Shown: in pieces, positions 1-64,000 of the stretch
Layout of the letters: each line of letters starts with the position of its first letter
How positions within the stretch are numbered: position 1 is the stretch's first letter
Source of the DNA: Geobacillus thermocatenulatus
GTDB lineage: Bacteria > Bacillota > Bacilli > Bacillales > Anoxybacillaceae
NCBI RefSeq assembly: GCF_002217655.1
Contig: NZ_NEWK01000002.1
Span: 621,164-685,163 of the forward strand
DNA length: 64,000 nucleotides
Direction: 5' to 3'
The notes under the pieces: generated by a model
Told to the model about the DNA's origin: nothing
Database searches by the model: none
Seen by the model: only the letters and a program-made list of their open reading frames with translations
Made by a program: the position numbers and the translations under genes

Positions 1-883
1 GGGATACTTGCTCGGTGGAGTAATGCTTGTACAACTCGTTGACAAGCCGCGCATATTCCCTTACCGTTCCAAGGCCGGCGACCGTCTCCGTGATGCCATC
101 GAAGTCGGAACCGAACCCGACGTTGTTTTCCCCCCCGAGCGCGCATATATGGTCGAGATGGCGAAGCACATCAGCGATCATCGCCTCGTTTTTCTTCGCC
201 GTCAAAAAATACGGAACGAAATTAATGCCGATCATGCCGTCTTTTTCGATCAACGCTTTAATCTGCTCGTCGGTTAAGTTGCGTGGATGCGGGCATAGAC
301 GATGCACGTTGGAATGGGAAGCGATGGGGAACCGAGCCATCTCGATGACATCCCAAAACGCTTTCTCCGATAAGTGGGACACATCGACCCATCGTTTTGC
401 TTCATTAAGAAGCGCAACGACTTGCCGGCCAAACGCCGTCAGCCCGGCGCCGCGCTTCTCCCACGCTCCGTCAGCAACAGCGTTCGGGAAGTTCCATGTC
501 AACCCTACGGAAGCGACGCCGAGGCGGAGGAGCGTCTTTAGCTTGACAAGGTTGGCGCCGATGGCGTCGCACCCTTCCAGCGTCAACATGGCGCCGACTT
601 CCTCTTTTTTTAGGGCGGCGATATCCCGTCTCGTCCGCACGAACTTCACAGACGGAAACGCCTCGATCACATGGGTAAAGAAGATATCCACCATCTCCAG
701 CGCAACAGTGAACCGGGCTTCCTCCGGCACCGTTTCCGGTATGTAGATGGCAAAGCATTGCACTTTCACCCCTGCTTCCGCCATCCCGGAAAGAGTGACG
801 TGAAGCGAAGCTCCGTCGTAAAACGACAGAGACCGATCTTGCCATAACTTCATCAACACATCGCAATGTGCATCGAAGATCAT
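1..883 (-). CDS. Membrane dipeptidase, peptidase M19 family (3' end missing)
   Basis: A zinc-dependent dipeptidase of the renal/membrane dipeptidase (M19) family, which hydrolyses dipeptides. Its reading frame runs off the left edge of the window, so the C-terminus is missing. The start is ATG at 883, preceded by a GGGGGGAA ribosome binding site. The protein opens MIFDAHCDVLMKLW, carrying the family's N-terminal DxHxD-type metal motif (H6, D8). It continues with LTLEGCDAIG (metal-bridging Glu), SHSNVHRLCPHPRN (metal His and the typical RN) and GSDFDG near the visible end. It lies downstream of spoVS, beyond a terminator, so it is probably transcribed separately. In B. subtilis tdh and kbl follow spoVS, so the synteny changes here. 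The physiological substrate is unknown. Confidence 0.88.
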   Translation of the reverse strand, partial: MIFDAHCDVLMKLWQDRSLSFYDGASLHVTLSGMAEAGVKVQCFAIYIPETVPEEARFTVALEMVDIFFTHVIEAFPSVKFVRTRRDIAALKKEEVGAMLTLEGCDAIGANLVKLKTLLRLGVASVGLTWNFPNAVADGAWEKRGAGLTAFGRQVVALLNEAKRWVDVSHLSEKAFWDVIEMARFPIASHSNVHRLCPHPRNLTDEQIKALIEKDGMIGINFVPYFLTAKKNEAMIADVLRHLDHICALGGENNVGFGSDFDGITETVAGLGTVREYARLVNELYKHYSTEQVS

Positions 884-900
884 TCCGTTCCCCCCTTGAA

Positions 901-950
901 AAAGCAAAAATAACCTGCCTGCCTTCGCAGCCGAAGGCGCCAACAGGTTA
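901..950 (-). terminator. Rho-independent terminator after spoVS
   Basis: Read on the minus strand, a stem with outer arms TAACCTG/CAGGTTA and inner arms GCCTTCGG/CGAAGGC is followed by TTTTTGCTTT. It lies between the spoVS stop and the dipeptidase start and should end spoVS transcription. Confidence 0.8.
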
Positions 951-975
951 TAGCCGCCATTGTCTGATCATCCAG

Positions 976-1236
976 TTAACGAGGTTCGACAATCAATTTG
1001 ATCGCTGTCCGCTCTTCTCCGTCGATGATAATATCCGTAAACGCCGGAATGCAAATCAAGTCCATGCCGCTCGGTGCCACAAACCCTCGTGCGATCGCTA
1101 CTGCTTTAACGGCTTGGTTCAATGCACCTGCGCCGATAGCTTGAATTTCCGCCGCGCCGCGCTCGCGCAGCACCCCGGCAAGTGCACCAGCTACAGAGTT
1201 CGGATTCGATTTTGCTGAAACTTTTAATATTTCCAT
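976..1236 (-). CDS. spoVS: Stage V sporulation protein S
   Basis: SpoVS is a small (86 residue) Alba-like protein needed for sporulation beyond stage V in B. subtilis, where it also influences septation. The sequence MEILKVSAKSNPNSVAGALAGVLRERG is the near-invariant SpoVS N-terminus and the length is typical of the family. The ATG at 1236 is preceded by GGGAGGAGCTAGGA, a strong ribosome binding site. Upstream lies a very good sigma-H promoter match (1297-1325), and downstream a strong terminator (901-950), so it is probably a monocistronic sporulation-onset transcript, possibly with read-through from ymdB. The biochemical role of SpoVS (nucleic-acid binding inferred from the fold) is not settled. 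Confidence 0.97.
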   Translation of the reverse strand: MEILKVSAKSNPNSVAGALAGVLRERGAAEIQAIGAGALNQAVKAVAIARGFVAPSGMDLICIPAFTDIIIDGEERTAIKLIVEPR

Positions 1237-1296
1237 TCCTAGCTCCTCCCTCGTTTCCTTGGAAAATGATTTCGGTAAAAGGTCTTCATTGTAACT

Positions 1297-1325
1297 ATAT
1301 TCACTGTTTCGACAACTATTCCTGC
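1297..1325 (-). promoter_or_regulatory. Candidate sigma-H promoter of spoVS
   Basis: The minus strand reads GCAGGAATA, 11 bases, AGTGAATAT. This fits the B. subtilis sigma-H consensus (RNAGGAWWW and RNNGAATWW, 11-12 apart) at every defined position. spoVS is a known sigma-H gene in B. subtilis. Confidence 0.78.
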
Positions 1326-1364
1326 ATGGGAGGAGGACATTTTAAAAAATTTTTAAAAGATGGA

Positions 1365-2159
1365 CTATTCAAAATAAGGGTGGTCATCGTTAATGATCAA
1401 CCGTTCAATGCGAAACGCCCGTCCGCTTTTTTCGTCGACATCAACAAAGACGGCATTCAATTGGCTTCGTCCTTCCTTGACGTCGAAACGAACTGGCAGC
1501 CCGGTTAAAAATTTGCGCAGCACCGCCTCTCGATCGACGCCTAAAATGCCGTCGTATGGACCGGTCATGCCAACGTCGGTAATGTACGCCGTCCCTCTTG
1601 GCAAAATGCGGTTATCGGCCGTCTGGACGTGTGTATGCGTGCCGATGACCGCGGATACGCGGCCGTCTAAGTACCAGCCCATCGCCTGTTTTTCACTCGT
1701 CGCCTCGGCATGGAAATCGATGATGATGACCGGCGTGCGCGCGGAGGCGGCGGCGATCAATTCGTCCGCCTTTTGAAATGGGCAGTCAATCGCCGGCAAA
1801 AACGCCCGCCCTTGCAAATTGATGACCGCCGCTTCGCCATGCTCGGTCGGCACAAAGGCGATGCCTTTTCCCGGCGTGCCGGGCGGGTAATTCGCCGGGC
1901 GGATCAGCGCCTTCGCTTGGTCGATAAACTCAAAAATATCGCGTTTGTCCCATGCGTGATTGCCCAACGTGATCACATGAGCCCCCCAAGAGAGAAGCGT
2001 CCGATAAATCGGCTCGGTGATTCCTTTCCCGCCGGCGGCGTTTTCGCCGTTGATCACCACAACGTCCGGCCGATGTTTTTCCTTCAGCTTTGGCAAATAG
2101 TGCTCCACCATTTTTTGCCCCGGCAAACCGACGACGTCGCCGATAAATAAAATTCTCAT
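1365..2159 (-). CDS. ymdB: YmdB metallophosphodiesterase
   Basis: A 264-residue calcineurin-like phosphodiesterase of the TIGR00282/YmdB family. In B. subtilis YmdB hydrolyses 2',3'-cyclic nucleotides (and cAMP in vitro) and is needed for biofilm and nanotube development. Two-metal site motifs are visible: FIGDVVG at the N-terminus, INGENAAGG, GNHAWDKRD and GTHTHVQTAD. I start at ATG 2159 (MRILFIGDVVG), where homologues begin, with AGAAAGGGATCAAGG upstream; a longer frame to 2252 lacks support. It lies about 100 nt downstream of rny, separated by the rny terminator, and upstream of spoVS, the same order as in B. subtilis. Confidence 0.95.
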   Translation of the reverse strand: MRILFIGDVVGLPGQKMVEHYLPKLKEKHRPDVVVINGENAAGGKGITEPIYRTLLSWGAHVITLGNHAWDKRDIFEFIDQAKALIRPANYPPGTPGKGIAFVPTEHGEAAVINLQGRAFLPAIDCPFQKADELIAAASARTPVIIIDFHAEATSEKQAMGWYLDGRVSAVIGTHTHVQTADNRILPRGTAYITDVGMTGPYDGILGVDREAVLRKFLTGLPVRFDVKEGRSQLNAVFVDVDEKSGRAFRIERLIINDDHPYFE

Positions 2160-2233
2160 CCTTGATCCCTTTCTAAACGAAACATATCGCCTTGCATCTA
2201 TCTCCGCATCGCTATACCCTCCTATTTTACGCA

Positions 2234-2262
2234 CAAAAAAAGAAAGTGGCAATAGCCACTTT
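2234..2262 (-). terminator. Terminator at the end of rny
   Basis: On the minus strand AAAGTGGC-TATT-GCCACTTT forms a stem followed by CTTTTTTTG. The stem overlaps the rny stop codon. Some read-through into ymdB is likely because no clear ymdB promoter is visible. Confidence 0.8.
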
Positions 2263-3817
2263 ATTTCGCGTATTCGACCGCCCGCGTTTCGCGGATGACC
2301 GTCACTTTAATATGACCCGGGTAATCGAGCTCTTCTTCGATTCGTTTGCGGATGTCACGCGCCAGCCGGTGCGCTTCCAAATCGTCGATCATATCTGGTT
2401 TGACCATAATGCGCACTTCACGCCCAGCTTGAATGGCGTACGATTTTTCCACGCCTTCGTACGATTCGGCGATTTCTTCAAGCTTCTCTAGACGACGGAT
2501 ATAGTTTTCCAGCGTTTCGCTGCGCGCTCCCGGCCGCGCCGCCGACAGCGCATCGGCCGCCGCGACGAGCACAGCGATGACCGACGTCGGTTCCGTATCG
2601 CCATGGTGGGAAGCGATGCTGTTGATGACGACCGGATGTTCTTTATACTTCGTCGCCAGCTCAACGCCGATTTCCACATGGCTTCCTTCCACTTCGTGGT
2701 CGATCGCTTTGCCAATGTCATGAAGCAAGCCGGCCCGGCGCGCCAGCATTTCGTCCTCCCCTAGCTCGGCCGCCATCAGTCCGGCTAAAAACGCCACTTC
2801 CACCGAATGTTTCAGCACGTTTTGTCCGTAGCTCGTTCGGAACTTGAGCCGCCCTAAAATTTTGATCAAATCCGGATGTAAGCCGTGAACGCCGACTTCA
2901 AACGTCGTCTGTTCGCCGACTTCGCGGATATGCTCATCCACTTCGCGGCGCGCCTTTTCGACCATTTCCTCAATGCGCGCTGGATGGATACGGCCATCTT
3001 GCACAAGCTTATCGAGCGCGATGCGCGCCGTCTCGCGGCGAATCGGGTCAAATCCGGACAAAATGACCGCTTCCGGCGTATCGTCGATGATCAAATCGAT
3101 GCCGGTCAACGTCTCGAGCGTGCGGATGTTCCGCCCTTCGCGCCCGATGATCCGCCCTTTCATTTCGTCGTTTGGCAAATTGACGACGGAAACCGTCGTT
3201 TCGGCGACATGGTCGGCGGCGCAACGTTGGATGGCAAGCGACAAAATCGCCTTTGCCCGTTTGTCTGCCTCCTCTTTCGCCCGCGTTTCCGCCTCTTTGA
3301 TCATCATCGCAATCTCATGCGACAGCTCTTTCTCAACGCGCTCTAAAATGAGCTGGCGGGCATCGTCGCGCGTCAGGCCGGAAATGCGTTCAAGTTCGGC
3401 TTGTTGTTGTTTGACGAGCGCTTCCACTTTGCTTTCCATTTGTTCAATATGCTGTTGTCTTTCGTTCAACGCTTCTTCCTTTGCCTCAAGCAACGCCTCA
3501 CGTTTGTTGAGCGCTTCATCTTTGCGGTCGAGATTTTCCTCCTTTTGCATCAGGCGGTTTTCTTGTTTTTGGAGCTCGCTTCTCCGGTCGCGGATATCAC
3601 GCTCCGCCTCCGTACGCAGTTTATGAATCTCGTCTTTCGCTTCGAGAAGCGCCTCTTTTTTCAAGGCGTCCGCCTCGCGTTTCGCCTCCTCAATCAGCTG
3701 TTCGGCAGCGGCTTTCGCCCCGCCGATTTTCGCTTCGGCAATCGATTTGCGAACAAAAAAGCCAACAACGGCACCAATGACTAAGGCAAGCAAAGCGGAG
3801 ATGATGATCGAACCCAT
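2261..3817 (-). CDS. rny: Ribonuclease Y
   Basis: RNase Y is the membrane-anchored endoribonuclease that starts mRNA decay in Firmicutes and is the core of the degradosome-like network. The 518-residue protein has an N-terminal membrane segment (about residues 3-22), then a long charged coiled coil rich in E, K, Q and R (about 30-200). A KH RNA-binding domain follows ([15 protein letters not shown]), then an HD hydrolase domain with the metal pair in [12 protein letters not shown] and further His at IASHHGD. Length and layout match B. subtilis Rny (520). It has its own sigma-A promoter (4021-4049) and a GC-rich structured leader of about 200 nt, and it is followed by a terminator. recA lies upstream, as in B. 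subtilis. Confidence 0.98.
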
Positions 3818-3933
3818 CGTTTCACCTCCTCTTGCTGTTCGGTTTCCTTTCGCTCTCTCTTCTCACCGCCATGACCGGCGCAGATGGACATTCCCGTTTT
3901 CAATCCATTAGCTCAGTCGCTTGGCATAGCAAT

Positions 3934-3978
3934 CGCCCGCGCAGCCTTCCGCACGAAGGCGGTCCGCCGCAGCGGGCG
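3934..3978 (-). promoter_or_regulatory. Structured 5' leader of rny
   Basis: The 372-nt gap between rny and recA (3818-4189) holds no gene. It contains the recA terminator, the rny promoter and this structured part of the rny leader. A long stem pairs CGCCCGC (3934-3940) with GCGGGCG (3972-3978) and encloses GCCTTC/GAAGGC (3944-3960) plus a further GC-rich arm. No known riboswitch was recognised; a role in rny autoregulation or mRNA stability is only inferred. Confidence 0.4.
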
Positions 3979-4020
3979 GGCGTATGGCCCTGCCGCGCGT
4001 ATGGACAAATATACATGTTC

Positions 4021-4049
4021 ATTGTAAAGGCGGCAATAGGAATTGTCAA
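4021..4049 (-). promoter_or_regulatory. Sigma-A promoter of rny
   Basis: The minus strand shows TTGACA (perfect -35, 4044-4049), 17 bases, then TACAAT (4021-4026). It lies downstream of the recA terminator and about 200 bases upstream of the rny start. Confidence 0.82.
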
Positions 4050-4147
4050 GATATTACACCCACGCGCCTAGAGGATGACAACGGAACAAGACCGTTCCGC
4101 ACGCCGTCTTTTTTAGGCTTACCGCTCTCCTTGCAGGCCGAACGGAT

Positions 4148-4183
4148 GGAAAAAGGCGCCCCGGCCGCTTGCCAGGACGCCTT
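4148..4183 (-). terminator. Terminator after recA
   Basis: On the minus strand AAGGCGTCCTGGC pairs over 13 positions (two G-U) with GCCGGGGCGCCTT around the loop AAGCG, followed by a short U-run. It starts a few bases after the recA stop codon. Confidence 0.85.
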
Positions 4184-4189
4184 GTGCCG

Positions 4190-4944
4190 TTATTCTTCAA
4201 GCAATCCGAACCCGTCTTGCTGCGGTTCGCTCGTTTCCTCTTCAACGTCGATGCCGTAATGCTGGCGGATGGCGCGGGCGATCTCATCAGCGATGTGCGG
4301 GTTTTCCTTCAAAAATTGCTTCGCGTTTTCCCGCCCTTGGCCAAGCCGCTCGTCTTTGTACGAATACCACGAACCGCTTTTTTGCACGATGTCCAATTCG
4401 GACGCCATGTCGAGAATTTCCCCTTCGCGGGAAATGCCTTCGCCGTACATAATGTCGACGTCAGCCGTTTTAAATGGCGGCGCCACTTTGTTTTTGACGA
4501 CTTTGATTTTCGTCTTGTTGCCGACCATATCATTGCCTTGCTTAATTTGCTCAGCGCGGCGCACCTCTAGACGGACAGAAGCGTAAAACTTGAGCGCCCG
4601 ACCGCCCGGCGTTGTCTCGGGATTGCCGAACATGACGCCCACTTTTTCGCGAATTTGGTTGATGAAGATGGCGATCGTTTTCGATTTGTTAATGGCGCCA
4701 GACAGCTTGCGAAGCGCCTGGGACATAAGCCGCGCTTGCAAGCCGACATGGGCGTCGCCCATCTCCCCTTCAATTTCCGCTTTCGGCACAAGCGCCGCCA
4801 CCGAGTCGATGACGATAATATCGACCGCGCCGCTTCGCACGAGCGCTTCCGCGATTTCGAGCGCCTGCTCGCCCGTGTCAGGCTGGGAAAGCAGCAATTC
4901 ATCGATATTGACCCCTAATTTTTGTGCATAGATGGGGTCGAGCG
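4190..4944 (-). CDS. recA: Recombinase RecA, 3' exon
   Basis: The second recA exon, coding from codon 97 (positions 2-3) to the stop at 4190. RecA forms the nucleoprotein filament for homologous recombination and stimulates LexA autocleavage. The exon carries [10 protein letters not shown], the Walker B strand ([12 protein letters not shown]), loop L1 ([23 protein letters not shown]), the [26 protein letters not shown] region with loop L2, and the C-terminal domain ending [10 protein letters not shown]. Joined to the 5' exon (7728-8016) it gives 1044 nt, that is 347 residues, the normal Bacillaceae length. The junction reads GAG CAC G/CG CTC GAC, giving EHALDP. Without splicing this part of RecA is separated from the ATP-binding half. 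Confidence 0.97.
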
Positions 4945-4990
4945 ATAGCGATAGGTAATAGTCACCCTCGGCATTACCCGGAGGGGCTAT
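4945..4990 (-). ncRNA. Group II intron domain VI with branch point
   Basis: The minus strand pairs ATAGC (4986-4990) with GCTAT at the intron's 3' end, and GGTAAT with ATTACC inside. An unpaired A at 4952 lies 8 nt from the 3' splice site, where the lariat branch adenosine is expected. Confidence 0.8.
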
Positions 4991-5003
4991 TTTCCCCCGC
5001 TTC

Positions 5004-5037
5004 ACACCGTGCGTGCGAGTTTCCCCGCACACGGCGT
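5004..5037 (-). ncRNA. Group II intron domain V (catalytic core)
   Basis: A 34-nt hairpin typical of domain V: ACGCCGUGUGCGG, a GAAA tetraloop region, then CUCGCACGCACGGUGU. The catalytic triad position reads CGC rather than AGC, a variant known in bacterial introns. It sits 59 nt before the 3' splice site. Confidence 0.88.
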
Positions 5038-5077
5038 TCCATCGAGTACCCCGGTTACTAATCCGCTCTAGACTTTA

Positions 5078-6892
5078 CTAGTGTACGCACTTTCTGTATT
5101 CCTCGAGTTTCCTTATTGCGTTTGTTTTTAAGCGACTGAGGTTGACATCACTTAGATCCTTTAAATGGATCAATGTATGACATTTGTCGCAGACCGTTAC
5201 GAGATTGCTTACCTTATTAATTTCGTTCAGCGGAAGTTTCGTATTGATATGGTGGGTTCTAGTGTTAAATGGCTGCAGAATGTCACCACATATTTTACAT
5301 TTTCCTTTATCTCTGTTAAACGCATAACACCGATTCATGAAGAATTCGAAGTTGTAAATTTTACTAGACTTAACTCCTTGAATTAGGTTTAGGTAACCAC
5401 TGTCTAATAACCATTGTGCTCTTACGGTCAGCGGCTTCTTACCCGTGTTTTGAAGCCTAATTCTTCTTCCTTCCGCTGTGTATGGTGTTTCCTTCTGATT
5501 TTTCTGGTTTGTTTTAATCCAAGTTGCGAACCCAATACTCATTATACCAAGCCATCTTCCATTTATTTTGATTGCAGGCACTTGTTCTGTTCTATCTGGG
5601 TACAGGGGTGCTAAGTTGTAGCATTGATTAGCAGGTATCCATTTCGCTCCATATCTCTTTAGTGCTTTGTAGGACGCATATTTAAGTTTTTCCTTAAATG
5701 GCCTTACATCTCTGTTGACGCTAGGAGCACTTGAGTAATAATTAATGATACCTCTAATTTTACTGTTAATTCGGTTGATGTCCGTTATAAGCCATTCTTG
5801 ATTCGTGGCGAATTTTAGTTTACGCAGATCTTTCCTGATCTGTTCAACTTTCCCTTTAATTTTTTCCGTGTCTGCACTCGCGTATCCGATGTATTTTCCA
5901 CCTTTACCGTGTGGTATCATTTTAATTTTGAAACCTAGGAATTTCATTGGTTTCTTCTTAATGTTGGTTATGAGTGTTTTGTCATCGGATAGTTCAAGTT
6001 TAAGGTTTTCTTTTAGATATTTCTTGATTCGATATTTCCATTTTTCGGCATTCCCCCTGCTATTGGTGAACAGTACCCAGTCGTCTGCGTATCTTACGTA
6101 GAACTCTGGTTTGGTTATTGTTGAGTGATCTCGGAGGGACTTGTATTTTGCCGTGCGAATGGTTGTACCATTTCGCATTTTCTTCTCTTCCCATTCTCTT
6201 GTTATCCATTGGTCGAGTTTATGAAGATACACATTGGCTAATAGTGGGGAGATAATTCCACCTTGTGGCGTGCCCATTTCATTTATCTTGGTTTCTTTTA
6301 TAACTCCTGCTTTCAGCATGGCTTTGATAATCATGAGCATTCGTCTATCACGTATACCCATGTGCCAAAGCTGCTTGATCAGGATAGTGTGGTTCACGTT
6401 ATCGAAGAAACCTTTTATATCTCCCTCTATCACCCAATTGTACCCTATTCGGTTACATATAAATACACATCTTTCGATGGCTTGTTTTGCGTCTCGGTAG
6501 GGTCTGAACCCATATGAGTGTTGAAAAAATTGTGCTTCAAGAATTGGTTCAATGACCATCCTCACACATTCTTGGATTATTCGGTCTGCGATCGTCAGAA
6601 TGCCTAAAGGTCTCTTTTCCTTTTTCCCGGGTTTTGGGATATGGACCCTTCTGATCGGGTTAGGTGTATATTTCTTAAAGCATCTTTTAACGAAGTTTAT
6701 CGCTTCGTCATAGTTCAGCGTTAGTATGTCGCTGATGGTTTTCCCATCTGTACCCGCTGTACTATTTCCTTGGTTTGATTTGATTTTGTGAATGGCGGAT
6801 ACGATCACGACATCGCTGCTTGCTATTTCGACCAATCCCTTAAATCTTGGAACATCACCTTTTTCCAGACATTCCTTTGTAATGGCGTACAC
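5078..6892 (-). CDS. Group II intron-encoded reverse transcriptase/maturase with HNH endonuclease domain
   Basis: The intron-encoded protein helps fold and splice the intron RNA and copies it into DNA for mobility. The 604-residue frame from GTG 6892 holds RT blocks from about residue 40 (NSTAGTDGKT; RRVHIPKPGKKEKRPLGI; EGDIKGFFDNV; GTPQGGIISPLLANVYL) with the catalytic YADD at about 268-271. A maturase (X) domain follows at about 375-420. The C-terminal HNH/En domain (about 530-580) has CKIC, HH and CDKC. All catalytic motifs look intact, so splicing and retrohoming competence are likely. The frame stays open for at least 23 codons upstream of 6892 with protein-like sequence and an AAAGGA motif but no ATG, GTG or TTG, so the true start is uncertain (see findings). 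Confidence 0.95.
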   Translation of the reverse strand: MYAITKECLEKGDVPRFKGLVEIASSDVVIVSAIHKIKSNQGNSTAGTDGKTISDILTLNYDEAINFVKRCFKKYTPNPIRRVHIPKPGKKEKRPLGILTIADRIIQECVRMVIEPILEAQFFQHSYGFRPYRDAKQAIERCVFICNRIGYNWVIEGDIKGFFDNVNHTILIKQLWHMGIRDRRMLMIIKAMLKAGVIKETKINEMGTPQGGIISPLLANVYLHKLDQWITREWEEKKMRNGTTIRTAKYKSLRDHSTITKPEFYVRYADDWVLFTNSRGNAEKWKYRIKKYLKENLKLELSDDKTLITNIKKKPMKFLGFKIKMIPHGKGGKYIGYASADTEKIKGKVEQIRKDLRKLKFATNQEWLITDINRINSKIRGIINYYSSAPSVNRDVRPFKEKLKYASYKALKRYGAKWIPANQCYNLAPLYPDRTEQVPAIKINGRWLGIMSIGFATWIKTNQKNQKETPYTAEGRRIRLQNTGKKPLTVRAQWLLDSGYLNLIQGVKSSKIYNFEFFMNRCYAFNRDKGKCKICGDILQPFNTRTHHINTKLPLNEINKVSNLVTVCDKCHTLIHLKDLSDVNLSRLKTNAIRKLEEYRKCVH

Positions 6893-7347
6893 CTTGTCTT
6901 GTAGGTCGCGGAATTCCTGCTCCGACCTAGGAATGATTAGTTCTTGAAACGTTTGGTTGATAGTATCAAATCCTTTCTAGCGGATTTGTACCATACACGT
7001 TTTTAGTCAGTTTTGCTCACCGAAACCCTTACGGATTTCCTCACGGCTTCCTAATCATTGTCTGGGTTAGTAACCTAGGGTACTCGACTATGCCCCTTCG
7101 CTCCGCAGGAGTTACCCTGCTTCATCACTACTACGGGCTGCTGCCCCACCCCTTCAGCAGTCATTTCCTCCTGCTTAGCGGCATCGGGATGCGCATCCCT
7201 TGGCATCCGCTGGGGTGGTTCACCTGTACCGCATCACCTATCCTTGCATGCTCCCTTAGGCTCCACCTCTGACCCGTCAGCCGCCTTTCTGCCCATGGTT
7301 GGAGGGCTCAAGGCAAAGATCCTCTACGGGATCAATCCAGACTCGGC

Positions 7348-7354
7348 AAACACG
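7348..7354 (-). other. Candidate EBS1 of the recA intron
   Basis: The minus-strand RNA CGUGUUU can pair with all seven exon bases before the 5' splice site (GAGCACG), two pairs being G-U. It lies about 373 nt into the intron, a usual EBS1 distance. Confidence 0.55.
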
Positions 7355-7448
7355 AATACCTCATCCAGGGCTGAACCTCACTTAGGAGGTGAGCGCCTTC
7401 TTTTTTCGGCGCCCCACGCCTTACGAGCCGTACTTCCGGTGGTTCGTT

Positions 7449-7455
7449 CCAACGC
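7449..7455 (-). other. Candidate EBS2 of the recA intron
   Basis: The minus-strand RNA GCGUUGG can pair with exon bases UCGACGC (-15 to -9), with two G-U pairs. It lies about 100 nt upstream of the EBS1 candidate, the usual order in domain I. Confidence 0.5.
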
Positions 7456-7727
7456 TATGCGTTCTCTAGCCATAGGAGCTTTATGGACCCCCGGCTACTT
7501 CGCTAACCGCTTCTCAGGTCTGCTTTTCGCCGTCCTCTCCGAGCTTCGTACAGCCATGTTGCGCACCATGACCGCACGTCGGGGTATTAGGGCGGGAATG
7601 CCAACCTTCATTCCCGTCTCGGATTTTCACCGAGCTCTCGGTGATGCAGTTAGGACCTACTCATGCTCAGTCCCGCTGACTTTTCGCACGGCGTTTCCGC
7701 CATACTTCAGTCAGCAACAGGTCGCAC

Positions 7728-8016
7728 CGTGCTCTGCGTCGATGAAAGCTGCTTGCCCGCCCCGCTTTTGCACTTCCGCGATCGCGTGAAGGGCAACGGT
7801 CGTTTTCCCGGACGATTCCGGGCCGTAAATTTCCACAATCCGCCCGCGCGGATAGCCGCCGACGCCTAACGCGATGTCGAGCGCCAGCGAACCGCTCGGC
7901 ACGACCGACACTTTGCGGTCGACTTGCTCGCCGAGCTTCATGATGGCCCCCTTGCCAAACTGTCGTTCAATTTGTTTTAATGCCTGCTCCAATGCAGCTT
8001 GACGATCTTGGTTCAC
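7728..8016 (-). CDS. recA: Recombinase RecA, 5' exon
   Basis: The first recA exon starts at GTG 8016, preceded by AAGGAGGAGTAGGTTA, and encodes residues 1-96 plus one base of codon 97. It contains the N-terminal helix ([22 protein letters not shown]), the Walker A loop GPESSGKT (about 65-72) and FIDAEH, where Glu95 corresponds to the catalytic E96 of E. coli. Unspliced mRNA would add five codons (GATCC) and then stop, giving a dead ATP-binding fragment of about 101 residues. Functional RecA therefore needs intron removal. Transcription starts from a sigma-A promoter at 8050-8078 with a LexA-like box upstream. Confidence 0.97.
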
Positions 8017-8049
8017 TAACCTACTCCTCCTTATTCTAGGACTACTTAT

Positions 8050-8078
8050 ACTATACCGCGTTTTGCGGCCATTGCCAA
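8050..8078 (-). promoter_or_regulatory. Sigma-A promoter of recA
   Basis: On the minus strand TTGGCA (8073-8078), 17 bases, TATAGT (8050-8055). The start of transcription would fall close upstream of the recA ribosome binding site. Confidence 0.8.
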
Positions 8079-8080
8079 GC

Positions 8081-8106
8081 AAAAAACGAACGTCCATTCG
8101 TTTTTT
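8081..8106 (-). terminator. Terminator of cinA, bidirectional in form
   Basis: A 10-bp stem AAAAAACGAA/TTCGTTTTTT with a 6-nt loop gives a U-run on either strand. It follows cinA and could separate it from the recA promoter. Confidence 0.65.
8087..8100. promoter_or_regulatory. LexA/DinR-type SOS box of recA
   Basis: The plus strand reads CGAACGTCCATTCG, close to the Bacillus SOS consensus CGAACRNRYGTTCG with one mismatch in the right half-site. It ends 9 bp upstream of the recA -35 element. Bacillus recA is a classic LexA target. Confidence 0.7.
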
Positions 8107-8193
8107 CGGTGGAGAAACTAGCAACAATCGCCATACTGATGCGGTGGACAAAATGATGTGCGGTGGGGAATGGAGAAGGAAAGGGGCGGCCGA

Positions 8194-9438
8194 TCAGCCG
8201 TCGGCCGCGAGCATCTCAAGCAGAAAAAAACAGCCGTATTTGGCGGTGCGGATGCGAATGGCATCACGCGTGCCGGAAAGCGTCAGACGGTGGACAGCCG
8301 CATCGCGCCCGCGGACGGCGATGCCGATATACACGGTGCCGGGCGGGTGGCCCTCAAGCGGATCGGGTCCGGCCACGCCGGTGAAGCTGATGCCGATATC
8401 CGCATCGCACATCGCGCGGACGTTTTCAGCAAGCAAACGGGCGCACGGCTCGCTCACCGCCCCTTCTGCCTCAAGCAGCGAGCGCGGTATGCCAAGCACC
8501 TGTTCTTTGACGCCGTTTGTGTAGCAGACGACACCGCCCTGCACGACTTGCGACGCGCCGGGGATGGCGGTGAGCTGTTCGAGGAAAAAGCCGCCGGTCA
8601 AACTTTCAGCCGACGCGATCGTCCATCCTCTTTCTTTTAACCGCTCGAGCGTCTTTGTAAACAACGTTTCATCGTTATATCCGTAGCAGTGGCGGCCGAC
8701 GCGCGCCAAAATGGCCGCTTCCACTTCGTCAAGAAGCCGCTTCGCCTCCGCCTCATCCTGATGCTTCGCTGTCAGACGAAGCGTCACTTCACCGTCGCCG
8801 GCCAGCGGCGCGATCGTCGGATTCGACTGGGCGTCGATCAAATCCGCAATCGCCGTCTCGAGCGCTGATTCACCGATGCCAAAAAAGCGGAGCACGCGCG
8901 ACTCGATGCGCTCGGAAAGCGAAAACGTACGGCGCAAAAAGGCGTTTCCGTATTTTTTGAACATCGGCCGCATTTCTTTCGGCGGCCCGGGCAGCAGCAT
9001 GTACGTAATGCCGTCTGCCACAAGCGCCATCCCTGGCGCCATGCCGTGCTCGTTTTTCAGCACCGTCGATCCTTCCAAGACGAGCGCCTGCTTTTTATTG
9101 TTTTCTGTCATCGGCCGGTTTGTGCGGGCAAAATACACCTCAATCGCTCGGAGCGCTTCCTCGTCGATCACGAGCCGGCGGCCAAGCAAACGGGCGATCG
9201 TCTCTTTCGTTAAATCGTCTTTCGTCGGGCCGAGGCCGCCGGTGAAAATGATGAGGTTCGCTCTTGTTTGCGCCGTTTTCACCGCCTGCTCAAGGCGGCC
9301 AGCGTTGTCGCCGACGACGGTATGGAAATAGACGTTAATGCCAAGCATCGCCAGCTGCTGCGACAAAAACTGGGCGTTCGTATTGGCGATTTGCCCAAGC
9401 AACAGCTCAGAGCCAACGGCAATGATCTCCGCGTTCAA
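8194..9438 (-). CDS. cinA: CinA-like competence/damage-inducible protein
   Basis: A 414-residue CinA. The N-terminal half is the molybdopterin-binding-like (COG1058) domain with the motif [15 protein letters not shown]; its family has ADP-ribose/NAD-related pyrophosphatase activity in some bacteria. The C-terminal half is the CinA/PncC domain (NMN deamidase family) with SAESLTGG and [15 protein letters not shown]. In B. subtilis cinA is competence-induced and lies just upstream of recA, as here. The start is TTG at 9438, 9 nt after AAAGGGGGAG. A terminator hairpin downstream (8081-8106) overlaps the recA SOS box. Confidence 0.95.
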
Positions 9439-9465
9439 CAGACTTTTCTCCCCCTTTGTGGCCGG

Positions 9466-10047
9466 CTATTTCGAATGGGAAAACGCATGTCTATTTTTCG
9501 CAAAATAATCCCAGCCAGACCAAATCGTGAAAATGACCGCCACCCACAGCGCCAATTCAGCGAACGGAAACGAAATGAGCGAGAATGGGAAGTTATGTAA
9601 CAATAAAGCGGAAATGGCGACAATTTGCGTCCATGTCTTGATTTTGCCAAGCATGTTGGCAGCGACGACTTCCCCTTCGCCGGCAAGCACGAGCCGCAAG
9701 CCGGTGACGGCAAACTCGCGGCTGATGATGACAATCACCATCCACGCCGGAACGGCCCCGAACTCGACAAGCACGATCAGCGCCGCCGACACAAGCAATT
9801 TATCGGCAAGCGGATCTAAAAATTTTCCTAAATTCGTCACCAACCCGTATTTGCGGGCATAGTAGCCATCGATCCAGTCCGTCGCTGAGGCGATGATGAA
9901 AATGAGCGCGCCGGCAAGATGGGCAACCGGAAGCTCTGTCCCGCCGATTTGGATGCTTCCCCACCCGAACGGAACGAGCATCACGATCAAGAAAAACGGG
10001 ATGAGCATAATGCGCGCTACCGTAATTTTATTCGGCAAGTTCACCAC
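9466..10047 (-). CDS. pgsA: CDP-diacylglycerol--glycerol-3-phosphate 3-phosphatidyltransferase
   Basis: PgsA makes phosphatidylglycerophosphate, the committed step to phosphatidylglycerol, at the cytoplasmic membrane. The 193-residue protein has the CDP-alcohol phosphotransferase signature in DGYYARKYGLVTNLGKFLDP (DGxxAR...G...D) followed by LADK, and several hydrophobic helices (about 10-28, 35-55, 85-110, 125-160). The start is GTG at 10047 (a second GTG follows at once) behind GGAGGTATTT. It is 27 nt upstream of cinA and 77 nt downstream of rodZ, the conserved Bacillus order. Confidence 0.96.
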   Translation of the reverse strand: MVNLPNKITVARIMLIPFFLIVMLVPFGWGSIQIGGTELPVAHLAGALIFIIASATDWIDGYYARKYGLVTNLGKFLDPLADKLLVSAALIVLVEFGAVPAWMVIVIISREFAVTGLRLVLAGEGEVVAANMLGKIKTWTQIVAISALLLHNFPFSLISFPFAELALWVAVIFTIWSGWDYFAKNRHAFSHSK

Positions 10048-10124
10048 AAATACCTCCGCTCATTCAACATCGTTCAGTCCGTGCGAAAAGCAGGCGCCTT
10101 CCTGCGGAAAAGCGCCCTGTTCCA

Positions 10125-11018
10125 TCATTTCTTCAACACGAAATGCAGCTTTTGGTATACTTCCTCTTTCGGGGCAAACGGATAGGCAAACGGCTGGCCG
10201 TTTACCTTCATGTCGACGTCCAGCGTACGCCCGATTTTCACCCATACTTCGCTTTCGGCCGACAGATCGAACGTTTTCGTCTGCCCGCTTGTCAAGTTTC
10301 CGCGGTAAAACGTATGGCCTTTCGTATTGTATACTTCAACCCATGACGTTCCTTTGGATGAAAGCTCGATGGAAAACGCGCCGGAGCTTTCGACTTCAAT
10401 CGTCGCCGTGTTGCCGCGCTTTTCCGTCACATTCATCGCCGCAGCCGGCTGTTCTTCTTCGCCAGTCGGCGCTGGCTGTTCATTTTGCTGCCCGTTTTCC
10501 TTCGTTGCCTTCTCGTCCGTTTCCTTCGCCGGCTGCTTTTGTTTCGCTTGCTCAAGCGGCGAATGTTTCGGCTTTTCGACCTCCGCTGTTTTTGGGCTTG
10601 TCTTTGTCGGCGGCTCATTTGCGGAGCCGTGCTGGAGCAGCACCCAAACGAGGACAGCCGCCCCGATGACGACCGCCGCGACAATCACTTTCGGCAGCCA
10701 ATCGAGCCATTTCGCCCCCTCGGCAGACAGTTGCTGGCGCGTCTTCACGCGCGACAGCGTCTGCGGAATGTCATCTTGATAAGACTGGGGAATGTCCTGT
10801 TTATACTGTTCAAACAGCTCATCCGGATCAAGCCCGACCGCTTCAGCATATTGCCGGATGAAGGCACGCACATAAAAATTTCCAGGCATGATGGCATAGT
10901 TGCCTTCTTCGATGCCGATCAAATACCGCTTTTGAATTTTCGTCATCTCCTGCAGCTCGTCCAAACTCATCTTTTTTTCTTCCCGTGCTTCCCGCAAACG
11001 TTTTCCTAGTTCCGTCAA
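10125..11018 (-). CDS. rodZ: RodZ-family membrane protein with HTH domain
   Basis: A 297-residue bitopic protein (YmfM/RodZ) that in other bacteria links MreB filaments to the elongation machinery. Residues 1-70 form a Cro/CI-like HTH domain (TELGKRLREAREEKKMSLDELQEMTKIQ). A single transmembrane segment lies at about 111-128. A low-complexity P/K/E/Q linker (about 135-195) and a beta-rich extracellular DUF4115 domain follow (SGAFSIELSSKGTSWVEVYNTKG onward). The start is TTG at 11018 with GGAAGGTG upstream. It is the first gene of a tight rodZ-pgsA-cinA group. Confidence 0.93.
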   Translation of the reverse strand: MTELGKRLREAREEKKMSLDELQEMTKIQKRYLIGIEEGNYAIMPGNFYVRAFIRQYAEAVGLDPDELFEQYKQDIPQSYQDDIPQTLSRVKTRQQLSAEGAKWLDWLPKVIVAAVVIGAAVLVWVLLQHGSANEPPTKTSPKTAEVEKPKHSPLEQAKQKQPAKETDEKATKENGQQNEQPAPTGEEEQPAAAMNVTEKRGNTATIEVESSGAFSIELSSKGTSWVEVYNTKGHTFYRGNLTSGQTKTFDLSAESEVWVKIGRTLDVDMKVNGQPFAYPFAPKEEVYQKLHFVLKK

Positions 11019-11044
11019 CGGCCAACACCTTCCACTTTTTTAAA

Positions 11045-11836
11045 TTAAAACCCAAATTCGGAAAACCCGTCATCGCCCAACAAGGACGGGCGGTCAATCG
11101 CTTCGTAGGAAATATCTTCGTCCGGTTCATGGCGCAACTCAATCATATAATCAAAATCATCGAGCGTGTATTCCGTATGGCGAACAAACATGTCCGGATG
11201 CTCCACGACTTTCGTCGCCTCAAGGCGCATGAGCTCACGGATGAGCTGCCAGTGCTGCTCGTTCCCGCGGCGCGTTGAGACGATGCCGTCGATAATGAAA
11301 ATGTTGTCCTCGCTATACTCATCTTCCATCAACTGCGTGCGAACCGTCTGTTTAATCAGCGTCGATGAAACAAACAGCCATCGTTTGTTGGCGCACACGC
11401 TGGCGGCGACGATCGACTCTGTCTTGCCGACGCGCGGCATCCCGCGGATGCCGATTAGCTTATGCCCTTTTTCTTTAAAAAGTTCCGCCATAAAATCGAC
11501 AAGCAGTCCAAGTTCATCACGGACGAAGCGGAACGTTTTTTTGTCATCGGCATCGCGCTGGATATAACGGCCGTGGCGGACAGCGAGGCGGTCGAGCAGC
11601 TTCGGCTGGCGCAGCTTCGTCACCGTAATGTTGTCCATCGTCCGCAAGATCGTCGCCAACCGTTCAATTTGCTCGTTATTGTCGCACAAAAGCAACATGC
11701 CGCGGCGCGAATCCCGGACACCGTTGATCGTCACGATGTTAATGGACAACATACCGAGTAGCGAAGCAACGTCGCCAAGCAACCCCGGGCGGTTGACATG
11801 AATTTCATATTCCAAGTACCATTCCTGCTTGCCCAT
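11045..11836 (-). CDS. ymfK: DUF3388 protein YmfK: ACT-like domain plus P-loop
   Basis: A 263-residue conserved Bacillaceae protein of unknown function, the YmfK orthologue by position. I see two parts. Residues about 5-75 look like an ACT regulatory domain (EYEIHVNRPGLLGDVASLLGMLSINIVTINGVRDS). Residues about 125-260 have a Walker A-like loop GIRGMPRVGKTES (about 129-141) and a hydrophobic strand ending in Asp (NIFIIDGIVS, about 178-187) resembling Walker B. This suggests nucleotide binding controlled by a small ligand, which is inference. The ATG at 11836 follows AAGGGAGGAGACGGG. It lies 26 nt upstream of rodZ and has an AT-rich upstream region containing TATAAT. Confidence 0.85.
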   Translation of the reverse strand: MGKQEWYLEYEIHVNRPGLLGDVASLLGMLSINIVTINGVRDSRRGMLLLCDNNEQIERLATILRTMDNITVTKLRQPKLLDRLAVRHGRYIQRDADDKKTFRFVRDELGLLVDFMAELFKEKGHKLIGIRGMPRVGKTESIVAASVCANKRWLFVSSTLIKQTVRTQLMEDEYSEDNIFIIDGIVSTRRGNEQHWQLIRELMRLEATKVVEHPDMFVRHTEYTLDDFDYMIELRHEPDEDISYEAIDRPSLLGDDGFSEFGF

Positions 11837-11930
11837 CCCGTCTCCTCCCTTGCCGGTGTCCGCACGAACGCCTTATGCTAAGTTCATACTACTATAATTA
11901 TAAATGGAAAAGCAACCGAAAAGGAGGACG

Positions 11931-11958
11931 AAAAAAGAGAGGGAGGCCCCTCTCTTTT
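11931..11958 (-). terminator. Terminator after ymfJ
   Basis: AAAAGAGAGGG and CCCTCTCTTTT pair perfectly over 11 bp around a 4-nt loop, followed on the minus strand by a run of T. It separates ymfJ from ymfK. Confidence 0.85.
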
Positions 11959-11967
11959 ACCGGGTGA

Positions 11968-12216
11968 TTATTTTTGTTGGACCAGCTTGACCATCATGTT
12001 GGCAAGGGCGTGCTGCTCTTTTTCATCCGCGACGCTCCAAAGATCAGCGAGCACCCGTTCTTCCGGGTTTTTCGGGTCGACGTGTTTCGCCAAATAATCC
12101 CCGATTTGGTAAGCGACATCTGTGATCACTTGCTGGGTCAATCCTTGCTGTTGCGCTTGTTCTAAACGTTCCGCCAAAAAGTCTTTCCATTGTTCAAAGT
12201 TATCCAGTACCGACAT
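11968..12216 (-). CDS. ymfJ: DUF3243 protein YmfJ
   Basis: An 82-residue helical protein of the DUF3243 family. The sequence SVLDNFEQWKDFLAERLEQAQQQGLTQQVITDVAYQIGDYLAKHVDPKNPEERVLADLW is typical. Its function is unknown; the B. subtilis orthologue is expressed in the forespore. The ATG at 12216 follows CAAGGAGGGATTGAC. A terminator follows (11931-11958), and a possible sigma-G-like promoter lies in the 62-nt gap before it (12248-12276), so it may be expressed on its own late in sporulation. Confidence 0.9.
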   Translation of the reverse strand: MSVLDNFEQWKDFLAERLEQAQQQGLTQQVITDVAYQIGDYLAKHVDPKNPEERVLADLWSVADEKEQHALANMMVKLVQQK

Positions 12217-12247
12217 GTCAATCCCTCCTTGTTGAATGTTTCAAGGA

Positions 12248-12276
12248 TAGTTTGCCTGCCGAACCGGAAAATATAC
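12248..12276 (-). promoter_or_regulatory. Possible sigma-G/F-type promoter of ymfJ
   Basis: The minus strand has GTATA, 17 bases, CAAACTA. The sigma-G -10 consensus is CATNNTA, so there is one mismatch. This is offered because the B. subtilis orthologue is forespore-expressed. Confidence 0.35.
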
Positions 12277-12278
12277 GT

Positions 12279-12995
12279 TCAACAATACCAGCCGCCGTTG
12301 ACGGAAATGACTTGGCCGGTAATATACGAAGCGGCATCAGACAGCAAAAACGCCACCGTTTCCGCCACCTCATCCGGGGTGCCGAGCCGGCCGGCTGGAA
12401 TTTCGTCAGTGAGCGCTTCCAGCTCCTCAGGACGAAACACCCGCAGCATATCGGTATCAATCGCCCCCGGTGCAACAGCGTTGACGCGAATGCCGCTTGG
12501 GGCAAGCTCCTTGGCGAGCGCCTTGGCAAACGCGTTCTGCCCTCCCTTTGTCATCGAGTACACCGCCTCGCACGAAGCGCCGCACAATCCCCAAATCGAG
12601 GAAATGAACACAATATGACCGCGCTTTCTCGCCACCATTGATGGGATCAGCCTTTTGATGAGCAACGCCGGGCTTGTCATGTGAAGCCGCACCATCCGCT
12701 CGATTAATTCATCGTTCATGTCGGTCAACAATCCGTAATAGCTTGCACCGCTGTTGTAAACGATGGCATCAACCGGGCGATCGATTGGCGAAACGAGCTT
12801 TTCCACCCCATCCGGTGCCGACAAATCAGCCTCAATTGGCACAATATGCACATCGTTAAGCTCTTCTTTCAGCGCTTCAACAGGCGCCCGTCGCCGATAG
12901 TAATGGAGAAAAAGTCCGTACCCCTCCCGAGCGAGCACACGGGCGATGCTTTGTCCGATGCCTCCAGAGGCTCCCGTAATCAAAGCGTAGCGCAT
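12279..12995 (-). CDS. ymfI: SDR-family reductase YmfI (EF-P modification)
   Basis: A 238-residue short-chain dehydrogenase/reductase. In B. subtilis YmfI reduces the 5-aminopentanone group on Lys32 of elongation factor P to 5-aminopentanol. The Rossmann motif TGASGGIG is at residues 7-14, NSGAS follows the fourth strand, and the catalytic Ser and YxxxK are in FISSIWG and YSMTK. The start is ATG 12995 (MRYALITGASGG) behind AAAGGAGAGG; an in-frame ATG at 13022 would add nine residues and is less likely. It follows ymfH closely and shares the operon with ymfF and ymfH, annotated in many Bacillaceae as EF-P modification-associated. The substrate is inferred from the orthologue. Confidence 0.92.
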   Translation of the reverse strand: MRYALITGASGGIGQSIARVLAREGYGLFLHYYRRRAPVEALKEELNDVHIVPIEADLSAPDGVEKLVSPIDRPVDAIVYNSGASYYGLLTDMNDELIERMVRLHMTSPALLIKRLIPSMVARKRGHIVFISSIWGLCGASCEAVYSMTKGGQNAFAKALAKELAPSGIRVNAVAPGAIDTDMLRVFRPEELEALTDEIPAGRLGTPDEVAETVAFLLSDAASYITGQVISVNGGWYC

Positions 12996-13055
12996 AAAAC
13001 CATCCTCTCCTTTTTGCCGCAAAAAAGCATCCTTCTCTGGAAGGATGCCTTATTC

Positions 13056-14345
13056 TTATTGCCCTTTTGGAACGACTTCGCAAACCGCGATTTGCGAATC
13101 GCGGAAGCAAGAAGAGGCAACCGCCGCGATATCGTCCATGGCAAGGGATGAAAGCGCCGGCAAAATGTCAAACAAGTTGGATCCGTAAAACGCGTAGCGC
13201 GTAAACTGGTTGGCGATGTATTCCGGCGAGTTGAGCGCGCGCAAAAAGGCGCCGATTTTTTTCTTTTTCACCCGTTCAAACTCTTCCTTTTTGACTGCTT
13301 CCGATGAAAACGACAGCAGCACCGTTTGAATTTCCGAAGCGAGCCGTTCAGCGTCCCTTGTATCGCCGCCGATCAACGCGAAGCCGAACCCGCGCTCTTC
13401 TGTATAATCGTACATAAATGTATCATCGATCAATCCTTCGCGGTACAGCCGTTCATAATGCGGCGAGCTTTTTCCAAACAAATAGTCCAATGCGACGTGG
13501 AAGGCAAGCTCATGCCGAAGTTTTTGTTCGCCGGCTTCAGGAACGGACGGCGCCTTGATGCCGACAAAGCATTTGTTCGTCTGCACATGCATCGGAATCA
13601 CTTTTTTCTTTTCCGCTACTACGCTCGGTTCTTCATATGCAAACCGCTTCACTTCCGGGGCTTGCGGGAACGACTTTTTCGCCTGGTTGTCGCGGATTTG
13701 CTGCATCATTTTTTGTTCATCAACCGGGCCGACGACAAACAAAAGCATGTTGCTCGGGTGGTAGAACGTTTCATAGCATTCGTACAACAGTTCTTTCGTA
13801 ATTTGGGCGATGGATTCGACTGTGCCCGCAATGTCAATTTTGACCGGATGGTTGTGATACATGCTTTCGATGGCGCCAAAATAGACGCGCCAGTCCGGGT
13901 TGTCGTCATACATGCGGATTTCTTGCCCGATAATGCCTTTTTCTTTTTCCACCGTTTTGTCGGAAAAATACGGCGTTTGCACAAAATCGATCAGCGTTTC
14001 CAAGTTTTTCTCGACGTTGTCGGTGCTCGAGAACAAATAGGCGGTGCGAGTGAAGGTCGTAAAGGCGTTCGCTGAGGCGCCTTGTTTGCTGAACTGCTGA
14101 AACACGTCGCCGTCTTCTTTTTCAAACAGCTTATGCTCCAAAAAGTGGGCGATGCCGTCCGGAACGCGCTTCATCTCCGTTTTACCGAGCGGGACGAACT
14201 GGTTGTCGACCGAACCGTAGTTCGTGGTGAATGTCGCATACGTTTTGTTAAATCCTTTTTTCGGCAAAATGTACACGTCAAGGCCGTTGTCCATTTTTTC
14301 ATAAAACAGCTCTTCGTGCAGCGTCTCATACACCCGTTTTTCCAT
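13056..14345 (-). CDS. ymfH: M16-family zinc protease homologue YmfH
   Basis: A 429-residue M16 (pitrilysin/insulinase-like) peptidase homologue. The inverted zinc motif HxxEH is intact in IAHFLEHKLFE, with downstream metal-region sequence in EKGIIGQEIRMYDDNPDWR. Its partner YmfF lacks the motif, so the pair resembles heterodimeric M16B enzymes in which one subunit is catalytic. Both are named EF-P 5-aminopentanol modification-associated proteins because of genetic linkage with YmfI; the true substrate is unknown. The ATG at 14345 overlaps the end of ymfF by 20 nt, pointing to translational coupling. Confidence 0.93.
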   Translation of the reverse strand: MEKRVYETLHEELFYEKMDNGLDVYILPKKGFNKTYATFTTNYGSVDNQFVPLGKTEMKRVPDGIAHFLEHKLFEKEDGDVFQQFSKQGASANAFTTFTRTAYLFSSTDNVEKNLETLIDFVQTPYFSDKTVEKEKGIIGQEIRMYDDNPDWRVYFGAIESMYHNHPVKIDIAGTVESIAQITKELLYECYETFYHPSNMLLFVVGPVDEQKMMQQIRDNQAKKSFPQAPEVKRFAYEEPSVVAEKKKVIPMHVQTNKCFVGIKAPSVPEAGEQKLRHELAFHVALDYLFGKSSPHYERLYREGLIDDTFMYDYTEERGFGFALIGGDTRDAERLASEIQTVLLSFSSEAVKKEEFERVKKKKIGAFLRALNSPEYIANQFTRYAFYGSNLFDILPALSSLAMDDIAAVASSCFRDSQIAVCEVVPKGQ

Positions 14346-15621
14346 CTTTCGTCGCCTCCATTCCGGTCAAAAAGTACACCGTATCAAGCTCCACCTTGTC
14401 AGCGACGCGCACCACATCCTCGCGCGTCACTTGATCGGTGCCGGCCATCCATTCATCGATCGGGCGCTTTCGCGTTGAGACGACGTTATGGTACAACACC
14501 TCCACAAGCCCGCGCGGCGTATCGAGCGTCTCAAGCAGCTGGTTGCGGATGACCGCTTTCGTCTGCGCCATTTCTTCATCTGTGAAATCGCCGTTTTTCA
14601 TCGCCTGCATTTGCTCATCGATGATGCGGCGCGCCTTCTCATAGTTGGCCGGTTCAATGCCGGACATGACCATCAAAAGCCCTTTATGGCTCTCAAGCCT
14701 TGAGGCGGCATAATAGGCAAGGCTTGCCTTCTCGCGGACGTTGATGAACAGCTTCGAATGGGAAAAACCGCCAAAAATGCCGTTAAACATTTGCAATGCG
14801 TAATAATCGTCATCTTCATACGTCACATTTGTCCGATAGCCGATGTTGAGCTTTCCTTGCTTCACGTCTTGCCGCTCGATGACTTCGCGAACTTCCCCTT
14901 GCGGCTTGACAGAAACCGACGATGCGCGCTCCCGCTTTGGACGATCCGGCAGAGAAAAACGCTGCTTCACCGCATGGAGCACCGCCTCTTCAGCCACGTC
15001 GCCAATGACATATAGATCCAGCTCATCCTCGGCCAGCGCTCGTTCATAATAGCGATACAGCCCTTCCGCCGTGATGCCGTCCACGTCTTCAAGCTCGCCG
15101 TTTGGAGAGAGGGCGTACGGTTCGCCTTTGCACATTTCTTCGACAAGGCGCATGTTCGCATAGCGCATTTTGTCATCATACACCGCCTGAATGCGTTGAC
15201 GGAGCGCCCGCTTTTCCTGCTCAACAATGTCAGTGACAAACCGGCCGCCATCAAGCGCCGGGCGGAACAGAAGATCAGCCAAGAACTGAAACGCTTTCGC
15301 AAGAAGCGGCGTTTGCTCCGGCAAAAATCGTTCATTGGCGACATCGATGCGAATCGTCATGATATGATGTTCGCCTTTTTTCGTTAAATCGACGTTCAGC
15401 GTCGCCCCATACAGTTCATCCAAATAGGTGCGCAGCGCCTTAACGCTCGGATAGTCGGCCGTGCCGCTTTGCAAGACGTATGGCAAAAGCGCGCGCAGCG
15501 TGACCGTCTCTTTAGCAAGAGGGGCCTTCATTTTCCAAACGATCGTGTTCGTTTTGTACTTATCGGTTGAAATCGTATGGACGCGAACCGGTCCGACCGC
15601 TGTGACTTTTTCGTCGACCAA
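14326..15621 (-). CDS. ymfF: M16-family homologue YmfF, non-catalytic partner
   Basis: A 431-residue protein with the M16 peptidase fold. At the position of the zinc motif it reads YVLQSGTADYPSVKALRTYLDELYGA, without HxxEH, so it should be catalytically inactive and form the structural or substrate-binding half of a complex with YmfH. The start is TTG at 15621, 8 nt after AAGGAGGAG. It has its own candidate promoter (15694-15723) beyond the nup operon terminator. Its 3' end overlaps ymfH by 20 nt. ymfF-ymfH-ymfI form one unit. Confidence 0.92.
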   Translation of the reverse strand: MVDEKVTAVGPVRVHTISTDKYKTNTIVWKMKAPLAKETVTLRALLPYVLQSGTADYPSVKALRTYLDELYGATLNVDLTKKGEHHIMTIRIDVANERFLPEQTPLLAKAFQFLADLLFRPALDGGRFVTDIVEQEKRALRQRIQAVYDDKMRYANMRLVEEMCKGEPYALSPNGELEDVDGITAEGLYRYYERALAEDELDLYVIGDVAEEAVLHAVKQRFSLPDRPKRERASSVSVKPQGEVREVIERQDVKQGKLNIGYRTNVTYEDDDYYALQMFNGIFGGFSHSKLFINVREKASLAYYAASRLESHKGLLMVMSGIEPANYEKARRIIDEQMQAMKNGDFTDEEMAQTKAVIRNQLLETLDTPRGLVEVLYHNVVSTRKRPIDEWMAGTDQVTREDVVRVADKVELDTVYFLTGMEATKDGKTGV

Positions 15622-15693
15622 TCCAACTCCTCCTTACTTTTTCTCTTTGCAGATATGCACTATCTTTCATTTATTGTAAAGCGTCTTATCAAC

Positions 15694-15723
15694 AATATAC
15701 CTTTTGCCAATGAAAAAATGCAA
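15694..15723 (-). promoter_or_regulatory. Sigma-A promoter of ymfF-ymfH-ymfI
   Basis: The minus strand has TTGCAT (15718-15723), 18 bases, TATATT (15694-15699), lying between the nup terminator and ymfF. Confidence 0.6.
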
Positions 15724-15738
15724 ATCATTCCATTCAGC

Positions 15739-15770
15739 AAAAAACGGCCGTCCGTTTTTTCGGACAGCCG
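15739..15770 (-). terminator. Terminator of the nup operon
   Basis: A 10-bp stem (CGGCTGTCCG/CGGACGGCCG, one G-U) with loop AAAAAA is followed by TTTTTTG, immediately after the nupQ stop. Confidence 0.88.
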
Positions 15771-15776
15771 CTTTCA

Positions 15777-16736
15777 TCACCGTTTTCCTTTGATGTATGG
15801 CGTGCCAGCCGCTTTCGGCGCCTCAGCGCGGCCGATGAAGCCCGCCAGCGCCAAAATCGTGAGTGCATACGGGGCGATGAGCAAGTAAACGGTCGGGACG
15901 TTTTTCAAGAACGGAATCGTTTGCCCGACGATGCTTAAGCTTTGCGCCAACCCGAAAAAGAGCGCCGCCCCCATCGCGCCGATCGGATGCCATTTGCCAA
16001 AAATCATGGCGGCAAGCGCCATAAATCCGTGCCCGGAAATCGTCGCATGGCTGAAATCGCGGGAAATGATCGTCGCGTATACCGCACCGCCCAAGCCGCC
16101 GAGCGCGCCGCTGATCATGACGGCGATGTAGCGCATTTTGGCGACATGAATCCCCATCGTATCCGCCGCCATCGGATGTTCGCCGACCGCACGCAGCCGC
16201 AGGCCAAACGGCGTTTTGTAAATGACATACCATGATACAAACGCCAGCGCAATGGCGATATACGACGGCGCGTACGCGTTGGAAAACAACAGCGGCCCAA
16301 TGACGGGAATGTCGCTTAACACGGGCACGTCAATTTTGTCAAACCCAACTTGAATTTGGTCCGTCTGCCCCTTGCCGTACATTTTCTTCACTAAAAACAG
16401 CGACAGACCAAGCGCCAAAAAGTTGATCGCCACCCCGCTTACGACTTGGTCGGCGCGAAATGTGACCGACGCGACAGCGTGCAGCAGGGAAAATACAGCG
16501 CCCACCACCATGGCAGCCAATAAGGCAAGCCACGGCGTCCATTCGCCAAACCGATCGGCAAACGTCAAATTAAAGACGATGCCGACAAACGCGCCGATGG
16601 TCATCAATCCTTCAAGCCCGATGTTGACGACGCCGGACCGTTCGCTAAACACGCCGCCAAGGGCGGTGAAAATGAGAGGAGCCGCAAAGAAAATCGTTGT
16701 CGGGACAATCGTTTGCAAGACGTCATACACGCTCAC
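15777..16736 (-). CDS. nupQ: Nucleoside ABC transporter permease NupQ
   Basis: A 319-residue inner-membrane permease of the BPD_transp_2 (branched-chain/ribose/nucleoside) family. Eight or more hydrophobic segments are visible, including GVFSERSGVVNIGLEGLMTIGAFVG near the N-terminus, a family hallmark. It pairs with NupP to form the channel of a guanosine/nucleoside importer, as in B. subtilis NupNOPQ. The start is GTG at 16736, directly after the nupP stop, so the two are translationally coupled. It is the last gene before the operon terminator. Substrate specificity is inferred from family and operon composition. Confidence 0.92.
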   Translation of the reverse strand: MSVYDVLQTIVPTTIFFAAPLIFTALGGVFSERSGVVNIGLEGLMTIGAFVGIVFNLTFADRFGEWTPWLALLAAMVVGAVFSLLHAVASVTFRADQVVSGVAINFLALGLSLFLVKKMYGKGQTDQIQVGFDKIDVPVLSDIPVIGPLLFSNAYAPSYIAIALAFVSWYVIYKTPFGLRLRAVGEHPMAADTMGIHVAKMRYIAVMISGALGGLGGAVYATIISRDFSHATISGHGFMALAAMIFGKWHPIGAMGAALFFGLAQSLSIVGQTIPFLKNVPTVYLLIAPYALTILALAGFIGRAEAPKAAGTPYIKGKR

Positions 16737-17783
16737 TTACTCCGCCCCCTTTTGCCAACGAGATAGCAGCCAGCGGATCATGTAGCTGGATGCAACAAAG
16801 AAAATGATGAGCGCGATAATAATATCGACGAGTTCGGTCGGCACGCCGGCGCTTGACGGCATTTCCAACGCCCCGACTTTTAAGGCGCCAAACAACAAGG
16901 CGGAGAGCAAAATGCCAAACGCGTTGTTTCCTCCGATCAAGGCAACCGCGATGCCATCAAATCCAAGGCCGGTAAAGCCGGCTTTCGTCGAGATATTTCC
17001 AAATGTGCCAAGCCCCTCCATCGCCCCGGCGACGCCGGCAAAAGCGCCGGAGATGACCATCGCTAAAATGATGTTGGCGCGCACATTCATGCCCGCGTAC
17101 TGTGACGCGTGCTGATTGAAACCGACCGCCCGCAGCTCAAACCCTTTCGTCGTCCGCTCAAGCAAAAACCACATGACAAATGCGGCGGCGACAGCGATGA
17201 AAATGCCGTAATGCATGGTGGAATGATGCGTAATGGCATCAAAAAAGTCGGAGTGAAGCGATGCGCTTTCTTTCACCGGCTTTGATTTAAATCCCTCATC
17301 AGACAAAACGGAACGGATGATGGCGTTCGTTACATGCAAAGCAATATAGTTCATCATGATCGTAATAATGACTTCGTGCACTTTTAAATACGCCTTCAGC
17401 ACACCCGGAATCAAGCCCCATAGCGCCCCGGCCAACGCGGCGGCCAACAAGGCAAGCGGCAAATGGATGATTTTGGGCAAATCAAAGGACACCCCGACCC
17501 AGACGGCAGCGAGCCAGCCGACGATCAGCTGCCCTTCAACCCCGATGTTAAACAACCCGGTGCGAAAGGCAAACGCCACCGCCAAGCCCGTTAAAATGTA
17601 TGGCGTCGTCTGGCGGATCGTTTCACCGATATAGTACGTATCGCCAAACGCCCCGTACACGAGAGCGTAAAACCCAGCGATCGGGTTGTAGCCGCTGGCA
17701 AGCATCACGATCGAACCGGCGATCATGCCAAGAAGAACGGCCAACAATGGTATCAAAAATTGCTGGAGACGATTCGACTTCAT
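16737..17783 (-). CDS. nupP: Nucleoside ABC transporter permease NupP
   Basis: A 348-residue permease of the same superfamily as NupQ, with about nine hydrophobic segments and the signature FRTGLFNIGVEGQLIVG. The ATG at 17783 overlaps the TGA of nupO (TGATG). An in-frame GTG one codon upstream (17786) is an alternative. With NupQ it forms the membrane part of the importer energised by NupO and fed by lipoprotein NupN. Confidence 0.92.
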   Translation of the reverse strand: MKSNRLQQFLIPLLAVLLGMIAGSIVMLASGYNPIAGFYALVYGAFGDTYYIGETIRQTTPYILTGLAVAFAFRTGLFNIGVEGQLIVGWLAAVWVGVSFDLPKIIHLPLALLAAALAGALWGLIPGVLKAYLKVHEVIITIMMNYIALHVTNAIIRSVLSDEGFKSKPVKESASLHSDFFDAITHHSTMHYGIFIAVAAAFVMWFLLERTTKGFELRAVGFNQHASQYAGMNVRANIILAMVISGAFAGVAGAMEGLGTFGNISTKAGFTGLGFDGIAVALIGGNNAFGILLSALLFGALKVGALEMPSSAGVPTELVDIIIALIIFFVASSYMIRWLLSRWQKGAE

Positions 17784-19309
17784 CACGACACACCTGCTTC
17801 CTTCCGTTTGCTTCCGGCCATCAACAACCCGAGCTCCTGTTCGGTTGTTTCTTTCGGATCGACGATGGCGACGATGTTTCCTTCATAAATGACAGCGATC
17901 CGGTCGCTGACGTTCATCACTTCGTCAAGCTCAAACGAGACGAGCAGCACCGCTTTCCCGCGGTCTCGCTGTTCAATGAGCCGCTTATGAATAAATTCGA
18001 TCGCTCCAACATCAAGCCCCCTCGTCGGCTGGGCGGCGATCAACAAGTCCGGATCGCGGTCGACTTCACGGCCGATGATCGCTTTTTGCTGGTTTCCGCC
18101 CGATAGCGCCCGCGCCTTCGTATATTCATCCGGCGTGCGCACGTCAAATTCGCGGATGAGCTGGCGCGCTTTTTCGTAAATGGCTTGAAAATTCAACAGA
18201 CCCCGTTTCGAGTACGGCGGCTGATAGTACGTTTGCAGCACCATGTTTTCGCCGATCGGAAAGTCAAGGACAAGCCCGTGTTTATGCCGATCTTGCGGAA
18301 TATGGCCGACGCCGGCTTCGATGATTTTGCGCGGCGGCAAATTCGTAATGTCTCGGCCGTTGAGGCGGATGGTCCCTGATTCCGCTTTGATCAAGCCGGT
18401 TATGGCTTCAATGAGCTCGGTCTGGCCGTTGCCGTCGACTCCAGCAATGCCGACGATCTCGCCGGCGTGCACCGTCAAGTTCAAACCGTTGACCGCTTTG
18501 ATCCCGCGCGCGTCCTTGACGACTAAGTCTTTAATTTCCAACACCGGTTTTCCCGGCTCAGCCGGTTTCTTAGCGGTCGTAAACTGCACCTCGCGGCCGA
18601 CCATGAGCGCCGCCAGTTCGTTCGGATTCGTCTCCGCCACATTGAGCGTCGCAATTCCTTTGCCGCGGCGGATGACGGTGACGCGGTCGCACACTTCCAT
18701 AATTTCTTTGAGTTTGTGCGTAATTAAAATGATCGATTTCCCTTCGCGGACGAGCGTGCGCATAATTTGCATGAGCTCGCGAATTTCCTGCGGCGTCAAC
18801 ACCGCTGTCGGTTCGTCAAAAATCAAAATATCGGCGCCGCGGTAAAGCGTCTTTAAAATTTCCACGCGCTGCTGCATGCCGACGGAAATGTCGGCGATCT
18901 TCGCTGTCGGATCGACCGCGAGTCCATATCGTTCCGACAATTCGCGCACTTCCCGCTCCGCCCGCTTCATATCGATCGTTCCGACCCGCGTCGGTTCGCT
19001 GCCTAAGATGATATTTTCCGTCACCGTGAACGTATCGACGAGCATAAAGTGCTGATGCACCATGCCGATGCCAAGATCATTGGCGACGTTCGGGTCGGTG
19101 ATGCGCACCGGATTTCCTTTCACACGGATTTCGCCGCCGTCCGGCTGGTATAAACCGAACAGCACGTTCATGAGCGTCGATTTGCCGGCCCCGTTTTCGC
19201 CAAGCAGAGCGTGTATCTCCCCCTTTTTCACTTGCAGCGTAATGTTGTCATTGGCGACAAACGTGCCAAACACCTTGCGGATATTGAGCATTTCAATCAC
19301 GTATTCCAA
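17783..19309 (-). CDS. nupO: Nucleoside ABC transporter ATP-binding protein NupO
   Basis: A double-cassette ATPase of about 508 residues. The first cassette has Walker A GENGAGKS and signature ISVGMQQRVEI with Walker B ILIFDEPTAVLTP. The second has the degenerate A loop GVDGNGQTE, signature LSGGNQQK and LLIAAQPTRGLD. This layout is typical of sugar/nucleoside (RbsA-like) importers. I prefer TTG 19309 (protein starting (M)EYVIEMLNIRKVFG), 8 nt after AAGGAG; GTG 19318 would sit directly against the ribosome binding site. Upstream, the 118-127 nt gap to nupN holds two strong stem-loops that may lower nupO expression relative to nupN. Confidence 0.92.
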   Translation of the reverse strand: MEYVIEMLNIRKVFGTFVANDNITLQVKKGEIHALLGENGAGKSTLMNVLFGLYQPDGGEIRVKGNPVRITDPNVANDLGIGMVHQHFMLVDTFTVTENIILGSEPTRVGTIDMKRAEREVRELSERYGLAVDPTAKIADISVGMQQRVEILKTLYRGADILIFDEPTAVLTPQEIRELMQIMRTLVREGKSIILITHKLKEIMEVCDRVTVIRRGKGIATLNVAETNPNELAALMVGREVQFTTAKKPAEPGKPVLEIKDLVVKDARGIKAVNGLNLTVHAGEIVGIAGVDGNGQTELIEAITGLIKAESGTIRLNGRDITNLPPRKIIEAGVGHIPQDRHKHGLVLDFPIGENMVLQTYYQPPYSKRGLLNFQAIYEKARQLIREFDVRTPDEYTKARALSGGNQQKAIIGREVDRDPDLLIAAQPTRGLDVGAIEFIHKRLIEQRDRGKAVLLVSFELDEVMNVSDRIAVIYEGNIVAIVDPKETTEQELGLLMAGSKRKEAGVS

Positions 19310-19335
19310 GCGATTCACTCCTTACTCAAGCAAGG

Positions 19336-19394
19336 TCAAAATCACAAAATGAAAGGCGACAGCGAAACAGCCGCCCTTCATTTCATGATTTTGA
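19336..19394 (-). promoter_or_regulatory. Intercistronic stem-loop 2 (nupN-nupO)
   Basis: An imperfect long stem pairs TCAAAATCA...AAATGAA with TTCATTT...TGATTTTGA. It lies just upstream of nupO without a following U-run, so it looks like a processing or stability element rather than a terminator. Confidence 0.5.
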
Positions 19395-19425
19395 AGAAGG
19401 CTAGCGGCTCGCGCTAGCCTTCTTC
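19393..19425 (-). promoter_or_regulatory. Intercistronic stem-loop 1 after nupN
   Basis: A perfect 14-bp stem GAAGAAGGCTAGCG/CGCTAGCCTTCTTC closes a 5-nt loop 12 nt after the nupN stop codon. There is no U-run, so it probably protects the nupN 3' end and lets the binding protein be made in excess, as in other ABC operons. Confidence 0.6.
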
Positions 19426-19436
19426 GCCGTTGTTCG

Positions 19437-20525
19437 TCACTTGATCGTCGCAGCGAATTGCTCGTACTCTTTTCGGTTTGTCGGAACTTTCACTTCGCCT
19501 TTGATGATTTTTTGCTTCCATTCGTCAACGGTTTTTAACACGTTCTCCGGAATGTTGTCTTGCGTCGGGGCAATGCCAACCCCATTTTCCGGCAACCCGT
19601 ACTCAATCGTTTTGCCGCCCGGGAAGTCGCCCTCTTTCGCCCGTTTCGCCGTGTCATAGACAGCGACGTCGACGCGCTTCACCATCGAAGTGAGCGTTAC
19701 GTTGTACGTTTTGCCGCCGACTTTCAATTCTCCCTCCGGCGCTTGGTCTTTGTCAACACCGATGACCCAAATTTCGCGGTTCGGATCTTTCTTTTTCAAA
19801 TCTTTCGCTTCCGAGAAGACGCCGTTCCCAGTCGCCCCAGCGGCATGGTAGATGATGTCGATGCCAGACGCGTACATGCTCGAGGCGATCGCTTTCCCTT
19901 TATCCGCTTGGTCGAATGCCCCGGCGTATTGCACTTCCACAGTCGCCTTCGGATTGACCGCTTTCACGCCGGCGCGGAATCCGCTTTCGAATTTTTCGAT
20001 CAACGGAATCTCCATTCCACCGACAAAGCCGATTTTATTCGTTTTCGTCATGAGTCCGGCGACAACACCGACAAGGAATGAGCCTTCATGCTCTTTGAAC
20101 GTGATGCTGGCGACATTGGGCTCGTCAACAACCGTGTCGACGATGGCGAAATGTTTTTTCGGGTTTTGCTTCGCGACTTCTTTCACCGCATCGCCCATCA
20201 AATACCCGATGCCGAAAATCAAGTCAAAATCGCTACGCACAAGCTTGTTTAAGTTCGTGGCATAGTCCGTGTCGCTCGATGACTGCAAGTAGTCGTAGCC
20301 GCCGCGGCCTTTTTCAAGCCCGTTGTCTTTGCCGAACTTTTGCAGCCCTTCCCAAGCCGACTGGTTGAACGATTTGTCGTCAATGCCGCCGACGTCGGTG
20401 ACCATGGCGACGCTGAACGTGTCTTTTCCACCCCCGGCATTATTTCCCCCTTGACCGCCACAAGCGGCAAGCAGCGTGCTGGCGGCGAACAAAGTGGACA
20501 AAAGCAATCCCATTCGCTTTTTCAT
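19437..20525 (-). CDS. nupN: BMP-family nucleoside-binding lipoprotein NupN
   Basis: A 362-residue extracellular solute-binding lipoprotein of the Bmp/Med/PnrA family, which binds purine nucleosides. The signal peptide [22 protein letters not shown] ends in lipobox LAAC (Cys at residue 22). A glycine/asparagine-rich tether ([11 protein letters not shown]) and the family hallmarks [20 protein letters not shown] and [18 protein letters not shown] follow. The ATG at 20525 is preceded by CAGGGGGTAGTG. It is the first transporter gene, 84 nt downstream of the GntR-family regulator, in a gap that contains the inverted repeat TTCAT-n5-ATGAA. Confidence 0.93.
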
Positions 20526-20609
20526 CCATCACTACCCCCTGCTTTGAAAATTGGTTCCTTCATGTAGTATGAAACTTCCGGCTTCTTTCTATGTACCCTT
20601 TTCACCTCC

Positions 20610-21341
20610 TTAAAAGCTGAACCGCTTCCGCATGACATGGAAACTGAACTTGTCGGAGCGGAAATAGTTGACAGAATAAAAAATCGGCTCATCGTTTTTA
20701 TCGAAATGCATTTGCTTGAGCACAAGCAGCGCCGTTTCCGGGTCGCATTGCAAAATCGGTGACACTTTTTCATGATAGCCGAGCGGCACGATGCGCGCGA
20801 CCGCATAGGCGATGTCGCGATGCGTTTGGTTGTGCAAGTTTTCAAACAACGACTCTTGCTCATAAGAGATCCCTTTGGGCAAATATTTGCATAAAATTTT
20901 ATCCAAGCAATAAACGACCGGCTCTCCATCGGCGGTACGCACCCGCTCAATGAGCAGCAAATTTTCGTCCGGCCGGCATTGAAAGCGGCGCATATCGTCT
21001 TCCGTCGGCTGTTGGATGGAGGAAGACAAAAAAATCGTTCCTGGCTTGCGTCCCGCTTGACGAATCATATCCGTGACGCTTGAGAGCTGTTCGATGCCGG
21101 ACGTAAACAGCGGACGGGCGTTGACAAACGTTCCGACGCCGTGGCGGCGGATGATAATGTTTTCTTCTTCAAGCACCCTGAGCGCTTCCCTCAATGTCGC
21201 CCGGCTGACGCCAAGCTGTTTGGCAAGTTCAAACTCGGACGGCAGTTTTTGTTTTTCTTTGTACACTCCCGTTTCAATATCGCGCTTGATGCGATCAATC
21301 ACTTGCAAGTAAAGGTGGCGGCTGTCTGATTTGATTGACAT
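20610..21341 (-). CDS. ymfC: GntR-family (HutC/UTRA type) transcriptional regulator
   Basis: A 243-residue regulator. An N-terminal winged HTH (about residues 5-75: [54 protein letters not shown]) is followed by a UTRA effector domain (about 95-240) of the HutC subfamily, which senses small metabolites. The start chosen is ATG 21341 ([13 protein letters not shown]), 8 nt after GGAGG; in-frame ATGs at 21365 and 21398 are possible. It corresponds to YmfC downstream of spoIIIE in B. subtilis. Here it directly precedes nupNOPQ in the same orientation, so control of nucleoside uptake is a reasonable inference. A palindrome (21377-21388) just upstream may be its own operator. Confidence 0.88.
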
Positions 21342-21376
21342 GACAACGTCCTCCGTGTTACGCATTTCCGTTGAGA

Positions 21377-21388
21377 TCAGACCTCTGA
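21377..21388. promoter_or_regulatory. Candidate GntR operator
   Basis: The perfect inverted repeat TCAGA-CC-TCTGA lies 36 bp upstream of the preferred ymfC start, near a TATAGT -10-like element (minus strand, about 21416-21421). Autoregulation is inferred. Confidence 0.35.
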
Positions 21389-21518
21389 CATTAGACATAT
21401 AACCTTTTTGAGATTACTATATCATTTTTTACTGGGCAAATAAATAGGTGATATCAAATTTTGTCGAAGAAAACGAAATAGGATTGGCAACGCTTCCAAT
21501 AAGATGTATGATTGAGCG

Positions 21519-21548
21519 GGCAGGCTTTTTTCGCCCGCCCTTTTTTTC
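21519..21548 (+). terminator. Hairpin after spoIIIE, with its T-run on the plus strand
   Basis: GGGCAGGC/GCCCGCCC form a stem downstream of the spoIIIE stop. The T-run that follows (TTTTTTT) is on the plus strand, so canonical termination would act on antisense transcription, while the minus strand has only the hairpin. Confidence 0.5.
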
Positions 21549-21550
21549 AT

Positions 21551-23881
21551 TTATGATGTCTTTTTTAAATCTTCCTTCGACCAAAGAACGGCGCGCGGCT
21601 TGCTTCCTTCATACGGGCCGACGACGCCGCGCTCCTCCATGGCATCAATGAGCCGAGCAGCGCGATTGTAACCGATGCGGAAGCGGCGTTGCAGCATGGA
21701 GACGGAGGCGCTTTGCATTTCAACGACAAGACGGACCGCCTCATCGTACAACTCGTCTTCAAGGACTGAGGAAGAGGGTTCGCTGTCTTCGACGAACATC
21801 TCCTCATAATATTGCGCCTGCTGCTGTCCGATGACAAACCGAACGACGTCTTCCACCTCTTGGTCGGAGACAAACGCCCCTTGGACGCGCACTGGTTTTG
21901 AGGCTCCCATCGGCAAAAACAGCATATCGCCGCGGCCGAGCAGTTTTTCCGCCCCGCCCATATCCAAAATGGTGCGCGAGTCGATTTGGGATGATACACT
22001 GAAGGCGATGCGCGACGGAATGTTCGCTTTGATGACGCCGGTGATGACGTCCACCGACGGGCGCTGGGTGGCGATGATCAAGTGGATGCCGGCGGCGCGC
22101 GCCATTTGCGCCAAACGGGTGATCGCCTCTTCCACATCCGAGGAAGCCACCATCATCAAGTCGGCCAATTCGTCAATGATCACCACGATATATGGCAAAA
22201 GCGGCTGCTGTTCCGACGCCGTTTCGTTATGGTGGCGGATATGCTCGTTATACCCTTCAATGTTGCGCGTGCCGGTATGCGAGAACAGCTCGTAGCGCCG
22301 CTCCATTTCTTGGACGACTTTTTTCAGCGCCTGAGCCGCTTTTTTCGCGTCGGTGACGACCGGCGTCAACAAATGAGGAACACCGTTGTACACACTTAAC
22401 TCCACCATTTTCGGATCGATCATCATCAGCTTCACCTCATGCGGCTTCGTGCGCATGAGCAGGCTGACGATAATGCCGTTGATGCAGACGCTTTTGCCGC
22501 TGCCGGTCGCGCCGGCGATCAACAAATGCGGCATTTTGTTTAGTTCTGCAGCGACGACTTCACCGGAGATGTCGCGTCCAAGTGGAATCAACAGCTTCGC
22601 CTTGTCCCGTGTATGCTCAATGGCTTCCAGCACTTCGCGCAGCGAAACAGTGGCGATCTCTTCATTTGGCACTTCGATGCCGATCGCGGACTTGCCGGGG
22701 ATCGGCGCTTCAATGCGGATGTCTTTCGCCGCCAAAGCGAGCGCCAAATCGTCGCTTAAACTGACAATTTTGCTTACTTTCACCCCGACGTCCGGATACA
22801 CTTCATATTTCGTCACCGCCGGACCGAGGTGCACTTGCGTCACTTTCGCCTTGACGCCGAAGCTTTGGAACGTCTTCTCCAGTTTTCGCGCGTTGGCGTA
22901 AATGTTCGCATGATCGGCCGATTGCCCGGCCGGCTTCGGCAGGCGAAGCAAATCAAGCGGCGGCAGGTCGTAATTGGTGTTTTCATGCTCGGAAAACGCA
23001 AGCGGCGGCGCCGGTTTGTCCTCCTCCCCCCCACTGTCGCCTTCTACCAGTGGATTCTTCTCTTCTTCCGGCTCAGCGGCCGACCGGACCGCGGCAAAAT
23101 CGGAAATGATCGGCGGCGGGGAAAGCAGTTCCTCATCCGGCTCGACGCTGACTGCTTCAGCCGGCTCGTCTTCTCGCTTCGCGGCCGACCGCCGCGAGCG
23201 CCGGCTTCGGCCGCGGCTTTCCTTGCGCTTCCTCCCCGCCCGCCATTGCTTGATATCTTCAACAAACGCCAACCATTCCTTTCGCAAAAACGCTGCGGCA
23301 AAAGCACCCCATTTGCCGGCCGTCTCGCGCAGCGATTTCCCGGTTAGCACGACGAAGCCGACGATGAACAGAAGGAAACAAATCCATTTCGTCCCGGGCG
23401 AATCGAACAGTTGATAGCTGGCGGCAAATAACAGCGCGCCGACCATTCCGCCCCCTAAATCCACATCGGCCGCCTTGCCGCTTGCTTCGTTCCAAAACAG
23501 CCCCCACGTCGTCCGAATGATGCTCGGATCAAGCTCGCCGCGCCGCGACATGAGTTCAAACAGCTTGTCATGGCTCAAAAGCAGAAGCGCCGCGGCGATG
23601 GACGAAGCGCCGACAAACGGGCGGCCCGTCCATGATGGCCACTCCCGCCGCCACATGAGGATGAGCGATAATAGGAAAAGTCCGCCTACTAATAGCATGT
23701 ACCATTCGCCGAAAAAAAAGCGGCCCACAAGCACGAGCGTCTCCCCGACAAGCCCGAGGCGGGCCATCGCCACGACAGCGACCGCGAGCAAGCCAAGGCC
23801 GATCAATTCAAAGCGGATGGTTTCCGTCCATGGCTGTGTTTTTGACGGCTTCCCTTTTCTTCTTCGCTTTCGTTTCGCCAT
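21551..23881 (-). CDS. spoIIIE: DNA translocase SpoIIIE (FtsK family)
   Basis: A 776-residue septal DNA pump that moves the forespore chromosome across the sporulation septum. A basic N-terminus ([14 protein letters not shown]) is followed by about four transmembrane segments (about residues 25-170) and a charged linker (about 200-330). The motor follows with Walker [12 protein letters not shown] (about 450), Walker [15 protein letters not shown], and the FtsK signature [29 protein letters not shown]-terminal gamma winged-helix domain ([26 protein letters not shown]) reads SRS/KOPS-type sequences. The ATG at 23881 follows CTGGAGTGAACGATC. Its promoter (23962 region) sits upstream of a strong hairpin (23917-23950). 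Confidence 0.97.
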
Positions 23882-23916
23882 GATCGTTCACTCCAGCATG
23901 AATGAATTGGCAAGCC

Positions 23917-23950
23917 GGAAAAAAGCAGCCATTGTTGGCTGCTTTTTTCC
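23917..23950. terminator. Bidirectional terminator between ylzJ and spoIIIE
   Basis: A perfect 15-bp stem GGAAAAAAGCAGCCA/TGGCTGCTTTTTTCC closes a 4-nt loop and gives U-runs in both directions. It lies about 40 nt past the ylzJ stop and about 36 nt before spoIIIE. Confidence 0.8.
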
Positions 23951-23961
23951 GTTTGTTTTCT

Positions 23962-23970
23962 ATTATATCA
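23962..23970 (-). promoter_or_regulatory. Extended -10 promoter upstream of spoIIIE
   Basis: The minus strand reads TGATATAAT, a perfect extended -10 (TGnTATAAT). No good -35 is visible. The predicted start lies just before the 23917-23950 hairpin. Confidence 0.5.
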
Positions 23971-23989
23971 TGAACGGCTGAACAATTCA

Positions 23990-24214
23990 TTACGATGTTG
24001 CCAGAGAAGCCGGAAATCGCGCCCCAGGCGCATATTTGGCGTTTAAAAAATGGAACGGATTCGTGCTTAAGTTTTGCACGATTTCATATTCTCCCGTTTC
24101 GACAGCTTGGACGAGAAACGGAATGCCCTCGTAATACACCATTTTCCGCTTCTCATAAACAGCGGCATCGACCGGAAAAATCAAATGTTCGGGCATGATC
24201 GTATACAAAATCAT
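23990..24214 (-). CDS. ylzJ: YlzJ-like protein
   Basis: A 74-residue conserved Bacillaceae protein of unknown function (YlzJ-like family), beginning [64 protein letters not shown]. It sits between tepA and spoIIIE exactly as in B. subtilis. Its ATG overlaps the tepA stop (ATGA), implying translational coupling. No membrane segment or catalytic motif is evident. Confidence 0.88.
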
Positions 24215-24951
24215 TGGATCATCTTCCCTTCCCCGTTTTTCCTCATCGCGATCAGCTCGCGCAGCTTCGCCATCGCTTGGGACACGCCCCCGACTTCATC
24301 GATGAGCCCGTACCGGACGGCGTCAGGTCCAACGACGTTCGTGCCGATGTCGCGCGTCAAATTGCCTTTGGAAAACATGAGCTCTTTAAACTTTTCCTCG
24401 CTGATCTTCGAATGTTTCGTCACGAAGCGAACGACGCGCTCCTGCATTTTATCCAAGTACTCAAACGTCTGCGGCACGCCGATGACAAGCCCCGTCAAAC
24501 GGATCGGATGAATCGTCATTGTCGCCGTCTCGGTGATGAACGAATAGTTGCACGACACAGCAATCGGCACGCCGATCGAATGGCCGCCGCCAAGCACCAC
24601 GGAAACAGTCGGTTTCGAGAGCGAGGCGAGCATTTCCGCAATGGCGAGCCCTGCTTCCACATCGCCTCCGACCGTATTTAAAATGACGAGCAGCCCTTCA
24701 ATTTTCGGGTTTTGCTCGATAGCCACAATCTGCGGAATGACGTGCTCGTATTTCGTCGCCTTATTTTGCGGAGGCAGCTGAATATGCCCTTCAATCTGAC
24801 CGACGATCGTCAAACAATGAATGTTCGTATCGGGATCCATTTGCGGGACGTTCGTCTGCCCAAGCTGGGTGATGGCGGCAGCCGCTTCCTCGGCCTTTGT
24901 TTCTGGCTGTTCGCCCTCGGTTTCCGCTTGAACATCATGTTCCTTCTCCAT
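24211..24951 (-). CDS. tepA: ClpP-like translocation-enhancing protease TepA
   Basis: A 246-residue cytosolic ClpP-fold serine protease homologue. The B. subtilis orthologue (YmfB/TepA) was linked to protein export and is sporulation-associated. A charged, low-complexity N-terminus (about 1-35) precedes the ClpP-like core: [20 protein letters not shown], then [13 protein letters not shown] with Ser in the nucleophile position, then [11 protein letters not shown] with His. The ATG at 24951 lies behind AGGAGACGAAATGG. It is separated from rnjB by a terminator, and a CATACTA sequence (sigma-G-type -10) lies in the gap near 24986, although no convincing -35 was seen. Confidence 0.93.
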
Positions 24952-24999
24952 CCATTTCGTCTCCTTTCTTGTCGATCATACACTTAGTATGACCGAAAG

Positions 25000-25042
25000 G
25001 AAAAAGAAAAATGCCGGCAACGGCTGACCGTTTCCAGCATTT
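25000..25042 (-). terminator. Terminator after rnjB
   Basis: An imperfect 15-bp stem (AAATGCTGG...CCGGCATTT) with loop TCAG is followed by TTCTTTTT on the minus strand. Confidence 0.78.
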
Positions 25043-25068
25043 TCCATTTGACTTTGAGCATGATTGCA

Positions 25069-26739
25069 TTATACTTCCATAATAATAGGCAAAATCATGG
25101 GTCTGCGCTTCGTTTTTTCAAACAAAAACTGGCTTAACGCTTCACGGATGTTCGCTTTCAACGACGACCATTCAAGCATGTACGATTCAAGGCAACGCTC
25201 GATGATCGCCGCCACCATTTTCTCTGCTTCCTCAAGCAGTGTCTCAGACTCGCGCATGTAGACGAACCCCCGCGAAATGATTTCCGGCCCCGCGGCGATC
25301 GTTTTTGTCGCCTTGTTCAGTGTGACAACCGCAATCAAAATGCCGTCCTGGGACAATAAGCGGCGGTCACGCAACACAATGTTGCCGACATCGCCAATGC
25401 CGAGGCCATCAATTAAAATGTTGCCGTACGCCACTTTGCCGCCGGGGCGGGCGGCGCCGCCGCGGAACTCGATCACTTCCCCTTTGTCGATTAAAAACGT
25501 CCGCTCCTCCGAGATGCCGACCGCCTTCGCCAACCGAGCGTGCGCTTTTTGCATCCGATATTCCCCATGCACCGGAATAAAGTATTTTGGTTTCATTAAA
25601 TTGAGCATCAACTTTAATTCTTCTTGGCAACCGTGCCCAGATACGTGCACTTGCCGGTCGCGGTAAATCACGTTGGCGCCGGCCCGATACAAGGCGTCGA
25701 TCGTTTTCGCGAACCCAAGCTCATAGCCCGGCATGACGGATGCGGCGACGATGACGGTATCCCCTTCTTTGATGTTCACTTGTTTGTTCGTTTGACGCGC
25801 CATGCGCCAAAGCGCGCTCATCGGCTCGCCATGCCCGCCGGTTGTCAAAATGACGAGCTCGCGGTCATGGTAGCGATCGAGATCGTGCGCAGAAATCGTC
25901 ACCTTGTCTGGAACGTGCAAATAACCAAGGCGCACGGCGATGTCCATTACTTTATGCAGCGTTTTGCCGATGACGGCCACTTTACGCCCGGATTGGCGGG
26001 CGGCGTACAGCACCTGCTGGATGCGGGTGATGTTGGAAGCGTAGCAGGCAACAAACACACGGCCTCTCGCATGGCTGATCACGTCAGCGATCTCATAGGC
26101 AACGACTGTATCGGAGCCGCTGTAGCCGGGGCGCTCGGCGTTTGTGCTGTCGGACAAAAGACACAGCACCCCTTCTTCGCCGATTTGCGCCATTTTTCCC
26201 AAGTCGGTGCGGTTGTTGCCGTACGGGGTTTGGTCAAATTTAAAATCGCTCGTGTACACGATCGCACCTTGCGATGTATGCAGACTGATGCCGATCGAAT
26301 CGGGGATGCTGTGGATCGTGCGGAAAAACGTTACTCTTGCCTTATCAAACACGAGCTCCGCATCCGGATGAACTTCGTTGAGCTTCGCGCCCGACACCCC
26401 TTGTTCTTTTAACAGCGCCTCCGCCAACCCAATCGTCAACTTCGTTCCGTATACCGGCACAGACAGCTGCTTGAGCACATAGGCGATCGCCCCCATATGC
26501 TCCTCGTGCCCATGGGTGAGAAAAATGGCCTGAATGCGATGCTGCCGTTCAATTAAATAGGTGATGTCTGGGATCACTTTGTCGATGCCGAGCATTTCGT
26601 CTTCCGGAAACATCACTCCGGCGTCGATGACAAAAATGTCCTCATCCAATTCGACAACATACATGTTTTTGCCGATTTCTCCGACTCCCCCAAGGGCAAA
26701 AATGCGTATTTTCTCTACCGGCTTTATTTTTGATTTCAA
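25069..26739 (-). CDS. rnjB: Ribonuclease J2
   Basis: A 556-residue metallo-beta-lactamase/beta-CASP ribonuclease. RNase J2 (YmfA) forms a complex with RNase J1 and processes and degrades RNA from the 5' end. The metal motif is LTHGHEEHMGA (about residues 77-87), followed by DFKFDQTP and the beta-CASP motifs (SDSTNAERPGYSGS; VHVSGHGCQEELKLM; PVHGEYRM). I call J2 from the position upstream of tepA, as in B. subtilis. The start is TTG at 26739 with GGGAGGACGCAGCC upstream. A sigma-A promoter (26791-26820) and terminator (25000-25042) make it monocistronic. Confidence 0.93.
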   Translation of the reverse strand: MKSKIKPVEKIRIFALGGVGEIGKNMYVVELDEDIFVIDAGVMFPEDEMLGIDKVIPDITYLIERQHRIQAIFLTHGHEEHMGAIAYVLKQLSVPVYGTKLTIGLAEALLKEQGVSGAKLNEVHPDAELVFDKARVTFFRTIHSIPDSIGISLHTSQGAIVYTSDFKFDQTPYGNNRTDLGKMAQIGEEGVLCLLSDSTNAERPGYSGSDTVVAYEIADVISHARGRVFVACYASNITRIQQVLYAARQSGRKVAVIGKTLHKVMDIAVRLGYLHVPDKVTISAHDLDRYHDRELVILTTGGHGEPMSALWRMARQTNKQVNIKEGDTVIVAASVMPGYELGFAKTIDALYRAGANVIYRDRQVHVSGHGCQEELKLMLNLMKPKYFIPVHGEYRMQKAHARLAKAVGISEERTFLIDKGEVIEFRGGAARPGGKVAYGNILIDGLGIGDVGNIVLRDRRLLSQDGILIAVVTLNKATKTIAAGPEIISRGFVYMRESETLLEEAEKMVAAIIERCLESYMLEWSSLKANIREALSQFLFEKTKRRPMILPIIMEV

Positions 26740-26790
26740 GGCTGCGTCCTCCCAATTGTGATGCTAACCCGCTCAAAGTCACTTGCTTTT

Positions 26791-26820
26791 ATTATAACGA
26801 ATCGATGCTGAAAAACACAA
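26791..26820 (-). promoter_or_regulatory. Sigma-A promoter of rnjB
   Basis: The minus strand shows TTGTGT (26815-26820), 18 bases, and a perfect TATAAT (26791-26796), starting right after the dapA terminator. Confidence 0.7.
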
Positions 26821-26861
26821 GATGGTTCATTCACCAGCCAATGGGTTTCCGGGCGGAGGGC

Positions 26862-26896
26862 AAAAAAAGCCCCAACGCGCAAGCAAAGCGTTGGGG
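26862..26896 (-). terminator. Terminator after dapA
   Basis: CCCCAACGC/GCGTTGGGG pair perfectly (9 bp) around a 9-nt loop, followed by CTTTTTTTG on the minus strand. Confidence 0.9.
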
Positions 26897-26906
26897 AATC
26901 GTTTCG

Positions 26907-27791
26907 TTACGACAGCGCAGCGAGCAGGCGGCTTAGCTCCTTCCGCTCTTGTTCGACAAGCGGCACAAGCGGAAGGCGCACCGAACCAACGTCCAGCCCG
27001 CGCAGCTGCAGCGCCGTTTTCACCGGCACCGGGCTTGGGGCGGCAAACAAGCCTTTCATGATCGGCAGCCATTTTCGATGCAGCGCCGCCGCCTTCTGAT
27101 GATCACCCGCTAAAAACGAACGAATCATTTCCTGCATTTCATTGCCAATGATGTGCGACGCGACCGAGACGACGCCATTGCCGCCGATCGCCAGCACTGG
27201 AAGCGTCAAGCTGTCGTCGCCGCTGTAGAGCAAAAAGTCGTCCGGCGTACGCTCAATGATTTCCGCCATGGCGTCCAAATTGCCGCCCGCTTCCTTGACA
27301 GCGACAATGTTCGGAACTTCGGACAGCCGGATGACCGTCTCCGGAGCAAGACTCACCGACGTGCGCCCTGGAACGTTATACAGCATCACCGGCAGCGATG
27401 TGCTTTCGGCAATCGCTTTGAAATGTTGATACAGCCCTTCTTGATTCGGCTTGTTGTAATACGGCGCCACAAGCATGACCGCATCGACGCCCGCCTCTTC
27501 CGCCTTTTTCGTCAGCTCGATCGACGCGCGCGTATTGTTCGTGCCCGTTCCCGCAATGACCGGCGCCCGGCCGTTGACGACGGAGACGACATGGCGAAAA
27601 AGCGCGATTTTTTCCTCGGTCGTCAACGTCGGCGACTCGCCGGTCGTGCCGGCGACAACGAGCGCATCTGTGCCATTGTCAAGCAAATAGTTGACAAGCT
27701 CCGTTGTTTTTGCCAAGTCGAGATTCCCTTTTCGGTCAAATGGCGTCACCATCGCCGTTATGATGTTCCCGAACTGAACCACGGTTTTCAC
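26907..27791 (-). CDS. dapA: 4-hydroxy-tetrahydrodipicolinate synthase
   Basis: DapA condenses pyruvate with aspartate semialdehyde, the first step towards diaminopimelate, lysine and the spore solute dipicolinate. The 294-residue TIM barrel has GTTGESPTLT, the Tyr motif MLYNVPGRTS and the Schiff-base lysine in IVAVKEAGG. The start is GTG at 27791, overlapping the dapG stop (GTGA). It ends the spoVFA-spoVFB-asd-dapG-dapA cluster, which puts aspartate semialdehyde supply next to the dipicolinate synthase genes. A strong terminator follows. Confidence 0.97.
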   Translation of the reverse strand: MKTVVQFGNIITAMVTPFDRKGNLDLAKTTELVNYLLDNGTDALVVAGTTGESPTLTTEEKIALFRHVVSVVNGRAPVIAGTGTNNTRASIELTKKAEEAGVDAVMLVAPYYNKPNQEGLYQHFKAIAESTSLPVMLYNVPGRTSVSLAPETVIRLSEVPNIVAVKEAGGNLDAMAEIIERTPDDFLLYSGDDSLTLPVLAIGGNGVVSVASHIIGNEMQEMIRSFLAGDHQKAAALHRKWLPIMKGLFAAPSPVPVKTALQLRGLDVGSVRLPLVPLVEQERKELSRLLAALS

Positions 27792-29041
27792 TCCTCGCTC
27801 CCAATCGCTTCATCTAAGCCCGCATCCGCCTCAGACAAGCAGAAGGCGTCATGCAAGGCGTTGACCGCTTTTTCCATATCGTCTTGCTTCACTAACACCC
27901 AAATCGTCGTATGGCTGTCGGCGGACTGCAAAATTTGAATGCCTTGCTCCGACAAGGCCGTGACGATTTTCGCCGTCACCCCTGGTACGCCGGCAATGCC
28001 GGCGCCGACGACCGACACTTTGGCGCACCGGGGCGTCACGGCCGGTTCGTAGCCGATGCGGCGCAGGGCGGCCACCGCTTTTTCCGTCATGTCGCCGCTT
28101 ACGGTGTACACAACACCGTAAGGGGAAATGTTGATAAAGTCCACGCTGATCCCTTCATGGGCCATCGCTTGAAACACGTCAGACTGCAGCTCATAGCGGC
28201 CTTCTTTCGCCAGAACTTTGATTTGTGTGACGTCGGCGACGTACGTAATGCCGGTGACAAGCCGCTCTTTCACATCGCTTCCTTTTCGGTTGCGCACCGA
28301 TGAAGTGACGAGCGTCCCGGGGGCATCGGAGTACGTGGAGCGGATGCGCAGCGGCACTTTCGCCTGCATGGCAATCTCCACCGCGCGCGGATGGATCACT
28401 TTCGCCCCTTGGTACGCCATGTTGCAAATTTCCGTATACGTCACGACGTCAAGCGGCCGGGCGCTCTCCACGATGCGCGGGTCGGCGGTCATGACGCCGT
28501 CGACATCGGTGAAAATATCGACCCACTCCGCGTTTAACGCCGCACCGAGCGCTGCCGCCGACGTATCGCTCCCGCCGCGGCCGAGCGTTGTGATGTCGCC
28601 GTTTTCCGCCATGCCTTGAAAGCCGGCGACCACGACAACGTCGTACTGCTCGAGCGCCTCAAGGAGGCGGTCGCAGCGCATTTCGAGAATTTTCGCGTTC
28701 GTATGATCGCTGTTCGTGCAAAATCCAGCCTGGGCGCCGGTGAACGCCGTCGCTTTGATGCCGTGTTCGTTCAACAAGTTGCTGAACACAACACTTGAGA
28801 TGATTTCTCCGCACGCCATAAGCATATCTTGCTCTCGTTTGGTGACATGGTGATGAACGCCGCCGATCAAACTAAGCAGCGTATCGGTCGCATATGGATC
28901 GCCGCGACGCCCCATCGCCGATACGACGGCCACGACTTTATAGCCATCTTCCAGCGCCCGTTCAATATGGCGGCGCGCCAAGTTCCGCCCGCGCTCATCG
29001 CGGACGGACGTGCCGCCGAACTTTTGAACAATAAGCTTCAT
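27788..29041 (-). CDS. dapG: Aspartokinase I (diaminopimelate-sensitive)
   Basis: Aspartokinase phosphorylates aspartate at the head of the lysine/DAP/threonine/methionine pathway. The 417-residue protein starts MKLIVQKFGGTSV (kinase signature), has GRGGSDTSAAALGAAL in the catalytic domain and two C-terminal ACT domains (about residues 265-400), with ITYVADVTQIKVLAKEGRYELQSDVF in the first. Position next to asd and dapA matches DapG of B. subtilis. The ATG at 29041 follows GGGGGGTTAGC; an in-frame ATG at 29065 overlapping asd is less likely. It overlaps dapA by 4 nt. Confidence 0.95.
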   Translation of the reverse strand: MKLIVQKFGGTSVRDERGRNLARRHIERALEDGYKVVAVVSAMGRRGDPYATDTLLSLIGGVHHHVTKREQDMLMACGEIISSVVFSNLLNEHGIKATAFTGAQAGFCTNSDHTNAKILEMRCDRLLEALEQYDVVVVAGFQGMAENGDITTLGRGGSDTSAAALGAALNAEWVDIFTDVDGVMTADPRIVESARPLDVVTYTEICNMAYQGAKVIHPRAVEIAMQAKVPLRIRSTYSDAPGTLVTSSVRNRKGSDVKERLVTGITYVADVTQIKVLAKEGRYELQSDVFQAMAHEGISVDFINISPYGVVYTVSGDMTEKAVAALRRIGYEPAVTPRCAKVSVVGAGIAGVPGVTAKIVTALSEQGIQILQSADSHTTIWVLVKQDDMEKAVNALHDAFCLSEADAGLDEAIGSEE

Positions 29042-29061
29042 GCTAACCCCCCGATGCTTTT

Positions 29062-30105
29062 TCAAATGAGCCCAAGCTTCAACAAACTTTCCGCGATTTG
29101 CACCGAGTTCGAGGCTGCACCCTTTAGCAAATTGTCAGCGACAATCCATAGATGGAAGCCGCGGCGGTTGTCCAAATCGCGGCGGATGCGGCCGACAAAC
29201 ACGTCGTACTTGCCGACGCAATGGGCCGGCATCGGGTACAACTGTTCGCTCGGATCATCTTGAAGCACGACGCCCGGCGCTTCGCGGAGCACCGCCTGCA
29301 AGTCAGAGGCGGTGACGCCGTCTTGTTCAATTTCGATATACACCGATTCCGAATGGCCGCTCGCCACTGGAATGCGCACGCACGTCGCCGCCACTTTCAG
29401 CTCAGGCATATGCATGATTTTTTTTGTTTCATTGATCATTTTCATCTCTTCAAACGTGAACCCATTGTCTTGAAACTTATCGATTTGCGGAATGGCGTTG
29501 AACGCAATGGGGTAATGCTTTTGGTCCGATTTCACTGGCAAAATGTTCGCCTCAACCGGCTTGCCTTCGAGCACGGCTTTCGTCTGCTCGTTGAGCTCTT
29601 CAATGGCCTGTGCTCCCGCCCCGGAGACGGCCTGGTACGTCGAGACGATGACGCGCTCTAAGCCAAACGTTTTTCGAATCGGCTCCAACACCACGACCAT
29701 TTGAATCGTCGAGCAGTTCGGATTGGCGATAATGCCGTTATGCCACGTCAAATCGCTTTCGTTCACTTCCGGAACGACAAGCGGCACGTTTTCCTCCATT
29801 CGAAATGCGCTCGTATTGTCGATCACGATCGCCCCGCGCCGCACCGCTTCCGGCGCCAGCGCTTTCGATACGGCGCCGCCGGCGCTGAACAAGGCGATAT
29901 CGACCCCGTCAAAGCGCTCGGGCGATGCCGCCTGCACTTCGATCTCCTCGCCGCGGAAACGCATTTTTTTGCCGGCTGACCGCTCCGATGACAACAAAGT
30001 CAATTTTCCAACCGGGAAGTTCCGGTCTTCAAGCGTCCGCACCATTTGCTGCCCAACTGCCCCCGTTGCTCCGACGACAGCGACATGATATTGTTTTTGA
30101 GCCAT
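29062..30105 (-). CDS. asd: Aspartate-semialdehyde dehydrogenase
   Basis: Asd reduces aspartyl phosphate to aspartate semialdehyde with NADPH. The 347-residue protein has the nucleotide motif GATGAVGQQM, catalytic Cys in NPNCSTIQM, and the substrate-binding and His region VRIPVASGHSESV. The start is ATG 30105 (MAQKQYHVAVVGATG) behind GGAAGGAG, 8 nt spacing; ATG 30123 would add six residues. It lies about 110 nt downstream of spoVFB with a TGATAAAAT extended -10-like sequence in the gap, so it may have a vegetative promoter besides read-through from the sporulation promoter. Confidence 0.96.
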   Translation of the reverse strand: MAQKQYHVAVVGATGAVGQQMVRTLEDRNFPVGKLTLLSSERSAGKKMRFRGEEIEVQAASPERFDGVDIALFSAGGAVSKALAPEAVRRGAIVIDNTSAFRMEENVPLVVPEVNESDLTWHNGIIANPNCSTIQMVVVLEPIRKTFGLERVIVSTYQAVSGAGAQAIEELNEQTKAVLEGKPVEANILPVKSDQKHYPIAFNAIPQIDKFQDNGFTFEEMKMINETKKIMHMPELKVAATCVRIPVASGHSESVYIEIEQDGVTASDLQAVLREAPGVVLQDDPSEQLYPMPAHCVGKYDVFVGRIRRDLDNRRGFHLWIVADNLLKGAASNSVQIAESLLKLGLI

Positions 30106-30216
30106 CAACCATTCTCCTTCCACATCGTCACTCTAAGAAGTGAATTCATAGTCTTTATTTTATCACATTCCGCTGTGGACGAGAGAACATTTTTATGCGG
30201 AACATTGATTTTTGAT

Positions 30217-30822
30217 TCAGTTGTAGCGGAACCGCTCGATTATGACCGGCTGCAGTTGCTTTCCTTCAAGCGCGGCGAGAATCGTATCGCGCAAAAGCGG
30301 CATGTAGGCGACCATGGAGTTCGGCTTCGCCTGCGGGGCGTCTTGGCCGAACGGGATGAAATAAATGTTTTTTGCTGCCATAAGCCGCATAAGATTGACG
30401 CCGTTTAAGCCGAGCGCATCGTTTGTAGAGATGCCAAGCACGACCGGGCGGTGGTTGCGCATCGTCGCTTTGGCGGCCATCAAAACGGGGGAATCCGTCA
30501 TGGCATTGGCCAGCTTGCTCATCGAGTTGCCGGTGAGCGGGGCGATCACCATGCAGTCGAGCGGGATTTTCGGTCCGAGCGGCTCCGCTTTGACGATCGT
30601 ATCGATCACCTCGTTTCCAGTCAGTTGCTCCAGTTTTTTCACCCATTCTTCTCCTTCTCCGAAGCGGGTGTTCGTCGTTTTCACCGTATAGGTGACGATC
30701 GGCAGCACCTCCGCTCCTTCGTTGACAAGCTTCTCGATCTCCGGGAACACCGCATCATATGTGCAATGCGACCCGGTGAGGCCAAAGCCGATCCGTTTTC
30801 CTTTCAAGCTGTTTCCGCTCAT
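30217..30822 (-). CDS. spoVFB: Dipicolinate synthase subunit B
   Basis: A 201-residue flavoprotein-like subunit (DpaB) of dipicolinate synthase, which makes the calcium-chelated spore-core solute dipicolinate in the mother cell. It starts MSGNSLKGKRIGFGLTGSHC and contains PLTGNSMSKLANAMTDSPVLMAAKATMRNHRPVVLGISTND, typical of the HFCD flavoprotein fold. The ATG at 30822 overlaps the spoVFA stop (ATGA) and follows GGAGGAGAATC. It must work with SpoVFA. Confidence 0.96.
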   Translation of the reverse strand: MSGNSLKGKRIGFGLTGSHCTYDAVFPEIEKLVNEGAEVLPIVTYTVKTTNTRFGEGEEWVKKLEQLTGNEVIDTIVKAEPLGPKIPLDCMVIAPLTGNSMSKLANAMTDSPVLMAAKATMRNHRPVVLGISTNDALGLNGVNLMRLMAAKNIYFIPFGQDAPQAKPNSMVAYMPLLRDTILAALEGKQLQPVIIERFRYN

Positions 30823-31724
30823 GCATGATTCTCCTCCCGTTTTTGTAAATCTGCATATAACAGCTGCGCCAAGACGTTGGCGATGATTTGCCCAGCTGTC
30901 TTCGGCGCGACGATCCCCGGAAGCCCGGGCGCCAAAATGGCTTTCACTCCGCGTTTTTCGGCATAGCGGAAGTCAGTGCCGCCCGGTTTTGACGCCAAAT
31001 CGATAATCAGCGTATGGGGGGGCATTTTGGCGATGACGCTCGCCGTCACGATGAGATGAGGCACGGTGTTGATGCAGACGTCAATGTCACGCACTTCTTT
31101 TTCCAAATCGTTTAAGTGAAACGGCACGAGCCCCATTTCGGTAATGCGGGCGAGATGCTCCGACCGGCGCGCCCCGACTTTCACTTTCGCCCCCAACGCG
31201 GCGAACGTCCGGGCGACGGTCATGCCAACGCGTCCAAGCCCCAAGACGGCAACGCATGAGCCGTGGATCGTAAAATCCGTATGCTGAATGACCATCATCA
31301 CCGTGCCTTCCGCGGTCGGAATGGAGTTGTAAATGGCGACATCGTCGCGCTCAAACAACTGCACGTGCTTGCGCCCTGTTTTTTTCACCAATTCGTCCAA
31401 ATACGCGTTGCTGATGCCGGAATAAATCGTGCATTGCCGCGCCGTTTTTTGCACCATCTCTTCTGTAAACGGAATCGGTTCGTGGGCAAACACGCTGTTG
31501 ACGTTTCCGTCCAGCGTCGTGCCGTGAACCGGCAAAATGATCGCATCCAAATCGGCAAAATCGACTTCGCCAATCGGCAGCTTCATCGCCCCGGTGAAAT
31601 GATGGGCGAGCTGGTCGAAGCCGACAAGCGACAACTTCGCGTCGAGTTCAACGAGTTTGCGAATGACTTCAAGCTGCCTAGCATCGCCGCCGATGATGGC
31701 GATATGCATTCCTGTCAGCATCAT
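30819..31724 (-). CDS. spoVFA: Dipicolinate synthase subunit A
   Basis: A 301-residue subunit (DpaA) with an N-terminal dipicolinate synthase domain (HIAIIGGDARQLEVIRKL) and a C-terminal NAD(P)-binding Rossmann domain (VAVLGLGRVGMTVARTFAALGAKV, about residues 155-180). With SpoVFB it converts the DapA product to dipicolinate. Two consecutive ATGs (31724 and 31721) follow AAGGTGAG; the second would give MLTGMHIAI, nearer the usual family start. A good sigma-K promoter candidate lies upstream at 31772-31801, agreeing with mother-cell expression. Confidence 0.96.
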   Translation of the reverse strand: MMLTGMHIAIIGGDARQLEVIRKLVELDAKLSLVGFDQLAHHFTGAMKLPIGEVDFADLDAIILPVHGTTLDGNVNSVFAHEPIPFTEEMVQKTARQCTIYSGISNAYLDELVKKTGRKHVQLFERDDVAIYNSIPTAEGTVMMVIQHTDFTIHGSCVAVLGLGRVGMTVARTFAALGAKVKVGARRSEHLARITEMGLVPFHLNDLEKEVRDIDVCINTVPHLIVTASVIAKMPPHTLIIDLASKPGGTDFRYAEKRGVKAILAPGLPGIVAPKTAGQIIANVLAQLLYADLQKREENHA

Positions 31725-31771
31725 GTTGTACGCTCACCTTCTTTTCTGGCAAACTGCTCCGTTTCCTTTCC

Positions 31772-31801
31772 CATCTTATGTTGGAAGGAAAATATAGGTG
31801 A
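31772..31801 (-). promoter_or_regulatory. Candidate sigma-K promoter of spoVFA-spoVFB
   Basis: The minus strand has TCACC (31797-31801), 16 bases, CATAAGATG (31772-31780). The sigma-K consensus is HMACM and CATANNNTA, so there is one -10 mismatch. spoVF is a sigma-K operon in B. subtilis. Confidence 0.6.
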
Positions 31802-31917
31802 ATATCCTTGCAGGAAAAAATGGGCGATATGCGCCCAAAGCTGACAAGAGGCAGTCATGTTTTCTGTTTTTGTTCCTTACATATAAAGTAAAGAAGCGAA
31901 AAAGGAGGGAAACCAGC

Positions 31918-32160
31918 ATGAGGCTGAGCGAGTTAAGCGGAAAAGAAATTGTCGATGTAAGCCGAGCCGAGCGGCTCGGGGTGCTCGGGCAGACCGATTT
32001 GGAAATCAACGAGCAAACGGGGCAGATCGAGGCGCTGCTCATCCCAATCGGAAAATGGTTCGGGTTTCGCAAAGACGGACAGGAAATTCGCGTGCCGTGG
32101 AAATATATTCGCAAAATCGGCGCCGATATGGTGATGATCGACGTCCCCGAGGAAGGGTGA
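31918..32160 (+). CDS. ymxH: YlmC/YmxH-family PRC-barrel sporulation protein
   Basis: An 80-residue PRC-barrel protein, MRLSELSGKEIVDVSRAERLGVLGQTDLEINEQTGQIEALLIP..., of the YlmC/YmxH family, which is conserved in spore formers and of unknown function. It is the only plus-strand gene in the window and is divergent from spoVFA. The start is ATG 31918 behind AAAAAGGAGGGAAACCAGC; an in-frame ATG at 31798 has no ribosome binding site. A bidirectional terminator (32175-32213) separates it from convergent mlpA. Confidence 0.93.
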   Translation: MRLSELSGKEIVDVSRAERLGVLGQTDLEINEQTGQIEALLIPIGKWFGFRKDGQEIRVPWKYIRKIGADMVMIDVPEEG

Positions 32161-32174
32161 AAGAGGCGGAAACG

Positions 32175-32213
32175 AAAAAGCTAACAACCTAGCGAAAGGT
32201 CGTTAGCTTTTTT
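32175..32213. terminator. Bidirectional terminator between ymxH and mlpA
   Basis: AAAAAGCTAAC/GTTAGCTTTTT arms with an inner ACCT/AGGT pair give a hairpin with U-runs in both directions, placed between convergent genes. Confidence 0.88.
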
Positions 32214-32222
32214 GAGCTCGGT

Positions 32223-33470
32223 CTATGAACGGAGCGGGCGCGGCAGCACGCCGTCCGGACTGATTAAGGCGAGCGCGTAATCGTCCGTGAAAACCGTGCG
32301 CGCCAGTTCGTTTACTTTTTCCACCGTGACACTTTCAATCTCTTCAATGATCTCATCAAGCGAGCGGTGGCGGCCGAGAAGGAGTTCATTTTTGCCGTTG
32401 CGGCTCATCCGGCTGTTCGTGCTCTCGAGCCCAAGCATCAGGCTTCCTTTCATCTGCTCTTTGCTGTTATGCAACTCTTTTTCGGTCACTCCGTCCTCCT
32501 TCAGCTGGCGAATGGTCTGCTGGATCGTTTCGAACAGCACATCAAGCTGGCTGCTTCCGGTGCCGGCGTAAATGGCGAGCAGGCCGCTGTCTTGGTAGGC
32601 GGAATGGTACGAGAACACCGAATACGCCAATCCGCGCTGTTCGCGCACTTCCTGAAACAGCCGGCTGCTCATGCTGCCGCCTAAAATATTGTTCAAGATG
32701 AGGAGCGGGTACGCGTCCGGATGGCCGATCGGCAACCCGTTGAATCCGATGCAGACGTGCGCCTGCTCCGTGTCCTTTTTGCGCGCGATCTTTTGCGGCA
32801 CAAACGCCGGCGTCCCTGAAGAAGGCGGCTTGCTCTCTGCGGCGAACGAGCCGAAATAGCGCTCGACCTCATCCATAAACCGTTCGTCGACGTTGCCGGC
32901 GACCGAAATGACGACGCGATCCGGTGTATAGTAGTCCGCCATATATTGGCGCAGCGTGTCGCCAGTAAACGTGCGCAGCGTCTCTTCCGTGCCCAAAATC
33001 GGATAGCCGAGCGGATGACCCGCATAGCACGCTTTGCCGAGCAAATCGTGGACGATGTCATCCGGTGTATCTTCATACATTTTGATTTCCTCGAGCACGA
33101 CGTTGCGCTCCTTTTGCAGCTCATCCTCGACAAATGTCGAGTGGAAAAACATATCGGCGAGCATTTCAAGCGCCAGCGGCGCATGTTCATCCAACACTTT
33201 GGCGTAGTAACACGTATACTCCTTCGATGTAAAGGCGTTTACTTGCCCGCCGATGCTGTCGAATGCTTCCGCAATGTCCCGGGCCGTACGCGTCGTTGTA
33301 CCCTTGAAAAACATATGCTCTAAAAAATGGGAAATGCCATTGGTTTGCTCCGTTTCATTGCGCGAACCGGTCCCGATCCATATGCCGATAGCCACCGACC
33401 TTACAGTCGGGATTTGCTCGAGCACAATTCGCACACCGTTTTTGCACGTATATTTGTTAATCAACTCCAT
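32223..33470 (-). CDS. mlpA: M16-family zinc protease MlpA
   Basis: A 415-residue M16B peptidase like processing-peptidase beta (YmxG/MlpA). The intact zinc site HFLEHMFFKGT (HxxEH) and the downstream metal Glu in NVVLEEIKMYEDTPDD are seen. The C-terminal half has the usual GGSMSSRLFQEVREQRGLAYSV. In B. subtilis it represses protease expression genetically; the substrate is not known. The start is ATG 33470 (MELINKYTCKNGVR) right after CAGGAGGAAC; a longer frame to 33503 lacks a ribosome binding site. It overlaps the upstream deacetylase stop by 14 nt. Confidence 0.94.
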   Translation of the reverse strand: MELINKYTCKNGVRIVLEQIPTVRSVAIGIWIGTGSRNETEQTNGISHFLEHMFFKGTTTRTARDIAEAFDSIGGQVNAFTSKEYTCYYAKVLDEHAPLALEMLADMFFHSTFVEDELQKERNVVLEEIKMYEDTPDDIVHDLLGKACYAGHPLGYPILGTEETLRTFTGDTLRQYMADYYTPDRVVISVAGNVDERFMDEVERYFGSFAAESKPPSSGTPAFVPQKIARKKDTEQAHVCIGFNGLPIGHPDAYPLLILNNILGGSMSSRLFQEVREQRGLAYSVFSYHSAYQDSGLLAIYAGTGSSQLDVLFETIQQTIRQLKEDGVTEKELHNSKEQMKGSLMLGLESTNSRMSRNGKNELLLGRHRSLDEIIEEIESVTVEKVNELARTVFTDDYALALISPDGVLPRPLRS

Positions 33471-34440
33471 GTTCCTCCTGTTTGTTTGCCAGTCTTTTCT
33501 CATCGAATAAGGCCGTCAAGCTGCCTAGGGCATAGCCTCGGCGCTTGATCGAGACGATCAGCTCATCAAGCGCCGCCGCCGTCGGCATCGTTGGGTGCAT
33601 CAAAATGATGGCGCCAGGATGGACTTTCGATGTCACCCGTTTCACTATAACAGATGGCGACGGTTTTTGCCAATCAATTGTATCGACGCTCCATAGAATC
33701 GTTTTCATGCCGAGTTCCGCGGCGACCTCGACGACCTCGTCGCGGTAGCTGCCGCTTGGCGGGGCAAACCATTTGCATTTCACCGATGTCGCCGCCTCAA
33801 TCACTTCGTTTGTTTTCTCGAGCTCGCGGCGGATGTCATCGACAGCGAGCGTTTTCATATCGGGATGGCTGTAGGAGTGGTTGCCGATTTCATGGCCGGC
33901 GTCTGCTATCATTTTTGCCATCTCCGGGTGTTTTTTTACCCATCGTCCTTCCAAAAAGAACGTCGCCTTGACATTGTATTTTTTCATCGTCTCCAGCATG
34001 TCGGGGAGGTATTCTTCCCCCCAAGCGACATTGACCGCAAACGCCACCATCGGCTTGTCAGGATGGCCGCGGTAAATCGGCGCCGGCGGCAAATCGTCCA
34101 AATGGACGCGCGGGGGCACTTGACGGAACACGAGTTTTCGCTCATCAAACATCCCCGTTTTCTTCATGTTTTGATAGGAGGCGTCAATGTCGACGGCGAG
34201 CCCGTTGTAGCCGGGCGTCGCCTTCCATACTTTATCGATGACCGCATCTTGGGCGGGAATTTCATATTGCTTCGCTTGTTTGACGATCGTGTCGTACAGC
34301 TTGTCGCGCTCTTTCATCGCGGTCGTTTCCATCGGGCGCCAGCTCGCGATGTAATCGCCAACCGGAGGCCAATGAACTGCCGCCCAGGCGGCAAGAAACA
34401 TGACCGCTAGCGCCATATAGCGGGCAATTCCGTTGTTCAC
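33457..34440 (-). CDS. ylxY: Polysaccharide deacetylase YlxY
   Basis: A 327-residue secreted or membrane-anchored carbohydrate esterase 4 (NodB) protein. An N-terminal hydrophobic signal/anchor (about residues 6-25) is followed by an N-terminal region (about 30-145) and the NodB domain (about 150-310): VAFAVNVAWGEEYLPDML, EIGNHSYSHPDMK (metal His pair) and ILMHPT near the end. In motif 1 the usual TFDDG aspartates are replaced (AVNVAWG), so classical metal-dependent deacetylase activity may be weak or absent. The start is GTG at 34440 after AGGAGGGGGACAAGG. Position between pnp and mlpA matches ylxY in B. subtilis. Confidence 0.88.
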   Translation of the reverse strand: MNNGIARYMALAVMFLAAWAAVHWPPVGDYIASWRPMETTAMKERDKLYDTIVKQAKQYEIPAQDAVIDKVWKATPGYNGLAVDIDASYQNMKKTGMFDERKLVFRQVPPRVHLDDLPPAPIYRGHPDKPMVAFAVNVAWGEEYLPDMLETMKKYNVKATFFLEGRWVKKHPEMAKMIADAGHEIGNHSYSHPDMKTLAVDDIRRELEKTNEVIEAATSVKCKWFAPPSGSYRDEVVEVAAELGMKTILWSVDTIDWQKPSPSVIVKRVTSKVHPGAIILMHPTMPTAAALDELIVSIKRRGYALGSLTALFDEKRLANKQEEHGVD

Positions 34441-34502
34441 CCTTGTCCCCCTCCTTTTTTACTACTACAACATATGTCTTAGGGGGACAGGATAGAACAT
34501 AA

Positions 34503-34530
34503 CAAAAGAGCCTTAAGAAACAAATTCCTA
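34503..34530 (-). terminator. Terminator after pnp
   Basis: AGCCTTA/TAAGGCT arms around GGAATTTGTTTC, followed by CTTTTG on the minus strand. The left arm includes the pnp stop codon. Confidence 0.75.
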
Positions 34531-36699
34531 AGGCTTCATGCGATGGCGCTCCGGCCGTCTTCCCCGTTTTTCCCTAGATTCCCGCGGCAATTCCCCTCCA
34601 ATGTTGCGGGCATCGCGCAGCACCGCTTTGCGCGACAGGTTGACGCGCCCTTGCTTATCAATTTCCGTTACTTTTACTAAAATTTCATCGCCGATCGAAA
34701 CGACGTCTTCGACTTTGCCGACCCGCCCTTCAGCGAGCTCGGAAATGTGGACAAGCCCGTCTTTGCCGTTGAACAACTCAACGAAGGCTCCGAATTTTTC
34801 AATCCGTTTCACTTTGCCTAAGTACACTTGGCCGACTTCGACTTCACGGACGATGTCTTCAATGATTTGCTTCGCTTTTTGGTTGGCCGCTTCATCCACA
34901 GACGAGATGAAAATCGTGCCGTCTTGTTCGATGTCGATTTTGACGCCGGTTTCGTCGATGATTTTGTTGATCTGCTTGCCGCTTGGTCCGATCACCTCCC
35001 GGATTTTGTCCGGATTGATGTGCATGATCAAAATTTTCGGTGCATATTTAGACAGCTCTTTGCGCGGTTCGCTGAGCGTTTGCATCATATGATCCAAAAT
35101 CTCGAGCCGCCCTTTGCGCGCTTGCATGAGCGCCTCTTCCAAAATCTCGCGCGTCAATCCTTTGATTTTAATGTCCATTTGCAATGCCGTCACGCCTTTT
35201 CTCGTGCCGGCGACTTTAAAATCCATATCGCCAAGATGGTCTTCGATGCCTTGAATGTCCGTCAAAATCGTATAATGGTCGTCGTTTTTCACCAGCCCCA
35301 TGGCAATGCCGGCGACCGGTGCTTTAATCGGCACCCCAGCATCCATCATCGCCAGCGTGCTGGCGCAAATGCTGGCCTGCGATGTCGAACCGTTCGACTC
35401 AAGCACTTCTGAAACGAGACGGATCGTATACGGGAATTCGCGTTCCGACGGCACGACCGGCTCAAGCGCCCGCTCGCCAAGCGCCCCGTGTCCGATTTCT
35501 CGACGCCCCGGCCCGCGCATCGGCCCGGTTTCTCCGACGGAAAACGGCGGGAAGTTGTAATGGTGCATAAATCGCTTCGATTCTTCAAGATCAAGCCCGT
35601 CCAAAATTTGCACGTCGCCAAGCGCCCCAAGCGTACAAACGCTCAACACTTGCGTCTGCCCGCGCGTAAACAAACCGGAGCCGTGCGTGCGCGGCAGGAC
35701 GCCGACCGCCGATGAAAGCGGACGAATTTCATCGACTTTGCGCCCGTCCGGACGGATTTTCTCAACCGTGATCAAACGGCGCACTTCCTCTTTTACGAGT
35801 TTATGCAAAATTTCCTGTACTTGCTTGAGCTTCTCCTCATCCGCTTCTTCCGCCTCATATTTGGCGATGACGCCAGCTTTCACATCTTCAATGGCAGCAT
35901 CGCGCGCCAATTTCTCCGGCACTTGCACCGCTCGCTTAATGTCCGCTTCAGCAAGCTGGCGGATTTCCGCCTCCAGCGCTGGATCCGGCTCGTAAAGGAC
36001 GACTTCCATTTTTTCTTTGCCGACTTGGGCGGCGATTTCCTCTTGGAAGGCGATGAGCCGCTTTACTTCCTCATGGCCGAACATGATCGCTTCCAAAATC
36101 ACTTCTTCCGGCACCTCATCTGCCCCGGCTTCCACCATGTTGATCGCATCTTTTGTGCCGGCGACGACAAGATGCAGATCGCTTTTTTCCATTTGCTCGA
36201 CCGTCGGATTGATGACAAACTGGCCGTCGACGCGGCCGACGATGACACCGGCGATCGGCCCTTCAAACGGAATGTCGGAAATCGTCAGCGCCACCGACGA
36301 ACCGATTAAGGCCGCTACTTCCGGCGCGCAGTCCTGATCCACGCTCATGACCATCGAGACGACTTGCACTTCGTTGCGGAATCCTTCGGCAAACAGCGGG
36401 CGAATCGGTCGGTCGATGAGACGGCTCACCAAAATGGCTTTCTCGCTCGGGCGACCTTCGCGCTTAATAAATCCGCCAGGAATTTTTCCAACCGCATACA
36501 ACCGTTCCTCGTAGTTGACGGTGAGCGGGAAAAAGTCAACGTTTTTCGCCTCTCGCGACGCGGTGGCTGTGCTCAACACGACCGTATCGCCGTAGCGGAC
36601 GAGTGCCGCGCCATTCGCCTGTTTCGCCAGCTCGCCGGTCTCAATGATGAGCGGCCGCCCAGCCACATCGATGGAAAACACGCGTTTCTCTTGTTCCAT
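34528..36699 (-). CDS. pnp: Polyribonucleotide nucleotidyltransferase (PNPase)
   Basis: PNPase degrades RNA phosphorolytically from the 3' end and is a main mRNA-turnover enzyme, working with RNase Y and RNase J. The 723-residue protein has two RNase PH domains (about 1-220 and 310-540, with the [14 protein letters not shown] phosphate region), a linking helical domain, a KH domain ([37 protein letters not shown], about 555-610) and an S1 domain (about 620-690), ending in a basic tail. The ATG at 36699 follows GAGAGGAGTACTCGTCTGT. It follows rpsO, the usual rpsO-pnp order, with a terminator between them. Confidence 0.98.
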
Positions 36700-36812
36700 A
36701 CAGACGAGTACTCCTCTCTATGTACAGATGAAATGATCAATCCGCTGATGATTAGTATAGACGAATTGGCACCATTGTTATCATCGTCGTGTCCATCACG
36801 CCTATAAACTAG

Positions 36813-36841
36813 CAAAAAAGCGGGAATGCTCCCGCTTTTTT
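36813..36841 (-). terminator. Terminator after rpsO
   Basis: AAAAAGCGGGA/TCCCGCTTTTT around a 4-nt loop with a U-run; the arm overlaps the rpsO stop. A -10-like TATACT for pnp (minus strand, 36754-36759) lies beyond it. Confidence 0.85.
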
Positions 36842-37109
36842 ATCGACGTAATCCAAGTTTCTCAATCAATTCACGGTAGCGCGCCACATCTTTCTTGCGC
36901 AAATAAGCCAATAAGTTGCGGCGCTTCCCGACCATTTTCAGCAAGCCGCGCCGTGAATGATGGTCTTTTTTATGAATGCGCAAATGCTCATTCAAGTTGT
37001 TGATTTGCTCCGTCAGGATCGCAACTTGCACTTCCGGAGAACCGGTGTCGTTTTCATGGATTTTAAATTGCTCGATGATTTCGCGTTTGCGCTCCTGCGT
37101 CAATGCCAT
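36840..37109 (-). CDS. rpsO: 30S ribosomal protein S15
   Basis: S15 binds the central domain of 16S rRNA early in 30S assembly. The 89-residue sequence ([73 protein letters not shown]) is the canonical family. The ATG at 37109 lies after GGGAGGTGAACAAGG. Its mRNA leader (37110-37192) resembles the known S15-binding operator, so autogenous control is expected. It has its own promoter inside the end of ribF. Confidence 0.98.
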
Positions 37110-37192
37110 CCTTGTTCACCTCCCTAGTCCTAGATCCCCGATTGCCGAGCGGGCGTCGGTGACTCGCCTAGCCAAGCAATGGTTCGCATACA
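37110..37192 (-). promoter_or_regulatory. S15 autoregulatory leader of rpsO
   Basis: The 83-nt leader can fold around CTAGGCGAGTC...GATCTAGGACTAGG with the inner hairpin CCGACGCCCGCTCGG. A three-way-junction S15 operator in this leader is established for B. stearothermophilus. I identify it from position and pairing, not from a covariance search. Confidence 0.6.
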
Positions 37193-37196
37193 TTGA

Positions 37197-38183
37197 TTAG
37201 AATACCTCTTTTTCCGGCAAAATGCAAGTCTTTTCGTTGAAACAGCGGAAATACTGCTCCGCCTCTTTCTTGTCGCGGGCGATTTGCGCCGTCAGTTCGT
37301 CGACACTGGCGAACTTCTGCTCGCTCCGCAGACGGCGGTGCCACTCAATGGTCATCGTTTGTCCATAAAGATCGCCGGAAAACTCGAACAAGTGCACCTC
37401 AATATTCGGCAATCCTTCGCGCGTTTGATGGAACGTTGGTTTGTAGCCGACGTTCGCCACCCCTTCATATACTTGCCCGCCGATCACCGCCTTGACTGCA
37501 TAGACGCCGACTGCCGGCAAGGCATAATCGCTGTTTAACGCGATGTTCGCCGTTGGAAAGCCGATCATCCGCCCGCGCCGTTCCCCGGCAACGACCGTTC
37601 CTTCAAGCTCGTAAAAGCGGCCGAGCAGGCGGGGAAGCTGTTCGACCGCCCCGTCTTCGAGCAGTTTCCGCACCCGGGACGAGCTCACTTTTTCCCCGTC
37701 GACCTCGAGCTTCGGAATGACCGTCTGTCCAAAGCGGCCGCGCGCATGAATCGGCATCGTCTCCATCGTTCCTTTTCCGAACCGCCCATAAGTGAAATCG
37801 AAGCCGGCGACGACATGTTTCACGTGCAACCCGTCCAAATATTGGTCAACGAACGCTTCTGGCGACAGCGCAGCAAACGTCGGCGTAAATTCAACGATGT
37901 ACAGCCGGTTGACGCCAAGTGATGCAATCAGCTGCTCCTTTTTGCCAAGCGGCGTGATCGAGTAGAGCTCGGACTGTTTGCCAAGCACAACGGACGGATG
38001 AGGATGAAACGTCATCACCGCGCTTTCGTACCCACGCTCGTTGGCGATCTCGACCGCGGTGCGGATCACTTTTTGATGGCCGAGATGGATGCCGTCGAAA
38101 TAGCCCAGCGCCATCACCGTCGGAGGGAGCGCCTGGCGTTCGAGACGGTGCGGATGCGAAAGAAACAGCGTTTCCATGTCCAT
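37197..38183 (-). CDS. ribF: Bifunctional riboflavin kinase/FAD synthetase
   Basis: Converts riboflavin to FMN and FMN to FAD. The 328-residue protein has an N-terminal nucleotidyltransferase domain (ALGYFDGIHLGHQKVI, then FDFTYGRFGKG and SSSRVRKLL) and a C-terminal flavokinase domain (RMIGFPTANI, about residue 200; GVYAVKAVIGGQVYEGVANVGYKPTF). The B. subtilis orthologue is called ribC. The ATG at 38183 follows AAGAAGGCAGGTC. It lies between truB and rpsO in the usual Bacillus order; the rpsO promoter overlaps its 3' end. Confidence 0.97.
   Translation of the reverse strand: MDMETLFLSHPHRLERQALPPTVMALGYFDGIHLGHQKVIRTAVEIANERGYESAVMTFHPHPSVVLGKQSELYSITPLGKKEQLIASLGVNRLYIVEFTPTFAALSPEAFVDQYLDGLHVKHVVAGFDFTYGRFGKGTMETMPIHARGRFGQTVIPKLEVDGEKVSSSRVRKLLEDGAVEQLPRLLGRFYELEGTVVAGERRGRMIGFPTANIALNSDYALPAVGVYAVKAVIGGQVYEGVANVGYKPTFHQTREGLPNIEVHLFEFSGDLYGQTMTIEWHRRLRSEQKFASVDELTAQIARDKKEAEQYFRCFNEKTCILPEKEVF
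37199..37227 (-). promoter_or_regulatory. Sigma-A promoter of rpsO
   Basis: The minus strand has TTGCAT (37222-37227), 17 bases, TATTCT (37199-37204), inside the last codons of ribF. Confidence 0.65.
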
Positions 38184-38220
38184 GACCTGCCTTCTTTATT
38201 TCCGCGCTGCACCCGCGGCG

Positions 38221-39129
38221 TTAACGAAACACTTTGAGCGGTTTCATCAAGCCGGGGCGCGCCGGATGCTTCACGTACAGGGCCAGCGCTTCCCGCTCGG
38301 GCGAAACAAGCACGACCGGTCCGTCAAGTTTCTCTAAAAAAGCGGGAAGCCGGAGCAGCGCCCCGTTTTTTACCTTCTCTGCTACTTTATCATTGATTTC
38401 ATATTTCGGCAAATGAAAAAGCGCCCGCTCAATCGGGATGAGCAAGGCATCAGCCGTCCCGTCGGCCGCCCGGCGCTCAACGTCTTCAAACGTTACGCAA
38501 TCTTCAAGCCGAAACGGCCCGGACGCCGTACGGATGAGGTCGGACATATGCGCCGGATAGCCGAGCCGCTCGCCGATCATCACCGAAAGCGTACGCACGT
38601 ACGTGCCTTTGCTGCACGTGACGCGAAAGCGAAATGACACCGTTTCCCCAAAGAATTGTTCACGTTCATCAAGCAGTTCGAGCTCATAAATGGTCACGCG
38701 CCGCGTCGGACGTTCGACTTCGATGCCGGCGCGCGCATATTCATACAGTTTCTTGCCGCCCACTTTCACCGCGGAGTACATCGGCGGCGTTTGCTCCATT
38801 TCTCCGGTCAAGCTGTCAAACACCGCTTCGATTTCCGCGCGCGCAATCGGCCGGTCAACCGGACGGGCGGCGATGATGTCGCCGTCCGCATCTTCGGTTG
38901 TCGTCGCGGCGCCAAGCGTCACTTTTCCTTCATACGTTTTCCTCGTCCCGGTCAAAAACTCGGCGATGCGCGTCGCCTTGCCAAGGCAAATGGGCAGCAC
39001 ACCGGACACGTTTGGGTCAAGCGTGCCGGTGTGTCCCGCTTTTTTTACGCCAAGCAGACGGCGCACTTTGGCCACGCAGTCGTGAGACGTCATCCCTTTC
39101 GGTTTATTCAGCAGCAATACCCCGTCCAT
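38221..39129 (-). CDS. truB: tRNA pseudouridine(55) synthase
   Basis: TruB makes pseudouridine 55 in the T-loop of tRNAs. The 302-residue protein starts MDGVLLLNKPKGMTSHDCVAKVRR and has the catalytic Asp in KAGHTGTLDPNVSGVLPICLG (about residue 40), then YEGKVTLGAATTTEDADG and the C-terminal PUA-like region. The ATG at 39129 follows GAAAGGGTGCGTCG. It lies between rbfA and ribF in the nusA-infB superoperon. Confidence 0.97.
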   Translation of the reverse strand: MDGVLLLNKPKGMTSHDCVAKVRRLLGVKKAGHTGTLDPNVSGVLPICLGKATRIAEFLTGTRKTYEGKVTLGAATTTEDADGDIIAARPVDRPIARAEIEAVFDSLTGEMEQTPPMYSAVKVGGKKLYEYARAGIEVERPTRRVTIYELELLDEREQFFGETVSFRFRVTCSKGTYVRTLSVMIGERLGYPAHMSDLIRTASGPFRLEDCVTFEDVERRAADGTADALLIPIERALFHLPKYEINDKVAEKVKNGALLRLPAFLEKLDGPVVLVSPEREALALYVKHPARPGLMKPLKVFR

Positions 39130-39183
39130 CGACGCACCCTTTCCGTTTCCATGATCATGAATGGAAATGGATAGACGGTTCGT

Positions 39184-39567
39184 CTATCCATTGTTCGGCT
39201 CCCCATCCGCCTCTTTCGCCGGTTGATCATCGCTTGAAATTTGCCGGATCAGCTGTTCGATGCGGCTGCCGTATTCCATTGTTTCATCGATTTCAAAGAA
39301 AATTTCCGGCGTCTTGCGAAGGCGGATGCGCTGCCCGATTTCCGAGCGGATAAACCCTTTCGCTTTCTCGAGCGCCTTCAACGTCTCTTCCCGCTGCTTG
39401 TCATCGCCAAGGACGCTGATGTACACTTTCGCCTGCTGCAAATCACCGGTGACCCGCACATCGGTCACCGTGACAAAGCCGATGCGCGGGTCTTTCAGCC
39501 TGCGGCTGATGATGTCGCTCAACTCTTTTTTCATTTGCTCGCCAACGCGAGTTGCCCGTATATTCAT
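39184..39567 (-). CDS. rbfA: Ribosome-binding factor A
   Basis: RbfA is a KH-fold factor for 30S maturation and 16S rRNA 5'-end processing. The 127-residue protein [54 protein letters not shown] is typical. The ATG at 39567 follows GAGGTGATGGGTG; a GTG one codon upstream is an alternative. It sits 15 nt after the ylxP stop. Confidence 0.97.
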
Positions 39568-39582
39568 CACCCATCACCTCGG

Positions 39583-39861
39583 TTACAACCACTCGAATGA
39601 TGTGGCCGCCCGCTCCAGCTCAGGGAACGAGTCGATCAAAGCAAGCGCCCGCTCGAGCTCCCGTTCGGTCGCCCGGCGGCTGGATGTAATGGCAACAAGG
39701 CCGATTTTGGCCCGCTGCCATGCGTCTTGATGATCGATTTCAGCCACAGAGACGTTATATTTTTGCCGGATTCTTGTCATGACCCGTTGCAGGACGGCCC
39801 GTTTATCCTTGAGCGAGCGGGCGTTGTAGATGATGCATTCGCACGCGGCGAAGCCGATCAT
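39583..39861 (-). CDS. ylxP: DUF503 protein YlxP
   Basis: A 92-residue conserved protein (DUF503) found between infB and rbfA across Firmicutes. The sequence [61 protein letters not shown] matches the family. A ribosome-assembly-related role is suspected from its neighbours but not shown here. Its ATG overlaps the infB stop (ATGA). Confidence 0.93.
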
Positions 39862-42077
39862 GCCCGGGCCACTTCCTGCATAATGTATGCTTCGATGACA
39901 TCTCCTTCTTTGATATCATTGAAGTTTTTGATCGTCAGCCCGCATTCATATCCTTGCGCCACTTCGCGCACATCGTCTTTATACCGCTTGAGCGAATCGA
40001 TTTCCCCTTCGTAGACGACGATGCCTTGGCGAATGAGGCGCACCTTGCTGTCGCGGGTAATTTTGCCGTCCGTGACATAGCAACCGGCGATCGTGCCGAC
40101 TTTCGATACTTTGAACGTTTGCCGCACTTCCGCCTGACCGATCACTTTCTCTTCGTACTCCGGATCGAGCATCCCTTTCATCGCCGCTTCAATTTCCTCG
40201 ATGACATTGTAAATGATGCGATGGAGGCGGATGTCGACTTTTTCCGATTCAGCGGCGCGCTTTGCGTTTGCATCCGGACGGACGTTAAATCCAATGACGA
40301 TGGCGTTCGATGCCGTCGCCAGCGAAATATCCGATTCGGTGATGGCGCCGACAGCCGCGTGGATGATTTTCACCCGCACGCCTTCCACATCGATTTTTTG
40401 CAAGGCGGCGACAAGCGCCTCAACCGATCCTTGAACATCGGCTTTGACGATCAAATTCAGCTCTTTCATTTCGCCTTGCTTAATTTGTTCAAACAAATCA
40501 TCCAAGCTGACGCGCGTTTTGACGCTTCGCTGCTCCTGCAGCTGCCGCTGCGCCCGCACCTCCGCGATTTGCCGCGCCTTTTTCTCATCCTCAAACACCA
40601 TGAAGCGGTCGCCGGCTTGCGGCACTTCATGCAGCCCAGTAATTTCGACTGGCATCGACGGAGTCGCCTCTTTGACGCGCCGGCCGCTGTCGTTCACCAT
40701 CGCGCGCACGCGCCCGTATGTTGTGCCGACGACGATCGGATCGCCGACACGCAACGTTCCCGCTTGAATCAAAAGCGTTGCCACCGGGCCACGCCCTTTA
40801 TCAAGCTTGGCTTCGATCACCGTACCGACCGCACGCCGGTTCGGGTTGGCTTTTAATTCTTCCATCTCACTGACAAGCAAAATCATTTCCAAAAGATGAT
40901 CAAGGCCCTCTTTCGTTTTCGCCGACAACTTGCAGAAAATCGTATCGCCGCCCCATTCTTCCGGAACGAGGTTGTATTCCATCAATTCTTGCATGACGCG
41001 GTCCGGGTTCGCTTCCGGCTTATCGATTTTGTTGATGGCGACAATAATCGGCACGTTTGCCGCCTTGGCGTGGTTGATCGCTTCCACCGTCTGCGGCATC
41101 ACCCCGTCATCCGCGGCAACGACAAGAATGACGATATCGGTCACTTGCGCGCCGCGCGCCCGCATCGTTGTAAACGCTTCATGCCCCGGCGTATCAAGGA
41201 ACGTAATTTTTTTGTCATTGACCGTCACTTGATACGCACCGATGTGTTGCGTAATACCGCCGGCTTCTTGCTCCGTCACTTTGGAATGGCGGATCGCATC
41301 AAGCAACGTCGTTTTCCCGTGGTCGACGTGCCCCATGATCGTCACGACCGGCGGCCGTTCAACCAAATCTTCTGGCGCATCGACAATTTCGATCGCTTCA
41401 AAGTTCGTCTCATCGATCGTCACTTTTTCTTCGACTTCAACGCCGTAATCCGAGCAGATGAGCTCGATGGCGTCTTTGTCTAAATCTTGGTTGATTGTCG
41501 CCATCACGCCGAGCATAAACAGCTTCTTAATAATTTCCGACGGTTCGCGGCCAAGCTTTTTCGCCAGTTCGGCCACGGTAAGCGAGCCTTCAAACGTAAT
41601 TTTTTTCGGCAGCTCTTTTTCTTTTTTCGCCGGCTGCGGCGCTTGTTTGGCGGCTGGTGCTGCCTGCTTTTTCCCTTTCGTCGGCACTTTTCCTTTCTTT
41701 TTCGCCGTTTGGAGCAGTTTCTTTTCTTGCTGTTGCGCCTCGGTTTTTTTCGTTTCCTTCCCTTTTGGCGCTCCCTTTTTCTTCGCCGGTTTCATTTTCG
41801 CCGCTTCTTTGCTGTCGTCAAACATTTCCTCATCAGCAAAATCGGCCGCTTTCGCCGGCGTCGGCCGTTTCGGCTTCTCCGTTTTCTTTTCCGCCTTTTT
41901 CTCTTCTTTTTTCCCGGTGTTCGGGCGATATTGATGGTCGAGTTTTTCGACGACATCAGCCTCCAGCATCGCCATATGGTTGTTCACTTCAATATTCATT
42001 TCTTTCAATTTATGAATGACGTCCTTGCTTGGAACGTTCTGTTTTTTCGCGTATTCATACACACGCATTTTCGACAT
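39858..42077 (-). CDS. infB: Translation initiation factor IF-2
   Basis: IF-2 is the GTPase that places initiator tRNA on the 30S subunit and promotes subunit joining. The 739-residue protein has an IF2-N domain ([33 protein letters not shown]), a long Lys/Ala-rich linker (about 60-165), a second IF2-N ([31 protein letters not shown]) and the G domain with [21 protein letters not shown] and [11 protein letters not shown]. Domains II-IV follow. The start is ATG 42077 behind GGGGGTGACTGT; the frame upstream to 42224 overlaps ylxQ and is not coding for IF-2. The ylxP start overlaps its stop. Confidence 0.98.
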
Positions 42078-42090
42078 ACAGTCACCCCCA

Positions 42091-42399
42091 TTAAGATCGG
42101 TCGAGCATCGTTTGCAATTGGCGCGCAAACCCTTCGTCGATGACAGCGACAACGACGCGGGCGTCCTTGCCGATCGCGCCGCCAAGCACATACCGGTCCG
42201 GCACTTTGCAAAGCGGGACGCCATAAAACGTGCATTTGTCCGTCACTTTTTTTTCGGTGTTGACCGATGCGTCTTGCGAAAGCAAGACGAGCCGCGCCCG
42301 GCCCCGCTGCACTTCTTTGACGACAAGCTCCTCGCCGGAGACGACTTTGCCCGCCCGCTGCGCCAATCCAAGCAGCGATGCCCAACGGTTATGCTTCAT
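42091..42399 (-). CDS. ylxQ: L7Ae-family ribosomal protein YlxQ
   Basis: A 102-residue L7Ae/L30e/S12e-family RNA-binding protein; B. subtilis YlxQ is a kink-turn-binding protein of uncertain duty. The sequence [45 protein letters not shown] is diagnostic. The start is ATG 42399, inside the last codons of ylxR (overlap 11 nt), so it is coupled to ylxR. It is followed 13 nt later by infB. Confidence 0.93.
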
Positions 42400-42679
42400 G
42401 TCCGGCCTGTTTCTCCTTTTCCGCCAAGGCGAGCAATTCGTCATAAATCGCATCATCGATGTCTGCTTTTAAATGGCGGGCCAAAATGTTTTTCTTTTTC
42501 GCCTGCAAAATGCATTCCGGATCAAGGGTAATATACGCGCCGCGCCCTGCCTTTTTGCCGGTTGGGTCAATCGACACTTCCCCCTCTTTCGAGCGGACAA
42601 TGCGCACCATCTCCCGTTTCGGCTTCATCTCTCCAGTGACGACGCATTTGCGCAACGGAATTTTCTTTTGCGCTGCCAT
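42389..42679 (-). CDS. ylxR: YlxR family RNA-binding protein
   Basis: A 96-residue DUF448/YlxR protein: [64 protein letters not shown], with the family GRGAYI motif. YlxR proteins bind nucleic acid, and a role with the RNase P RNA has been proposed in B. subtilis. It sits between nusA and ylxQ in the conserved operon; the ATG at 42679 follows GAGGGGGAATGAAAA. Confidence 0.94.
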
Positions 42680-42692
42680 TTTTCATTCCCCC

Positions 42693-43844
42693 TCACTCGA
42701 TTTCCGCCGATTGATCAAACGATGGGCCGTTTTCTTCGCTATTTTCATTATCGGCCGCCGCATCGCTGAAATCAAGCGAAGTGGATGGCGCATGCGGATC
42801 AATGCCCATCTCCCGCGCTTCCGATTCACTTTTAATATCAATTTTCCAGCCGGTCAATTTCGCCGCCAGCCGCGCGTTTTGCCCGCGTTTGCCGATGGCG
42901 AGCGACAGCTGATAGTCCGGAACGATGACCGTTGTCGCCTTTTGCTCCTCGTTGACAATAACGCGCAACACTTTCGCCGGGCTTAACGCATTGGCGACAA
43001 ACTCCACCGGATCGGCCGACCAGCGGACGATATCGATTTTTTCTCCGTTCAGCTCATCAACAATGGCCTGCACGCGTTGCCCTCTCGGTCCGACGCATGC
43101 ACCGACCGGATCGACTTCCGGGTTGTCGGAGTGGACGGAAATTTTGGAACGATCGCCGGCTTCACGGGCGATCGATTTAATCTCCACCGTTCCGTCGTAA
43201 ATTTCCGGCACTTCGAGCTCAAACAGCCGTTTCAACAGTCCCGGGTGGGTGCGGGAGACGAAAATTTGCGGCCCTTTTGTCGTTTTTTCCACTTTCGTAA
43301 TGTATACTTTCAACCGGTCGTGCGGCTTATATATTTCATTCGGCATTTGTTCGTTTGCCGGCAGGAGCGCCTCCGCCTTGCCGAGGCTGACGTAGACAAA
43401 GCGCGGGTCGACGCGCTGAACGATGCCGGTCATAATGTCCTCTTCACGGTCGACAAATTCGGCGTAGATGATGCTCCGCTCTGCCTCGCGCACGCGCTGG
43501 GTGACGACTTGCTTCGCCGTCTGTGCGGCGATGCGCCCGAAATCGCGCGGCGTCACTTCGAGCTCGACGACGTCGCCGATTTGATAATTCGGATTGATCC
43601 GCTGCGCCTCCTCAAGCGAAATTTCAAGGCGCGGATCGGCCACCTCTTCGACGACATCTTTGCGCGCGAACACGCGGATCGTGCCGGTGTCCATATTGAG
43701 ATCGACGCGCACGTTTTGCGCCTGGCCGAAATTGCGTTTATACGCCGAAACGATCGCCGCTTCGATCGCTTCCATCACCACTTCTTTGCTGATGCCTTTT
43801 TCCCGCATCAGATCGGCTAACGCCTCAAGCAATTGCGTGTTCAT
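42693..43844 (-). CDS. nusA: Transcription termination/antitermination factor NusA
   Basis: NusA binds RNA polymerase and modulates pausing and intrinsic termination. The 383-residue protein has the N-terminal polymerase-binding domain (about 1-125), an S1 domain (about 135-200), KH1 ([42 protein letters not shown]) and KH2 ([32 protein letters not shown]). It ends in a short acidic tail and lacks the C-terminal repeats of the E. coli protein, as is normal in Firmicutes. The ATG at 43844 is 24 nt after rimP. The operon leader carries a weak terminator that NusA may use for feedback. Confidence 0.98.
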
Positions 43845-43868
43845 GCAACAAAAATCCCCCTTTTGCGA

Positions 43869-44342
43869 TTAGAAGAAAATGACGGCTAATCGGGCGCTTG
43901 CCACTTTTTCATACGGAATGGCGACCGTTTTTTGCCGTCCGCGGTCTTTGATCAACAGCGTCACGGTCGTTCCGTCAAAAGCGGTTAGTTCGCCTTCAAA
44001 CTGCTTTTCTCCTTCAATGGGCTCATACGTTTTGATATATACATGTTTCCCAATGGCCTTGGCAAAATCTTTTGCCTTTTTCAGCGGCCGCTCCGCTCCG
44101 GGCGATGATACTTCCAAAAAATAGTTATGCGGAATCGGATCGACTTCATCCAGCTTTTCGCTCAATTTTTCGCTGACAGCACCGCATTGTTCAATATCGA
44201 CGCCATCGTCAGAGTCAATGAAGACGCGCAAAAACCAATTTTTCCCTTCCTTCACATATTCAATATCGACGAGTTCAAGCCCCATTTCGTCCAAAATCGG
44301 TGTGACGAGTTGTTCGACCGTTTCTGTCACCTTTTTGCTCAT
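43869..44342 (-). CDS. rimP: Ribosome maturation factor RimP
   Basis: RimP (YlxS) assists 30S subunit maturation. The 157-residue protein [87 protein letters not shown] is typical. The start is ATG 44342 behind GGTAAGGAGGAACACA; the longer frame to 44438 lies in the leader and would remove its regulatory structure. It is the first gene of the nusA-infB superoperon. Confidence 0.96.
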
Positions 44343-44384
44343 TGTGTTCCTCCTTACCGAGCAAACGTGCATGCGTGGCATAAT

Positions 44385-44411
44385 GAGAAAATCCCCTGCA
44401 CAAGGCGGGGA
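44385..44411 (-). promoter_or_regulatory. Weak terminator-like hairpin in the rimP-nusA leader
   Basis: TCCCC/GGGGA pair around a 10-nt loop, followed by TTTTCTC on the minus strand. NusA-dependent termination in the nusA operon leader is established for B. subtilis; this hairpin, with its short stem and interrupted U-run, is a good candidate site. Confidence 0.5.
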
Positions 44412-44444
44412 ATGAACGAGAGACGGGTGCCCATTCAAGACGAA

Positions 44445-44464
44445 AGAGTGGGTTTCCCCACTCT
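44445..44464 (-). promoter_or_regulatory. Stem-loop near the 5' end of the rimP-nusA leader
   Basis: A perfect 8-bp stem AGAGTGGG/CCCACTCT closed by a GAAA tetraloop lies about 30 nt after the predicted transcription start. A role in leader stability is inferred. Confidence 0.55.
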
Positions 44465-44497
44465 CTGCTTGCCATTATCTTTGCCAATTCCACTAAA

Positions 44498-44526
44498 ACT
44501 ATAACACATTGGGAAATATATTGCAA
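44498..44526 (-). promoter_or_regulatory. Sigma-A promoter of the rimP-nusA-infB operon
   Basis: The minus strand has TTGCAA (44521-44526), 17 bases, TATAGT (44498-44503), leaving a leader of about 150 nt before rimP. The remaining gap to polC holds nothing else recognised. Confidence 0.78.
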
Positions 44527-44586
44527 CGGGAAACTGCCGCTCGGGCGAAAGAGCGCTGTCCGCTTCCTTCAGTGGCGGCGTTTCCA

Positions 44587-47500
44587 CTAAAACAGCGACA
44601 GCTGATTATGGTCTGGAAGCGAGTCAAGGCAGCCGCGGCTTTCTAGATACTCGAGCAGCGTTTTCGACAATTTGCCGCGCTGTTGCAAATCCTCCTTCGA
44701 CAAAAACTCGCCTTCCTCGCGGGCGCGCACGATCGCCTGCGCCACGTTCGTCCCAAGCCCCGGAATGGCGTTGAACGGCGGAATGAGAGAATTGCCGTCA
44801 ATGACGAATTCCGTCGCCTGCGAGCGATACAAATCGATATTTTTAAAGGAAAAGCCGCGCTCGCACATCTCTAAGGCCACCTCAAGAACCGTGAGCAAGC
44901 TTTTTTCTTTCGCCGTCGCCTGAATGCCTTTGGCGTTGATTTCCTCAATCCGCTTGCGAATGGCGGCTGATCCTTTGATCATGGCGTCAAGGTCAAAGTC
45001 CTCCGCCCGCACCGTAAAGTACGACGCGTAATACAAAAGCGGATGGTGCACCTTAAAGTAGGCGATGCGCACCGCCATTAACACATAGGCGGCGGCGTGC
45101 GCTTTCGGGAACATGTACTTGATTTTTTTGCATGAATCGATGTACCACTCCGGCACGTTATGCTTGCGCATCTCCGCTTCAAACTCCGGCGTCAATCCTT
45201 TCCCTTTGCGCACCGATTCCATAATTTTAAATGCAAGCGACGGCTCAAGCCCGCGGTAAATCAAATAGACCATAATGTCGTCGCGGCAGCCGATGACTTC
45301 CGATAACGTGCACGTGCCGTTTTGAATGAGCTCTTGCGCGTTGCCGAGCCACACATCGGTGCCGTGCGACAAGCCGGAAATTTGCACGAGTTCGGAAAAC
45401 GTTTTTGGCCTTGTCTCTTCCAACATTTGGCGAACGAAGCGCGTGCCAAACTCCGGAATGCCGATCGTGCCGACATTGCACATGATTTGCTCCGGCGTAA
45501 CACCAAGCGGCTCGGTGCTGCTGAAAATGCCCATCACATCCGGGTCGTCGGTCGGGATCGTTTTCGGATCGATGCCGCTTAAATCTTGCAGCATGCGAAT
45601 GACCGTCGGATCGTCGTGCCCGAGAATATCAAGCTTCAACAAATTGTCGTGGATCGAATGGAAGTCGAAATGGGTCGTCCGCCATTCAGAGGACGTGTCA
45701 TCGGCCGGATATTGAATCGGCGTAAAATCGTAAATTTCCATATAATCCGGGACAACGATGATGCCGCCCGGATGCTGCCCGGTCGTCCGCTTCACCCCGG
45801 TGCAGCCGGCCGCGAGCCGGTCGATTTCCGCGCCGCGCAGCTCTAAGTTATGGTCGCTCGCATACGCTTTGACAAATCCGTACGCCGTTTTGTCAGCGAC
45901 CGTGCCAATCGTCCCGGCGCGGTAGACGTTGTCTTCGCCAAACAGCACTTTCGTATAGTTGTGGGCGCGCGGCTGGTATTCGCCGGAAAAGTTCAAATCA
46001 ATATCCGGCACTTTGTCGCCTTTAAAGCCGAGGAACGTCTCAAACGGGATGTCGTGCCCGTCTTTTTTGTATTTCGCCCCACATCGCGGGCAGTTTTGAT
46101 CCGGCAAATCAAACCCTGAGCCGACTGAACCGTCGTTAAAGAACTCCGAATGCTTGCAGTTCGGGCAGACGTAATGCGGCGGCAGCGGATTGACCTCGGT
46201 GATTTCCGTCATCGTCGCGACAAACGACGAGCCGACCGATCCACGCGATCCGACAAGGTAGCCGTCATCGAGCGATTTTTTCACAAGCTTGTGCGAGATC
46301 AAATAAATGACGGCAAAGCCATGGCCGATGATGCTTTTTAGCTCCTTCTCAAGCCGCTCTTCAACAATTTTCGGCAACGGGTCGCCGTAAATTTCCTTCG
46401 CCCGCCGGTAGCTCATTTCCCTGATTTCCTCGTCCGCCCCTTCGATGCGCGGCGTATACAGCTCATCTTTGATCGGCTTGACATCGCCGATTAACGAAGC
46501 GATTTTTTGCGTGTTGTCAACGACGATTTCCTTCGCTTTTTCCGGCCCTAAAAACGAGAAGCAGTCAAGCATTTCATTCGTCGTACGGAAATATACATCC
46601 GGCAGTTCATGGCGGTTGAGCGGATTCGCCCCGCCTTGCGAATGGATTAAGATTTTCCGGTAAATTTTATCTTCTCGGTTCAAGTAATGAACGTTGCCAG
46701 TGGCGACAACCGGGATGTCAAGCTTCTCACCAAGGGCGACAATGCTGCGGATGATGTTTTGGATCATCTCTTCGTCTTTCACATAATCCATCTCGATGAG
46801 CGGCTTGTACACGTCCGGCGGATGCACTTCAAGAAAATCGTAAAAACGGGCGATGTCTTCGACTTCTTCCGGCGCCTTTTGGATCAAGTTGTCAAACAGC
46901 TCTCCTTTGTCGCAGCCCGAGCCGACAAGCAGGCCGTCGCGGTGCTTGACGAGCACGGAGCGCGGGATGCGCGGCACACGGTGAAAATATTGAATGTGCG
47001 ACAATGACACAAGCTTGAACAAATTTTTCAATCCAGTCTCGTTTTGCGCCAACAGCGTCACATGGAACGGGCGCGCAAGCCGATAGGACGCTTCGCTGTG
47101 CGTGCGGCTGTTTAATTCGTCATGAAACAGTATGCCGCGCTCTTCCGCTTCCTTCAACAGCCGCATCAGCAAACGCCCGGTCGCCTCCGCGTCGTAGATG
47201 GCGCGGTGATGCTGCGTCAATTCAATGTCAAATTTTTTGCACAATGTATTGAGCCGATGGTTTTTCAAATCCGGGTATAAAAAACGGGCCAGCTCGAGCG
47301 TATCGATGACGGGATTCGCGATTTTGCCGCGCCCCATGCGAGCGAGGCCCGCGTTTAAAAAACCGATGTCAAAGCTGGCGTTGTGGGCAACAAGCGTCGC
47401 ATCGCCGGCCCAGTCAACAAAACGGGCTAGCACCTCGTCCGGCTTCGGGGCGTCTTTCACCATCTCATCGGTGATCCCAGTCAGCTCCATCGTTGTCACC

Positions 47501-48891
47501 GACAACGGGTGTCCAGGGTTGGCAAACGACATGAACCGGTCGATGATCTCGCCGTCTTTCACTTTCACCGCCGCCAGCTCAATGATCGTATTGTACACAG
47601 CCGACAGGCCCGTCGTCTCGACGTCAAAGACGACGTACGTCTCCTCCGAAAGACGGCGGTGCGTTTCATTGTAGGCGATCGGCACGCCATCGTCGACGAT
47701 GTTCGCTTCAAGGCCGTAAATGACCTTCATGCCGTGTTTTTTCGCCGCGCTGTAGGCCTCCGGAAACGACTGAACAACGGCATGGTCGGTGACGGCGATC
47801 GCCGGATGCCCCCATTTTTTCGCTTGCTCAATGAGTTTTGTCACCGAGGTGACCGCGTCCATTTGGCTCATCGGGGTATGCAAATGGAGCTCGACCCTTT
47901 TTTCCCCTTCCGGCGCCGTATCTTGCCGTTCGTTTGCGGCGATTTCGTTCAAATCGTTGGCGATGATGACCAAATCACGGACGAACGTATCGTTTTGCAC
48001 GCTGCCGCGCACTTTCACCCACATGCCTTTTTTGACGCCGCTCATGAGCTCGGCGTCCTCTTTGTCGCGCGAAAACATTTTGACTAAAATCGAGTTCGTG
48101 TAATCGGTGATTTTCATGGTCAACAGCGTGCGGCCGCTTTTTAATTCGCTCACTTCGGCGTCAAATACATAGCCTTGCACCACGACGCGCCGCTCTTCTT
48201 CGACGATCGTTTCAAGCCGCCGCACCGGCTCCTCGTCGCGGATCGGATAGCCGATGACAAGCGGACCGGGCGGCGGCGCAGATGCGGCCTTTTCTTCTTC
48301 CCTCGCTAAATCGGTCAGTACAGCAAGCGCTCGCTCTTCGTCCTCTTGCTGTTTTTGCGCCAAAAACTGTTCCATTTCTTGCTTGGACGGCTCGACGCTG
48401 ACGTCAAGCTGAAGGGGGGGAAACCCAAACGAAGCGTACACATCAGCGATTTTTTTGGCGAACCGCCGTTTGATCGCCAGCGCTTCCGCTTCATGGCGGG
48501 CAACGACAAGCAGCTTGTTTCCTTTCAGCTCAGGCGTCTGCCGGCTGAGCCAATCGACAAGCGGCGACATGCCTTCTTGCAGCTCGGCAAGGCAAAGCGG
48601 CCAATACGCCTGCACATCCGCCTCAGTTACGCGCGGCGCTTCGACCTCCATCGTATGGCGGACGGCGGCGATATGGCGGAACGCCGTCTGCAGCCGATCG
48701 GCAAACGTTTTGTATACATGAACCGGCAGCACGTTGTCGAACTGAAAATAAAAATGCCAGCTTTTCTCCTCTTTATCGATCACGACTTTGCGAATGGCTG
48801 CCTCACGAAAATGCGGCAGCCATTCGTCCGACGTCATCTTCAGCTGCTCAAGCAGGATGAGAAACCGCTCTTTTTGCTCTTTTGTCACCAT
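44587..48891 (-). CDS. polC: DNA polymerase III PolC
   Basis: The main replicative polymerase of low-GC Gram-positives. The protein of about 1434 residues has an N-terminal region, an OB-fold ([33 protein letters not shown]), a PHP domain ([15 protein letters not shown]) interrupted by the 3'-5' exonuclease ([24 protein letters not shown]...[11 protein letters not shown]), a zinc-binding CxxC pair ([12 protein letters not shown]...NCPRCGAKY) and the palm with [10 protein letters not shown] choose ATG 48891 ([10 protein letters not shown]) because it aligns with other PolC starts and leaves GAGAGGGGAA as ribosome binding site. ATG 48921 is possible but lies only a few bases from the predicted transcription start. 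Confidence 0.97.
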
Positions 48892-48932
48892 GACGTCCGT
48901 TTGTTCCCCTCTCAACATCATTCTCTTTCTAT

Positions 48933-48941
48933 ATCATACCA
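48933..48941 (-). promoter_or_regulatory. Extended -10 promoter of polC
   Basis: The minus strand has TGGTATGAT, an extended -10 (TGnTATGAT), directly after the proS terminator. No strong -35 is seen. Confidence 0.5.
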
Positions 48942-48944
48942 TAA

Positions 48945-48987
48945 CAAAAGCGCCGGCGAAAAAGACAGAATTCTTTTTCGCCAGCGC
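48945..48987 (-). terminator. Terminator after proS
   Basis: GCGCTGGCGAAAAAGA/TCTTTTTCGCCGGCGC form a 16-bp stem (one G-U) with a 6-nt loop, followed by TTTTG, 7 nt after the proS stop. Confidence 0.85.
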
Positions 48988-48993
48988 CGGCAC

Positions 48994-50697
48994 TCATGAT
49001 TGAAGGAGACGGCGCGCAGTGTCGACAAGCTCGCTGACCGGCACATCGAACGTCTCGCCTGTTTTCCGCACTTTTACTTCCACAACGCCTTCGCCCGCTC
49101 GCTTGCCGACGGTGACGCGGAGCGGAATGCCGATCAAATCGCTGTCGGCAAACTTCACTCCGGCCCGTTCGGGGCGGTCGTCATACAACACTTCAAACCC
49201 AGCCTGTCCGAGCTTTTCATACCACTCTTCCGCCAACGCGCGCTGTTCATCGCTTTTTGCGTTCGCTGTAAGCAAATGGATGTGAAACGGTGCGACCGAA
49301 GCCGGCCACACAAGCCCGTGTTCGTCAGCAAACTGCTCGGCGATCGCCGCCACCAGCCTGGAGACGCCGATGCCGTAGCAACCCATGATCATCGTCTGCG
49401 TTTGGCCGTTTTCATCCAAATAGACGGCGTTCATCGCTTCGCTGTATTTTGTCCCCAGCTTAAACACATGCCCGACTTCAATGCCGCGGGCAAAGCGGAT
49501 CGTCCCTTTGCCATCTGGAGACGGGTCGCCTTCTTTTACGAAGCGCAAATCGGCGTATTGACTGACGGCAAAATCGCGGTCCGGGTTGACTCCGATGTAA
49601 TGGTATCCTTCCTCGTTCGCGCCGCAAACGCCGTTGACGATGGCGGCGACAGCATGGTCCGCGATCACCGTGACGTCTTCGCTGACGCCGATCGGGCCGA
49701 GCGAACCGATGGGAGCGTTCATCACCCGCTCCGTTTCTTCCGGCGTCGCCAATTCGACGACCGTCGCGTCGAGCACGTTTTTCACCTTCACCTCGTTCGC
49801 TTCATGATCGCCGCGGACGAGAACGAGCACATAGCGGCCGTCCACATTGAACAAAAGCGATTTGATGCAGCGCTCCGGCGAAACTTGCAAGTAGGAAGCG
49901 ACTTCATCGATCGTTTTTTGCCCCGGCGTCGCCACTTTTTTCAATTCGGCCGGCGGCTCATCGCTTTTTTCGTACGTCGCCACGACCGGCGCCATCTCGA
50001 TGTTGGCGGCATAGTCAGACGCATCGGAGTAGGCGATCGTATCTTCGCCGATGTCCGAGAGCACCATGAACTCGTGCGTGTCTTTGCCGCCGATCGCCCC
50101 CGAATCCGCGATGACGGCGCGGAAGTTCAATCCGCAGCGGCGGAAAATGTTCGCATACGCCTCATACATGTTGTTGTACGTTTCATCCAAGCTTTCTTTC
50201 GACGTATGGAACGAGTAGGCGTCTTTCATCATGAACTCGCGGCCGCGCAACAGCCCAAAACGCGGACGCTTTTCATCGCGGAATTTCGTTTGGATTTGAT
50301 ACAAGACAAGCGGCAGCCGCTTGTACGTTTTCACCTCGTCGCGGACGATCGCCGTGATCATTTCCTCATGCGTCGGCCCGAGGGCGAAATCGCGCTCGTG
50401 CCGGTCTTTTAAGCGCATCAGCTCCGGCCCGTACGAGTACCAGCGGCCGGACTGCTGCCAAAGCTCAGCTGGCTGCAAGGCCGGCATGAAGAGCTCCATC
50501 GCTCCAATCCGGTTCATTTCCTCGCGAATGATGGCTTCCACTTTTTGCAAAACACGCTGCCCAAGCGGCAAAAACGTATAGACGCCGCTTGCGCTTTGAC
50601 GAATGAAGCCGGCCCGCAGCAGGAGCTGATGGCTTTTTACTTCCGCATCCGCCGGCACTTCACGCAACGTCGGAATAAATGCTTGACTTTGTCTCAT
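48994..50697 (-). CDS. proS: Prolyl-tRNA synthetase
   Basis: Charges tRNA-Pro; class II enzyme of the bacterial type with an editing domain. The 567-residue protein has motif 1/2 regions ([48 protein letters not shown]), the INS editing domain (about 230-390) and motif 3 ([17 protein letters not shown]), then an anticodon-binding domain (APFHIHLL...). The ATG at 50697 follows AACGAGGTGGCTA. It is the last gene of the uppS-cdsA-dxr-rseP-proS run. Confidence 0.97.
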
Positions 50698-50720
50698 CCA
50701 TTAGCCACCTCGTTTTCTCT

Positions 50721-51986
50721 CTATAGGAAAAATTTTTGAATGTCATTCCATGTCACCACAAGCATCAGCAACATAAGCAAGGCAAAGCCGATAAAATGAA
50801 CCATTCCTTCTTTTTGCCGGTCGACCGGCTTGCCGCGCACCGCTTCAATGGCGAAAAAGAGGAGCCGCCCGCCGTCTAGCGCCGGCAATGGCAACAAGTT
50901 GACAATCCCCAGGTTGATGCTTAAAATCGCGCCCCATTTCATCAAGTAGTAGATCCCAGACTCCGCAACTTTGCCGGTCGATACGGCGATGCCGACCGGT
51001 CCGGACAGCATATCAAGCTGAAACTGGCCGGTGATCAATTGGCCGAGCCCCGTTACAATTTCCCGCGTCCAGTAATACGTCTCAACCAGCCCTTGCTTGA
51101 TCGAGCCTAACACCGATTTTTCCATCGGCTGATAGACGCCGATCAAGCCGATCGTCTCCCCTTGCACCGTTTTCGCCTCCGGAGTGACCATCACACTCCG
51201 TTCTTTCCCATTCCGCTCAATTTGAAACTGAAGCGGTTCTCCCGGATGGGCGCGAATCGTGTTGACGATTTCCGTCCATGTTTCCATCCGTTCGCCGTTA
51301 ATGGCGATCACTTCATCCCCTTGCTTCAAGCCGGCGGCGCGCGCCGCTCCTTCCGGCGTCAGCTCGCCGATCACCGGCTTGTCGACCGGATAGCCTTGCA
51401 AAAGACCGATGATGATAAAGACAACGAGCGACAAGAGAAAGTTGGCGAGCGGTCCGGCCAAAATCGTCATCGTTCGCTGCCCGAGCGTTTTTGCCGCAAA
51501 TTGGCGATGGTACGGAGCAATTTGAATCTCTTGGCGGTCGACGACGAAAAACGCCGGCTCCTTGACCGTAAACCGCTCGAACCGCTCGCCGTCCGTATAG
51601 CCGGTCACATACATGCCATGCTCTAAATCGGCCTCTTCCACTTCCACTACGCGGATATTCGGATAATCGTCCTTATGGTTGAGGACGATTTTTTCCACTT
51701 GGCCGCTCTCATCAAGCAAAAGACCGACGACTTGCCCACGCTTCAATTCAATCGTCTCCGGGTCTTCACCGGCCATGCGGACGAAGCCGCCAAGCGGGAG
51801 CAGGCGGATCGTGTACACCGTTTCGTTTTTCTTGAACGAAAACACTTTCGGCCCGAAGCCGATGGCAAATTCGCGGCACAAAATGCCGGCCCGTTTTGCT
51901 AGCAGCAAGTGGCCGAGCTCGTGAAAAAAGACAAGAGCACCAAAGACGACGATAAATGAAATGATCGATTCCAACGTTTCAACCAC
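50721..51986 (-). CDS. rseP: Site-2 protease RseP/RasP
   Basis: An intramembrane zinc metalloprotease that cleaves anti-sigma factors such as RsiW and signal-peptide remnants. The 421-residue protein has the HELGH motif in the first membrane segment (about residue 22), a PDZ domain (PEGAARAAGLKQGDEVIAINGERMETWTEIV, about 215-290) and the second metal motif in INLGIVNLLPLPALDGGRLLFF. A C-terminal membrane segment follows. The start is GTG 51986; TTG 51974, better spaced from AAAGGTGG, would shorten the protein by four residues. It begins 3 nt after the dxr stop. Confidence 0.96.
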   Translation of the reverse strand: MVETLESIISFIVVFGALVFFHELGHLLLAKRAGILCREFAIGFGPKVFSFKKNETVYTIRLLPLGGFVRMAGEDPETIELKRGQVVGLLLDESGQVEKIVLNHKDDYPNIRVVEVEEADLEHGMYVTGYTDGERFERFTVKEPAFFVVDRQEIQIAPYHRQFAAKTLGQRTMTILAGPLANFLLSLVVFIIIGLLQGYPVDKPVIGELTPEGAARAAGLKQGDEVIAINGERMETWTEIVNTIRAHPGEPLQFQIERNGKERSVMVTPEAKTVQGETIGLIGVYQPMEKSVLGSIKQGLVETYYWTREIVTGLGQLITGQFQLDMLSGPVGIAVSTGKVAESGIYYLMKWGAILSINLGIVNLLPLPALDGGRLLFFAIEAVRGKPVDRQKEGMVHFIGFALLMLLMLVVTWNDIQKFFL

Positions 51987-51988
51987 CT

Positions 51989-53146
51989 TTATGATAGTAG
52001 TGAGCGGACGTAGGCGCGCGCGTCCGCATCGATTTCACGAATGTCCTCAAGCTGCGGATCGCTCACTGGCCGATGGCGCTCGAGCGCGCGTTCAATCCAC
52101 TCCTCGATGGCCAAAAACGGAATGCGCCCGGCTAAAAACGCCGCCACCGCCTCCTCATTGGCCGCATTCAACACCGTCGGCAGCGAGCCGCCGCGCTTGC
52201 CAGCCTCATAGGCGAGACGCAAACAGCGATAGCGGTCGAAATCAACCGGGGCGAAATGGAGCGCCCCAAGCGAGATGAAATCAAGCGGCTTGGCGGATGG
52301 GAGCGGCAACCGCTTTGGATACGCAAGCGCATATTGGATCGGAACGCGCATATCCGGCGTTCCAAGCTGCGCCAATACACTTGTGTCACGGAACTGAACG
52401 AGCGAATGGATGATGCTTTCTCGATGCAAAACAACCTCAATCCGCTCATACGGCAGCCCGAACAGCCAATGAGCCTCAATGACCTCAAATCCTTTATTCA
52501 TCATGGTCGCCGAATCAATCGTAATTTTTGCCCCCATCGACCAGTTCGGATGGCAAAGCGCCTCCTCAACCGTCACATGAGCGAGCTCTCGGCGCGTCTT
52601 GTCGCGGAAGCTGCCGCCGGATGCGGTCAGAATGAGTTTGTCAACGTGTTCCATCCTTTCCCCTTGCAGACATTGAAAAATGGCGGAATGTTCACTGTCA
52701 ACCGGCAACAGCGGCACACCGCGCCGCTTGGCTGCAGCCATGACGAGATGTCCGGCGACAACGAGCGTCTCTTTGTTGGCGAGGGCGATCGCTTTTCCCG
52801 CTTCAATCGCCTTCAGCGTCGGCACAAGGCCGACGCTGCCGACGACAGCGGTGACGACAACATCGGCTTGTGGGCAAACGGCTGCTTCAATCAATCCTTC
52901 CTCTCCGTACACGATCGTCGTCCGCCCCCGGTACTCGCGATAAAGAACTTCATACGCATCACGGTCAGCGACGGCGACAAGACTTGGGGAAAATTCAGCG
53001 ATCAGCCGCCTCGCCGCCTCGATATTTTTCCCGACCGATGCGGCGGCCAAGCGGAATTCGTCCGGATGGGCGCGGATGACATCGAGCGTCTGTGTGCCGA
53101 TCGATCCGCTCGCCCCTAATATACTAATATATTTCAATCGTTTCAC
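51989..53146 (-). CDS. dxr: 1-deoxy-D-xylulose 5-phosphate reductoisomerase
   Basis: Catalyses the second step of the MEP isoprenoid pathway, making methylerythritol phosphate with NADPH. The 385-residue protein has the Rossmann motif [48 protein letters not shown] (metal and substrate residues), [35 protein letters not shown] and a C-terminal [11 protein letters not shown]. Placement with uppS and cdsA links isoprenoid supply with undecaprenyl and phospholipid synthesis. Confidence 0.97.
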
Positions 53147-53157
53147 TCCTCACCCGC

Positions 53158-53952
53158 TTATCGTACGATTTCAAGCAATATGTACAATATCGGCAGCACG
53201 AACAGCAAGCTGTCAAACCGGTCTAAAATGCCGCCATGTCCCGGCAAAATCGCCCCGGAATCTTTGACGCCGTAATGGCGCTTAAATGCCGATTCGATCA
53301 AATCGCCGAGCTGACCGAACATAGACAGCAGCAACGCGACGCCAAGCGCGGCCGCCAAACTGCCAAACGGCCCCGCCGCCCACTCGTAAATCGCGGCGAC
53401 AACAGCCGCGGAAGCGATGCCGCCGATGGCGCCTTCCACCGTTTTTTTGGGGCTGATCTCCGGCCATAGCTTGCGCCGGCCAAACGCGCGGCCAAAGAAA
53501 TACGCCCCAATGTCAGTCGCCCAAATGACAAACAACGCATAAACGAAGTACACGAACCCAACCAAACGAACAGCACCGAAACAGAAAAACCCTACGCCGA
53601 CATAGACGACCGCCAAAACGACAAACGCCGCCTCATCGAACGAGAGCGCATTTTTCGTCACGACCGTACCGACAAGCAACAAAAAAGCCAAAGCGGCGAG
53701 CACGCCAAATTTGGCGGTCCCAGACGCCAACCACTCGCCGCCGTAACGGGCGGGAACAAGCAACAGCCAAAGGGCGATCAATCCAGCCGCTCCGACAAAC
53801 GACAACGGGTGCATCCCTTTCATCCGCAACAATTCAAACAGCCCAATCGTGGCCAATATATATGTTACTATTATAAACGGAAATCCGCCAAAAATAACAA
53901 TCGGCAAAAAGAGCGCCGCCGCTATGACTCCGGTGATGATTCGCTGCTTCAT
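53158..53952 (-). CDS. cdsA: Phosphatidate cytidylyltransferase
   Basis: CdsA forms CDP-diacylglycerol, the precursor used by PgsA. The 264-residue integral membrane protein has about eight hydrophobic segments and the family signature near the C-terminus (GDLIESAFKRHYGVKDSGAILPGHGGILDRFDSLLF). The start is ATG 53952 (MKQRIITGVIAAALFLP), overlapping the uppS stop by 4 nt and preceded by GGAGGAGTGTC; the longer frame to 54081 lies inside uppS. Confidence 0.97.
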   Translation of the reverse strand: MKQRIITGVIAAALFLPIVIFGGFPFIIVTYILATIGLFELLRMKGMHPLSFVGAAGLIALWLLLVPARYGGEWLASGTAKFGVLAALAFLLLVGTVVTKNALSFDEAAFVVLAVVYVGVGFFCFGAVRLVGFVYFVYALFVIWATDIGAYFFGRAFGRRKLWPEISPKKTVEGAIGGIASAAVVAAIYEWAAGPFGSLAAALGVALLLSMFGQLGDLIESAFKRHYGVKDSGAILPGHGGILDRFDSLLFVLPILYILLEIVR

Positions 53953-54722
53953 CGCGCTGACACTCCTCCAAATCGGCGGTCGCGCCGCTGGTAAGCGGCA
54001 ATCGCCTCTAAGAAATGTTGCTCCGTAAAATCCGGCCATAAGACATCCGTAAACCAAAGTTCCGTATACGCCAACTGCCAAAGCATGAAATTGCTCAAGC
54101 GAATCTCCCCGCTCGTACGGATGAGCAAGTCAGGGTCAGCGAGCCCGCTCGTCATCAAGTACGAGGAAATGAGCGGCTCGGTGATGTCTTCCGGCGCGAG
54201 CATCCCGCGTTCGACGTCTTTGGCGATCTGCTTTACGGCGGCAGTGATTTCCGCCCGGCTTCCATAATTAAGGGCAAAGTTTAACACAAGTCCGGTGTTG
54301 CCGCTTGTTTCCTCCACGGCTTTCTCGACCGCCCGACGCGTATGATCGGGCAGCGCCTCCGTATGACCGATCACTTGGACTTTGACATTTTCGGCGACGA
54401 GCTCGGGAAGAAACGTCGTCAAAAACTGTTCGGGCAGCTTCATCAAATAATCGACTTCACTTTTCGGACGTTTCCAGTTTTCTGTCGAAAACGCGTAAAG
54501 CGACAAAATCTGAATCCCCAGCTCATTCGCAAAACGAGTGATTTTGCGCACAACTTGCATGCCTTCGTAATGGCCGGCCGCCCTCGGCAGCGCCCGCTTT
54601 TTCGCCCATCTCCCGTTTCCGTCCATAATGATGGCGACGTGGTTCGGCATTGGATGCCTGAGCACCTCTTCTTTCGTCACCGGGACGTCTTTCTCTTTTG
54701 TTTTTCGCATTTTATTGAACAT
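53949..54722 (-). CDS. uppS: Undecaprenyl pyrophosphate synthase (isoprenyl transferase)
   Basis: Adds isopentenyl units in cis to farnesyl diphosphate to make the C55 carrier lipid for peptidoglycan and teichoic acids. The 257-residue protein has the signature HVAIIMDGNGRWAKKRALPRAAGHYEGM (catalytic Asp), LYAFSTENWKRP and the C-terminal SNFMLWQLAYTELWFTDVLWPDF. The ATG at 54722 follows CGGAGGACTCGT. An extended -10 promoter (54755-54762) overlaps the preceding frr terminator. Confidence 0.97.
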   Translation of the reverse strand: MFNKMRKTKEKDVPVTKEEVLRHPMPNHVAIIMDGNGRWAKKRALPRAAGHYEGMQVVRKITRFANELGIQILSLYAFSTENWKRPKSEVDYLMKLPEQFLTTFLPELVAENVKVQVIGHTEALPDHTRRAVEKAVEETSGNTGLVLNFALNYGSRAEITAAVKQIAKDVERGMLAPEDITEPLISSYLMTSGLADPDLLIRTSGEIRLSNFMLWQLAYTELWFTDVLWPDFTEQHFLEAIAAYQRRDRRFGGVSAR

Positions 54723-54754
54723 ACGAGTCCTCCGGGATCGTGTTTTGCCTTTCC

Positions 54755-54762
54755 ATTATAGC
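54755..54762 (-). promoter_or_regulatory. Extended -10 promoter of uppS
   Basis: The minus strand reads TGCTATAAT with TATAAT at 54755-54760, directly after the T-run of the frr terminator. The TG is part of that boundary. The -35 would fall inside the terminator stem and is weak. Confidence 0.5.
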
Positions 54763-54793
54763 AAAAAAACCCTCCATCAACATAGAGGGTTTG
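54763..54793 (-). terminator. Terminator after frr
   Basis: AAACCCTC/GAGGGTTT-type arms (8 bp) followed by TTTTTTT on the minus strand. Confidence 0.85.
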
Positions 54794-54804
54794 CATGGTT
54801 TTGC

Positions 54805-55362
54805 CTATACTTCCATCACTTCTTTTTCTTTTTCTTTTGTGATGGCGTCAATTTTGGCGATGTGGTCATCGGTCAGCTTTTGCACTTCGTCCGTGTAGCT
54901 GCGGAGCTCATCTTCCGTAATCTCGCCGTTTTTCTCGAGCTTTTTCAATTCATCGTTCGCATCGCGGCGGATGTTGCGCACCGCGACTTTCGCGTCTTCT
55001 GAATACTTTTTGACAAGCTTCGCGAGCTCGCGGCGCCGTTCCTCGGTGAGCGGCGGAATAACAAGACGAATGACGGATCCATCATTCGATGGCGTCAGCC
55101 CTAAATCCGATGCTAAAATCGCTTTTTCCATTTCTTTAATGGCCGATTTGTCGTACGGCTGAATGACAAGCAGCCGCGCTTCCGGCACGCTGATGGAGGC
55201 CAGTTGGTTGATTGGCGTCGGCACGCCGTAATAGTCAACGGTTACTTTCTCAAGCAGCCCGGCGTTTGCCCGTCCGGCGCGAATGCTTGCCAGCTCGCGG
55301 GTGAACGCTTGCACCGCTTTATCCATTTTTTCTTTCGCCTGTTGGATCACTTGCTTTGCCAT
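54805..55362 (-). CDS. frr: Ribosome recycling factor
   Basis: RRF, with EF-G, splits the post-termination ribosome. The 185-residue protein has the family pattern [63 protein letters not shown] and the C-terminal helix pair. The ATG at 55362 is only 2 nt after the pyrH stop, so it is coupled. A terminator follows. Confidence 0.98.
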
Positions 55363-55364
55363 CG

Positions 55365-57040
<1,676 letters not shown>

Positions 57041-57146
57041 AAAAAAATCCTCCTTCTCATTGTCCCGTATATGTATCGGTGCCGGCAGCGGCTTCCCGTT
57101 TTGCCCTTATTCGTTAGTATAGCCAAAAGTTGCTCATTTCTGTCTC

Positions 57147-57186
57147 AAAAAAAGGTGATAAAAGGCTTTCCCCTCTTATCACCTTT
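57147..57186 (-). terminator. Terminator between rpsB and tsf
   Basis: A perfect 11-bp stem AAAGGTGATAA/TTATCACCTTT, followed by a continuing T-run on the minus strand, lies just after the rpsB stop. Read-through must supply at least part of tsf expression unless tsf has its own promoter. Confidence 0.88.
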
Positions 57187-57197
57187 CTTGTGCATCG

Positions 57198-57905
57198 TTA
57201 CTCTGCTGCGACGGCCGCTTCTTCGCCTTGTTTCGCCTCAAGCACGGCGTCGGCGATTTTCGAAGTCAACAGCTTAACAGCGCGGATGGCGTCGTCGTTG
57301 GCCGGAATGACATAGTCAATTTCATCCGGATCGCAGTTCGTATCGACGATGCCGATGATCGGGATGTTCAGCTTGCGCGCTTCCGCCACCGCGATCCGCT
57401 CTTTGCGCGGGTCAATGACAAACAACGCATCCGGCAGCTCTTTCATGTCTTTGATGCCGCCCAAAAACTTCTCAAGACGCTCTTTTTCTTTTTTCAAGCG
57501 AATGACTTCTTTTTTCGGCAGAACATCAAATATTCCATCTTCTTCCATTTTTTCAATTTCACGCAGCCGTTTGATCCGCTTTTGGATCGTCGCGAAGTTC
57601 GTCAGCGTGCCGCCGAGCCAGCGTTGGTTGACATAAAACATGCCGCAGCGTTCCGCTTCTTCCTTCACCGACTCTTGCGCTTGTTTTTTCGTGCCGACGA
57701 ACAAAATTTTGCCGCCATTCGCCGCCAATTCGCGGACGAAGTTGTATGCTTCCTCGACTTTTTTCACCGTTTTTTGCAAGTCGATGATATAGATGCCGTT
57801 GCGCTCCGTGAAAATGTATTTTTTCATCTTCGGATTCCAACGGCGCGTCTGATGTCCAAAGTGGACGCCAGCTTCAAGCAGTTGTTTCATCGAAATAACC
57901 GACAT
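57198..57905 (-). CDS. rpsB: 30S ribosomal protein S2
   Basis: S2 joins the 30S subunit late and contacts S1. The 235-residue protein has [47 protein letters not shown] and the second signature [49 protein letters not shown]. The start is ATG 57905 behind AGGAGGAGCATAC; upstream codons to 57998 belong to the structured leader. Confidence 0.98.
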
Positions 57906-57956
57906 GTATGCTCCTCCTGTTTCCTTAGTGGTTTTTGGTCCTCCGCCTGCCTCATC

Positions 57957-57994
57957 TTTCAGCAAGACTGGCGTTGCCAGCACCGTTGCTGAAA
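57957..57994 (-). promoter_or_regulatory. Stem-loop in the rpsB leader
   Basis: A strong hairpin (TTTCAGCAA and TTGCTGAAA outer arms, GCTGGC/GCCAG inner arms with loop AAC) lies about 50 nt upstream of rpsB. Autogenous binding by S2 is plausible but inferred. Confidence 0.5.
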
Positions 57995-58025
57995 TCACCA
58001 GGCGTGTGTATTCACACCATGAAAA

Positions 58026-58055
58026 AATATATCACAACTGCAAGCGGCAAATCAA
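58026..58055 (-). promoter_or_regulatory. Sigma-A promoter of rpsB
   Basis: The minus strand has TTGATT (58050-58055), 18 bases, TATATT (58026-58031), just after the swrB stop. Confidence 0.62.
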
Positions 58056-58067
58056 GCTGTTATTCGC

Positions 58068-58685
58068 CTATTGATTCGTTTTTTGCGCAAATTTGAGCCA
58101 TAGCTCGACTTCCGTTTTCCCTTTGCCGAGCTGTTTGGCAATTTCCTCAACCGTCTTTCCTTCCTCATATAGGCGGCGAGCATGCTCACTCGCGTCGGCC
58201 GATCGGGCGTGTGAAAGTTCGAGCACATCCTTGACCGCTTCGATGTCTGGGAAATAGCCCGGAGCGGCGCTTGGACGGCTTGTTTTGGCGCGTTTTTCGG
58301 TTTCTCCCCGCTCCGCCGGCTCGTTTCCCCCCTTTTTTGCTTCCGCTGTTCGCTTTTCGAACCCCGCTCCGATTTCACCGCCTCCTGCCCCCGGCATGGA
58401 CGCCGTCTCTTTCCCGCTCGCGCCCCGTTGCACACTGGGCGCATCGTTCGTTTCCGGTGCAGAAACGAATGGAGCCGCGCCGCTATTAAGCAACGAGTCA
58501 AGTTCAGCCAAAAATCGCTCGTTTTCTTCCTTCCAAGAAGCGAGATAAGCGGTCATGGCTTCCTCGAGCTCCTCGGCCCGCCTCTCCGCCTCGCCAAGCC
58601 GCGACAGGCGAAGGAAAAGCACAATGATCAACCAAAACGACAAGGCGTGCAGCAGCAAACTGATCGTTAGCCAAAATGCCATCAT
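58068..58685 (-). CDS. swrB: SwrB-like (YlxL/DUF6115) membrane protein
   Basis: A protein of about 205 residues in the position of B. subtilis swrB, which promotes assembly of the flagellar basal body and sigma-D activity. One N-terminal transmembrane segment (FWLTISLLLHALSFWLIIVLFLRL) precedes a coiled-coil stretch (LGEAERRAEELEEAMTAYLASWKEENERFLAELDSLL). A low-complexity linker follows, then a C-terminal HTH-like region (HARRLYEEGKTVEEIAKQLGKGKTEVELWLKFAQK). I prefer ATG 58685; GTG 58694 overlaps the preceding stop but sits too near AAGGA. It ends the sigD-associated run before rpsB. Confidence 0.82.
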   Translation of the reverse strand: MMAFWLTISLLLHALSFWLIIVLFLRLSRLGEAERRAEELEEAMTAYLASWKEENERFLAELDSLLNSGAAPFVSAPETNDAPSVQRGASGKETASMPGAGGGEIGAGFEKRTAEAKKGGNEPAERGETEKRAKTSRPSAAPGYFPDIEAVKDVLELSHARSADASEHARRLYEEGKTVEEIAKQLGKGKTEVELWLKFAQKTNQ

Positions 58686-58693
58686 GATGTTCA

Positions 58694-58939
58694 CTATCCT
58701 TGAATGTCGATCGTTTTTCCTTTATAAGGGTGTCCTCCAAAACGGGACGCCTCCTGCTCAAGACGGGCGCTCGTTCGTTTATCCGTCACCCGACGGCGCG
58801 CACGCTCCGCCCGCTTTTGGCCGGCAGCTGCCATTTGCGCCTGCACGGCATAGGAGTGTTGTTGCGTTGAGGTTTGAAACCTTTCCGCGTCGGGCGCTTT
58901 CGGCATGACGCTTTGCAACGCTGGAAGCTGGATGTCCAT
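58694..58939 (-). CDS. Small basic hypothetical protein between sigD and swrB
   Basis: An 81-residue hydrophilic protein I do not recognise: MDIQLPALQSVMPKAPDAERFQTSTQQHSYAVQAQMAAAGQKRAERARRRVTDKRTSARLEQEASRFGGHPYKGKTIDIQG. It has no membrane segment or cysteine; the middle is Arg/Lys/Ala-rich and likely helical. The ATG at 58939 follows GAGGGGAGAGAAAACGCG, a good ribosome binding site, and it fits between sigD (16-nt gap) and swrB (nearly overlapping), so it is very probably real. Its ends (MDIQLP and TIDIQG) resemble each other. A role in motility is inferred from position only. Confidence 0.75.
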   Translation of the reverse strand: MDIQLPALQSVMPKAPDAERFQTSTQQHSYAVQAQMAAAGQKRAERARRRVTDKRTSARLEQEASRFGGHPYKGKTIDIQG

Positions 58940-58955
58940 CGCGTTTTCTCTCCCC

Positions 58956-59711
58956 TCATAGCTCTTTTTCAAAGAAGCGGCGCAGTTTCCAAAGCGCTTT
59001 CGCATGAATTTGTGAAATTCTTGATGTCGACAAATGCAAAAGGCTCCCGATTTCTGTAAACGTCAGCTCCTCTTTGTAAAACAAACTGATGACGAGCTGC
59101 TCTTTTTCATTCAACTGTCCAATGGCTTCAGCCAGCTTTTCGATCATTTCCTGCTTGACGATTTGCTCCTCGGGAAGCGGAGCGCGGTCGTCGCGAACCG
59201 AAAGCAGTCCTTCATCTTCGTCGACGGTCGTCTGCCCGAGCGGCAGCCAATGGGAAAAAAACGTTTCACTCGCCGCCGCCTGCACTTCCTCTTCCGTCAT
59301 CCCGAGCTCAGCGGCGATCTCTTTCGCCGTCACCGATCGCATGTGCCGCTGTTCAAGCCGCTCGATCGCTTCCTCAATTTTTTTGGCCTTATCGCGCATG
59401 CTGCGCGGCAGCCAGTCTTCTTTGCGCAAACCGTCTAAGATGGCGCCGCGGATGCGAAACGAGGCGTACGTGTCGAACTTCAAATCACGCGATGGATCAA
59501 ATTTCTCCAACGCATCGTATAAGCCGACGAGTCCAAGGCTGACGAGCTCATCCTTCGGCACGGAGCTCGGCAGCGTCGCCGAAAGCCGCTGTACGTGGTA
59601 GAAAACAAGCGGCATATAGCGCTGCACCAGCTCCTCGGCCGCGCGACGGTCGCGGCCATGGATCCACTCATCCCAATATTTCCGTTCTTCTCCTTTTAGC
59701 GCGCTTCCCAT
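58956..59711 (-). CDS. sigD: RNA polymerase sigma factor for flagella and motility (sigma-D/FliA)
   Basis: A 251-residue sigma-28-type factor that directs late flagellar, chemotaxis and autolysin genes. Region 2 (LVQRYMPLVFYHVQRLSATLPSSVPKDELVSLGLVGLYDALEKFDPSRDLKFDTYASFRIRGAILDGLRKEDWLPRS), region 3 (KKIEEAIERLEQRHMRSVTAKEIAAELGMTEEEV) and region 4 (LNEKEQLVISLFYKEELTFTEIGSLLHLSTSRISQIHAKALWKLRRFF) are complete. The start is ATG 59711 (MGSALKGEE) behind AAGGGGGAGAAGA; the upstream extension to 59753 overlaps cheD. Confidence 0.96.
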   Translation of the reverse strand: MGSALKGEERKYWDEWIHGRDRRAAEELVQRYMPLVFYHVQRLSATLPSSVPKDELVSLGLVGLYDALEKFDPSRDLKFDTYASFRIRGAILDGLRKEDWLPRSMRDKAKKIEEAIERLEQRHMRSVTAKEIAAELGMTEEEVQAAASETFFSHWLPLGQTTVDEDEGLLSVRDDRAPLPEEQIVKQEMIEKLAEAIGQLNEKEQLVISLFYKEELTFTEIGSLLHLSTSRISQIHAKALWKLRRFFEKEL

Positions 59712-59749
59712 TCTTCTCCCCCTTGCCTTGCGGAAACGGCGCATCCTAG

Positions 59750-60247
59750 TCATATTTCCTTTATTTCTTGAGCGGCGGTGCGGATGGAGAGCACGCCCGT
59801 CTGCGGATTAAATTCGATCGTGCGGCCGCTATGGCCCCCGACATCTTCGGCGACGACTGGAATGTGAAGCCGCTCGAGCTGCTTTTTCACTTCCTCCACA
59901 TTGCGCGCGCCAATGCGCATCATATCGCCGCCAACTGCCGAAAACGAAAACATTTGTGCCCCGCCAGCCAGCTTCGCTTTCAGCATCCCTTTCCGCCCGC
60001 CAGCGGCCATGACAAGCTGAACGAGCGCCTCGACCGCCGTATCAGCGTATTTGGCCGCATTGATGACTCCGCCGCGCGCCATCGAGGAATGCGGAAGCAT
60101 GACATGCGCCATGCCGGCAACCGCCTTGCCTGCATCGTAAATGACGACGCCGACGCACGACCCAAGCCCGCACGTGCGGATGACATTCGGCGCTATGACG
60201 ACCTCCATTTCCGCAATGCCGATTTTGACAGCCTGCGCTGTGCTCAT
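59750..60247 (-). CDS. cheD: Chemoreceptor glutamine deamidase CheD
   Basis: CheD deamidates receptor glutamines and in Bacillus binds and stimulates CheC. The 165-residue protein has the catalytic Cys in [14 protein letters not shown] (Cys31) and His in [10 protein letters not shown] (His48), and ends with the [20 protein letters not shown] region. The ATG at 60247 overlaps the cheC stop. It lies in the cheB-cheA-cheW-cheC-cheD-sigD order of the Bacillus fla/che operon. Confidence 0.96.
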
Positions 60248-60882
60248 AGACCATCCACACCTAGTGCTCGAAAGATAGTGGAAAACGACTCGGGATCAGG
60301 CAGAAGAAAGAAATGGCCGTTGATGCTTTCGTCCGGGCGCCGTTCATCATAAATGGCTGTGTCAATCAAAATGGCGTAATCGCCAACGCGCGACAGCTCA
60401 AGCAACCCAAACGACAGCACAGCTCCGATCATGTCAACGGCCAATGCCGGCACAGACGGGTGCAAGTTGAGCCGCGTAAAGTCAGCCAATGCCGACAAAT
60501 ACGAGCCGGCTAAAATATTGCCGAGCTCCTGAAGCGCCGAGCAGCCAAGCTCATGGGCTTCTCCTTGAAATGAAAATGAGTCATCGCCAATCATCCGGCG
60601 GACAAAACGCTCAGCCTGTTCCGGCGGCAGCACGAAAAACATGTTTCCCGGCGCTTCTCCTTCGATGCGCAAATAGACGCACGCCACTATTTGTTCCGGT
60701 CCACCGATTGATTCCATCATTTCGGCAAACGTCGCAATTTGAACGCGCGGCACCGCCATTTCAATTTTTTTGTTCAGCAACGTCGACAAAGCCGTCGCCG
60801 CGTTGCCGGCGCCAATGTTGCCGATTTCGCGCAAAATGTCAATATGCATCCCCGTCAAGTTGCGAATATCGTCCAAGGTCAA
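60244..60882 (-). CDS. cheC: CheY-P phosphatase CheC
   Basis: CheC dephosphorylates CheY-P, with CheD as partner, in the adaptation system of Bacillus chemotaxis. The 212-residue protein has two CheC/CheX/FliY active-site helices: [21 protein letters not shown] near residues 17-37 and [19 protein letters not shown] near 116-134. Both keep the Glu/Asn pair, so both sites may be active. The start is TTG, either 60882 or 60876; the latter is better spaced from GAGGAG. It overlaps cheD by 4 nt. Confidence 0.95.
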
Positions 60883-60898
60883 TGCTCCTCTCTACAGG

Positions 60899-61336
60899 TT
60901 ATCGGTCGAGCACTTTCGCCAAATCGAGCAAAATGAGGAGCCGATTCTCCACTTTCGCCACGCCGTCGATGTAACTTGCCTCAACGGAGCCAATGGCCTC
61001 TGGCGGCGGTTCGATGCTTTCCGTCGGCAGATCAAGGACATCATTCGCAGCATCGACGATAAGCCCAACTTCCATATCTTCAAGAGCGGCGATAATGATC
61101 CGCGTCTGCTCCCCATATGGTTCGGGGGCAAATCCAAACCGCTCGCGCAAATCGATGATCGGCGTCACAACACCGCGCAAGTTGATGACCCCTTTGACAT
61201 AATGGGCCGTCCCCGGCACGCGCGTGATCGGCTGCATTTTCTCGATGGAACGGACATGCTGCACCGGCAGAGCATATTCTTCATCTTTCAGGCGAAACGC
61301 AATCACTTTCCAGTCTGCTTGCACACTGGCCGTCAT
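60899..61336 (-). CDS. cheW: Chemotaxis coupling protein CheW
   Basis: CheW couples receptors to the CheA kinase. The 145-residue protein is a single CheW domain: WKVIAFRLKDEEYALPVQHVRSIEKMQPITRVPGTAHYVKGVINLRGVVTPIIDLRERFGF. The start is ATG 61336 (MTASVQADWK) right after AGGGGAGGATTGG; the frame to 61366 begins upstream of this ribosome binding site. It lies between cheA and cheC. Confidence 0.95.
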   Translation of the reverse strand: MTASVQADWKVIAFRLKDEEYALPVQHVRSIEKMQPITRVPGTAHYVKGVINLRGVVTPIIDLRERFGFAPEPYGEQTRIIIAALEDMEVGLIVDAANDVLDLPTESIEPPPEAIGSVEASYIDGVAKVENRLLILLDLAKVLDR

Positions 61337-61418
61337 CCAATCCTCCCCTTTTTTTCGACATGCCACTGAAAACGGCAGATCAACACTATAGTCTCCCTCG
61401 CACCGACACGGCCGTCCC

Positions 61419-63419
61419 CTACTTCACGAGCGCGTTGCAGTCGATAATCAGCGCCACTCGGCCGTCTCCTAAAATCGTCGCCCCCGAGATGGCAAAAACG
61501 GAAGATAAATAGTTTCCAAGCGATTTCAACACGACTTCTTGCTGCCCGATAAACGAGTCAACCGCCAGCGCCGCCAGTTTTTCTCCTTTCCGGACAATCA
61601 CGACCGCCATCACATCTCCGTCATCGGCCGCTCCGGGAACAGCGAAGACGTCTTTCAGGCGGACGAGCGGCACAATTTTGCCGCGAAAATCGATAACCGG
61701 CTGGTTGTGGGCGGAAAAAATCTCTTCTTTTTTCACCAGCGCCGTCTCAATGATCGATGACAGCGGAATCGCGTACGTTTCCTCAACGATTTGAACGAGC
61801 AACACCGAAATGATCGACAATGTGAGCGGCAGCTGAATGGAAAAGAGCGACCCTTTTCCAGGCTGCGAATCGACCGAAACGGTGCCGCCGAGCGATTCAA
61901 TCGTGCTTTTGACGACATCCAAACCGACGCCGCGGCCGGAAATGTCCGAAACTTTTTCAGCAGTCGAAAAGCCGGGAGCGAAAATAAGCTCGTAAATTTG
62001 CTGATCGTTCAAATGCTCCGCCGCCTGCGGCGAGACAATGCCGCGGCTTTTCGCCTTTTGCAGCACCTTCTCCCGGGAAATGCCGGCGCCGTCATCTTCG
62101 ATTTCAATAAAGACATGGTTGCCGCTATGGTACGCTCGCAATTGAATGATCCCTTCTTCTGGCTTTCCGCGCCCCGCCCGGACGTCCGGCGCTTCGATGC
62201 CGTGGTCGAGCGCATTGCGGATCAAATGGACAAGCGGGTCGCCGATTTCATCAATCACCGTCCGATCAAGCTCGGTATCCGCGCCAATGATGTCAAGACG
62301 CACCTTTTTGCCGAGCTCGCGGGCGAGCTGGCGCACCATGCGCGGAAAGCGGTTGAACACCGTTTCGACCGGCACCATGCGCATATTTAAAATGATCGTC
62401 TGCAAATCGCTCGAGATGCGAGACATCCGCTCGACCGTTTCCGTCAATTCGGCATGGTTCAGCTCGCGGGAAATTTGCTCAAGCCGACCGCGGTCAACAA
62501 CCAATTCTTCAAATAGGTTCATCAACCGATCGAGCCGTTCAATGTTGACGCGGATCGTTTTCGTCGCCTGTTTTACTGTTTGTTTTTCCGGCGCCTCTGC
62601 TTCGGCTTGAACGGCCGCGGCCTGCTCCATAGCGGCCGGTTGTTGGGAAGCGGCCGCTTTCTCACTTTCTGACGGCGGTCCATCGCTCGATAGCCTAGAC
62701 ACCTTGACGTCATCAATTTCCGAAATGCTCATCAGCCGCTTTTGCAACTCATCGGCTGGCGCTTTGGATACGACCGTAACGAGAAACTCCCGGTCAAACT
62801 GTTCTTCCTCCAGCATCTCGACCGGCGGCGTTGCTTTCACAATTTCTCCGACTTCATTCAGCTGTTCAAACACCATATAGACGCGCGCCGCTTTCAACAA
62901 GCAGTCATCGCGAAGCCGAACGAGGATTTCGTAGACGGAAAATCCTTGCTCCATTGCCTGTTCAAGCACATGGTATTCAAATTCCCCATAGGCATGTTCA
63001 AGAGGCGGTTCTTCCCTTGCTGCCTGCTTGTTCGGCATCTCCCCTTGCTCGATTTGTTTCAACAGCTCGATTGTTCCCCTTACATCGCATGTTCCGTCGC
63101 CGCCTGCGGCAATGGAACTGATCATCGTCTCCAAATGGTCGACGGCCTCAAAAATGACGTCAAGCAATTCCGGGGTGACGGAAAGCCGCCGATTGCGGAT
63201 GCCATCGAGCACGTTTTCCATTTGGTGTGTCAAATTGGCCAAGTCCTCAAACCCCATCGTGGCAGACATGCCTTTCAACGTATGGGCCGAACGGAAAATA
63301 TCGTTCACCACCGACATGTCCTCCGGCGTTTTTTCAAGTTCCAGCAGCCGTTCGTTGATCGTCTGCAAATGCTCTTTGCTTTCATCAATAAATAAATCCA
63401 AATATTGGCTCATGTCCAT
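61419..63419 (-). CDS. cheA: Chemotaxis sensor histidine kinase CheA
   Basis: CheA autophosphorylates in response to receptors and passes phosphate to CheY and CheB. The 666-residue protein has all five domains. P1 carries the phosphorylated His46 in IFRSAHTLKGMS. P2 lies at about 155-235. P3 (dimerisation) begins near IRVNIERLDRLMNLFEELVVDRGRL. P4 (ATPase) has LIRNALDHGIE, EIEDDGAGIS and DISGRGVGLDVVKS. P5 (CheW-like) begins near LLVQIVEETYAIPLS. Length matches B. subtilis CheA (672). The ATG at 63419 follows GGGGGGAAACGGC; a second in-frame ATG lies two codons on. Confidence 0.97.
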   Translation of the reverse strand: MDMSQYLDLFIDESKEHLQTINERLLELEKTPEDMSVVNDIFRSAHTLKGMSATMGFEDLANLTHQMENVLDGIRNRRLSVTPELLDVIFEAVDHLETMISSIAAGGDGTCDVRGTIELLKQIEQGEMPNKQAAREEPPLEHAYGEFEYHVLEQAMEQGFSVYEILVRLRDDCLLKAARVYMVFEQLNEVGEIVKATPPVEMLEEEQFDREFLVTVVSKAPADELQKRLMSISEIDDVKVSRLSSDGPPSESEKAAASQQPAAMEQAAAVQAEAEAPEKQTVKQATKTIRVNIERLDRLMNLFEELVVDRGRLEQISRELNHAELTETVERMSRISSDLQTIILNMRMVPVETVFNRFPRMVRQLARELGKKVRLDIIGADTELDRTVIDEIGDPLVHLIRNALDHGIEAPDVRAGRGKPEEGIIQLRAYHSGNHVFIEIEDDGAGISREKVLQKAKSRGIVSPQAAEHLNDQQIYELIFAPGFSTAEKVSDISGRGVGLDVVKSTIESLGGTVSVDSQPGKGSLFSIQLPLTLSIISVLLVQIVEETYAIPLSSIIETALVKKEEIFSAHNQPVIDFRGKIVPLVRLKDVFAVPGAADDGDVMAVVIVRKGEKLAALAVDSFIGQQEVVLKSLGNYLSSVFAISGATILGDGRVALIIDCNALVK

Positions 63420-63431
63420 GCCGTTTCCCCC

Positions 63432-64000
63432 CTACTCCCCGATCGATTGGACGATGGCAGCAGCGATGCTGTCAAGCGGTGCGATGACATCAACGACGCC
63501 AGCCTCAATGGCAGCAAGCGACTCAAATAATACGTCAACAGCCGGTCGATGGCCGGCGCGCGGCGGCGATTCGTCGAAACGGGCTTTAAGCGCGCCGCCT
63601 TCTTCGCGAACGATGAGATGGACGCCGCCTGGCGCGATATAGGCGGTGCCATTTTGCAGCACTTCCCCGTCTTCCGCCTCCTTGACGGTGATCGCGGCGA
63701 GCGCATGAAGCCGATTGGCGAGCGATGTCGTAAATCCTTTGGGCATATGCTGGACAGCGACGATCGGAGCGGCTAGATCGGGCGGAAGCTGCGTCAGCAC
63801 CGTCTCGAGCGCGCGCGGGCCGCCGGTGGAAGTGCCGATCGCGACGATGGCCTGTTGCGGCCGCCCCGCCGCTTTGAACGATGGGCGCCAAGACGGACGT
63901 TGGCGGCGCGGAGCAGTCAAGGCAGCCACGTTCGCTTCGCTCGCGTGCAGCACTTTGCCAATCAGCTCGTCTTTCACTTTGTACAAATCGAGCGAAATCG
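63432..64000 (-). CDS. cheB: Chemotaxis methylesterase CheB, partial, with an apparent internal deletion
   Basis: CheB removes methyl groups from chemoreceptors. The window begins inside the gene, so the receiver domain and start are missing. The visible methylesterase domain has the Ser motif VAIGTSTGGPRALE and the His motif IVAVQHMPKGFTTSLANRL, then GTAYIAPGGVHL and HRPAVDVLFESLAAI. It then jumps directly to EAGVVDVIAPLDSIAAAIVQSIGE and stops. In the family these two parts are separated by about 45-50 residues holding the TGMGxDG loop with the catalytic Asp. That segment is absent here without a frameshift, so esterase activity is doubtful. Confidence 0.9.
   Translation of the reverse strand, partial: ISLDLYKVKDELIGKVLHASEANVAALTAPRRQRPSWRPSFKAAGRPQQAIVAIGTSTGGPRALETVLTQLPPDLAAPIVAVQHMPKGFTTSLANRLHALAAITVKEAEDGEVLQNGTAYIAPGGVHLIVREEGGALKARFDESPPRAGHRPAVDVLFESLAAIEAGVVDVIAPLDSIAAAIVQSIGE

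Follow-up and report, generated by a model that had tools for sequence, protein, structure and literature searches.

How does a bacterium make RecA when its recA gene is split in two, and what has split it? The question is raised by a locus of Geobacillus thermocatenulatus lying in a 64,000-nucleotide stretch of DNA, all of which was analysed (the window). Our analysis confirms that the sole recA gene of this organism is interrupted by a group II intron, arranged as follows.

7728..8016, minus strand: recA exon 1 (289 nt, GTG start), encoding residues 1–96 and base 1 of codon 97, with Walker A and Glu95
4945..7727, minus strand: group II intron (2783 nt), GTGCGACC...CGCTAT
7480..7630, minus strand: match to the domain I–IV core (Rfam RF02004, 57.7 bits, E=1.1e-9)
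4945..5039, minus strand: domains V and VI (Rfam RF00029, 56.7 bits, E=1.7e-8), with the presumed branch A at 4952
4190..4944, minus strand: recA exon 2 (755 nt), running from base 2 of codon 97 through residue 347 to the stop codon

A group II intron in the sole recA gene

Joining exon 1 to exon 2 in a script yields a single open frame of 347 residues, in which the insertion point falls after base 1 of codon 97 (Glu95, His96, Ala97). This bears out the sequence-only reading, which had placed an insert of this length, with these ends and coordinates, beside the catalytic glutamate in phase 1 of that codon. The same reading held that neither half of RecA is sufficient. Indeed, Walker A, recognized by eye, lies in exon 1 and the remaining core in exon 2, so RecA requires splicing. 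A second intact recA, which had been named as an observation that would count against this view, was not found by a profile search of the whole genome with PF00154: only the two recA halves score above the 27-bit cut-off, and a third match reaches 20.1 bits.

The insert, present in one copy in the genome, has the ends expected of a group II intron (GTGYG and AY, here GTGCGACC...CTAT). The RF02004 match supplies the domain I core, the Rfam match to domains V and VI (D5/D6) stops exactly on the predicted last intron base, 4945, and a bulged A, picked by eye at A4952, is found 7–8 nt before the 3′ end. A 3′ splice site six bases upstream (CTAT/CGCTAT) is also compatible with the frame, yet was rejected as it lies one base past the presumed branch A.

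In eight of 14 genomes of the same genus, presumably Geobacillus, an intron occupies the identical recA nucleotide; five more distant hosts, among them a Desulfotomaculum MAG, have one there too. All 13 introns begin at this nucleotide with GTGYG or GTACG, and in each of them ACCTATC[G/A]CTA[T/A] precedes the 3′ end defined by the reading frame. Read by that frame, three relatives have introns with AA in place of AY at the end; for two of these introns the Rfam match runs one base further, where AY is satisfied and the frame is broken. These three introns, with a terminal A for T, also swap A for T at intron position 586. As a gamma–gamma′ exchange this is only suggestive, because 15 columns separate the groups, two of them with the right exchange, and probably one lineage is involved.

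The maturase frame and its losses

5078..6976, minus strand: RT/maturase open frame whose C-terminal part is HNH-like; uncertain start (ATC near 6961 or GTG 6892)

The frame ending at 5078 lies in domain IV and is a group II RT/maturase by its match to TIGR04416 (320 bits, cut-off 300), accompanied by a match to RVT_1 (124 bits, cut-off 29.6). Residues 548–612 match an HNH-containing model, IscB, weakly (27.1 bits against a cut-off of 175); no Pfam HNH match was found in the frame, and the Cys/His motif was seen by eye. The maturase frame is under purifying selection, with omega values of 0.026–0.075 in four of six pairs of same-site maturases, the remaining pairs being too similar in one case and saturated in the other. 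An ATG is present in the maturases of Neobacillus and of the relative G161, and there is none at the matching place in this frame, so the RT/maturase of this intron may be poorly expressed. Six of the seven full-length same-site maturases form one clade with support of 100/100 in a tree of 19 sequences; the seventh, from G009, was omitted as near-identical to that of the present genome.

The best explanation of this locus, to which we assign a probability of roughly 0.93, is that a mobile group II intron homes to a single recA nucleotide and excises itself with maturase help. In this mechanism, EBS1 in domain I would pair with the six bases that close exon 1, which comprise the end of the Glu95 codon, His96 and the first base of Ala97. 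The ribozyme would then, assisted by the RT/maturase of the intron, excise itself from the recA transcript, which is probably under LexA control, and would join the exons into the message for the 347-residue RecA. Because recA is needed, splicing would be maintained, and the maturase could later be lost while the ribozyme persists as a splicing-only intron.

It is highly improbable that the intron is instead dead or poorly spliced in a strain tolerating little or no RecA. Bacteria do not absolutely need recA, so such a state could be borne, and some relatives have no maturase. Nevertheless, joined recA runs for 347 codons without a stop in seven of the eight intron-bearing alleles of the genus (in the eighth, from G013, the frame stops at a second intron that was not removed), the last 100 nt of the intron (D5/D6) are 95–100% identical within the genus, and selection acts on the maturase. 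The recA intron of Geobacillus kaustophilus is, moreover, termed ‘active’ in a passage of PMC3522654. Omega of RecA after codon 97 is low, at 0.030–0.090 in seven pairs that involve intron-bearing members of the genus and 0.017–0.019 in two intron-free pairs. The introns of G006, G011 and G013 are nearly identical to that of the present genome, which points to recent arrival and makes this test weak for these genomes; the low values partly reflect time before insertion in recently invaded genomes.

The maturase gene is missing from four copies in the genus (G004, G006, G011 and G013). One deletion is common to three of the four, and these three sit in recombination tracts with mosaic flanks, so they have probably moved between species. 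Section 11 of PMC4424553 gives the rule that ORF-less bacterial group II introns nearly always co-occur with a related maturase, and by this rule all four copies might splice solely through the trans-acting maturase of another intron. G004 and G013 do have other group II RTs. In contrast, genome searches of G006 and G011 gave no TIGR04416 match at E<=1e-5, and a maturase search found just a 36-residue remnant inside the intron, with G011 additionally showing a 424-residue frame that matches only the HNH part, at 29% identity. We consider exclusive dependence on another maturase unlikely, and the ORF-less ribozymes of G006 and G011 may function without one.

Exon recognition and distribution

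7728..7733, minus strand: IBS1 (AGCACG), the last 6 nt of exon 1, predicted to pair with EBS1
7349..7354, minus strand: EBS1 (CGTGTT), in the hairpin loop TATTCGTGTTTG

These elements can form 6 bp, including one G-U, and the corresponding pairing is mismatch-free at one alignment column in 12 of 13 same-site introns, the exception being G234, whose aligned EBS1 has two mismatches. Changes in EBS1 improve the fit to the intron's own exon in G004 (CGTGCT/AGCACG) and G161 (CATGTT/AACATG). The wobble-capable bases of EBS1 face the third position of the Glu95 codon and of the His96 codon; CGTGTT fits 34 of 36 fetched recA alleles, as compared with 23, 21 and 12 for variants that do without one or both wobble bases. 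With such bases opposite synonymous positions, and if wobble is tolerated in practice, the ribonucleoprotein could recognise recA in many bacteria. A candidate window for EBS2 would pair with IBS2 in ten of 13 introns; it coincides with a strand of a conserved hairpin stem, so the pairing is probably due to chance, and we do not claim it as EBS2.

The site is empty in six of the 14 genus genomes, as expected for the target of a mobile group II intron. Inserts of group II or group I, or of no assigned class, split recA in 22 of 397 order-level genomes, at no fewer than five positions. Four of 398 genomes in a phylum sample, this genome among them, pass E<=1e-150, and no recA match was found within the 4.4–4.8 kb fetched around the other three loci. 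None of 216 plasmid records has a place covering 80% of the intron, and the 34 phage records matching at E<=1e-20 are all below 60% identity. The distribution suggests that a single intron family targets precisely this position of recA in several bacteria, with the maturase lost from some copies.

A broader proposal, which we advance tentatively and stop just short of favouring, is that Bacillota recA is a recurrent host of ribozyme introns, with a maturase-free group II ribozyme serving the sole recA of some presumed thermophilic Geobacillus. A wobble-tolerant EBS1 would target Glu-His codons, and the maturase-free form would have spread between species by homologous recombination, RecA's own process.

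Regulation and known systems

8087..8100, minus strand: LexA/SOS-like box CGAATGGACGTTCG, preceding the recA promoter
8050..8078, minus strand: sigma-70-like recA promoter TTGGCA-17-TATAGT (10/12 match, by consensus match only)

The box is the sole zero-mismatch site in the window for CGAAYNNNYGTTCG, which we take to be the LexA-type consensus; with one mismatch, 12 sites were found in the window against 12.07 expected, which is chance level. The sequence-only reading had seen the novelty of the locus in its regulatory meaning. This part finds no support: there is no sign of regulated splicing in the sequence, and the LexA-type box is the sole regulatory element seen. With this box before the recA promoter, the intron would be a passenger of the SOS transcript. 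RecA's dependence on splicing, the box and the position of cinA (competence/damage-inducible protein A) directly upstream of recA could also fit a regulatory switch, in which temperature or DNA damage alters splicing and hence RecA level, SOS and competence, and a passage of PMC6003770 describes a group II intron that inhibits expression of its host gene. We judge such a switch improbable, given that no sensor or conserved regulatory element is seen, that the genus includes the empty sites noted above and that ORF-less copies alternate with maturase-bearing ones, which is the pattern of a passenger element.

Of greater interest is the comparative side, namely site-specific spread, maturase loss and repeated colonisation of recA. 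One gene shows the full series: the site empty, the site holding a full mobile intron, and the site holding an intron that lacks the maturase in a genome where no group II RT match was found. How a retroelement turns into a splicing-only intron, a transition that has been proposed for organelles and to explain where spliceosomal introns came from, can thereby be tested in a bacterium whose phenotype, RecA, is clear; if true, the maturase-free recA ribozyme would represent an organelle-like, splicing-only state. Searches of open-licence literature, from which most subscription papers are absent, turned up neither a recA intron hot spot nor a wobble-tolerant EBS1.

The core finding is already known from G. 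kaustophilus. The report of its recA group II intron (Chee and Takami 2005, Gene 363:211), correctly noted in the sequence-only reading, is cited in PMC4424553 and PMC3522654, and that intron and ours, going by the title of the report, are both group II introns in recA of a thermophilic Geobacillus. According to passages in the same two sources, group II introns of bacteria lie for the most part, or almost without exception, outside housekeeping genes. For ORF-less introns with no IEP gene elsewhere, the 2015 review (PMC4424553), in its section 11, knows only one from Clostridium tetani. This intron, C.te.I1, resembles the copies in G006 and G011 in both respects (PMC3919590, PMC4424553). It resides, however, in a surface-layer gene with alternative splicing, whereas the host gene here is the sole recA, and ORF loss in G006 and G011 is recent, with maturase-bearing sister copies in existence. 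Bacillus anthracis and further Bacillus have group I introns in their recA genes (Ko 2002, as cited in PMC3984707). These share the host gene and the ribozyme nature of the intron, but are ribozymes of another class and, among the relatives covered here, occupy another site, at about residue 204/205.

The interrupted recA gene and its intron

Joining the two recA exons in a script gives a single 347-codon frame with the conserved sequence FIDAEHALDP, and the intron interrupts codon 97 after base 1. An earlier sequence-only reading had described recA as split by a group II intron at this place, and its coordinates, lengths, phase and intron ends are correct. The features are listed here.

Features of the recA locus (window positions)
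8100-8087, minus strand: LexA-like box, just before the recA promoter
8016-7728, minus strand: recA exon 1, GTG start at 8016
7727-4945, minus strand: group II intron in recA, 2783 nt, from Rfam matches and exon-joining
7630-7480, minus strand: D1-D4 core of the intron, Rfam 57.7 bits, above the curated cut-off
6976-5078, minus strand: open RT/maturase frame, RVT_1 E = 8.7e-36, TIGR04416 320 bits (cut-off 300)
5039-4945, minus strand: D5/D6 of the intron, Rfam 56.7 bits, above the curated cut-off
4944-4190, minus strand: recA exon 2, from exon-joining

Beyond D1-D4 and D5/D6, no Rfam family exceeds its own cut-off in the 64 kb window. The gene lies between cinA (upstream) and rny (downstream), the genome holds one copy of the intron, and G+C content is 0.56 in the exons and both ribozyme arms versus 0.40 in the ORF. 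No second recA appears above the PF00154 cut-off: matches in the genome are the two recA halves and otherwise only one of 20.1 bits, below it. We consider it highly probable (roughly 0.93) that this element is a site-specific mobile group II intron whose splicing is required for RecA, with both splicing and homing predicted from sequence. The LexA-like box suggests that the intron and its maturase are transcribed with SOS induction; the regulatory role earlier proposed for splicing is possible but unsupported.

Among solved structures, LtrA scores best against the maturase (5g2x, E = 1.4e-49). Residues 548-612 match an HNH-containing model weakly and below its cut-off (IscB, E = 2e-6), and a Cys/His motif is visible there, yet Pfam gives no HNH match. 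The maturase starts with ATG in Neobacillus and in G161, a genome outside the genus, and plausibly with GTG in the Desulfotomaculum copy. The aligned place holds no usual start codon in the window's own genome (G000) or its relatives G007 and G012 (ATC/ATT; ATC in the window), and the next in the window is GTG 6892, leaving 6976-6892 on the minus strand without one, so the true start is uncertain.

Target recognition, distribution and history at site A

The first 800 nt were aligned for 13 introns inserted at this same recA nucleotide (site A), a set that is not independent because 8 are copies from the genus, several of them near-identical. EBS1, the exon-binding site, is located in the hairpin loop TATTCGTGTTTG and pairs over 6 bases with the last 6 exon bases, at the same alignment column, in 12 of the 13; that of G234 has two mismatches at this column. 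Changes in EBS1 of G004 and G161 improve the match to their own exons, and matched changes are visible by eye in the stem of the EBS1 hairpin and in that of the first D1 helix. U and G in EBS1 face the third codon bases of Glu95 (A/G) and His96 (C/T), respectively, which allows either synonymous codon to pair at both residues. The EBS1 sequence CGTGTT fits 34 of 36 recA alleles from fetched loci (one misfit, one not located), and variants without one or both wobble bases fit 23, 21 and 12 of the same alleles. We infer that a wobble-tolerant EBS1 may account for the intron's host range. By reading frame, the site-A introns of loci L083, L093 and L094 end AA, not AT; these also carry an A-to-T exchange at intron position 586, which could be the gamma partner.

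Site A is filled in 8 of the 14 genomes searched in the genus, presumably Geobacillus, and empty in 6 (G001, G002, G003, G005, G008 and G010). The intron bears a maturase in G000, G009, G007 and G012 and lacks one in G004, G006, G011 and G013. Outside the genus the intron occupies this site in G161 (full maturase), G234 (809 nt, without an ORF), G303 (1821 nt, broken maturase), Neobacillus mesonae (L083) and a Desulfotomaculum MAG (L077). A scan of genome contigs found 15 loci encoding relatives, with recA in the fetched flanks of 2; contig ends truncate several of the others, and the scan may omit records close to the window's genome.

A tree of 19 rows includes six of the seven site-A maturases that are full-length, and these group as one clade (100/100 support); outside it fall a G161 maturase from a different recA site and the maturase of the second intron in G013. 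The Desulfotomaculum copy lies inside the clade, implying that the intron moved between distant hosts; the position of this copy within the clade has weak support (85/66). Synonymous distances of the maturase exceed those of RecA for G000/G007 (1.40 versus 0.49), G007/G012 (0.67 versus 0.48) and G000/G012 (3.06, near saturation, versus 0.16), indicating that these introns did not just descend together with recA; for G000/G009 the order is reversed (0.0025 versus 0.056). The intron of G012 has a mosaic appearance. In four of six maturase pairs, omega is 0.026-0.075. For RecA after codon 97, omega is 0.030-0.090 in seven pairs involving intron-bearing genus members, nominally above the 0.017-0.019 of two intron-free pairs; six further RecA comparisons, with hosts from other genera, reached saturation.

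Repeated invasion of recA

Split recA genes occur in 14 of 41 genomes of the window's family and in 22 of 397 genomes sampled evenly across the order (5 from the family and 17 others; among these 17, G236 has its recA divided between two contigs, perhaps through an assembly gap).

Insert positions in recA
Site A
Second genus site, ~79 nt into exon 2: group II intron in G003 (L037) and G013 (L047)
~Residue 65/66, close to Walker A: inserts of ~0.3-0.4 kb in L096, L105 and L110
~Residue 204/205: short inserts
Codon 206, phase 1: group II introns of G161 and G234
Between residues 216 and 217: group II introns of G234, G303, G244 (L097) and L077

The second G013 intron has its own 667-residue maturase frame, of which only a C-terminal remnant matches in the G003 copy. 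At 216/217, the introns of the Desulfotomaculum MAG and G244 are ~2.8 kb long. The recA of G234 (L094) contains three group II introns (an ORF-less one at site A, then codon 206 and 216/217), with a mini-exon of ~11 codons between the last two. The inserts near Walker A have no Rfam match at E<=0.1. Among 14 short-insert loci submitted to a permissive Rfam search, 8 match group I introns (E<0.002), none of them reaching the gathering score, and the other 6 have no hit at E<=0.1; L083 does score above the gathering threshold. PMC3984707 shows that group I introns in recA are a known phenomenon.

Maturase-free copies

The copies in G006, G011 and G013 have a deletion junction in common, and the introns of G011 and G013 are identical. 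G004 has a different junction and diverges by 6.4% from its nearest relative G007 (first 690 nt), and so represents a separate loss. Within the remnant of its intron ORF, G006 (L040) carries an extra MITE-like insertion of ~330 nt that contains a large palindrome.

In G006, G011 and G013, identity to G000 is mostly 96-100% across exon 1, the ribozyme and the start of exon 2, the G000-like part of exon 2 extending from the first 100 nt in G006 up to ~500-600 nt. A dip of 300-400 nt to 88-93% identity is present in G009 too. Identity falls to ~80-93% over 3.9 kb downstream, and upstream likeness is long in G013, ~0.6 kb in G011 and patchy in G006. We read these patterns as probable recombination tracts that carried the intron, in either direction.

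TIGR04416 has no match at E<=1e-5 in the G006 or G011 genomes. G004 encodes 424-residue RTs of another type, and G013 has one RT of that type as well as the maturase encoded by the second intron in its recA. Splicing of the ORF-less introns could be protein-free. The window's intron itself is a known kind of element; the repeated invasion of recA and the maturase-free relatives are the parts worth testing. According to PMC4424553 (section 11), bacterial ORF-less introns are nearly always accompanied by a related intron-encoded protein (IEP) elsewhere in the genome, C.te.I1 being the one exception; PMC3919590 likewise describes C.te.I1 as lacking such a protein. An excerpt of PMC8919778 counts 888 IEP-less introns among 13,041 bacterial group II introns, not split by the presence of any RT; since the RT-free share is not given, G006 and G011 cannot be claimed as a second example. 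Like C.te.I1, which is ORF-less without a related IEP in its genome, they combine an ORF-less intron with a genome lacking a TIGR04416 match at that threshold.
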